Below, in pieces: positions 1 through 31,241 of a stretch of 31,241 nucleotides of DNA (position 1 is its first letter; each line of letters begins with the position of its first letter). Below the pieces are notes generated by a model. That model was not told where the DNA came from. It saw nothing but the letters and a program-made list of their open reading frames with translations, and did no database searches. Origin of the DNA: a virus; the IMG/VR virus record IMGVR_UViG_3300031972_001005, positions 1 through 31,241 of that record. The stretch is one strand, 5' to 3'. The position numbers and the translations under genes are program-made.

Positions 1-505
1 CGCTTTCTGTTCCTCCTCGGTAGCATTAAAATAATAGTAGTTTGCTACGCTTTCGTAATCTATCTTAATAAATCTATACGCAAAGTTTTTTAGGGTTTCT
101 TTTTGCTTGTCTGTTAGATCAAACTCGTCTAACGCTTTTATTTTTTCGTTATACTTATCCAAGTTTAAGCACCACTCCAGTTTGAGTTCGGGCTTTTCTT
201 TAGGCTCGTAGTACATAGATTTGTACTCTAGCCCACTTAATAATTCGGTGTCTTTTATAGTAGGAACTTTAACACTCCAGTCCTCTAGGTCTTTTATATC
301 CCATTCGTTTGCCAGTACCTCGAAATCCCAGTCTCCAAAAGAAACGTTGTCTTTTACTATAAACTCCTTTTGCTCTGCCTCGGTAAGATCTTTAGCCTTT
401 ACTATATACACGTCCTCTATCCCCGCCTCTACGCAAGCCCTGTAACGCATATTGCCTCCCAGTATTACGTTATCCTCATTTACTACGATAGGTCGCAGTT
501 CTAGC
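1..505. repeat. Left copy of the terminal direct repeat (circular overlap)
   Basis: Bases 1-505 align without gaps to 30737-31241. They differ at 14 positions: 91, 142, 169, 184, 211, 217, 232, 250, 265, 274, 295, 315, 385 and 414. Only position 414 changes an amino acid (Asp to Asn in the ParB-like protein). The repeat ends exactly at the window ends, as expected for an overlap of a circular or circularly permuted molecule. Confidence 0.93.
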
Positions 506-621
506 ATCTTCGGAAATTCCCTTATAGATCTTACTAGCTTTTCGAACTTATAATCTTTTATAACCCTTGGATTATTAGGGTTAAGATTAATACTGCTTAT
601 AGGTACTTTAGTTGTATTCAT
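1..621 (-). CDS. ParB/sulfiredoxin-fold N-terminal domain protein, C-terminus cut by window start
   Basis: The gene starts at the ATG at 621 and runs off the left end after 207 codons. It opens MNTTKVPISSINLNPNNPRV, the usual beginning of a ParB/Srx domain, and carries the GGNMRYRA motif at about residues 55-62 that matches the ParB GG.RR.A box. ParB-like domains bind DNA, and many use CTP or act as nucleases; in phages they often sit beside DNA-modification or terminase genes. The missing C-terminus is present at the right end (30632-30736), and joining the ends gives a 241-residue protein. It lies 30 bases downstream of the DnaA-domain gene. The role is inferred; the domain call is fairly secure. 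Confidence 0.8.
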   Translation of the reverse strand, partial: MNTTKVPISSINLNPNNPRVIKDYKFEKLVRSIREFPKMLELRPIVVNEDNVILGGNMRYRACVEAGIEDVYIVKAKDLTEAEQKEFIVKDNVSFGDWDFEVLANEWDIKDLEDWSVKVPTIKDTELLSGLEYKSMYYEPKEKPELKLEWCLNLDKYNEKIKALDEFDLTDKQKETLKNFAYRFIKIDYESVANYYYFNATEEEQKA

Positions 622-651
622 ATTTTAGTATAACGATTTTGTTATAAAATT

Positions 652-1074
652 TTATTTAACAGGATCTTCGTCTAGGATCTTATCGTAAACGCTCACTACT
701 TCGTTATGAATTTTACTTATAACGTCGCTAGGCATTTTCTCTATGTTCTGTTTTATATACCTAGTTTTATCACTATCTTTTTCGTAGTGTCCTATAACAG
801 CCTTTAAAACGTCATCTACTCGCCTATTAAACCTAGCGTAAATATCGTAATTTACCGTAGCGTGTAGGATAGTAGCGTGGTTAGGTTTCCACCCACAATA
901 CGCCTCGATTAGCCTAGATATTTGATTAAGCCCTAAACCTCTAAACCTTTTTAAGTAAAAGATAAGCGTTGCTCTAGCCTCTACTATATCCCTATACCTC
1001 CCTTGCTTTAAAAACGTATAACCAAACTCCAGTTCGAAACGTTTTACTATTTTCTCGAATTCTCTTTTTCTCAT
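652..1074 (-). CDS. Stand-alone DnaA domain IV-like DNA-binding protein
   Basis: The 140-residue protein resembles only the C-terminal DNA-binding domain of DnaA. Residues 30-75 hold the helix-turn-helix and the signature region: LNQISRLIEAYCGW then KPNHATILHA, comparable to the DnaA motif GGRDHSTVLHA (H66, T68, H71 here). No AAA+ ATPase domain is present. DnaA domain IV recognises DnaA boxes at replication origins, so this protein may bind the phage origin or host DnaA boxes, or may block host DnaA. Its start overlaps the stop of the RecE-like gene (TAATG), so the two are probably translated together. Function beyond DNA binding is inference. Confidence 0.75.
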   Translation of the reverse strand: MRKREFEKIVKRFELEFGYTFLKQGRYRDIVEARATLIFYLKRFRGLGLNQISRLIEAYCGWKPNHATILHATVNYDIYARFNRRVDDVLKAVIGHYEKDSDKTRYIKQNIEKMPSDVISKIHNEVVSVYDKILDEDPVK

Positions 1075-1859
1075 TATTTACCTTTTAAAATTCCTTTTAT
1101 TACATAGTCATTAACGTCGATCTCCTGTTGCATAAAATAAGTAACGTAAGTATCTATCGCTTTTTCAACTTTACTCGCTCCTTGCATATAAAAACTTTCG
1201 TCGCATTCGTAGATTGCAATATCGAGTGTACCCTTATCTATCACTAGGAAACGAAACTCGCTATAAGGCACGTTAAAAAGCTCGCAGTAAAGGAAAACTT
1301 GAATATCGTAACCATACTTAAAACTACTATAAGGAAAGCCCTTAATATCATTTGTCGTCTTAATATCCGTAATAGCGTTATTACATAATACGTCGGCTTT
1401 ACCTCTGAAAGGCATACCCATAACCTCCCCGATAACTGGCACCTCATATTCGCAATCGCTCATCAATCTCAACGCTTGTTCGTTTTTTAGTACAGCGTCA
1501 GCAAGTCTCTCCGCATCGGATCTCTCTTTAGCAGTATAGACCGTACCGTGTTCCTCTACGGCCAGTTTATAGGCTTTAGAGTTCTTGCTTTGTACATCGA
1601 CAAAGATCTGCTCGTTAAATTTTTCGGGCTCTAAAAGTAAGCAGTGCAACAGCCAACCGTCTCGCAAGCCCTGTGTAGATCCTCCTCCGTATTTCTTAAC
1701 GTAGTGATATTTTTTAGGGCTTTCGTATAGCAACTTAATCGCACTACTGCTCAAAGCCAAGTTCGAAAGTTCTCCATAGTAGAAATCGTCGTCCTCCATT
1801 CTTTTAAGGAGTTTATCGATTTCGTACTCCTTATCATCTAGTAAAGTTATTAAGCCCAT
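1074..1859 (-). CDS. RecE/exonuclease VIII-like PD-(D/E)XK nuclease
   Basis: The 261-residue protein has the pattern of phage RecE-type exonucleases (DUF3799-like). Near residues 66-79 it has GLRDGWLLHCLLLEP, the family's early G..LH..LLEP motif. Residues 153-169 hold GKADVLCNNAITDIKTT, where D156, D165 and K167 would be the metal-binding and catalytic residues. Such enzymes resect double-stranded DNA to leave single strands for annealing. No clear RecT/Beta annealase is encoded nearby, though the SSB-like proteins at 6154-6824 could help. The gene is coupled downstream to the DnaA-like gene and overlaps the small upstream ORF by 10 bases. Confidence 0.75.
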   Translation of the reverse strand: MGLITLLDDKEYEIDKLLKRMEDDDFYYGELSNLALSSSAIKLLYESPKKYHYVKKYGGGSTQGLRDGWLLHCLLLEPEKFNEQIFVDVQSKNSKAYKLAVEEHGTVYTAKERSDAERLADAVLKNEQALRLMSDCEYEVPVIGEVMGMPFRGKADVLCNNAITDIKTTNDIKGFPYSSFKYGYDIQVFLYCELFNVPYSEFRFLVIDKGTLDIAIYECDESFYMQGASKVEKAIDTYVTYFMQQEIDVNDYVIKGILKGK

Positions 1860-1981
1860 TTAAAAATCTTTTTAACATTATCCCACCAAACTAGGTGTTG
1901 TATTTTATACCATTCGTCCTCTGTGTACACGCTTACTATTTTTCCACTATGTACGATATATAATCCTGTTTTTGTTCTCAT
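1850..1981 (-). CDS. Hypothetical 43-residue protein
   Basis: ATG at 1981, stop at 1850. The product begins MRTKTGLYIVHSGKIVSVYT and ends in a basic, aromatic tail. It fills the gap between its neighbours: its end overlaps the start of the RecE-like gene by 10 bases, and the upstream gene stops 1 base before its start. No recognisable domain. Called coding because of the tight packing and lack of any other explanation for the gap. Confidence 0.6.
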   Translation of the reverse strand: MRTKTGLYIVHSGKIVSVYTEDEWYKIQHLVWWDNVKKIFKWA

Positions 1982-1982
1982 C

Positions 1983-2138
1983 TTAATACGGATATTCATT
2001 TAGCAGTAAATCTGCCAAAGCGTTTAATTCGTGGTCGTGATCTTGCCAAATAGCTACTAGATCTCTATACGGTAAACTCTTTAAATAGTTAAACTTCTCT
2101 TGAAAAGTCTCTAAATATAATTGTTTTGTTGCTCCCAT
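1983..2138 (-). CDS. Hypothetical 51-residue protein
   Basis: ATG at 2138, stop at 1983, just before the next start at 1981. The product begins MGATKQLYLETFQEKFNYLK and contains WQDHDHELNALADLLLNEY, probably two helices. The A-rich leader AATTAAAAATA precedes the start, as at other genes here. No family recognised. Confidence 0.62.
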   Translation of the reverse strand: MGATKQLYLETFQEKFNYLKSLPYRDLVAIWQDHDHELNALADLLLNEYPY

Positions 2139-2148
2139 TATTTTTAAT

Positions 2149-2451
2149 TTAGGTTTTAAAGATATTAAATTTTTTTAATTCCTCCTCCAGTTTCTCGATT
2201 TTTTCTTCGGCTTTCCTAGATCTTAATATCGCTCTATTTCTATCCTCTCTATATTCGCTAATCGATCTATTGTACATTTTACGATCCTCTTGCAGATTAT
2301 TTACATAGAAAGTTATTTGAGTTATAGCCTTGCTCATTTCAACCAGTTTAGGTGTCTCCTTTTTTTTTAAAGCCTCCAGTACCACGTTAGCTAATAGTTC
2401 TATATTTCCGTAATACTGGAGATCTTTTAAGTTATTAATTTTATCGTTCAC
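2149..2451 (-). CDS. Hypothetical coiled-coil protein, GTG start
   Basis: 100 residues. Residues 55-95 are dense in Lys, Glu and Arg with regular Leu/Ile spacing, which suggests a coiled coil ending in EKIEKLEEELKKFNIF. The start is GTG at 2451, which overlaps the stop of the small gene upstream by 11 bases; no in-frame ATG lies close by. Function is not evident. It may be an early accessory or a partner of a replication protein. Confidence 0.65.
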   Translation of the reverse strand: MNDKINNLKDLQYYGNIELLANVVLEALKKKETPKLVEMSKAITQITFYVNNLQEDRKMYNRSISEYREDRNRAILRSRKAEEKIEKLEEELKKFNIFKT

Positions 2452-2578
2452 TCTCTAAACGCTTTAAGTCTTTTAAATAAAGTTCTTTTTTATATTCAAA
2501 CTCCTCTACCTTTTTTAAGTGATATTCGATATTCCAGTTACAATCGTTTACTAGTGTCTCTATATATTCTCTATCCAT
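2441..2578 (-). CDS. Hypothetical 45-residue protein
   Basis: ATG at 2578, stop at 2441. It begins MDREYIETLVNDCNWNIEYH and continues as a charged helix (LKKVEEFEYKKELYLKDLKR). It overlaps the next gene by 11 bases and follows the 80-residue gene by 11 bases. Likely a small helical protein; no family recognised. Confidence 0.62.
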   Translation of the reverse strand: MDREYIETLVNDCNWNIEYHLKKVEEFEYKKELYLKDLKRLESER

Positions 2579-2589
2579 TTTATTTATAT

Positions 2590-2832
2590 TTATATATTAT
2601 CTCTTACCGAGTTGCCTCTAATCATTTGAGAGGTCGGTGCAATCCCGAAAGTCCTAGTCGATCCGAAAGCTATTCTGCAAACGCTCATAGTATCCTCATC
2701 GTCAAAGTCTAAATGTACTCCGTTAACCTCAACAGGAAACCAAATCTTTTCCCATACTCCTGCGTCTCCGTTCTCATCTACTAGAAAAGTAACCCACGCT
2801 TTTTCGTCTTGTAAATTAAATCCTTTTTTCAT
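2590..2832 (-). CDS. Hypothetical 80-residue protein
   Basis: ATG at 2832. The first half looks beta-rich (KAWVTFLVDENGDAGVW, then FPVEVNGVHLDFDDED). No signal peptide, membrane segment or metal motif is visible. It is the second gene after the strong promoter at 3083-3113, so it is probably well expressed. I do not recognise a family. Confidence 0.65.
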   Translation of the reverse strand: MKKGFNLQDEKAWVTFLVDENGDAGVWEKIWFPVEVNGVHLDFDDEDTMSVCRIAFGSTRTFGIAPTSQMIRGNSVRDNI

Positions 2833-2843
2833 CGTTTTAAATT

Positions 2844-3062
2844 TTAGTATAAATAATCCTCTATTCTTTTTTTATCCATATCATTGTGCCCGTAATCTCC
2901 GTTGTGATCTAGGGTGATCTTATTCATAAAATCGATACATTTATTTACGCATATATCCTTATACGTTGGATTAAGATATTCAGAGATATCGTAACCATTC
3001 ATTGCCAAGTGAGCTACTAGATTGCAGTAAACTCGTTTCGTAATTTTAAGATTGTACTCCAT
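2844..3062 (-). CDS. Hypothetical 72-residue protein, first gene after a strong promoter
   Basis: ATG at 3062, about 20 bases below the -7 element of the promoter at 3083-3113, with the A-rich leader AAAATAAAACGAAA and no Shine-Dalgarno sequence. The protein begins MEYNLKITKRVYCNLVAHLA and ends with a very acidic/basic tail. No family recognised. Its position as the first gene of the operon suggests early or abundant expression. Confidence 0.68.
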   Translation of the reverse strand: MEYNLKITKRVYCNLVAHLAMNGYDISEYLNPTYKDICVNKCIDFMNKITLDHNGDYGHNDMDKKRIEDYLY

Positions 3063-3082
3063 TTTCGTTTTATTTTGTTATA

Positions 3083-3113
3083 CAAAGATAACCCTTTATT
3101 TTAGTTATCCAAA
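3083..3113 (-). promoter_or_regulatory. Bacteroidota-type promoter
   Basis: Read on the minus strand: -33 element TTTG (3113-3110), exactly 19 bases, then -7 element TATCTTTG (3090-3083), a full match to TAnnTTTG. The initial transcribed region TATAACAAAATAAAAC is identical to that of the promoter at 28184-28214. It would drive the operon that runs from 3062 through the DnaA-like gene and, on the circular map, into ParB and the terminase genes. Confidence 0.88.
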
Positions 3114-3132
3114 AAATTTAATAAAAAAAATC

Positions 3133-3549
3133 TTAATTTTTGTGAATTATACTAGCTTGGTCCTCGTCCAACAGATATACAGACTTTGTTTTTTTATTAC
3201 CATTCCAGTACGAAGTTGACGGACAATTTTTAGAAAATACCTGCATTTCGCTTAATTTATTTAACCAAAACCAGTACGAGCCTCTAGGATCACTAACAAA
3301 ATATATCTTCGTTAGATCCTCTTTTAAACTCATTAAAGCATCGTATTTTTGTTTCTCTAGTAACTTACTCTCGTAGTATTTCTTACGAAACTTAAACTCT
3401 ATTACGCAGGGGTTTCCTTTAGGAGTAAATCCTTTAGCGTCGTAACATAGGTTTTTATCGCCCACCCACTCCAGTTGCCAATCGTCGAAAGTATTAAGGA
3501 AAAGAATAAAAGCCTTTTCGAATTTATTAGTCGTTTCTATTTTCGTCAT
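3133..3549 (-). CDS. PD-(D/E)XK-fold nuclease-like protein
   Basis: 138 residues. The stretch from residue 35 on reads CYDAKGFTPKGNPC then VIEFKFRKKYY, with D37, E51 and K53 spaced as in the D-(x)n-ExK core of PD-(D/E)XK enzymes. Family members include Holliday junction resolvases, Vsr-like and restriction nucleases. The gene's start overlaps the 68-residue gene upstream by 23 bases, and its stop lies just above the promoter at 3083-3113. A resolvase or recombination role is plausible because a NinG and a RecE-like protein are also encoded, but this is inference. Confidence 0.6.
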   Translation of the reverse strand: MTKIETTNKFEKAFILFLNTFDDWQLEWVGDKNLCYDAKGFTPKGNPCVIEFKFRKKYYESKLLEKQKYDALMSLKEDLTKIYFVSDPRGSYWFWLNKLSEMQVFSKNCPSTSYWNGNKKTKSVYLLDEDQASIIHKN

Positions 3550-3733
3550 AGATATCGTTTAACTGCGCTATCCACGTTTTAATAGTTCTCGGATTGCAAG
3601 TGCAGGGTTTATAAAAAGAGTGTTTAAAATACTTTGCGTGTAGAGTACACACCAGTTCGAACTGATCTTTATTAAGTCTATTCGATACGTCAGATCTAAA
3701 ACGCTTCCAGTCTATCCGATCCAGTTTTTCCAT
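3527..3733 (-). CDS. Hypothetical protein with CTCNPRTIKTW motif
   Basis: 68 residues. The middle has C29 and then PCTCNPRTIKTWIAQLNDIY, a Cys-x-Cys motif followed by an amphipathic helix. I recall this arrangement from small proteins in other Bacteroidota phages, but no function is known to me. It could bind metal or DNA (several basic residues at the N-terminus, DRIDWKRFRSD). It overlaps both neighbours, by 22 bases upstream and 23 downstream. Confidence 0.68.
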   Translation of the reverse strand: MEKLDRIDWKRFRSDVSNRLNKDQFELVCTLHAKYFKHSFYKPCTCNPRTIKTWIAQLNDIYDENRND

Positions 3734-3882
3734 TTATCCCCTACATTTAATTCGATATCGTTCCACTCCTCACGCCTACGATCGCAACCGCAGTCTTTTC
3801 CTCTCCATTTACTTATACGCTTTACTATCCAACGAATACCAGTATATCGAGTGATAGTATAAACTAGGTCGCCTAGTCTCAT
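3712..3882 (-). CDS. Hypothetical 56-residue protein with CGCDRRREEWN motif
   Basis: ATG at 3882 (ATGA overlap with the upstream gene's stop), end at 3712. The product begins MRLGDLVYTITRYTGIRWIV and contains KRISKWRGKDCGCDRRREEW. The Cys-x-Cys then basic and aromatic residues resemble a short motif seen in small Bacteroidota phage proteins. It overlaps the next gene by 22 bases. Possibly metal- or nucleic-acid-binding; not proven. Confidence 0.68.
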   Translation of the reverse strand: MRLGDLVYTITRYTGIRWIVKRISKWRGKDCGCDRRREEWNDIELNVGDKWKNWIG

Positions 3883-4382
3883 AACGTACTCATAGGATTA
3901 AGGTCGGTATTTTTAATCTCGTAAGTAGGTGCTTTAAGTTTAAAAGTTGTTCCGTCTGTTCTAGTTCTTTCAGTACCTTTTTTAAATTTCTCTCCTCGTT
4001 CCTCTAGTTCCTCTTTAGAAACCCAACCGAGTATAAATAATTCGCTAGTCCTTTTATTAAGGGAGGTAAAAATATAAGTATCGGCTTGTAGGTTTTTCTG
4101 ATACGCTATAAAGTTATTTACGAACTCGGGTCTAGGATCAACGGTACGCCCCATTGTTTTAACGTCTATCTTACGTCCGTAATACTCAAAGTCGTAGCCT
4201 CCGTCAAAGCCCTCGGAGGGATCTCTTTTAATTTTAAAGTGATTTTTTACAGCAGTCTCTCCTAACATTCCTACGTATTGCTCCTGTTTAGATCCATTCG
4301 CAGTATATCGTTTACCGAGGTCGTTTTCTTTTACATAATTCCAAACGCTCTCTTTTAATTGTGGTGTTAATTTAATTCTCAT
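3879..4382 (-). CDS. PD-(D/E)XK-fold endonuclease-like protein
   Basis: 167 residues. E42 in a helix (LGETAVKNHF), then GFDGGYDFEYYGRKIDVKTM with D64, D73 and K75 forms a clear restriction-endonuclease-like core. The C-terminal third is a mixed region ending LNPMSTL. Such stand-alone nucleases in phage early regions serve in recombination, host DNA breakdown or removal of competing DNA. Its start overlaps the end of the sigma factor gene by 4 bases, so production may be tied to that protein. The fold is fairly clear; the substrate is unknown. Confidence 0.72.
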   Translation of the reverse strand: MRIKLTPQLKESVWNYVKENDLGKRYTANGSKQEQYVGMLGETAVKNHFKIKRDPSEGFDGGYDFEYYGRKIDVKTMGRTVDPRPEFVNNFIAYQKNLQADTYIFTSLNKRTSELFILGWVSKEELEERGEKFKKGTERTRTDGTTFKLKAPTYEIKNTDLNPMSTL

Positions 4383-4900
4383 TTTTTTAGTTTTTTATAA
4401 AGTAATTTATCGATTTTATTTTTAGTTCTATAAATAGAGTAGTAATCTATCCCAGTCTTTTTTGATAACTCGAGCATCGAGTACCCCTCTTTATATATCA
4501 ATTCGTAGATTTTTCTATCGTATAGATGCCACGAATTTATCTCGTCTTTTAAAATCTTTAACTCTTGCTCATATTCTAAATTGTTTTCTACCGTAGCTAT
4601 TTTTATAAAATTCTCTCCTACTCGTATCGTTTTTTTTTGTTTTTTACACTTATCTAAATAGAGGTTACGTAATACCAAAAAAACAAAGTAGTAATTAACT
4701 TCGCTTTCGTTAAACATCAACGTTTTATTGTACTTACCTTTCCAGTCGTAGATCTTTAAATACATATCTTGGACCAAATCCTCGGCCTCTACATCTAGAC
4801 CGAAAGATCTAGCAACTCGCACCCACTTACTATGGGATCTTGCCATTATTTCTAAAACCTCTACCAAACTGTGAACTTTATACCGATTACTAAAAAACAA
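4379..4900 (-). CDS. Sigma-70 family RNA polymerase sigma factor
   Basis: 173 residues, the size of an ECF-type sigma factor with only regions 2 and 4. Region 2 is visible around residues 35-55 (LDVEAEDLVQDMYLKIYDW; compare the DLVQE.F core-binding motif). Region 4 lies near residues 125-168: WHLYDRKIYELIYKEGYSML followed by ELSKKTGIDYYSIYRTKNKI, a helix-turn-helix. It would redirect host RNA polymerase to phage promoters, perhaps late ones that lack a good host-type consensus. It overlaps the tiny gene upstream by 40 bases. No promoter was seen directly in front of it. Confidence 0.8.
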   Translation of the reverse strand: MFFSNRYKVHSLVEVLEIMARSHSKWVRVARSFGLDVEAEDLVQDMYLKIYDWKGKYNKTLMFNESEVNYYFVFLVLRNLYLDKCKKQKKTIRVGENFIKIATVENNLEYEQELKILKDEINSWHLYDRKIYELIYKEGYSMLELSKKTGIDYYSIYRTKNKIDKLLYKKLKK

Positions 4901-5010
4901 AATGTAAGCCTCTTATATCTAACATTGCTCAATTCGTCGTAGTCTTCGTCGTATAAAATTCCTAGCATAACTCCGCTAATAAAAACTTGCTCTATATGTA
5001 TCCCGTTCAT
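4861..5010 (-). CDS. Small hydrophobic protein, 49 residues
   Basis: ATG at 5010 (ATGA overlap with the gene upstream). Two hydrophobic stretches flank an acidic loop: IEQVFISGVMLGILYDEDYDE and, near the end, RLTFCFLVIGIKFTVW. Probably a small membrane protein. The last 40 bases overlap the sigma factor start in another frame, so translation of the two may be coupled. Confidence 0.62.
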   Translation of the reverse strand: MNGIHIEQVFISGVMLGILYDEDYDELSNVRYKRLTFCFLVIGIKFTVW

Positions 5011-5117
5011 TTTTTCTCCTTTTTATCTAGCATAGCTTGTATAATCATATATAGATTTGCTACCGCTTTCTCCAGTCTCTCTATCCGTTGTATCTGTGTA
5101 AATTTTTTAGGTTTCAT
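5007..5117 (-). CDS. Hypothetical 36-residue helical protein
   Basis: ATG at 5117, stop at 5007. It starts MKPKKFTQIQRIERLEKAVA and ends in KKEKK; a short helix with Leu/Ile heptad-like spacing that may form a coiled coil. It lies 37 bases below the helicase stop and overlaps the next start as ATGA. Too short for a family call. Confidence 0.55.
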   Translation of the reverse strand: MKPKKFTQIQRIERLEKAVANLYMIIQAMLDKKEKK

Positions 5118-5154
5118 TACTCTAACATTTTAGCTACCGTCTAGGTCGCTCATA

Positions 5155-6069
5155 TCAAAACGGTAAATTCGATTGCTCTCTTAAAGGTTTATCTAGTAAA
5201 GGCTTTCCGTCTATTTCAAAACCGACGTTTCCTACTATACTCTTTAACTTTATAGGATCATCTATCGACGTAGGTCTGCCCCCTGTTTCTATTTCTTTTA
5301 CTTTCCTTACGTGTATAAGAGAATAAAACCAGTCTGTTGGGTGCTGAATGTATCGGTGGATAACCAAAAAATCATCGGCTCGGTTGACAAACTTGCCTCC
5401 TCCCTCCACATCGCTTGCCATAGGTGGGATCGGGTGTCCTGCGTACTCGTGTCCGATAATATGCTTATTTCGTAAAGCATTCGTATTTGCGTGTGTGTTC
5501 AACCATATACTTACTTTATATTTTTTGCAAAAGATCCTAAACTCCGTACAAGCTTGATAGTCGTACTCGTGCCCCCCTATACTACTGCTCATTTCGGGAT
5601 CCTTTATTAAACTATTATAAGGATCAATTAACAGCCCTTGAAAATCCCACGCTTTTTTTAAAGATTTCGCAAGTGCTATTAGCTGTCTATAATTATATAA
5701 CGAAGTAGTATCAACTATTTTAAAATAATCGTAAATATATTTTAAGTGTCCTTCGTAACTTTCCTTATCTATTTTATTAATCGGCTTTTGTTCTAAAAAT
5801 TCTATTAGCTTTCTAACGATACTATGAGCCTCATTTTCGGAAGAAAAAACGAGCCACCTTTTCCCTAGTCTTTTAGCTGTTAAAAGCATTAAGTAAAGAA
5901 CTACGGTTGTCTTACCGACGTTAGCGTGTCCTAGAATTACGTTAAAATTACCCTCCTTAAAGCGTAAATACTCATCTATTTCGCTTATACCTAGTTTAGC
6001 GCCCTCCTTTATTTTTCCAGTTCTGATATCGTTTAATTTAGCTTTTAAGTCCTCAAAGTTTACTAACAT
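5155..6069 (-). CDS. DnaB/RecA-type replicative helicase ATPase
   Basis: 304 residues with a single RecA-like core. Walker A is GHANVGKTT (G47-T55), Walker B is GLLIDPYNS (D149), and the IWLNTHAN motif (about 188-195) matches the sensor region of DnaB-like helicases. A later segment, GGGKFVNRADDFLVIHRY, is also typical. It lacks the N-terminal domain of full DnaB, so it resembles the compact helicases of many Bacteroidota phages. It ends in NLPF, similar to the SSB-like protein encoded upstream. It should unwind phage DNA at the fork. A strong terminator at 6113-6145 lies directly upstream, yet no good promoter follows it, so read-through may be needed. Confidence 0.8.
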   Translation of the reverse strand: MLVNFEDLKAKLNDIRTGKIKEGAKLGISEIDEYLRFKEGNFNVILGHANVGKTTVVLYLMLLTAKRLGKRWLVFSSENEAHSIVRKLIEFLEQKPINKIDKESYEGHLKYIYDYFKIVDTTSLYNYRQLIALAKSLKKAWDFQGLLIDPYNSLIKDPEMSSSIGGHEYDYQACTEFRIFCKKYKVSIWLNTHANTNALRNKHIIGHEYAGHPIPPMASDVEGGGKFVNRADDFLVIHRYIQHPTDWFYSLIHVRKVKEIETGGRPTSIDDPIKLKSIVGNVGFEIDGKPLLDKPLREQSNLPF

Positions 6070-6112
6070 ATTTTTTAATTTTTTATTTTGATTAAAGTTA
6101 TAAAAATTTTTT

Positions 6113-6145
6113 AAAAAAAAAGGGAGACAATTACGCCCCCCTTTT
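6113..6145 (-). terminator. Rho-independent terminator
   Basis: On the minus strand an 11-bp stem (arms 6145-6135 and 6128-6118, with two G-U pairs) closes a 6-base loop, followed by a run of 9 T (6121-6113). It lies 8 bases below the stop of the SSB-like gene. Confidence 0.85.
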
Positions 6146-6153
6146 CAACCTAA

Positions 6154-6465
6154 TTAAAACGGCAGATCATCGTCCGCCTCTCTCGATGCGAGGTGCTTAC
6201 TTACCTCGACTTTCTCTCCTCCACTATTTACCTCCGTATTAGGTTTCCAAGTGCTTAAAGACGCATAAACGTAAGGCTTATTAGTCTCGGGATTAATCTT
6301 TTTAGATCTTAATATATTTATTTCTCCCTTACCTTTATTAGCCTCGAAAACGTCTTTGTGTGCTATTAATAGTTCGCTCAATTCATTTACGTCGAACTTT
6401 AATCTATGTAGGACAAAATCCTGATTGCCCTCATTTACGAACATTCCTTTTACTATTACGCTCAT
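6154..6465 (-). CDS. SSB-like protein with acidic C-terminal tip
   Basis: 103 residues. The C-terminus, SREADDDLPF, is the acidic tip (DDDxPF) by which bacterial and phage single-stranded DNA-binding proteins recruit helicases and nucleases. The body looks beta-rich (MSVIVKGMFVNEGNQDFVLH, then YVYASLSTWKPN), compatible with an OB-fold but not a standard Ssb. It overlaps the gene upstream by 4 bases and is followed by a strong terminator. Probable role: coating single-stranded DNA next to the helicase. Confidence 0.6.
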   Translation of the reverse strand: MSVIVKGMFVNEGNQDFVLHRLKFDVNELSELLIAHKDVFEANKGKGEINILRSKKINPETNKPYVYASLSTWKPNTEVNSGGEKVEVSKHLASREADDDLPF

Positions 6466-6824
6466 TGTTTTAGTAGATTAAAAAAGTTATTAGTATAGGT
6501 TTCTATCTCGCTTAATCCTACCTTACCAGTACTCGCTAATTCGATAGCACCTTTAAAGGCTACCTGTCGCAGGATTAACTCGTCTTTACTTCCAGTTAAA
6601 GTGCTAGTCGGAGGAGGTGCTAAAGGTTTCGCTTTTGGAAACTCGTGCTTATCAGCATCTTGCACCAGTTCGTACGTTACACTCCAACCGACTTGGAGTT
6701 CTTTTTTCTTACCTAGATTAATCTTTTCTCCGTTCTCCAGTTCTAGGTTATGATAGTACAAAGTACCATTTTCCGTTTTGTAAGGTTTAACGCTTACGAT
6801 TGATTTTACTTTACTTGTTTTCAT
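6462..6824 (-). CDS. Putative OB-fold/SSB-like replication protein
   Basis: 120 residues. Residues 1-55 form short beta strands with a pattern (YHNLELENGEKINLGKK, VGWSVTYEL) that suggests an OB-fold. A Pro-rich linker (LAPPPTS) follows, then a helical tail with LILRQVAFKGAIELASTGKV. I recall this two-part layout from putative ssDNA-binding proteins of Bacteroidota phages. It is coupled to the acidic-tip protein downstream (4-base overlap), and the two may act as a pair. Family assignment is tentative. Confidence 0.5.
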   Translation of the reverse strand: MKTSKVKSIVSVKPYKTENGTLYYHNLELENGEKINLGKKKELQVGWSVTYELVQDADKHEFPKAKPLAPPPTSTLTGSKDELILRQVAFKGAIELASTGKVGLSEIETYTNNFFNLLKQ

Positions 6825-6828
6825 TATA

Positions 6829-6999
6829 TTAATTATTAAAAGTTACTTGTTTGGCAATCTCTATTTGTGCCTCTAAAAATTCTATATGCTTACTTAATAG
6901 ATCTATTTTATTATTTAGTCGATCTATTTCACTTCTCAAAGCATTTACTTCGATAGAACGAAGTCGTAAAAGGTCGTCTTTATGTGTCATTTTTCTCAT
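6829..6999 (-). CDS. Hypothetical coiled-coil protein
   Basis: I prefer the start at 6999 (MRKMTHKDD), giving 56 residues. An upstream in-frame ATG at 7044 would add 15 residues that lie entirely over the RHH-like gene and look non-coding. The product is mostly one long helix with heptad spacing: LRSEIDRLNNKIDLLSKHIE. It could pair with the RHH-like protein whose gene it overlaps by 20 bases. Confidence 0.62.
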   Translation of the reverse strand: MRKMTHKDDLLRLRSIEVNALRSEIDRLNNKIDLLSKHIEFLEAQIEIAKQVTFNN

Positions 7000-7132
7000 T
7001 TTTATATTGCTCGGGGTTAAAGATCCTATGCCTAACGTAAGCACTCAACGGCAAACGCTGTTTATCTGCTTCACTCTTTAGGAAAGCCTTATCGCCCTCA
7101 CTTAATTTAATTAAAATTTGCTCGTTATACAT
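6980..7132 (-). CDS. Small ribbon-helix-helix-like protein
   Basis: ATG at 7132, 50 residues. The sequence begins MYNEQILIKLSEGDKAFLKS and continues EADKQRLPLSAYVRHRI. This resembles a short ribbon-helix-helix or MobC-like fold: one beta strand with alternating residues (QILIKL), then two helices with the LPLSAYVR turn. Such proteins are DNA-binding dimers and often repressors. It is the first gene after the terminator at 7186-7216, a fitting place for a regulator of the replication operon. It is the only repressor candidate I see. Confidence 0.6.
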   Translation of the reverse strand: MYNEQILIKLSEGDKAFLKSEADKQRLPLSAYVRHRIFNPEQYKNEKNDT

Positions 7133-7177
7133 ATACTATTGTATTAATTATCGATAGCTAATATAATAAAAATATAC

Positions 7178-7181
7178 CAAA
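7178..7181 (-). promoter_or_regulatory. Possible -33 element of a weak promoter
   Basis: The minus strand reads GTTTGGTA here, the same -33 context as at 28.2 and 27.37 kb, directly below a terminator and above the RHH-like gene. The region 19 bases on (GCTATCGA) does not match TAnnTTTG, so a second factor such as the phage sigma would be needed if it is used. The rest of 7133-7269 holds only this and the terminator. Confidence 0.3.
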
Positions 7182-7185
7182 CGGC

Positions 7186-7216
7186 AAAAAAAAGAGGAGG
7201 TTTTTACACCCCCTCC
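7186..7216 (-). terminator. Rho-independent terminator
   Basis: On the minus strand the arms GGAGG (7216-7212) and CCTCC (7200-7196) enclose an 11-base loop, followed by TC and a run of 8 T (7193-7186). It lies 54 bases below the NinG stop and ends the lysis/NinG transcript. Confidence 0.75.
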
Positions 7217-7269
7217 AATCAAAATAAAACAAGTTAGATAACTTAAAAGACTCGTACGAATATACGAGT

Positions 7270-7665
7270 TTATTTTAACTCCGCAAGTTTTTTCTCGTAA
7301 AATAAAATTAACTCCAGTAGATCCTCGTTAGAAAACTTTACTATTTTTTTACTTAATCTATCTAGATCCTCTGCAACTCCTACGCCAAAAGTAGCGTCTA
7401 TATTTTTACCGAATTTATACTGCTCTCCATATCTAAAGACGTTACAGCTAGCGCACTGAACTTGGCAATTCGTCTCGTTCCAACGAGTAGAATAGTGTTT
7501 ACGAGATTGAAAGTGTCCGCATTGTAGGTTTTTCCAGTAATCAACCTTACCGCAAGTAAAGCACTCGGTAAAGCCTTTATCGTCAGCGTTACGTCTCCTT
7601 ATATACTCACTAAAAACCTTATCCGCTTTATTTACTAAAGTCTTACGGCTTGGTTTTCTAGGCAT
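7270..7665 (-). CDS. ninG: NinG/Rap-like recombination nuclease
   Basis: 131 residues matching the lambda NinG (Rap) family. Cysteine and histidine ligands are visible: C35 and C38 (ECFTCGK), then QCGHFQSRKHYSTRWNE with C49 and H51, then QCASCNVFRYGEQ with C71 and C74. The last part (FSNEDLLELILFYEKKLAEL) is helical, as in the family. NinG cuts branched recombination intermediates. Together with the RecE-like exonuclease it suggests that the phage runs its own recombination. Its start overlaps the stop of the upstream small gene (TAATG). Confidence 0.85.
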   Translation of the reverse strand: MPRKPSRKTLVNKADKVFSEYIRRRNADDKGFTECFTCGKVDYWKNLQCGHFQSRKHYSTRWNETNCQVQCASCNVFRYGEQYKFGKNIDATFGVGVAEDLDRLSKKIVKFSNEDLLELILFYEKKLAELK

Positions 7666-7835
7666 TATATTACTGCGTTATCTAGTATCTGAATTATATG
7701 ACGTATTTCGGATTTTTCGAATTTACCTTTTATTTCAGAGTTATAAGTTTTAAAAGTTAAATCGTACATATCCTTTTCGGCAGTATGTTTATTTTCTTTT
7801 TTTCCGAGATATTCTATTTTAAGATCAAAATTCAT
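7665..7835 (-). CDS. Hypothetical 56-residue protein
   Basis: ATG at 7835, stop overlapping the NinG start. It begins MNFDLKIEYLGKKENKHTAE and ends in a helix with KSEIRHIIQILDNAVI. No family recognised. Its tight coupling to ninG suggests a recombination accessory, which is only a guess. Confidence 0.62.
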   Translation of the reverse strand: MNFDLKIEYLGKKENKHTAEKDMYDLTFKTYNSEIKGKFEKSEIRHIIQILDNAVI

Positions 7836-7874
7836 TTCGATAGTTTTAGTGCCTTAACATAATACTTTTATAAC

Positions 7875-7901
7875 TTTAGCCCTTTTTTGTGTTGGGCTAA
7901 A
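7875..7901. other. Perfect 8-bp hairpin without a U-tract
   Basis: Arms TTTAGCCC and GGGCTAAA (7875-7882 and 7894-7901) with an 11-base loop. On neither strand is it followed by a T-run, so it is not a standard terminator. It lies in the 117-base space between the holin gene and the 56-residue gene; I see nothing else in that space. Confidence 0.6.
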
Positions 7902-7952
7902 AATTTAGTCGCTCAATTACGTTAGGCAAGTTATAATAAATTTTTGACAAAA

Positions 7953-8348
7953 TCAAGTTTTAGATTTTATCACGTCTTTCGCAATCTTTTCAGCACTACG
8001 TCCAATAACGTAACCTCCAACGCCTAGTTGTAGTAAATTCCAAAACTCGCCCTCTAGTTCTGCGTTAGGTAATCCAAAAGCAGGCGCAAAGAATTTATTA
8101 TACATAACTATAAAACCGAAGCCTAGCATCAATATGGGTCGCCAAGATCTCTGCAACCAATTCCCTTGAGCCTCCGTTACTATAACCTCGGTTTGCATTT
8201 TACGCAGTTCGAGTTCCTTTTCCTTTAATATCTGATAGACTTTATTTTTAGCCTCTATCCTCTCCTCGTCGCTAGTAAATAGATTATCTATAACTTTCCC
8301 TACCGACTTTATAATATCTCCAGTAATAAATTCGAATACTTTTTTCAT
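7953..8348 (-). CDS. Holin of the 3TM (GTA_holin_3TM) type
   Basis: 131 residues. A charged helix (residues 25-60, DEERIEAKNKVYQILKEKEL) precedes GNWLQRSWRPILMLGFGFIV, the signature of the 3TM holin family (PF11351). Two hydrophobic segments lie near 70-92 and 101-118, and the protein ends EKIAKDVIKSKT. Holins oligomerise in the inner membrane and let the endolysin reach the wall. The gene follows the amidase and a tiny basic gene with overlapping ends, forming a lysis cassette. Confidence 0.8.
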   Translation of the reverse strand: MKKVFEFITGDIIKSVGKVIDNLFTSDEERIEAKNKVYQILKEKELELRKMQTEVIVTEAQGNWLQRSWRPILMLGFGFIVMYNKFFAPAFGLPNAELEGEFWNLLQLGVGGYVIGRSAEKIAKDVIKSKT

Positions 8349-8467
8349 CGTCCTTGACCTCTATATTTCTTTTTAAATCCTACCTGACCTCTACTAGCGT
8401 TTTTGCTATGTACATTAGGTCTTTTCTTTTTAGGTTTCTTAACTTTTGTTACGATTTTATATTTCAA
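8345..8467 (-). CDS. Tiny basic protein with TTG start
   Basis: 40 residues from a TTG at 8467 that overlaps the amidase stop by 4 bases; its own stop overlaps the holin start. The product is very basic: KYKIVTKVKKPKKKRPNVHS, then KNASRGQVGFKKKYRGQGR. The RPNVHSKNAS and KKYRGQG motifs recur, as far as I recall, in small Bacteroidota phage proteins at this place. No ATG is available in frame. It could bind nucleic acid or interact with membranes. Confidence 0.65.
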   Translation of the reverse strand: MKYKIVTKVKKPKKKRPNVHSKNASRGQVGFKKKYRGQGR

Positions 8468-8886
8468 AACTGGTTACTTATCCATTCGTACTCCTCCCTA
8501 GCATCAAAGCTCGGGCACATCTTTTCGCTAAAGTCTCTATGTCCGTAGATCTTTGCGCTCGGGTATTGTATTTTTAAATAGCAAAGTAAATCCTCTAAAG
8601 CAGTTTTTTGCGCCTCGTTTCTAGTATCGTGCCACGCAGTATCGCTACCCATTCCACCCGCATAAGCTACGCCAATACTATCGAAATTATGCCCTTTAGT
8701 ATGCGCACCAGTTCTCTCGATAGGTCGGCACTCGTGTAAATCTCCTTTAAGATCTATAAAGAAATGATAACCTATATCCGACCACCCTCTTTCGATTACG
8801 TGCCAGTCTTTAAGATCCTCAACCGTTACGTCAAAGTCCTTTTTAGTAGCCGTACAATGTACTATGATTTTATTTATTTTTCGCAT
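8464..8886 (-). CDS. T7 lysozyme-type N-acetylmuramoyl-L-alanine amidase (endolysin)
   Basis: An Amidase_2 domain fills the whole protein (140 residues from the ATG at 8886; an ATG at 8901 would add 5). Visible residues match T7 lysozyme: H10 (KIIVHCTAT), Y40 (GYHFF), H116 (YGHRDF), K122 and C124 (SEKMCP). These are the zinc ligands and catalytic Tyr/Lys of the family. It cuts the bond between N-acetylmuramate and L-alanine in peptidoglycan. No signal peptide, so export depends on the holin. I prefer 8886 because the protein then begins MRKINKIIVHC, as is usual. Confidence 0.9.
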   Translation of the reverse strand: MRKINKIIVHCTATKKDFDVTVEDLKDWHVIERGWSDIGYHFFIDLKGDLHECRPIERTGAHTKGHNFDSIGVAYAGGMGSDTAWHDTRNEAQKTALEDLLCYLKIQYPSAKIYGHRDFSEKMCPSFDAREEYEWISNQF

Positions 8887-9266
8887 TCGTCTATATCGCA
8901 AGAATTTTTAAAAGAAAAGCTATCTCCAGTTATAGCCAGTTTTTCGATAACTTCGTTTTGTAAGTCTCTTAAAAGTTTCTCTATCTTATCCTTTTCGATT
9001 ATAGATTGTTTTATTTGATTTTCTAGGCTTTCATTTTTAGCGGTAAGGTTAGCAACCTCCTCGGGATTTTTACCTATGAAAGTATAAACGACCACCGACA
9101 AAGATCCAACTAGCATACCGACGATAACTTTAAAGATATCGTTATTTTTATCGGGTATCTCTACAAAAGCTAAAAACAGCAATAAACCCATAACGAGAAA
9201 AAATATCGTTCCCGCTCCTAAATATCCCCTTAATTCTTTATCCTTAAATATCTCTTTTATATTCAT
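8874..9266 (-). CDS. Membrane protein with coiled coil, lysis cassette
   Basis: 130 residues. Two hydrophobic segments near 14-36 (YLGAGTIFFLVMGLLLFLAF) and 44-64 (VIVGMLVGSLSVVVYTFIG) are followed by a coiled coil (about 70-112, ENQIKQSIIEKDKIEKLLRD) and a tail with two cysteines. The position before the amidase fits a second holin, an antiholin or a spanin-like component. It overlaps the small membrane gene upstream as ATGA. Confidence 0.7.
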   Translation of the reverse strand: MNIKEIFKDKELRGYLGAGTIFFLVMGLLLFLAFVEIPDKNNDIFKVIVGMLVGSLSVVVYTFIGKNPEEVANLTAKNESLENQIKQSIIEKDKIEKLLRDLQNEVIEKLAITGDSFSFKNSCDIDECEK

Positions 9267-9415
9267 TTGTTTTTATTCATTAAATACCACTTATGTAAAG
9301 TATATCCGATTGTTACGGCTAAAACCGTTACCTTTAAAATTGCCTCTATTTCAGTCAGCGAAAGCATCAACGCTCCAAAATTCAATCCATATATTTTCAA
9401 GTCCGTTAAGTTCAT
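9263..9415 (-). CDS. Small single-span membrane protein
   Basis: 50 residues, ATG at 9415 overlapping the stop of the appendage gene (TAATG). One hydrophobic segment, about residues 22-40 (TEIEAILKVTVLAVTIGYTL), is followed by a basic tail HKWYLMNKNK. It is likely a small holin-like protein or a lysis regulator, as its gene opens the lysis cassette. Confidence 0.68.
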   Translation of the reverse strand: MNLTDLKIYGLNFGALMLSLTEIEAILKVTVLAVTIGYTLHKWYLMNKNK

Positions 9416-11019
9416 TACGTTAGTCTTATTTTCAAATCTCCGTTGTTGTGATACATTCCACCGACAGGGATACCTCCTGCTGCTGCGTTAGCATCACTAC
9501 TAAAATTAAAGTCCGTTACACTAGGAAAAATAACACGAGTTTTTTGTTGTGTTCCACCTCCACGTGTTACACCTCCCTCGGTCATTATCATTCCGTTACT
9601 ATCGTTTACCGTTCCAGTTCCTATAACGACCTTAACCTCTCCAAGTCCATTAGCGTAATCCGTAGAGGGGTAGCTAGTTCTATCGTTTCGATATCCCATA
9701 GTAAATTCGCCGTCCTCTCCGTGCAAACTTACTCCGATCATAAAAACCCCATTGGCGTTTGTACCCGACTGCGTATTACTCTCTCCAATAGCAAAGTTGT
9801 TATCGCCTCCGCTAGTTAGGTTATTATCAAAACCTAGTGCAAAACCATTCTGCCCAGTAAATACGTCGTTGTTTCCTCCCATAGCCACACTTGAGAAACC
9901 TCTAACGTCGTTATTAAATCCTAAAGCTAAAGACCTCATCGTATCGGAAGTAAGTTGAGTGCCGTTCAAGTTATTACCAGCACCTAAAGCGATAGACGCA
10001 TCAGCCTCGTTCATAGTATTCGCTTGTCCTATCGCAGCTCCGTTTATCGTGTCGTCAATATCGTTATTATTTCCGACGTTTAAAAAGTTCTTTACTACTC
10101 CTAAATAGTTATGTCCGTCTCCTGCGCTAATTATTCGCATCGATCCAGTAGGATAACTTTGCGCACCACTAGATAAATTAAGATTACCTCCACTTTGAAT
10201 TGAAGCGTTACCTTTAACGTGAAGCGCCCTACTATTGCTATCGGTATTATCTATCCTCATCACTTTACCGACGATCACATTTTCAGTTGAGGCTAATCTA
10301 CTTAATTGAAGTCCTTGACTATTAAAGAAAAATTGCTCGATAGTTGTTCCTGACCCATTACGCAAGGTAATAGCAAGAGTATCCGTATTGCCGTTAGTTT
10401 CAGTAGTCGAAAGCCAATCAAAATCGACCGTAACTCCATCGACTAAATCTTTAACCGCAGCACACGTAGGAAAAGAAGTATCGTTATCGTTATTAGCAAT
10501 CCCCTGTAAAGCAGTTACGATCTTATTTACTACTGGATTATTGCTATTTAGTTTTAATTGAGCTAAATCCGCAATACCTTGAACGTTTAATTTGTCGACC
10601 ATAGTAACAACGTCCTCAAATTGTGCAGTGCTATCAACCGTAAATTCCCCATTAACAGTGAGGTTATTTGCCACGCTTACATCACCTGCGCCATCTACTC
10701 TCATTCTAGTGTTATTTCCGTTAGTTTTAAACAGAATATCGTCGGTGTTTTCAGTGCGTATTTGAAAGCCGTCTACGGAGTGGTCTCCTATATATTTAGT
10801 TCCGCTATCAAACTTTACTGCATTATTATCGCCAGTAACGTCAATGTTTCCACTTACCGTAATACCCTGTGTCGACCTACCTAGTGCTATTGCGCTATCG
10901 TTTCCTAATCCGTCCTCGATAGTAGTTCTCCCAGTAGCCGGAAGTCCTTGAGTACTATCCGTAGTTTTAAGCAACCCGTCGTAGGTATCCTTTATTTTAT
11001 TTCCTGTTAGTGTACTCAT
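9415..11019 (-). CDS. Fibre/appendage protein with YadA-like repeats
   Basis: 534 residues. After an N-terminal part (MSTLTGNKIKDTYDGLLKTT) that I recall as an attachment region in Bacteroidota phages, the chain is rich in Asn, Gly, Thr and Asp. Residues 327-420 carry repeats of the form AIGxxN...G..SxALG, as in the left-handed beta roll of trimeric autotransporter heads (YadA). The last 60 residues (DANAAAGGIPVGGMYHNNGD) look like a tip domain. Probably a trimeric fibre or head-attached spike that binds the host surface. Its place after portal and connector and before lysis fits either a head fibre or a tail fibre. Confidence 0.72.
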   Translation of the reverse strand: MSTLTGNKIKDTYDGLLKTTDSTQGLPATGRTTIEDGLGNDSAIALGRSTQGITVSGNIDVTGDNNAVKFDSGTKYIGDHSVDGFQIRTENTDDILFKTNGNNTRMRVDGAGDVSVANNLTVNGEFTVDSTAQFEDVVTMVDKLNVQGIADLAQLKLNSNNPVVNKIVTALQGIANNDNDTSFPTCAAVKDLVDGVTVDFDWLSTTETNGNTDTLAITLRNGSGTTIEQFFFNSQGLQLSRLASTENVIVGKVMRIDNTDSNSRALHVKGNASIQSGGNLNLSSGAQSYPTGSMRIISAGDGHNYLGVVKNFLNVGNNNDIDDTINGAAIGQANTMNEADASIALGAGNNLNGTQLTSDTMRSLALGFNNDVRGFSSVAMGGNNDVFTGQNGFALGFDNNLTSGGDNNFAIGESNTQSGTNANGVFMIGVSLHGEDGEFTMGYRNDRTSYPSTDYANGLGEVKVVIGTGTVNDSNGMIMTEGGVTRGGGTQQKTRVIFPSVTDFNFSSDANAAAGGIPVGGMYHNNGDLKIRLT

Positions 11020-11098
11020 TTTTCTTAATTAAATTTTTATCTAAAAACTTTTTTAACAGCTCTATGTTTTTAACTTTTGGTTTACTTTTTCTAATCAT
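10997..11098 (-). CDS. Hypothetical 33-residue basic peptide
   Basis: ATG at 11098 overlaps the connector stop (ATGA); the end overlaps the first 23 bases of the appendage gene in another frame. The product begins MIRKSKPKVKNIELLKKFLD and is strongly basic. It may serve mainly as a translational link between the two structural genes. Confidence 0.5.
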   Translation of the reverse strand: MIRKSKPKVKNIELLKKFLDKNLIKKNEYTNRK

Positions 11099-11595
11099 AG
11101 CACCCACCCTGTAAAATTAGCCTCTTTATCGGGGTACATATCCTCGTTTTGATTTTGGTTATACTCGGGAAACTTACTATCGTTAAAAGCCATAAAATCA
11201 ATAAAACGTCTCGTATAAAATTGAGCAAAGGATCTATGCTTTTCGATTAGAGTATCGACCTCCTCTTTAGTAACCGTTTCACTATTTTCGGATTGATATT
11301 TAAAAACGCCTCCGTTCGCCACTTGATACGCAGCAAAAGGGAGGTAATCGACCATAGCGTAGTGAATAAGCATATCTTTTAAATAGTCTCTAACTAGAGT
11401 TAAATAGTCTCCAGTCAAAGTACCGTCTAGAATATCCTGCGAAATTTTATCGTATAGTTTCCCTCCTAAATAGTTTTGCAGGTGTATTTGTTGGGCTATT
11501 TTTATAAACTGAATGAACTTATCCACGTCAACGTTTCCGTCGATTAACGAGTTAGCTTTCAGATCTTTAGGGGTTATAAATAATGCAGTCGCCAT
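11095..11595 (-). CDS. Head-tail connector/adaptor (DUF6712-like)
   Basis: 166 residues. It begins MATALFITPKDLKANSLIDG, with a helical bundle (VDKFIQFIKIAQQIHLQNYL) and ends in NFTGWVL. The layout matches proteins of Bacteroidota phages annotated as head-tail connectors, which sit below the portal ring. The gene follows the portal by 3 bases, which supports this. Identity is from pattern and place, not from a catalytic motif. Confidence 0.65.
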   Translation of the reverse strand: MATALFITPKDLKANSLIDGNVDVDKFIQFIKIAQQIHLQNYLGGKLYDKISQDILDGTLTGDYLTLVRDYLKDMLIHYAMVDYLPFAAYQVANGGVFKYQSENSETVTKEEVDTLIEKHRSFAQFYTRRFIDFMAFNDSKFPEYNQNQNEDMYPDKEANFTGWVL

Positions 11596-11598
11596 ATC

Positions 11599-13410
11599 TT
11601 ATTTGCTTTTTTTACTTGGAGACCAGTTCGGGTGGTGTCCTCCGTTAGCCATATCTCTAGGTGCTATTACAGCCTCTTTAGTACCTCTAGGGTTTATATC
11701 GTAGCTTTTAGGGATAGATCTAGTTCGCTTATAGTCGCTAAACTCGGGGCTTTCTATCGTTTTAGATTTTAGCCTATATAGTACTTTTTTCCAAACGTGA
11801 TTGCAATACGGCCCTCCCTTATATTTAAACAAATCGTACGGCTGTCCTTGATGCCCGAAAGTCTTATTTACTCCCTCTCTACTAGCCTTATCGATATCCT
11901 CCAGTCTATAAACAGCGGGATAACCTTTACTATCGGTCTTGCTCATCATCTTAACGCAAAAATCTCTACTATTTCCCGAACTATATTTTTGGTGGTATTT
12001 ATATCTAATTTTATAAAAAGACTTATCTAAATAACTAAATCCGCTAGGCTTTCCAGTAATCGAGTTAAGCATACGTTTGCCTAGTGTCTCTTTAGACCGT
12101 ACTAGGTAATTAGCCCACGTCTCCTCGTCGATCTCATCGTCGGCATCTATTTCATCAACGAACTCCCATTCGTCGCTTATTTCGTCGCTTTTTAGTTCCT
12201 CTAGTATATAGTTTCCTAGATCATCAGTAAGCTCGACCTCCTCGCTCATCTTTACGCCTGTCTCCTCCTCTTGGGTTTCCTCATCTACTAGGTCGCTATC
12301 TATCTCCGTAAATTCTAAAGGTTGTAGAGTTTTAAAGTATAGGTTTAACGATATATTATTTACCGCTAGGATCTTATCAAAAGCATTTATAAGCAACTCT
12401 TGAAAAGGGCGAATAACCGTATTATCCATAAGGGTCGAGGCAGTCTTTAATTCGTCAGCGTTATTACCTAATCCCGTTTGGTCTTTAATTCCCAAAAGCA
12501 TAGGAGAAACCACTCGATGAGATACCATTATTTTACGCATACTTTCATCGCTTAAAAACTGATATTGTTGGTGCGCATCACTTAATTGCACCGCTTCAAT
12601 ACTAGACTGCGTATCCGTATTTTCGTTAAACGAGAGTATGAATTTGCCAGCATTACTACTGCCCGAGTACTTCTCGTAGATCCGTTGCTCGATTAGTTCC
12701 CTCTCCTCCTCATTCGGAACTCCGTTATTAAAGTTGATAAGCATAGAGGGTGCTAGTCCATTCATTATATTGTTAAGGTGGTAATTGGCAATCTCCTCCT
12801 CGAGTTCACTATACTGCAATCCTCCTTGATAATCCACTGGACTGAAATAATAGTGACCCGCTACGTAGGGTTTAACGTAAAGGATCTCAATACTTTCGTT
12901 ACTAGTTCCAAACGCAGGAAACCGTTGAGGCTTTTCGTTATTTTTAATACTACTCCAGTCGTGAAAATAGTAAAACCCTTTAACGTCTCCGTCCTCGCTA
13001 GCCTTTTCCATAGCTAGTGTTTCGACTGGGATATGCTCCACTTGCGCAACTCTTTTTCGGTCTTTAGAATAGATCACTTGCATAGCGCATTGACCCATTA
13101 ATTTTAAATCGTTTACTAGTTTCCTAACGCAATCATTATGAAACAAAGTAACCGCTTGGGCATAGTCTTCGGGGTTTTTAGAACTATCCGTAGCGTCTAA
13201 TCCCTTACCGAAAATCATTTGACTAATTCCGTTTATAATAGCGTTATTAGTAGGCGATCCTTTATAGCGATCTAGTAGGTAATTAAAGTATTCGTTTTTA
13301 TCTCCATACGTTACCCAGTCTTTACTCCGTTGTACTCTAATATCGGGAGATACGTAGTTGCTTAAATTAACTATATTAACCTTACCCTGTGTAGCTTTTC
13401 TTCTGCTCAT
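11599..13410 (-). CDS. Portal protein with C-terminal head-type extension
   Basis: 603 residues. Residues 1 to about 370 look like a portal: the start SPDIRVQRSKDWVTYGDKNE, the core LNNIMNGLAPSMLINF and MLLGIKDQTGLGNNADEL, then VIRPFQELLINAFDKIL. The portal ring is the DNA channel at one head vertex. After an acidic linker (about 375-425) comes an extra domain of roughly 170 residues with RDFCVKMMSK, YRLEDIDKA and FKYKGGPYCNHVWKKVLYR, similar to short head proteins (MuF-like region) of other Bacteroidota phages. This makes the protein longer than a plain portal. It overlaps the gene upstream by 4 bases. Confidence 0.8.
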   Translation of the reverse strand: MSRRKATQGKVNIVNLSNYVSPDIRVQRSKDWVTYGDKNEYFNYLLDRYKGSPTNNAIINGISQMIFGKGLDATDSSKNPEDYAQAVTLFHNDCVRKLVNDLKLMGQCAMQVIYSKDRKRVAQVEHIPVETLAMEKASEDGDVKGFYYFHDWSSIKNNEKPQRFPAFGTSNESIEILYVKPYVAGHYYFSPVDYQGGLQYSELEEEIANYHLNNIMNGLAPSMLINFNNGVPNEEERELIEQRIYEKYSGSSNAGKFILSFNENTDTQSSIEAVQLSDAHQQYQFLSDESMRKIMVSHRVVSPMLLGIKDQTGLGNNADELKTASTLMDNTVIRPFQELLINAFDKILAVNNISLNLYFKTLQPLEFTEIDSDLVDEETQEEETGVKMSEEVELTDDLGNYILEELKSDEISDEWEFVDEIDADDEIDEETWANYLVRSKETLGKRMLNSITGKPSGFSYLDKSFYKIRYKYHQKYSSGNSRDFCVKMMSKTDSKGYPAVYRLEDIDKASREGVNKTFGHQGQPYDLFKYKGGPYCNHVWKKVLYRLKSKTIESPEFSDYKRTRSIPKSYDINPRGTKEAVIAPRDMANGGHHPNWSPSKKSK

Positions 13411-13772
13411 AATACTATATAATCGTTATTGCTAGTTTCCTTTTCTACGTATTTATCCTTATTAATCGTATAGGTTTCATCGTTCACTTGATCGATAGTT
13501 TGGTTAGTTACAAAAGCCTTGTCTTTATAGACAACTTCGCTATCCGTATTTCTTATATATCTTAACGTATAGAAACGATCCTCGTTTAATCCAGTAAATC
13601 CTACCGAGGCAGTAATAAAGTCGCCAGTACGCTCGAAAGTAGAGGTCTCGCCACTACTTAATACGTCGCCAGTTATATCGTCCGTTAGATCAATCTTAAC
13701 ATCACTAGTCGTAAAAAGTCTAGGGATAAATTTAATCGTTTGTAATTCCTCCGTCGTAGATAATGTTACCAT
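13407..13772 (-). CDS. Beta-rich virion structural protein
   Basis: 121 residues, almost entirely beta-strand-like (KFIPRLFTTSDVKIDLTDD, RFYTLRYIRNTDSEVVY), with no cysteine and no membrane segment. Proteins of this size and look are commonly minor structural proteins next to the portal in Bacteroidota phages. The gene is the first in its operon, with a promoter and terminator just upstream, and its stop overlaps the portal start. A decoration or connector role is possible. Confidence 0.6.
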   Translation of the reverse strand: MVTLSTTEELQTIKFIPRLFTTSDVKIDLTDDITGDVLSSGETSTFERTGDFITASVGFTGLNEDRFYTLRYIRNTDSEVVYKDKAFVTNQTIDQVNDETYTINKDKYVEKETSNNDYIVL

Positions 13773-13786
13773 ATAGGTATAACGAC

Positions 13787-13817
13787 AAAAGATTAACTTT
13801 TTGCAAATCAGTGCAAA
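13787..13817 (-). promoter_or_regulatory. Promoter for the portal operon
   Basis: Minus strand: TTTG (13817-13814), 19 bases, then AATCTTTT (13794-13787), a near match to TAnnTTTG. The start codon at 13772 lies 15 bases further on, after the leader GTCGTTATACCTAT. It overlaps the T-run of the terminator upstream. Confidence 0.6.
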
Positions 13818-13843
13818 AAAAAACCCTCCTAAATAAGAGGGTT
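13815..13843 (-). terminator. Rho-independent terminator
   Basis: 7-bp stem AACCCTC/GAGGGTT (13843-13837 with 13828-13822), 8-base loop, then 9 T on the minus strand (13823-13815, partly shared with the stem). It ends the two-gene unit 14329-13869. Confidence 0.88.
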
Positions 13844-13868
13844 GTTAAAGTGATTAGTGTTTTGTGTT

Positions 13869-14081
13869 CTAAATAGAAATTTTGTTTTCCGAAATAAGTT
13901 CTACTAAATGTTCAATTCTAGCTTCAAGCAGTTCTATGTCAATTCGTATAAACGTCTTCATTTCTTCTGTAACATCGTCCTTAATTAAAAGTCGTAGTTG
14001 ACTAGATAACTCCCACTGCGAGTCCAATAGTTTTTTAGTCAAAGATTTTCTGTGGTCTTTATTAAATTTGTGTACTTTCAT
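13869..14081 (-). CDS. Hypothetical 70-residue helical protein
   Basis: Begins MKVHKFNKDHRKSLTKKLLD and is helical to the end, with IELLEARIEHLVELISENKI as a likely coiled coil. The leader AAAACAAAATAAAATG is A-rich. Together with the 68-residue gene upstream it forms a small unit between a promoter (14355) and a terminator (13843), inside the structural region. This is an insertion-like place for accessory genes. Confidence 0.7.
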   Translation of the reverse strand: MKVHKFNKDHRKSLTKKLLDSQWELSSQLRLLIKDDVTEEMKTFIRIDIELLEARIEHLVELISENKISI

Positions 14082-14097
14082 TTTATTTTGTTTTAAA

Positions 14098-14115
14098 GGG
14101 GAGGTTTCCCTCCCC
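14098..14115 (-). other. 7-bp hairpin with GAAA tetraloop
   Basis: On the minus strand GGGGAGG-GAAA-CCTCCCC is a perfect stem with a GNRA tetraloop, in the short space between two small genes. Only TTT follows, so it is a weak terminator at best; it may instead protect or attenuate the mRNA. Confidence 0.7.
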
Positions 14116-14122
14116 GAGTTAT

Positions 14123-14329
14123 TTACTTTTTATTTTCATTTCTTAATACATCTTGAAAATCAAATATGTATCTTTTAAGGTTATTTAATTTAGCGTCCAT
14201 TTGTTCAGCAGTAAAAAAATCTTTTTCGATATGTAGATCAGATAAGTTCGATGCTATTCTCATTAAGACGTTATCTGCGTTAGGAGTTCTAAACTCGTCG
14301 TATTTTTCTTGAAATTGTAATCTAGTCAT
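14123..14329 (-). CDS. Hypothetical 68-residue protein
   Basis: Begins MTRLQFQEKYDEFRTPNADN, then helices with VLMRIASNLSDLHIEKDFFT and NLKRYIFDFQDVLRNENKK. No family recognised. It is the first gene below the promoter at 14355-14386 and is separated from the tail tube gene by a strong terminator, so it has its own control. Confidence 0.68.
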   Translation of the reverse strand: MTRLQFQEKYDEFRTPNADNVLMRIASNLSDLHIEKDFFTAEQMDAKLNNLKRYIFDFQDVLRNENKK

Positions 14330-14354
14330 TTTTAAAAGTTTTATTTTGATAGTG

Positions 14355-14386
14355 CTAAAGTAATTCGGGTTTTAGACTTATCCAAA
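14355..14386 (-). promoter_or_regulatory. Bacteroidota-type promoter, weaker match
   Basis: Minus strand: TTTG (14386-14383), 20 bases, then TACTTTAG (14362-14355). The following leader contains CAAAATAAAAC, shared with the strong promoters at 3.1 and 28.2 kb. It lies between a terminator and the 68-residue gene. Confidence 0.55.
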
Positions 14387-14448
14387 TTTTTTAATAACTT
14401 TTTTATGTTTTATTTAAAATTTCTTTCGTTTACAGATAAGTAAGGCAC

Positions 14449-14474
14449 AAAAAAAAGCGACCTTACGGGGTCGC
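14449..14474 (-). terminator. Rho-independent terminator after the tail tube gene
   Basis: 6-bp GC-rich stem GCGACC/GGTCGC (14474-14469 with 14462-14457), 6-base loop, then 8 T on the minus strand (14456-14449). It lies 29 bases below the stop of the gene at 14503-15042. Confidence 0.85.
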
Positions 14475-14502
14475 CTTTTCCATAATGAAAACAAAAACGA
14501 TA

Positions 14503-15042
14503 TTAAATATCGTCGATATTAGTAGTCGATACGGTAATTCCTACTCCACTAACTCCACCTTGCAAGAAATTCGCAGGCTTTTTCTCCATACCTTGAAGAG
14601 TTAAAGTATATCCCGATAGATCTCCCATCGCAGCACCAGTTACAACTGTACCGCCGTTCGCATCTGCTCCGTACTCTAATCCTACCATAAAAGCGTTGCC
14701 GTTATTATCCTCTACGATAACGTGAGGTCTAGCAACTGCGATCAAAGCAAGTTCGTTATGAGATTGAGGAGATAGTTTTTTAAGGGTTAAATTTACTATC
14801 TGATCGTAAAAAGTAGTTCCGTTTTCTCTTGACGCTGTAATAGTTTGCTCTAGGCTAGAGTTTCCTTTTACAACGTATTTAAACGCTGTTATAGAAGTTT
14901 CAGAGAAAGCAGTTATTTCGTCGCTAGAAGTATCGTAGGTAGGTGTACCTAGAGTTCCAAAGTCGATAAAATAAACCGCTTGTATCCCTCCGACGCTATC
15001 CTTGCAGGGTTCCGTTCTTCCTTTTGTAATTGTACAAGCCAT
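14503..15042 (-). CDS. Probable major tail tube protein
   Basis: 179 residues. The middle and end (AFMVGLEYGADANGGTVVTG, then AAMGDLSGYTLTLQGMEKKP) resemble tail tube subunits of Bacteroidota siphoviruses: a small beta-barrel with a conserved Gly-Tyr-Thr strand. The gene follows the major capsid gene directly and is flanked by hairpins on both sides, which suits a very abundant protein. No other gene in the window fits the tail tube better. It is encoded away from the other tail genes, which is unusual. Confidence 0.65.
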   Translation of the reverse strand: MACTITKGRTEPCKDSVGGIQAVYFIDFGTLGTPTYDTSSDEITAFSETSITAFKYVVKGNSSLEQTITASRENGTTFYDQIVNLTLKKLSPQSHNELALIAVARPHVIVEDNNGNAFMVGLEYGADANGGTVVTGAAMGDLSGYTLTLQGMEKKPANFLQGGVSGVGITVSTTNIDDI

Positions 15043-15066
15043 TTTTTTAAATTTTTTAAAGTTATA

Positions 15067-15088
15067 GAGGCGAGTTTGACCTCGCCCC
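15067..15088 (-). terminator. Hairpin between capsid and tail tube genes, partial terminator
   Basis: 8-bp stem on the minus strand (GGGGCGAG/CTCGCCTC with one G-U pair) and 6-base loop. The following sequence (TATAACTTTAAAA) has no long T-run, so it is likely leaky and may set the capsid to tube ratio or protect the mRNA end. Confidence 0.5.
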
Positions 15089-15101
15089 TTTTATACTATT
15101 T

Positions 15102-16073
15102 TTACGCTAACGTTAGTAACGCAAGATCAGATCCAATACCGTATTGTACTCCTGCTGTAAATCTCATTACAACTCGTACGTTTTGACTTCCGTCGATGTC
15201 GGCCATATCGATAAGTTTTACCTCATTATGGTCGGCTAAAAGTCCAGTGCCGAAATACAAATTCGAAGCCTCTCCCGCAACGATATGATCAGTAGGCATA
15301 CCGGGTGCTAGTTGTAGCTTAATCCCCTCAAACGATAGGGCGTTCCCCATATTATACCATTGAGATCCTTTAGCGTCAGTACCTGCAGCACCTAGACCGC
15401 TAGCACCAAATCCACCTAAAGAACGGATATACGCTTGATGCGCTACCGTAGGAACGTAAATAGTTAAATCCTCTTTTCCATATACAGCACTTGGCAAAGC
15501 ATCGACTACGTTTCCTAAAAGCGTAGTAATGTTCCCCGAGTTAAATGCAGTCTCCGCTCCATTCGCAGCATCGTTTACGTCAGCATCTGCAAGCATAGCC
15601 TCTGTAAATCCAGTAAACTCTCCGGCGTTAGCCCCAAGACCACCCCAAATGTTCTGCTCTGTTTTTTCAGCAGTTTTAGCGATTACGTGTCCTAGAATAA
15701 AATCTGAAAAGCTAGGAGGCAAATTATCGAACGCTGAATAGCCCATTTGTACGGCCTCCCAGTCGCTACGAAAATCTTTTTTACATAGCTCTAAATTGAC
15801 TTGAAATTCGTCTGGTTGTAATACTCTTTCCGTCAAGGTTAAAGCATCAGCCGTTGCAGAAAAGTCGCAACTTCCGTCAGAAATAAAGTTAGTAGAGGCT
15901 ACTTTTTTAACGACCTCTTTATACTTTACGTTAGGTTTAATTGTGATTGCATTGTCCGCTAGAGTTTTCCCACTCAATAAAGCTGCCGATATATATTTAC
16001 CCGCAAACTCTCCTGCGTAGGTGGTCGTAATAGACGCAACCGATCCTGTTAAATTTACTTTTTGTGTACTCAT
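15102..16073 (-). CDS. Major capsid protein
   Basis: 323 residues. The pattern fits an HK97-fold capsid protein of Cellulophaga/Flavobacterium-type phages: an N-terminal arm, a strand region with FQVNLELCKKDFRSDWEAVQ, a helix with LPPSFSDFILGHVIAKTAEK, a Gly/Ala-rich loop near residues 220-235, and a C-terminal RFTAGVQYGIGSDLALLTLA. It forms the head shell. It sits directly below the scaffold-like gene (4-base gap) and above the tail tube gene, the classic protease-scaffold-capsid order. No N-terminal extension is seen, so scaffolding should come from the separate acidic protein. Confidence 0.82.
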   Translation of the reverse strand: MSTQKVNLTGSVASITTTYAGEFAGKYISAALLSGKTLADNAITIKPNVKYKEVVKKVASTNFISDGSCDFSATADALTLTERVLQPDEFQVNLELCKKDFRSDWEAVQMGYSAFDNLPPSFSDFILGHVIAKTAEKTEQNIWGGLGANAGEFTGFTEAMLADADVNDAANGAETAFNSGNITTLLGNVVDALPSAVYGKEDLTIYVPTVAHQAYIRSLGGFGASGLGAAGTDAKGSQWYNMGNALSFEGIKLQLAPGMPTDHIVAGEASNLYFGTGLLADHNEVKLIDMADIDGSQNVRVVMRFTAGVQYGIGSDLALLTLA

Positions 16074-16077
16074 TTTT

Positions 16078-16755
16078 CTATTTATTTAATTTTTCAAATA
16101 CTGTGTCTAAAATCGACTTTGGTTTATTTTGTGCAAAACGCACCATTTCTCTATCCGCAACCTTTTCGGGGCTGTGTTTAAACGGTTGAACTGCAGGCTT
16201 TGAAAGTTCCTCGTTCAACTCTTTCTGCTCATCAGTTTCAGCAACTTCCTCGGATACTTCCTCGCTCAACTCCTCGTTGTTTTCTTCGATTACTTCCTCG
16301 TTAGTTTCCTCTACTTCTTCGCTCATTTCTTTTTTGTCGTATCCTGCCTTAATCTCATCGATCGCTGCCTTAATTTCATCAAGCGCTACCGAAAACTCTT
16401 CACGAGATACGTACTCCATTTCTTTTTTATCTTCTTCCATTTCAGTTTCGTTTTGTTCAACTTCTTCTTCGACTTCTTCTTTATCTTTATCTTCGTCTTT
16501 TTCGTCGTCTTTAACTTCTCCAATAGAGGCGATAACTCCCTCCTCCTCTACTTTTAAGATCCTCCCGTCCTCGAGTTCAAACTCTCCAACAGGCAAAGCG
16601 ACCTTTTCGTCTTCTGAAACAATAAAAACGGACTCCCCCGCTTCAAACTTATCGGCCTCGATAACCGCACCGTTTTCTAATTTCATTTGCTCCAGTTTAA
16701 TTTCTAAACCTAAAACAGCCTTTATTCTCTTTAGGGTTTCTAGTGCGTTTGTCAT
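16078..16755 (-). CDS. Acidic scaffold-like head protein
   Basis: 225 residues. The first 75 residues form a small beta-rich domain (SVFIVSEDEKVALPVGEFEL then EDGRILKVEEEGVIASIGEV). The next 120 residues are extremely rich in Glu, Asp and Lys and likely form coiled coil. The last 40 are basic (KHSPEKVADREMVRFAQNKP), which may bind the capsid protein. Size, charge and position just before the capsid gene suit a scaffolding protein removed by the XkdF-type protease. Confidence 0.68.
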   Translation of the reverse strand: MTNALETLKRIKAVLGLEIKLEQMKLENGAVIEADKFEAGESVFIVSEDEKVALPVGEFELEDGRILKVEEEGVIASIGEVKDDEKDEDKDKEEVEEEVEQNETEMEEDKKEMEYVSREEFSVALDEIKAAIDEIKAGYDKKEMSEEVEETNEEVIEENNEELSEEVSEEVAETDEQKELNEELSKPAVQPFKHSPEKVADREMVRFAQNKPKSILDTVFEKLNK

Positions 16756-16803
16756 AATTTTTCGGCTTTATTAATTTAACGATTAATTCTATTTATTTTG
16801 CGT

Positions 16804-16962
16804 TTAAGCGCTTGTCTTTCCTATACCCTGTGCCTCTAGACTTCCGTCGCAACATTTTCGGCTATAAGTTCCGTCTCCACACAAACACGCTCTACGCCCA
16901 TTTCGAGGGCTAGTTCTACTAGGTGTTTTAAACCCTAATTTTTTTTGTAAATTCCGTAACAT
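16804..16962 (-). CDS. Tiny Cys-rich protein (CLCGDGTYSRKCCDG)
   Basis: 52 residues, ATG at 16962, overlapping the previous small gene by 28 bases in another frame. After a basic start (MLRNLQKKLGFKTPSR) comes RACLCGDGTYSRKCCDG and EAQGIGKTSA. The four cysteines in a CxC...CC pattern suggest a zinc knuckle. I recall very similar short proteins in the structural region of other Bacteroidota phages, which supports it being real. Function unknown; a minor virion or assembly factor is possible. Confidence 0.75.
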   Translation of the reverse strand: MLRNLQKKLGFKTPSRTSPRNGRRACLCGDGTYSRKCCDGSLEAQGIGKTSA

Positions 16963-17075
16963 ATTCCCAGTCGTTGTTTTAAATCTTTACTTTCTTTTAC
17001 TACGTTAGGATCTATAACGCATCGCTCTATAAAATCCTTTTGCTTTTCGTTTTCTCTAGGTTTAGGTAATGGCAT
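16935..17075 (-). CDS. Tiny conserved head-region protein (MPLPKP...)
   Basis: 46 residues, ATG at 17075 overlapping the protease stop (TAATG). It starts MPLPKPRENEKQKDFIERCV and ends KQRLGICYGIYKKN. This Pro-start, FIERC...KQR.G.C layout occurs, as I recall, in small proteins near the head protease of many phages. No function known. Confidence 0.78.
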   Translation of the reverse strand: MPLPKPRENEKQKDFIERCVIDPNVVKESKDLKQRLGICYGIYKKN

Positions 17076-18550
17076 TATTTAGGGCTTTTAGGGTGCTTTT
17101 TAGGGAGTAGATCATAGTCGGTTGTATATTTAGCGTTTTGAGGTCTCCCATTTTTTACTAAATACAAATACGCATTCACTCTAGCAAAAGCCCATTGAGA
17201 GGCACTTTTAACCATAGGAGAATGAGAAACATTAAACGCTCCCAGTCCTCGTTGAAATACAGATTTTAATTGCCCTACCGTTACTCCGTAACCTAGTTTT
17301 TCTTTATACCTCTTATTAAAATCGTCGGCTTTTTTCTTTAACGTAGCCTCATCTTTTTTAGATACTTTAGCACCCCTAGACGTAGAGGCATCGCCTTTCG
17401 CAGTACCTTTTCCTTTTGGGTTTCTATTAGGAGTATCCCCTTTAGGTGCTTTCGGGCTTTTTCGGATCCCTCCTTTTGGTCCTACTTCCGCAAGGTTATG
17501 CTCTTTACAAGGCATAAACCACTCTTTGCCCTCTACCTCGTGAATATGAAACCCCTCGCAACCTAAATCCTCGGCCATAGTCTCGGCTTGTTCTTTAGTA
17601 GAGTAAGCTAGTCTCTCGTCTATAATAGCGTGATTTTCGTCTATTATAATTACCTCTGCCTCCAGTTTCTTTTTATCGATTTGCTCTAGTTTACGAATAG
17701 CCCACTCAACGCCCTCGGTACCTCCCCAAGCGTCCCACATTATACCTCCGCACCCCTCATCGTAGGGTACGTCTTTATTTTTTTGGTGTCTCTTAAACGA
17801 TGCCATTCTAGCAATCGTGGATCGGCTCAAATTTTCATTTCGAGACAGCTGCCCTGCTCTCGTCCAACCGATAGTCGTTCCACAACTAGTGCCTTTTTCC
17901 TCTTTGTATTTAATAGCCCTTTTAGCGTTCTCTACCGCAGCCTTCGGATAGTCGTTGTAAGTCTCCAGTTCTACGCCCTCTAAAGCATCTTTTAATTCGC
18001 TTAAAATCTCTTTTGCTAAATCCTCCTCGCTTTCTTTTTTCTCGGCTCTATCTGCGAAATATCCCTCGATGCTAAATCCTTTAACTTTTCCAGTCTTAAC
18101 GTAATTGTTCCATATCTCCTCGTTTTCGACCTTTACAGATCCAACCCAAGTGCCTAGTGGTAAGTCCATTCCGTAAGCGTTTGACTTGTCGTTTTTCTTA
18201 TCCTCGACTATCCAACTCTCTACAAGCGTTAATCCGTTTACCTTTTCAGCGTGTTCTAAAGTAGAGTTGCCTTGGTTTCCTTGCTTCAAATATAACTGCG
18301 ATGCTTTTCTAACGGTCTCCCTAGTAAAGTAAATAAAGTACTCGTCCGATCCATTCTTTCGATATATAGGTTTGTTAGGGATCAGTATTGGACCTATCAA
18401 AATCTTTTTATCCTCATCGACTTTTTCGAACTTAAATTCTTGACTTTTTAAGGCTATAAAATCCTCCTCGATCGCAGGGTTTTCTACTACCGAGATCGCT
18501 TCAACGAAGTTGTCTTGCTCGTCGTCTAAAATTAACTCTACTATTCTCAT
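17075..18550 (-). CDS. Composite head maturation protease (XkdF-type) with extra domains
   Basis: 491 residues in at least three parts. Residues 1 to about 170 match the XkdF-like phage serine protease (Peptidase_S78_2): ISVVENPAIEEDFIALKSQ, then LIGPILIPNKPIYRKNG, then GNSTLEHAEKVNGLTLVESW and VKGFSIEGYFAD. Residues about 200-295 hold a separate module found in many phage head proteins (YPKAAVENAKRAIKYKEEKG ... YDEGCGGIMWDAWGG). The last 150 residues look like DUF5824 (KSVFQRGLGAFNVSHSP, QWAFARVNAYLYL). The protease would process scaffold and capsid. The leader holds a CGTTATAC motif shared with three other genes. Confidence 0.78.
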   Translation of the reverse strand: MRIVELILDDEQDNFVEAISVVENPAIEEDFIALKSQEFKFEKVDEDKKILIGPILIPNKPIYRKNGSDEYFIYFTRETVRKASQLYLKQGNQGNSTLEHAEKVNGLTLVESWIVEDKKNDKSNAYGMDLPLGTWVGSVKVENEEIWNNYVKTGKVKGFSIEGYFADRAEKKESEEDLAKEILSELKDALEGVELETYNDYPKAAVENAKRAIKYKEEKGTSCGTTIGWTRAGQLSRNENLSRSTIARMASFKRHQKNKDVPYDEGCGGIMWDAWGGTEGVEWAIRKLEQIDKKKLEAEVIIIDENHAIIDERLAYSTKEQAETMAEDLGCEGFHIHEVEGKEWFMPCKEHNLAEVGPKGGIRKSPKAPKGDTPNRNPKGKGTAKGDASTSRGAKVSKKDEATLKKKADDFNKRYKEKLGYGVTVGQLKSVFQRGLGAFNVSHSPMVKSASQWAFARVNAYLYLVKNGRPQNAKYTTDYDLLPKKHPKSPK

Positions 18551-18584
18551 ATCAGTATAACGCTTTTATTTAATTATTTTGCTT

Positions 18585-21152
18585 TTATATAGTCGCACCC
18601 TCTACGATATTTCTATCTAAAGACTGCGCACTTGTTACGTCGTTAGAGGTAACGTAGGCTTTTATAGGTCTATCCGATTGCCCTCCAATAGCCTCGGCAA
18701 TTTGAGACTGCCCACTAGATCCCACTACATTAAACGCAGGGGCTTGGGCTTGACCTCCTCCACTAGGTACACGAGGCGCACTTACAGATCCTCCACCTCC
18801 ACCACCACCTGCCGAAGAGGCAACGGATTTCGCTTTACTAGTAGCTTGTCTAATAGCCGAAATAATACCAACTGCCTGCGCAGCATATCCAATCAACATC
18901 GGTATATTTTGAGGAAAACCTATCGCAGCAGTTTTAGCCGATCCCGCAGCAACAGAACTCGCACTTGAAGCACCGTCTAGGGTTGCGCTAGTTACCGTCT
19001 TTTTAGCTTTACTTAAACTCTCTTTCGCATCTAAAATTAAAGTACGAGCTAGATCTAGTTGTTTAGCAACTACTAAAGCCCTACCTATCCCAGTCTCCGC
19101 ACCTGCAATCGCTATTGCGTTATCCAAAGTAGCTTGTCGGCTTTCTCTTTTTTCTACTTCAATCTGCCCCTCGGCATCGGCAAACTCTTTCAACAAAGCT
19201 TGACGCTGTTGCTCGTTTAAAGTTTCGTCCTCCAAAAGCAAGGCACGTCTTTCGTTTATTATGTTTCTACGCTCCTCAAAGTCTAATTGCTCAAACTCTT
19301 TTTCGAGTTGAAGTTCCTCGAATTTTTTATCTCGTTTTTTAACATCTTCTTCGAACGCTTTATTATCGTCCTCTATTTTAGCCTTACGCTCCTCCTCGTC
19401 GTAGAAATCATTAATTGCCTTTTCGGCTTTTCTCTTTTCCTCCGCAGATAACTTTAAGGCGTTTAGTTCCTCTAACGCTCTCTCTCGTTTTCTTTTAGCC
19501 TTTTCTAGAAAAGTTTTGTCCTCTTGATCCTCTAGTTTATTCTGATACTTTTCCTCTAGTTTAGCCAGTTTATCGAGGTGCTTTTCTCTCTCCTTTTCAG
19601 CCTCCTCGTCAGCCGTTTTTTGAGCCTCCGCCATTTCTTCCTCGTGAGCCTCTAACGCCTTTACCTCCTGCGCATTCGCTAAAGCTTGTTGCTTTTCTAG
19701 CTGACTTATTCTAAACCTTGCACCTCTAGTAGCTTTATTAGTTCGTATTTGCTCTTGCTTATCCCTGCCCTCCTCGATTCTTTTTTCGGCATCGTCTAAC
19801 GCTTTCGCAGCATCTTTTATGTTTTGCTCTACTGCCTTTTTATCGATAGCCCTACCTATAATCGGGATCCTAGAAATTTGTAAAAGGGCGTTATTAGTAA
19901 AGAGTTTTATATTAGCACCCAGTTTCTGAAAGCTACCTACCGCAATATCAAAACTACTCGATAGCCTTAATTTTAAATTCGTACCTAATTCAACAAAAGC
20001 GAAATTTAAGTAGTCTAGAAATGGACCTATATTAGATATCACTTTAGTAAGTCCTTGGATAGCACCCCTAGAGATTTTATTTATAATTCCACTACCGTCC
20101 TCGATAGATAATAAAAAGCCCTCCCAAGCTGATCCGAGTTTAGTAGTATCCCCCGCTAGGTTATCTAGTCTAGTCTCTGCTATATCTTTTGCAGCACCTC
20201 CTGCGTTTTTAAATTTTTCCTCTAGTTCTCCTATCTTATCGCCACTATTAGCCAAGTTCAAAAGAGATTTCGCACCGACAACTCCCACCAGTTCAACGGC
20301 AGTATTAAGTTGGTTTGACGAGTTCTTTACCTTATCCATAGCGTCCTCGAGACTTATCCCCTCTTTATTTAACGCTATAAATGTTTTAGATAATCCAGTA
20401 CCTGCAATAGATCCCTTTAAACCAGTATCCGCTAAAACCCCCAAAAGCGCAGCCGTTCTCTCTATCGATACTCCCACCGCTCTAGCCGTAGGCGCAGCAA
20501 CTTTTAACGACTCTTGTAACGCACCAAAGTTCAACGCAGAGGAGGCTGTCGATAACGCCATTACGTCCACTACTCGTTGCGTTTCCTCCGTAGTAAGTCC
20601 AAAGGATCTTACGACAGATCCTGCAAACTCCGCAGCACTAGCAAGGTCGACCTCCAAAGACGAAGCCAAATCCAATATCGCAGGCGTAGAGTTCTGAATA
20701 TCCCCAACCGTAAAACCAAGTTTCGCTAATTCAGTTTGTAATTTTACAACTTGACTTGCAGTAAAGGCAGTACTCGCTCCTAAATCTTTAGCTTGATTTG
20801 ATAACGCAGTCATTTCAGCCTCGGTCGATCCACTAACAGCCTCTAATCCACTTAACGCTTTTTCGAACTCCGCACCTTTTCTCGCAGCACTAATAAACAT
20901 ACTCGTAAGCGCACCAATCGCTACAACGATAGCACCTACTCCAGTAGATACTAGCGCAGCACTAAACGCCCTTAACGCAGGGATAGCACCCAGTATGCCT
21001 TGCTTCATAGCACCAAACGCACCTGCTAATCCTTTACCACTTTTCTTGGCAGTTTTAGAAGTCTTATCTAGTTGTTTATTTACTCCTGCTATCTGACTTT
21101 TAGCCTGTCCAGTTTCGACCTTTATAGTTATTATTTGCTCTTGCTTTGCCAT
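18585..21152 (-). CDS. Tail tape measure protein
   Basis: 855 residues. After an N-terminal coiled region (IKVETGQAKSQIAGVNKQLD) and a hydrophobic segment (ALVSTGVGAIVVAIGALTSM) comes the PhageMin_Tail domain (about 95-360: FEKALSGLEAVSGSTEAEMT ... DTGLKGSIAGTGLSKTFIAL). Residues 450-680 are long Lys/Glu-rich coiled coil. A second hydrophobic part and a Gly-rich run (SAGGGGGGGSVSAPRVPSGG) lie near the C-terminus. It sets tail length; this size suggests a tail somewhat over 100 nm by the usual scaling, so the virion is a siphovirus. Confidence 0.9.
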   Translation of the reverse strand: MAKQEQIITIKVETGQAKSQIAGVNKQLDKTSKTAKKSGKGLAGAFGAMKQGILGAIPALRAFSAALVSTGVGAIVVAIGALTSMFISAARKGAEFEKALSGLEAVSGSTEAEMTALSNQAKDLGASTAFTASQVVKLQTELAKLGFTVGDIQNSTPAILDLASSLEVDLASAAEFAGSVVRSFGLTTEETQRVVDVMALSTASSALNFGALQESLKVAAPTARAVGVSIERTAALLGVLADTGLKGSIAGTGLSKTFIALNKEGISLEDAMDKVKNSSNQLNTAVELVGVVGAKSLLNLANSGDKIGELEEKFKNAGGAAKDIAETRLDNLAGDTTKLGSAWEGFLLSIEDGSGIINKISRGAIQGLTKVISNIGPFLDYLNFAFVELGTNLKLRLSSSFDIAVGSFQKLGANIKLFTNNALLQISRIPIIGRAIDKKAVEQNIKDAAKALDDAEKRIEEGRDKQEQIRTNKATRGARFRISQLEKQQALANAQEVKALEAHEEEMAEAQKTADEEAEKEREKHLDKLAKLEEKYQNKLEDQEDKTFLEKAKRKRERALEELNALKLSAEEKRKAEKAINDFYDEEERKAKIEDDNKAFEEDVKKRDKKFEELQLEKEFEQLDFEERRNIINERRALLLEDETLNEQQRQALLKEFADAEGQIEVEKRESRQATLDNAIAIAGAETGIGRALVVAKQLDLARTLILDAKESLSKAKKTVTSATLDGASSASSVAAGSAKTAAIGFPQNIPMLIGYAAQAVGIISAIRQATSKAKSVASSAGGGGGGGSVSAPRVPSGGGQAQAPAFNVVGSSGQSQIAEAIGGQSDRPIKAYVTSNDVTSAQSLDRNIVEGATI

Positions 21153-21283
21153 TCTATTTTGCTTTTTATTTTTCTATATCCCTCCTTTAAATTCGTAGGC
21201 ATTTTATACTTTCCTTTCGCTATCCTTATATTTTCCGTTTCGCCTTTTACAAAAGGGAGTAACGATATTATATTCTTTATCAT
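21131..21283 (-). CDS. Hypothetical 50-residue basic protein
   Basis: ATG at 21283 overlaps the stop of the large tail gene (ATGA); the end overlaps the tape measure start by 22 bases. It begins MIKNIISLLPFVKGETENIR and ends in a basic helix. Its place directly before the tape measure could suit a tail assembly aid, but it is too short to assign. Confidence 0.62.
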   Translation of the reverse strand: MIKNIISLLPFVKGETENIRIAKGKYKMPTNLKEGYRKIKSKIEWQSKSK

Positions 21284-23430
21284 ATTATATTTAATAGTTC
21301 GAGTTTACTCTCTCCTGTTAATAAATTAGTTTCTATTTCGTTTAGCCTATATTTTTTTTGATTAATTATAAATAGATCATTTAGTCTAAAGTTTATTAAA
21401 ATATCTAAAGGCAAAAACGCTGTTACTTTAGTTATCCTTTTTTTAGGATCAAAAATGTCGGCTATATATTCACGATAGTAATTATCGAATAAAGTACCAG
21501 TAAACGCAGTGTTTCTAGTCCATTCGTTAATCTCGTTATTAAAGTTTATATTAGCCGTATTGGTAGGCGTAGATCCCGAGGGTAATTCTACCGAGTTGCT
21601 AGGTAAATTAACATTACTTATTTGAACGTGATTAGTCGCCTCTCCGTCTGCGTTAAGTTCATCTACAAAACTTATCCCTCCAGTATTTACTCTAACAGGA
21701 TAGAAAAGTAAAGGCGCACCTTTATAGGAGTTCTGACTTTCATTTACCGAGTATCCCCATTGAATGTTTTTTAACGTACCTCCGGTTACGTCGTTTAATC
21801 TTTCAAACTGAAAGTGACTAAAAGGAGTTTCGACTTTATATAGTCTCCCCGCTAGTTCACTCTCTCCAGTAGTGTAGTCTATCTCCGCCCAATCTCTATT
21901 CGCTAACTGGGCAAATCTATTTGCTAAAAAGGTTTTAGTATCCTTAAATTGAAAAACTACACGACGATAAGGTAAAGCTACATTTACCTCGCTTTTAGTA
22001 CTATCTACATATTCGCTAATATCCCAAGGCGTTGTACCACTAGCCGTTCCTTTTCCGTCATTATAATACTCGTTTAAAGGGATTACTTTTATAACGCTAC
22101 TCGTTTCCGTAGAGGCATCTTCGTCTTGAAAAGCCGTTAGATTAAACATCTTAAAAAGACCGGTAAGAAACTCAATCGTTTTAATATCAGGTATCTGCTG
22201 ATTGATATTAAACTGAAAAACCGTAGAAGTAGTAAACGATCCAGTTCCAATGGTTTGTATTATTATAGGATCGTCTGGGTTTTGAAAACTAAATTTCCAA
22301 CGTACGTTAGTAAATGTTATAGGTTGACTAGTCGTAACATAAACAGCGTATTGCCCATTTTGAAAGCCAAATAAATCGCAAGTGTTAACTACTAAACTTG
22401 GCATATTGATAGTAGTGTTTCCTGTGTTTCCAGTACTTGAATAAATGTTTCCACCTATCCCCCTTTGTATTCTAATATCATACGGTTTTGTAGCATCGGC
22501 ACTATCGACAAAAAATTCAAGTTGAAAATAATATACTATATTTGGGCAAGCTGTAAATGAAGCATAGTTACTTGAAATGAAAACGCCATAATTTTGATCT
22601 TGAAAATAAGGAAAACCGTTAACCTGTGTTTCAACATCAGTACTGCCCCCTAAATTTTCTACGCCTCCACTCTTTCGGTGTAGCCATAAAAATAGATTAT
22701 TCATTACATCGAGATTGGTATTTTTAAAAAAATCGCTACTAAAAGATAGGTCTATCGGGAAACCATTATCGACTGTATATCTCGTCTCGATCTCCTCTAT
22801 AATTTTATTTACTCTTATAGCATATTTAAGTTGGTTCCACTTAACACCGTGCTCGTGTTGTCCACCTCCCGAGAAGTATTTTAAGTTGCCATCGTCGGGC
22901 TCTTCTTCGTTTGAATTACTATTAAAAAAAAGTCTCTGCTTATAAGTTATTAAAGGGCAAATAACATCGTTAGTGGTCGGACTTGCAGTTAATCTCCCTT
23001 TAACCGTTTGCGCTCCGTATAAAAGATTATTACTAGCAAAGGCGAGGTCGTTTAGTTTATCGTCTCCTAGTAGGTCTTTTAACTCTACCGTATTACCGAA
23101 AAACGTAATTTTATAAGTATGAGGTTTCCTATCTTTTAGACTTACTCCCTCCAGTTTTATTTTTCCTATTTTAAAAGGTAGGTTGTTAATCTCTAGGCTA
23201 GCGTTTACTTTTAGTCTAGCATCAAAACCATTTACGATATCGTAGTTATAATAGTGCTTAAAAATTTTATTATTTACCTTACTCGCAGGAACGCTAAAGG
23301 TTTTAGTGAACGAAGTAAATATCTTTGCTATATCCCTTACGTTTTGGATACTCTGCGTTATCGTTATAGACTCGTCTTTAAAAAGATCTAAACGCTCCCC
23401 TCCAATATAAACTTGTAATACTCTATCCAT
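21280..23430 (-). CDS. Large tail tip/hub protein
   Basis: 716 residues, mostly beta. The start MDRVLQVYIGGERLDLFKDE and FTSFTKTFSVPASKVNNKIF is a conserved opening of a large Bacteroidota phage structural protein. Central regions are Asn/Thr-rich (IYSSTGNTGNTTINMPSLVV). The C-terminus ends FIINQKKYRLNEIETNLLTG, like a strand-rich hub domain. Its place beside the tape measure suggests a distal tail or baseplate hub. I do not see an enzymatic motif. Its start overlaps the stop of the gene upstream by one base. Confidence 0.62.
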   Translation of the reverse strand: MDRVLQVYIGGERLDLFKDESITITQSIQNVRDIAKIFTSFTKTFSVPASKVNNKIFKHYYNYDIVNGFDARLKVNASLEINNLPFKIGKIKLEGVSLKDRKPHTYKITFFGNTVELKDLLGDDKLNDLAFASNNLLYGAQTVKGRLTASPTTNDVICPLITYKQRLFFNSNSNEEEPDDGNLKYFSGGGQHEHGVKWNQLKYAIRVNKIIEEIETRYTVDNGFPIDLSFSSDFFKNTNLDVMNNLFLWLHRKSGGVENLGGSTDVETQVNGFPYFQDQNYGVFISSNYASFTACPNIVYYFQLEFFVDSADATKPYDIRIQRGIGGNIYSSTGNTGNTTINMPSLVVNTCDLFGFQNGQYAVYVTTSQPITFTNVRWKFSFQNPDDPIIIQTIGTGSFTTSTVFQFNINQQIPDIKTIEFLTGLFKMFNLTAFQDEDASTETSSVIKVIPLNEYYNDGKGTASGTTPWDISEYVDSTKSEVNVALPYRRVVFQFKDTKTFLANRFAQLANRDWAEIDYTTGESELAGRLYKVETPFSHFQFERLNDVTGGTLKNIQWGYSVNESQNSYKGAPLLFYPVRVNTGGISFVDELNADGEATNHVQISNVNLPSNSVELPSGSTPTNTANINFNNEINEWTRNTAFTGTLFDNYYREYIADIFDPKKRITKVTAFLPLDILINFRLNDLFIINQKKYRLNEIETNLLTGESKLELLNII

Positions 23431-24581
23431 TATCTAACGGAGTTTATTTTATCGAAAGCATATTCAAAACCTATCCCGTACTGGATCATCGCTTTATCGT
23501 TTACTCCAGTTTTTCTAGTTATACTATTCGTAGTTAAATTAACAGGCAAAGTATCTAGTTGACTATCCTCTAGCCAAATCTGTTCGCTCATAAACATTTG
23601 TTCGATAGGCTCATTTAAGCATTCGTCCAAAAGAGTAGTATTCGTATCAATACTTTGATTTGCTTTTATATTAAATTTCTTTTTATTATGCTTATAAATA
23701 CTATACGCAGGGATTCCATTAAAGTCGATAGTGTTTCTTTTAAACTCCTCGCTTTTTACTTTAGTCGTTATAGTAGATTTTTTCGTTAGCCACATAGTCT
23801 GTAACGCACCAAATTTATTATAAAAGATCCCTCTAATAGTATCGTATCTAGGCTCGCAAATCTCCTCCAAAGTAATTACTTGGGTTTGACTTGGACCTAC
23901 CGTAGAGGTTACCGTAATAGTATCTCCGTCATTTATAAAGTCAGAGGTAATAATGATATATTGTATTTTATCATCACTATTGTCGCTATCTACTACGCTT
24001 TGCTCATTATCGGCTGTATCCCAGTTATTATCGGCACTCTCCCAAAACGTGTCGGCTAAATTCCAAACATTTGACGCACCTGCTCCAGTAATTATCGTAG
24101 GCTCGGCCTCACTAAAAATCGGTATTTTAACATCTCGACCTCTCACAAACTGAACGCACAAATTACTTTGCAATACCATAGGTGTAAACGAGCTTGTCGT
24201 AGGATCAGTACTTTCTCGAGGATTAATTCCCTCCTCAAAATATCCAAAGCCGTCTAACGCTAAATAATAGTCCGTAGTTGTTAAGGTAGTTCCAGTTACA
24301 AACGTTTGTGTACTATCTGCTTTAACCCATACCGCATCGACAGCCTCCGTATAGTATTCGGTCTCTAAATAGTCTCTTATTAACTCACTAATCTCGAAAA
24401 CTACATAATTCCCAAGCGTAGCTGTAAGAGGTGTTTTTGTTATCGTATATGTAGCGTTAGTCGGGGGAGAAGTTTTTAATCCGTTCCAAATCCTCAACTC
24501 CAAACTCACCGAGGTAAATTGATTAGTTAGTGAACTATATCTAATATAGTAAGGACTTCTTGCATTTACTATTGTACTCAT
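23430..24581 (-). CDS. Tail structural protein
   Basis: 383 residues, beta-rich, beginning MSTIVNARSPYYIRYSSLTN with an early domain that resembles a fibronectin/Ig-like fold (VSLELRIWNGLKTSPPTNAT). A Trp/Asp-rich segment near residue 170-190 (NVWNLADTFWESADNNWDTA) is a degenerate short repeat. The C-terminus has FEYAFDKINSVR. It lies between tail completion and hub genes, overlapping both, so it is most likely part of the tail tip. Exact role unknown. Confidence 0.6.
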   Translation of the reverse strand: MSTIVNARSPYYIRYSSLTNQFTSVSLELRIWNGLKTSPPTNATYTITKTPLTATLGNYVVFEISELIRDYLETEYYTEAVDAVWVKADSTQTFVTGTTLTTTDYYLALDGFGYFEEGINPRESTDPTTSSFTPMVLQSNLCVQFVRGRDVKIPIFSEAEPTIITGAGASNVWNLADTFWESADNNWDTADNEQSVVDSDNSDDKIQYIIITSDFINDGDTITVTSTVGPSQTQVITLEEICEPRYDTIRGIFYNKFGALQTMWLTKKSTITTKVKSEEFKRNTIDFNGIPAYSIYKHNKKKFNIKANQSIDTNTTLLDECLNEPIEQMFMSEQIWLEDSQLDTLPVNLTTNSITRKTGVNDKAMIQYGIGFEYAFDKINSVR

Positions 24582-25141
24582 TTATTTTGGTTTTTAATTT
24601 CGTTAGCTATATCCATACCGATTGCTAGTGCTAAATCCTTATCGTATTTTATAAAGGCTCTCTCGTAAGGTCTAGTAAAAAATAGACTAGGCTTTAAACC
24701 TCTATTGTAGATATTACTAGCTACTATATGCCCTATCGCTCTATAATTACCTTTCGCAAATCTCCCTTTTTCGTCTCGTAGTCTTAATCGTTTAGCTTTA
24801 GCCCAAACGCTCATCTTTTCGACAAAACTATCCCACGTTCCGCTCGCAGATCCAGTACCGAAACGAAAAGGAGAATTAGGTGCTTGTTGTCCTTTTATTT
24901 TAGCATTCGGAGAAACCTTACTTGGGTCTTTACCTTTAACCCCTTTATCTACGAACTTTCCGTAGTCAAGCATAGTAAAGGAAACCTCCGTTGCGTTTTT
25001 CTTTTCCAGTACGTTATAGCCTAAACTTTTATATAGTTTATTCTCGTAACTCTTTTTCGCTCTAGTAAGATTACTACGAGATTGTTGGACTACGTATTTA
25101 GCCCATTTTTGCATCACTTGATTAACCTCTAGGAACTGCAT
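24578..25141 (-). CDS. HK97 gp10-like tail completion protein
   Basis: 187 residues. The first part is a basic helix (VQQSRSNLTRAKKSYENKLY), then a strand pair with VSFTMLDYGKFVDKGVKGKD, the YxxFVdxG pattern of the HK97 gp10 family. The C-terminal half (FFTRPYERAFIKYDKDLALA) is helical. Such proteins sit at the head-tail joint or aid tail assembly. It overlaps its neighbours by 13 bases upstream and 4 downstream. Confidence 0.7.
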   Translation of the reverse strand: MQFLEVNQVMQKWAKYVVQQSRSNLTRAKKSYENKLYKSLGYNVLEKKNATEVSFTMLDYGKFVDKGVKGKDPSKVSPNAKIKGQQAPNSPFRFGTGSASGTWDSFVEKMSVWAKAKRLRLRDEKGRFAKGNYRAIGHIVASNIYNRGLKPSLFFTRPYERAFIKYDKDLALAIGMDIANEIKNQNK

Positions 25142-25614
25142 CGATCGATATTATTTCTAGTTACTAAATCAAAAGTAAAAGACCAACCCGCCATAAGATT
25201 TTCAAAGCGATCCGTAAAAGGCTCGGCACTTACCGTACCTCTATCTACGTAAGTATTTCCGTCGTATAGGTTTCCGTTAAATAGTTTATCGGTTAATCGG
25301 TTTCCTATATTCAGCATAGTATTTAAAACGTAAAGCTCGTTATCGTCTTGGTAGATACTAGGCTCGTCCGTAGTATCGGAGTGAACTATATCCATTAATA
25401 AAACGCTCACGCTATAAGTAATTATACTGCTCTCAAATCTAGCGTTGCCTACTATTATATGGGCTAGAGGAAACATAGTTTGTTTCGATAGATCTACGTC
25501 GCTAATATCTCCAGTCGTTACCGTAGTTATATTAGGATCATTTAAGAGTTCGTCTCGTAGGATCTCTAAAACTTGCAGATAACTTTGCGCTCCGATATTT
25601 TCATTTACAGCCAT
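25129..25614 (-). CDS. Probable tail terminator protein
   Basis: 161 residues. The pattern of a helix (QSYLQVLEILRDELLNDPNI), strands with FPLAHIIVGNARFESSIITY, and a C-terminal strand AGWSFTFDLVTRNN suits the tail terminator fold (lambda gpU-like). The gene lies between the chaperone and the gp10-like gene, the usual place. Its ATG follows the stop of the frameshifted chaperone directly (TAA then ATG), so it may depend on ribosomes that finish that product. Confidence 0.6.
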   Translation of the reverse strand: MAVNENIGAQSYLQVLEILRDELLNDPNITTVTTGDISDVDLSKQTMFPLAHIIVGNARFESSIITYSVSVLLMDIVHSDTTDEPSIYQDDNELYVLNTMLNIGNRLTDKLFNGNLYDGNTYVDRGTVSAEPFTDRFENLMAGWSFTFDLVTRNNIDRCSS

Positions 25615-26363
25615 TTATTTTCGGTTTTTTATTTGCTTTATTTCTAGTTCGTTCTTTTCCTTTTCGAAAGCTAGATAAGTTAAACACTCATTAACTCCCA
25701 TATCCGTTATATCGTTAAATCTCCTAATATCGCCTTGAGCGATGGCGTAGATGGATTGATACCAGTTCCATTTTTTCCCAAAGCCCGCAACTGCGCTAGT
25801 AGTGCTTGATCCTCCACCTCCGAAGAGTTCATCATAGCGTTCGATAAGTCGATCCCTAAATTGTAAAAAAAAAGTATAGAACTTACGACAGCATCTAAAG
25901 GCATATTTAACATCGCATCGTGGTATAGATCCCCCTCGTAATCGTGTATCTCGTAGAGGTCTTTTTGTTTATACTTTATCGGCCTATATAGTACTGCCAT
26001 AGCTTTTTCGATTTGTCTCATATCGTGAATGTAGGTATCGAGATCTACATACTCCCCGAAAGTCATTTTTTCTAAATCGGGTATAAAACCAAATTCGCTA
26101 TCGCCCATTTTAAACCTAGTAACCAGTTTAGGAGTTTGTTGTAAGATATCATATAGCTGTACTACTATCCTTTCAAAATCTATTAAAGTCATAGCAGATG
26201 CCTGTTCGTAATTAATACCGCAAAAGATCTCTACCATTTTAGTATTAATAAATCTCTCGCTATTCTCGTCTTGATCGTTTGTATTAACGATTTTTTCGTA
26301 CTGCTTATATTCCCTTAAAGTAATGTCCGATAGGCTCGTAGGAACGCTTATTTTTATTTCCAT
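25615..26363 (-). CDS. Tail assembly chaperone, -1 frameshift (gpGT-like) form
   Basis: Ribosomes that slip at 25779-25773 would leave frame 0 after residue 197 and read 52 more codons in the -1 frame, giving 249 residues. The added part begins KWNWYQSIYAIAQGDIRRFN and includes NECLTYLAFEKEKNELEIKQ, ending at the TAA at 25617-25615, directly before the next ATG. The WxxxxIYAIA.GD and ECLTYL..EK motifs look like a real T-like domain, and without the shift this 92-base stretch would hold no gene. Not proven by experiment. Confidence 0.78.
25707..26363 (-). CDS. Tail assembly chaperone, unshifted (gpG-like) form
   Basis: 218 residues in frame 0. It begins MEIKISVPTSLSDITLREYK and is largely helical; the C-terminal part NMPLDAVVSSILFFYNLGID is followed by a short tail that ends at 25707. 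In siphoviruses the gene before the tape measure region makes two products by -1 frameshifting, and the longer one binds the tape measure. Here the frame 0 tail after residue 197 (21 residues) looks unrelated to the family, while the -1 frame continues with conserved-looking sequence. The leader has a CGTTATA motif close to the start. Confidence 0.7.
   Translation of the reverse strand: MEIKISVPTSLSDITLREYKQYEKIVNTNDQDENSERFINTKMVEIFCGINYEQASAMTLIDFERIVVQLYDILQQTPKLVTRFKMGDSEFGFIPDLEKMTFGEYVDLDTYIHDMRQIEKAMAVLYRPIKYKQKDLYEIHDYEGDLYHDAMLNMPLDAVVSSILFFYNLGIDLSNAMMNSSEVEDQALLAQLRALGKNGTGINPSTPSLKAILGDLTI
25773..25779 (-). promoter_or_regulatory. -1 ribosomal frameshift slippery heptamer
   Basis: On the minus strand the sequence is G GGA AAA in frame 0, followed by AAT. 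Slippage to GGG AAA keeps good tRNA pairing and is nearly the lambda G-GT site (GGGAAAG). A small stem ATCGC/GCGAT lies about 30 bases downstream (25743-25729), perhaps too far to act as a stimulator. Confidence 0.8.
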
Positions 26364-26405
26364 ATTTATATAACGCTTTTAGTCTCAAAGTTTTTAAATA
26401 TACGC

Positions 26406-26439
26406 AAAAAAAAAAGGGTAACATTTCTGCTACCCCTTT
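26406..26439 (-). terminator. Rho-independent terminator
   Basis: Minus strand: AAAGGGG-TA paired with TACCCTTT around a 10-base loop (arms 26439-26431 and 26420-26413, one bulged G), then a run of 10 T (26415-26406). It ends the small-gene operon that starts at 28184. Confidence 0.82.
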
Positions 26440-26451
26440 AACAAAATAAAA

Positions 26452-26715
26452 CTACTCCTTCGGAGGTCTTCCGACAGGTCGTTTAAAATCCTTATCGATC
26501 TTTTTACCTAGATCCCTATATCGTTCTGCTATATGCTCCCTCTCCTTTTCCTCTGCTTTTTTAGCAAACTCGTAAAGAGTAGGGAGGTCTCTTAATAGTT
26601 CGGAGGCATTATATATGATCCCCACCTCGTCTCCGTCGTCGTCATTAAAATATAAATATACCTCTCCGTGTCCGTAGTGTATTTGGTGCGTTCTTTCAAC
26701 GTAGTGTTCTTTCAT
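26452..26715 (-). CDS. Small protein with C-terminal AT-hook-like motif
   Basis: 87 residues. It begins MKEHYVERTHQIHYGHGEVY, has an acidic loop (YFNDDDGDEVG), a charged helix and ends KRPVGRPPKE. The GRPPK tail resembles an AT-hook, which binds the minor groove of AT-rich DNA. It may be a DNA-binding or host-modulating protein. It is the last gene before the terminator at 26439 and overlaps the gene upstream as ATGA. Confidence 0.68.
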   Translation of the reverse strand: MKEHYVERTHQIHYGHGEVYLYFNDDDGDEVGIIYNASELLRDLPTLYEFAKKAEEKEREHIAERYRDLGKKIDKDFKRPVGRPPKE

Positions 26716-26855
26716 TTGTCTATTATTTTATTTAACGTATTTATATGTGCCTCGACTATTTTAGCCTCCAGTATATCGCCTTTTCGATAAGCGATTAGTT
26801 CTAGATCCTTTAGTCGTTTAATACTATTTAAGTATCTCTTTTTATTTAGTCTCAT
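26712..26855 (-). CDS. Hypothetical 47-residue helical protein
   Basis: ATG at 26855 overlaps the stop of the gene upstream; stop overlaps the next start. It begins MRLNKKRYLNSIKRLKDLEL and is a basic amphipathic helix pair. No family recognised. Confidence 0.62.
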   Translation of the reverse strand: MRLNKKRYLNSIKRLKDLELIAYRKGDILEAKIVEAHINTLNKIIDK

Positions 26856-27007
26856 CGTATATTGTTTATAGTTGATACTATCCACTCCTCGTCGAGTTTA
26901 AGGTGCTTATAGTCGTCGTTTCCCTTTAGACCTTTTGCCTCTAGGTACGCTAAAGTTTCTCTAGTATTTTTTAAGTCGTCTCTTAAATCGTCTAGCTGTG
27001 TTCTCAT
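26852..27007 (-). CDS. Hypothetical 51-residue protein
   Basis: I choose the ATG at 27007 (MRTQLDDLRDDLKNTRETLA) because it forms an ATGA overlap with the tiny membrane gene upstream, as at most junctions here. A further in-frame ATG at 27064 would add 19 residues that lie wholly over that gene. The product is a charged helical protein that may form a coiled coil. Confidence 0.65.
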   Translation of the reverse strand: MRTQLDDLRDDLKNTRETLAYLEAKGLKGNDDYKHLKLDEEWIVSTINNIR

Positions 27008-27090
27008 TTTATAGAATTTATTAGTGTTATAATTATCGTAAGGAGTATCCCTATAATAGACCACTCCACTAACTTAAATTTGTCTTTCAT
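27004..27090 (-). CDS. 28-residue single-span membrane peptide
   Basis: ATG at 27090, directly after the stop of the gene upstream; ends at 27004. Product: charged start MKDKFKLVEW, then a hydrophobic span SIIGILLTIIITLINSIK. It fits one membrane helix. Its size is like small phage toxins or membrane modulators, but it has no known relative that I can name. Confidence 0.55.
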   Translation of the reverse strand: MKDKFKLVEWSIIGILLTIIITLINSIK

Positions 27091-27315
27091 TTAGTTTTTA
27101 ATTAAGTCCAGTCTATACTCACTCGCTACGTAGTTTATATGCTTTTGCGTAGTCATACTCCATTTACCCGAAAGGTTTTTAGGATTAGGTATCTGTAATA
27201 GAGTTCCATTTTTATAATCGATTTTAGCTACTCTAGTAGTGTAACTCAAAACGTAGTCCGATCCCTCAAATTCTATTACGCTTAAATTTTCCTTGTATCT
27301 TTTAAATTTTCTCAT
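27091..27315 (-). CDS. Hypothetical 74-residue protein
   Basis: Begins MRKFKRYKENLSVIEFEGSD and has a beta-rich centre (YVLSYTTRVAKIDYKNGTLL) with a helical end. A promoter lies 24 bases upstream of its start (27339-27369), so it may be made separately from the longer small-gene transcript. No family recognised. Confidence 0.68.
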   Translation of the reverse strand: MRKFKRYKENLSVIEFEGSDYVLSYTTRVAKIDYKNGTLLQIPNPKNLSGKWSMTTQKHINYVASEYRLDLIKN

Positions 27316-27338
27316 CTTTTAAGTTTTAAATTGATATG

Positions 27339-27369
27339 TAAATATAAACAATTTTTAATAACTACCAAA
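27339..27369 (-). promoter_or_regulatory. Bacteroidota-type promoter
   Basis: Minus strand: TTTG (27369-27366), exactly 19 bases, then TATATTTA (27346-27339), one mismatch to TAnnTTTG. The -33 context AGTTTGGTAGTTA is identical to that of the promoter at 28184-28214. Confidence 0.75.
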
Positions 27370-27371
27370 CT

Positions 27372-27650
27372 TTATTCGTTAAAAACTGCTCTACTTTGAG
27401 CCAGTACTTGCATACGCTCTTTAAAGTCTCCCTTTATTTTACCGCAGATAGCAACGCACTCCGTTACTACTTGCGTACCTTTTTTTAGTCTTTTATTTTT
27501 ATAGATCCAGTCCTCCGATAGGATCACGCTTTGCCTACCTCCGTATCCGAGTACATCACGATCAGGAGTTTCTATTTCGTAACAGCCAAAGTATTTGCCT
27601 CGATAGTAAATATCTACGTTGTACTTTTTTATTTCAAATTCTACTTGCAT
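27372..27650 (-). CDS. Hypothetical 92-residue protein
   Basis: Begins MQVEFEIKKYNVDIYYRGKY and continues with strands (FGCYEIETPDRDVLGYGGRQ) and a Cys pair near residues 64-69 (TECVAICGK). No family recognised. It overlaps the promoter of the next gene at its end. Confidence 0.7.
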   Translation of the reverse strand: MQVEFEIKKYNVDIYYRGKYFGCYEIETPDRDVLGYGGRQSVILSEDWIYKNKRLKKGTQVVTECVAICGKIKGDFKERMQVLAQSRAVFNE

Positions 27651-27651
27651 C

Positions 27652-27825
27652 TTACCAGTCTTTAGTGTCCTTAACTCCGTAAACCCATTTATCGCTTGGC
27701 ATATATCCTAATTCGTCGTCATAATAACGAGAGATTAATAGCGCTTTATTTTCGCCTACTTTTCTCATTGTAACCCCTCCCTGTATTTTAAAATACTGTC
27801 CGTTTTTTACTTCTCTAAATTCCAT
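27652..27825 (-). CDS. Hypothetical 57-residue protein
   Basis: ATG at 27825. Beta-rich: MEFREVKNGQYFKIQGGVTM, then RKVGENKALLISRYYDDELG. The pattern of strands with a Gly turn resembles small SH3-like or barrel proteins. Next gene starts 1 base after its stop. Confidence 0.65.
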   Translation of the reverse strand: MEFREVKNGQYFKIQGGVTMRKVGENKALLISRYYDDELGYMPSDKWVYGVKDTKDW

Positions 27826-27829
27826 TATT

Positions 27830-28003
27830 TTATCTTTTTTCTAGACCACTAGTGCCTACGGTTGTACTCATTCCTATTTTAACAGCCTCTTTAATATCTA
27901 CTTTAAAGCTAGTATATACTATAAAAGCAAACTCCATTTCGTCTCGGCTAATAAATTTTTTAGTAGTTTTTAAAGCCTCTTTTGTAAAGTTATCGTATTT
28001 CAT
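27830..28003 (-). CDS. Hypothetical 57-residue protein
   Basis: ATG at 28003, overlapping nothing but starting 1 base below the stop of the gene upstream. Helical: MKYDNFTKEALKTTKKFISR then FVYT-like hydrophobic centre (EMEFAFIVYTSFKVDIKEAV). No family recognised. Confidence 0.62.
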   Translation of the reverse strand: MKYDNFTKEALKTTKKFISRDEMEFAFIVYTSFKVDIKEAVKIGMSTTVGTSGLEKR

Positions 28004-28004
28004 T

Positions 28005-28160
28005 TTATTTAAAGTTTATTAAGTGAAACGTATCTCCGTTATCAAAGAACACGCTCGTATCATTTATAGCAACCACTTCAACGATTGTTACTATTTCTTT
28101 TCCGAAACGAGTTTCAGTTTTTAGTTTAAACTTATCCCCGATTTTAACTTTAGTACTCAT
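28005..28160 (-). CDS. Hypothetical 51-residue beta-rich protein, first gene after a strong promoter
   Basis: ATG at 28160, 23 bases below the -7 element of the strong promoter. It starts MSTKVKIGDKFKLKTETRFG and continues IVTIVEVVAINDTSVFFDNG, a five-strand pattern like a small SH3-type barrel. As the first gene of this operon it is likely made early and in quantity, a place where phages often put host-takeover proteins. No family recognised. Confidence 0.68.
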   Translation of the reverse strand: MSTKVKIGDKFKLKTETRFGKEIVTIVEVVAINDTSVFFDNGDTFHLINFK

Positions 28161-28183
28161 ATCTTTTGTTTTATTTTGTTATA

Positions 28184-28214
28184 CAAAGATACACCTATTT
28201 GAGTAACTACCAAA
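28184..28214 (-). promoter_or_regulatory. Bacteroidota-type promoter (strong)
   Basis: Minus strand: TTTG (28214-28211), exactly 19 bases, then TATCTTTG (28191-28184), a full match to TAnnTTTG. The following TATAACAAAATAAAAC equals that at 3.07 kb. It lies directly below the large terminase stop at 28236. Confidence 0.88.
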
Positions 28215-28235
28215 CTTTTTATTAAAAAAATTTAA

Positions 28236-29390
28236 TTATTTTATATAGTACTTTCCGTACTGGGGTCGCCCTAACTTATTTACAACAGAGTAACGCAGGG
28301 CATCTAGACTATGATTAAAGGCATCGACAGGCTTATTCGTTAGCTGTCCGTTCTTATCCTCCACGTATTTATAGTTTCTTAACTCCTTTATCATATTTAT
28401 ACTATCGTCAGTAACGTAAAGCCTATAACGACGTATCATATCTATCCCGAGGTTTATAGATCCTTTATAAGTCTTTTTAGTATTAAAGCCCATACGATTA
28501 AGTTCCTCTATGCTTTTAGGCTCTGCGCTATCGCACCAAATCTCGTCTCGTCTATCTAGACCTAATCTTTTAAATTCGTTTCCTAGATCTTGGTTAGTCA
28601 TTCCAGTTCGATATATCAACTCCCTAGCGTACATATTATCGCCCTCGATATACGTCTCCACTAACGCAGAACTATCGTTAGAAAATCCAAAGTCGAGACC
28701 TCTCCCTACTAGCTTTGCAGTCGGAGGGATACTCGGGGTGGTCGTAAAGTTAAATACTAGAGATCTACTTCGACCTCGTTCTCCTAGACCATAGACACGC
28801 CAATACTCCTCGTCGATATCCTTTAGCCGTTCTATCTCTTTTACTATAACATCACTTAAAAAAGTATTATCTCGATAAGTAGTCTGATAAAACTCTACGT
28901 CGTCTCTCTCCAGTACTTTATCGTAGATCCAGTGAAACTCCTCGCTAGGATTATAGTCGATAACTATTTTCTCCGTAGTTCTAAATATAAGTTGTTGCCA
29001 GTCCTCGAAGTTTAGTTCGTTAGCCTCGTTAATAAAAAGGAGATCCCTTTTACGGCCTCGTATTTTAGTAGGTTGATCTAGGCTTATAAACTCTATTCGG
29101 TTTCCATTAAGAAAATACTCGTGGGTGCTTTTCGAATGATACTCCTCAAAGTAAAGTCCGTAGGTTTTTATAATCTCAAAAAAATCTCGCATAACCGTAC
29201 CTCGTACAGCTGGAAAAGTCTTACGCACTATCGTTATAGTCTTACCAGTATTTTTAACGCAGTAACTAGCAATAATCCATAAAAGTATGTTGTAGGTTTT
29301 TCCGCTCCTAGTTCCGCCTTGCTCAACTACGATTTTTTTCTTGCTCTTTTCTAGATGCTTAAAAACTATATTACTCTTTATCGTCGTCAA
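28236..29390 (-). CDS. terL: Terminase large subunit
   Basis: 384 residues, compact. The ATPase has Walker A GGTRSGKT (25-32) and Walker B LLFINEAN (117-124, E122 catalytic). The nuclease domain has acidic residues at D233 (GLDFGFSND), D287 (WCDSAEP) and D356/D363 (PVDAFNHSLDALRY). It pumps DNA into the head and cuts it. The terminal redundancy of the window with no fixed end site suits headful packaging, although the enzyme class cannot be fixed from motifs alone. It overlaps the small subunit gene by 20 bases. Confidence 0.93.
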   Translation of the reverse strand: MTTIKSNIVFKHLEKSKKKIVVEQGGTRSGKTYNILLWIIASYCVKNTGKTITIVRKTFPAVRGTVMRDFFEIIKTYGLYFEEYHSKSTHEYFLNGNRIEFISLDQPTKIRGRKRDLLFINEANELNFEDWQQLIFRTTEKIVIDYNPSEEFHWIYDKVLERDDVEFYQTTYRDNTFLSDVIVKEIERLKDIDEEYWRVYGLGERGRSRSLVFNFTTTPSIPPTAKLVGRGLDFGFSNDSSALVETYIEGDNMYARELIYRTGMTNQDLGNEFKRLGLDRRDEIWCDSAEPKSIEELNRMGFNTKKTYKGSINLGIDMIRRYRLYVTDDSINMIKELRNYKYVEDKNGQLTNKPVDAFNHSLDALRYSVVNKLGRPQYGKYYIK

Positions 29391-29739
29391 GTCCTTTTAT
29401 AATTTGTACGTCGAATAATTTAGTTCCGTCCACGTTCAGATCCATTTGCTGACGTTCTACGTATCCTCTCTTTTTTCCTTTTGTCTTTAAGTAGAATATA
29501 GTAGAGGGAGTATTATTGCCTCGTATTTGCTCGAATAGTTTACTCTCCACAAAGTCCAACGCAATCTGTTCGACCTCATCAACAGCCTTACGAAAGTCCT
29601 CGTCCTCTTTTATCCAATCGTAAACGGTTGTCCTACCTATCCCTGTAATCTTACAGGCTGTCGTTTTCACTCCGAGGCTTTTCTCTAACGCCTCTAGATA
29701 TTTCTTTTTATTATGTTCGGTATGTTCGGTATTTCTCAT
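29371..29739 (-). CDS. terS: Terminase small subunit
   Basis: 122 residues. A helix-turn-helix near residues 25-46 (TTACKITGIGRTTVYDWIKE) is followed by a helical oligomerisation region (FRKAVDEVEQIALDFVESKL) and a C-terminal segment with STIFYLKTKGKKRGYVERQQ that resembles known small terminase ends. It recognises the packaging start on the phage DNA. It overlaps the glycosyltransferase gene by 4 bases and the large subunit by 20. Confidence 0.85.
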   Translation of the reverse strand: MRNTEHTEHNKKKYLEALEKSLGVKTTACKITGIGRTTVYDWIKEDEDFRKAVDEVEQIALDFVESKLFEQIRGNNTPSTIFYLKTKGKKRGYVERQQMDLNVDGTKLFDVQIIKGLDDDKE

Positions 29740-30635
29740 TTTCTTTTAGGTTCGTTAGTAAAAGGAACGTCCTCGGGGTAACTATCCCAAGCGATATTAT
29801 TTCTTTTACCTTTTATTATTTTAGGATAGAGGTAACGAGCATTTATTTTATGGTGTAACCTCCCTCCGTTCTTCTGTTGCTTTTCAGCGTGTATCGCAGT
29901 AGGAAATTGTATCGGAGTTACTAGGGATTTGTTTAATAGTTTATTCTCCCTATATAGATCCGTAAGCCCTCCCTCTTGCTTTGCACTTGCAGTCTGTGCC
30001 AATACTAGACCACTAGCTAAAGATCCAGTAAAATATCCCTCGTTCATTATACCAACGAATTGCGAGGTATCGTCGTCTTGTATCCCTCTCTCTCCTCGAT
30101 ATATATATTTAGTGTTTATAAAGGTTGTATTCATTACCTTGTTTCGTAGAACGTTCAAATAGGGTACTGCAAACATATCGCCTGTTTGACTTAATCCAAA
30201 TACGCCTATTTTTCTTTTTATCATAAACTCCCTAATCGCATCAAAAACGTTCACTAGATCCTCGCCATTAGCCGACCTAGTATAAACAGCATACGGCCTG
30301 ACTTGATAATTTGTAGTATCGTCGTCTATCACTAAATAGAAGTCTATACCTAGATCCTTTACTAAATCGTAAAACATATTACGAGCCTGTCCTGCGGATC
30401 TCCTGCTTACGCTAGGTCTATGCACATAATCAAAACGAGCCCTTGCCTCCTCCATATTAAAAATATGTAAATTACAGCCCAGTAACTCTGTTTCGTTTTC
30501 GTAGTCCACTCTATCGTCTGCCTCGTCGTCTATAACGATATGTATTTTCTTGGGATCCCACCCCTTTTTTAAAAAGTATTTAGCAGTCTTGACGTTGTAA
30601 GGTCTGTGATAGCTAGGTATTAATATATCGATCAT
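29736..30635 (-). CDS. TAGT-like glycosyltransferase (GT-A fold)
   Basis: 299 residues. The start MIDILIPSYHRPYNVKTAKY is a GT-A nucleotide-binding opening. D104-D106 (FYLVIDDDTTNY) form the DxD-type motif that holds the metal and sugar nucleotide, and GIQDDDTSQFVG is a second acidic motif. The pattern matches the TET-associated glycosyltransferases of phages described in studies of DNA base modification, but no TET/JBP oxygenase is visible here. It could glucosylate modified bases or another target. It lies between the ParB-like and terminase genes with 4-base overlaps on both sides. Confidence 0.72.
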   Translation of the reverse strand: MIDILIPSYHRPYNVKTAKYFLKKGWDPKKIHIVIDDEADDRVDYENETELLGCNLHIFNMEEARARFDYVHRPSVSRRSAGQARNMFYDLVKDLGIDFYLVIDDDTTNYQVRPYAVYTRSANGEDLVNVFDAIREFMIKRKIGVFGLSQTGDMFAVPYLNVLRNKVMNTTFINTKYIYRGERGIQDDDTSQFVGIMNEGYFTGSLASGLVLAQTASAKQEGGLTDLYRENKLLNKSLVTPIQFPTAIHAEKQQKNGGRLHHKINARYLYPKIIKGKRNNIAWDSYPEDVPFTNEPKRK

Positions 30636-31241
30636 AGTTCAAAGCCCTCGTCTGTAAAATTATATATTCGCAATAGGTCGTCCTCCACAAAGCCGTTAAC
30701 TCCATCGTCTGTAAGTACAAGTCGCAACCTCTCTATCGCTTTCTGTTCCTCCTCGGTAGCATTAAAATAATAGTAGTTTGCTACGCTTTCGTAATCTATC
30801 TTAATAAATCTATACGCAAAGTTTTTAAGGGTTTCTTTTTGCTTGTCTGTTAGATCAAACTCGTCTAACGCTTTTATCTTTTCGTTATACTTATCCAAGT
30901 TTAAACACCACTCCAGTTTTAGTTCGGGCTTTTCTTTAGGCTCGTAATACATTGATTTGTACTCTAGACCACTTAATAATTCGGTATCTTTTATAGTAGG
31001 CACTTTAACGCTCCAGTCCTCTAGGTCTTTAATATCCCATTCGTTTGCCAATACCTCGAAATCCCAGTCTCCAAAAGAAACGTTGTCTTTTACTATAAAC
31101 TCCTTTTGCTCTGCCTCGGTTAGATCTTTAGCCTTTACTATATACACGTTCTCTATCCCCGCCTCTACGCAAGCCCTGTAACGCATATTGCCTCCCAGTA
31201 TTACGTTATCCTCATTTACTACGATAGGTCGCAGTTCTAGC
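30632..31241 (-). CDS. ParB-like protein, N-terminus cut by window end
   Basis: This is the second, partial copy of the gene at 1-621. It lacks residues 1-38 but has the C-terminal 35 residues (ERLRLVLTDDGVNGFVEDDL and on) missing at the left end. An internal ATG at 31186 (MRYRACVEAG) is not the true start. Middle region: EFIVKDNVSFGDWDFEVLAN is the ParB C-terminal part of the fold. It shows one residue change from the left copy (Asn for Asp in GIENVYI). The stop overlaps the glycosyltransferase start as ATGA. On the circular map both partial genes are one gene. Confidence 0.8.
   Translation of the reverse strand, partial: LELRPIVVNEDNVILGGNMRYRACVEAGIENVYIVKAKDLTEAEQKEFIVKDNVSFGDWDFEVLANEWDIKDLEDWSVKVPTIKDTELLSGLEYKSMYYEPKEKPELKLEWCLNLDKYNEKIKALDEFDLTDKQKETLKNFAYRFIKIDYESVANYYYFNATEEEQKAIERLRLVLTDDGVNGFVEDDLLRIYNFTDEGFEL
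30737..31241. repeat. Right copy of the terminal direct repeat
   Basis: Gap-free match to bases 1-505 with 14 substitutions. Offset is 30736, so the unit genome is about 30,736 bp if the ends are the same locus. Confidence 0.93.

Follow-up and report, generated by a model that had tools for sequence, protein, structure and literature searches.

A TAGT glycosyltransferase and its partner domain as a candidate exchangeable DNA-modification cassette beside phage terminase genes

Introduction

The TAGT of phage T6 requires glucosylated hydroxymethylcytosine as its acceptor (PMC13216743, PMC13390438). Solitary TAGTs occur in 288 of 753 phage genomes, and their function was left undefined in the 2026 paper describing them (PMC13216743), whose main text makes no mention of ParB. 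The same study reports that the T4 alpha-glucosyltransferase copurifies with the gp45 sliding clamp and that clamp binding is not the main explanation of the linkage ratio (PMC13216743).

Here we analyze a TAGT locus in virus record IMGVR_UViG_3300031972_001005, the whole 31,241-nucleotide stretch of which we call the window. Its enzyme appears to be of the solitary class, with no alpha- or beta-glucosyltransferase alongside it (PMC13216743).

Results

Organization of the locus

The genes of the locus run on the minus strand in the order ParB-like protein, glycosyltransferase, small terminase subunit (TerS; 122 aa; positions 29371 to 29739; PHROG 4044, E = 3.5 × 10−10), and large terminase subunit (TerL; 384 aa; 28236 to 29390; Pfam Terminase_3, E = 6.3 × 10−25). 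The overlaps in the original prediction were all found again on this strand, namely, two 4-base ATGA overlaps at 30632 to 30635 and 29736 to 29739 (TCAT on the plus strand) and the 20-base overlap of TerS and TerL. The two ends of the window carry a gapless direct repeat of 505 bp (1 to 505 and 30737 to 31241; 97.2% identical, 14 mismatches). The repeat probably marks the record as a complete genome of ~30.7 kb that closes into a circle, even though it is 97% rather than 100% identical, and we read its inexactness as what a closed genome assembled from a mixed population would give. Because the repeat joins the contig ends, the N terminus of the ParB-like protein lies at 621 to 1, and the protein, once joined, is 241 residues long, of which residues 1 to 207 are encoded at 1 to 621 (minus strand) and residues 40 to 241, in an overlapping copy, at 30632 to 31240 (minus strand). 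The gene just upstream (652 to 1074) weakly resembles the C-terminal domain of DnaA (E = 0.04).

A TAGT with a GT-A fold

The glycosyltransferase (299 aa; 29736 to 30635, minus strand) had been proposed to be a TAGT from its letters alone, and both profile and structural analyses bear this out. It matches PF20691 with 46.4 bits against a curated cutoff of 27.5 (E = 5.9 × 10−12), as well as PHROG 842, and its predicted structure (pLDDT, 80.6; pTM, 0.83) retrieves GT-A folds, the best being N-acetylglucosaminyltransferase I (Z = 12.0), with phage TAGTs also among the matches. Its conserved residues comprise a DDD motif (residues 104 to 106), D189, and H261/H262, and the DD of the motif is kept in all 91 nonredundant relatives. 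It is hence a true TAGT with a GT-A fold and an intact DDD motif. A phmmer search of PDB sequences, a plasmid search, and an NCBIfam scan returned no match for this protein. The seed TAGT hidden Markov model (HMM) did not match the T6 TAGT, so the link to T6 depends on PF20691 and PHROG 842. Its family and context led us to reject the alternative of a cell wall glycosyltransferase.

A two-domain ParB-like partner

The ParB-like protein gives PHROG ParB-like matches at E values of about 10−15, while its truncated open reading frame reaches only E = 0.05 against Pfam ParB_N. Aligned partners from Bacteroidota, Lactobacillus, Nocardia, Escherichia coli, and haloarchaeal phages display an N-terminal ParB domain (ParB-N) followed by a domain of ~95 residues (CTD), whereas Vibrio phage pv27 has a partner made up of the CTD alone. 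A structural model built on a 97% identical copy (L010; pLDDT, 79.0) yields a match list filled by ParB-N folds and spanning model residues 1 to 121, the best being a CTP-analogue-bound ParB (Z = 13.1; 33% identity over 92 residues). We place ParB-N at about residues 1 to 124 (window 621 to 250, minus strand). The CTD, delineated by an HMM across loci and an alignment of 87 nonredundant copies, falls within residues ~134 to 241 (30635 to 30958, minus strand); R53, A63, and E79 are invariant, and Y66, L83, V84, and D87 are conserved in 98 to 99% of the copies. Among the relatives of the CTD, no Pfam or NCBIfam model scored above its cutoff, and NCBIfam returned no match for the CTD itself. The protein can thus be described, from its sequence relationships, as ParB-N joined to a CTD that seems to have no existing Pfam or NCBIfam model, and we present this description as new.

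That partition ParBs match ParB-N at Z = 13 raises the question of whether the gene merely serves plasmid-like partition of the phage, its adjacency to the TAGT being incidental. This is very improbable: CTD and TAGT persist together in several loci devoid of ParB-N, in relatives, ParB-N adjoins DNA methyltransferases and Mom or is fused to them, and no ParA was recognized among the window genes scanned. Family and context thus led us to reject a partition role.

The CTD is a near-obligate neighbor of the TAGT

In relatives with enough flanking sequence, ParB-CTD is encoded directly upstream of the TAGT, nearly always with an overlap or a gap of a few bases, and this retention shows that the arrangement is not due to chance. 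The CTD adjoins the TAGT in 105 of 107 viral and phage loci (three overlapping searches, 81 unique TAGT sequences; eight more loci lack room for a CTD). One of the two exceptions, L004, is an artifact of an overlong open reading frame call, and the other, L134, has a 0.9-kb gap. None of the viral and phage loci has a CTD without a TAGT, and a separate CTD search of the phage collection recovered 28 records, all of them among the TAGT records. In host genomes of many phyla, the CTD lies beside the TAGT in 43 of 44 loci (the exception being L248), and the pair is also present in a haloarchaeal virus. ParB-N, on the other hand, is missing from several loci where CTD and TAGT remain. A search for the four-gene block in related phages had been proposed as a check. 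The block is widely conserved; its constant part is the CTD and the TAGT, with the CTD as a near-obligate partner domain, and the adjoining terminase type changes.

A literature search that did not cover the 2013 TET/JBP study of Iyer et al. in NAR, which is said to have defined the TAGT family and may reportedly show ParB neighbors, found nothing joining ParB, a glycosyltransferase, and hypermodification; the novelty of the CTD-TAGT pairing is not proven.

Variations on the pair were also seen. Five loci (L221, L225, L226, L231, and L232) have one ParB-CTD followed by two tandem TAGTs; in L226, a radical SAM gene comes next, and L231 and L232 look similar by eye.

CTD and TAGT are exchanged together

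Comparisons between close relatives locate the unit of exchange. L087, a near twin whose TerL is 96% identical to that of the window, has 87 to 90% DNA identity to it up to about codon 124 of the ParB-like gene and again from the end of the TAGT gene. The intervening segment (window 29746 to 30986, minus strand) has no blastn homology to L087, which instead carries, from the end of ParB-N to TerS, a different CTD and a TAGT of class II. Identities between the two are 88 to 94% for ParB-N, 29 to 35% for the CTD, and 24 to 25% for the TAGT. Likewise, homology between Lactobacillus phages jlb1 and Lj771 stops at about ParB codon 117 and resumes near TerS, and an adenine methyltransferase in Lj771 occupies the position of CTD and TAGT in jlb1. 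Over 82 triples, TAGT distances correlate more strongly with those of the CTD (0.91; partial, 0.83) than with those of ParB-N (0.70; partial, 0.15). The CTD-TAGT correlation is weak (0.18) when class II is taken by itself, so this argument depends on class I and the contrast between classes. The CTD and the TAGT are therefore exchanged as a unit, apart from ParB-N.

The slot upstream of TerS holds DNA-modifying enzymes

We scored the slot between ParB-N and TerS for 68 unique ParB-N relatives in the terminase clade of the window. These were retrieved by TerL and ParB similarity, and the counts are hence no census: CTD-TAGT, 15; TAGT without CTD, 14; Mom, 12; methyltransferase, 12; TET/JBP-containing, 6; ABC ATPase, 4; GT-B, 1; and unassigned, 4. 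No ParB-N is visible in a further 25 loci, of which nine offer little sequence upstream. Methyltransferases were assigned by BLAST against curated references, the corresponding HMM having been dropped because of a fusion seed and ParB-N contamination. The TET/JBP proteins occur with an amino acid:DNA transferase (ADDT), and Bacteroides phage BS-TP3 has ParB, methyltransferase, TerS, and TerL in the same order as in the window.

Some slot methyltransferases are accompanied by further enzymes, with AdoMet decarboxylase or AdoMet synthetase adjoining ParB-methyltransferase proteins in L095 (2613 to 4140) and L104 (400 to 2289). In the slot of L098 (2279 to 4650), an unfamiliar cassette combines ParB-N, a protein resembling ABC ATPases, and a formyltransferase.

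The original prediction allowed for a capsid or packaging protein as the target. In its broader form, the TAGT would glycosylate a protein (its own CTD partner, the terminase, or the capsid) in the manner of GREB1, a distant eukaryotic relative of TAGT for which protein glycosylation has been proposed. NCBI indeed names the E. coli homolog GREB1-related, enzymes that act on proteins or glycans, as well as glycogenin, are among the best PDB fold matches of the TAGT model, and the near-invariant Tyr of the CTD (86 of 87 copies) might, by analogy with glycogenin, be the acceptor; the joint exchange of CTD and TAGT would also fit. We nevertheless judge this rather unlikely. DNA-directed enzymes occupy the same slot in close relatives, the usual neighbors are ParB-N and replication genes, and the unit is found beside several terminase types. 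A slot shared with DNA-marking enzymes, along with CTDs that lack ParB-N and lie among replication genes, favors DNA as the substrate, as do the breakpoints described above; the argument from the slot is an indirect one.

Packaging and replication contexts

The coupling of the TAGT to packaging that was originally suggested is not borne out in that form by the wider comparison. The terminase type next to the unit varies between loci, and in HHTV-2 the pair lies ~3 kb from TerL. Several units without ParB-N reside among replication genes: family A polymerase and beta-clamp genes precede the unit in L243, a primase-helicase does so in L244, an AAA ATPase in L242, and a polymerase in L260, while in L250 the unit precedes a weak beta-clamp match below the cutoff and in Vibrio phage pv27 it stands between the primase and helicase genes. 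L251, which is cut at a contig end, was left out of this count. Packaging linkage is common but not obligatory, and we infer from these contexts that ParB-N and the replisome may be alternative routes to DNA.

The L260 locus (3860 to 7931) is a close series of three TAGTs and one CTD, followed by a UDP-galactopyranose mutase, hinting at galactofuranose as a possible donor sugar and at chain building.

The acceptor

In line with the original remark that no TET/JBP oxygenase or base-synthesis gene is visible, profile searches found no TET/JBP (PF12851), thymidylate synthase/hydroxymethylase (PF00303), or C5-methyltransferase (PF00145) in the window genome; the negative PF00303 search also covers the dCMP hydroxymethylase of the T-even pathway. 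Across 25 TAGT records (16 from IMG/VR, some of them fragments, and 9 phages), PF12851 and PF00145 had no match, and PF00303 had a single one, in the 191-kb phage pv27; PF00303 was likewise absent from nine further slot clade records, including ones with a TAGT without CTD. As a positive control, the TET search recovered TET in all three records known to have it. Such family-level negatives leave room for an unrecognized base-modifying enzyme among uncharacterized genes. The earlier proposal of an unusual acceptor was a fair inference, since no acceptor-making family matched, but a host-made one is less likely, as the pair spans hosts of many phyla and a haloarchaeal virus.

Transfer onto a hydroxylated pyrimidine that the host or an unrecognized phage enzyme supplies would agree with the characterized chemistry of TAGTs, which, as far as known, always involves such acceptors (PMC13390438, PMC13216743). 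TET is likewise missing from the loci of the 14 relatives whose TAGT has no CTD, so that acceptor supply may go unrecognized, and for most genes of the window no function has been assigned. Against this stand the search results for the 25 records, with a thymidylate synthase relative only in the 191-kb phage, and the breadth of hosts, across all of which a host-made acceptor would need to occur. We regard this alternative as somewhat unlikely; it too has DNA as the substrate, and our confidence in it overlaps with that in the preferred reading set out below. As the searches turned up no acceptor-making enzyme, an ordinary base, or some other group that all hosts share, is the most likely acceptor. 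A tentative extension is that CTD and TAGT constitute a two-component enzyme, spread among bacterial and archaeal phages, that places a sugar onto an unmodified DNA base in a single step and needs no hydroxylation beforehand. With an ordinary base as the acceptor, DNA would be glycosylated by a new route.

Discussion

We think it probable that the locus is a swappable DNA-modification cassette beside the terminase genes, in which the TAGT and its cognate CTD sugar-tag phage DNA. As a metal-dependent GT-A glycosyltransferase, the TAGT would take a sugar from a nucleotide-sugar donor and attach it to phage DNA. The CTD would most likely be an adaptor that presents DNA to the TAGT or enables it to act. 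ParB-N, which is separable and has the CTP-binding ParB fold, may be a clamp-like tether keeping the enzyme on DNA, and replication machinery appears to replace this tether in phages without ParB-N. The sugar mark would probably shield incoming or packaged DNA from restriction.

A near-obligate partner and a slot common to DNA modifiers make the function of solitary TAGTs testable with two genes, and a laboratory system is at hand in E. coli, where 885 of 5,426 complete genomes cover at least 80% of the ParB-TAGT DNA. Escherichia phage vB_EcoS-673R7, whose record is complete, carries an intact CTD and TAGT. In K-12, ynaK-ydaY is a remnant. NCBI annotation marks the E. coli ParB gene as incomplete; in L263 (1501 to 2292), an open ParB-CTD gene is annotated as two, one an incomplete ynaK and the other encoding a hypothetical protein.

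Among known systems, the T6 beta-glucosyl-HMC alpha-glucosyltransferase (ggt) shares PF20691 (E = 10−8 for T6), PHROG 842, and the GT-A fold (PMC13216743) with the window TAGT. It differs in residing in a replication region beside dCMP hydroxymethylase, with no ParB or CTD partner annotated there, in a phage that also carries alpha-gt, whereas no hydroxymethylase or other DNA glucosyltransferase was recognized in the window. No TET is annotated in the T6 stretch examined either; the TET/JBP association gives the TAGT family its name but is not required for membership. Relative to the solitary TAGTs (PMC13216743), the CTD pairing, ParB-N, and the slot are additions made here. Cassettes of ParB-N with Mom, a DNA methyltransferase, or TET/ADDT have the same ParB-N, slot upstream of TerS, and terminase clade but a different DNA-modifying effector and no CTD. 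Finally, the T4 alpha-glucosyltransferase and its gp45 clamp find a parallel, not a homology, in the two CTD-only loci that adjoin clamp-like genes: the T4 enzyme has an unrelated GT-B fold, and the tether in CTD-TAGT phages is a putative one.
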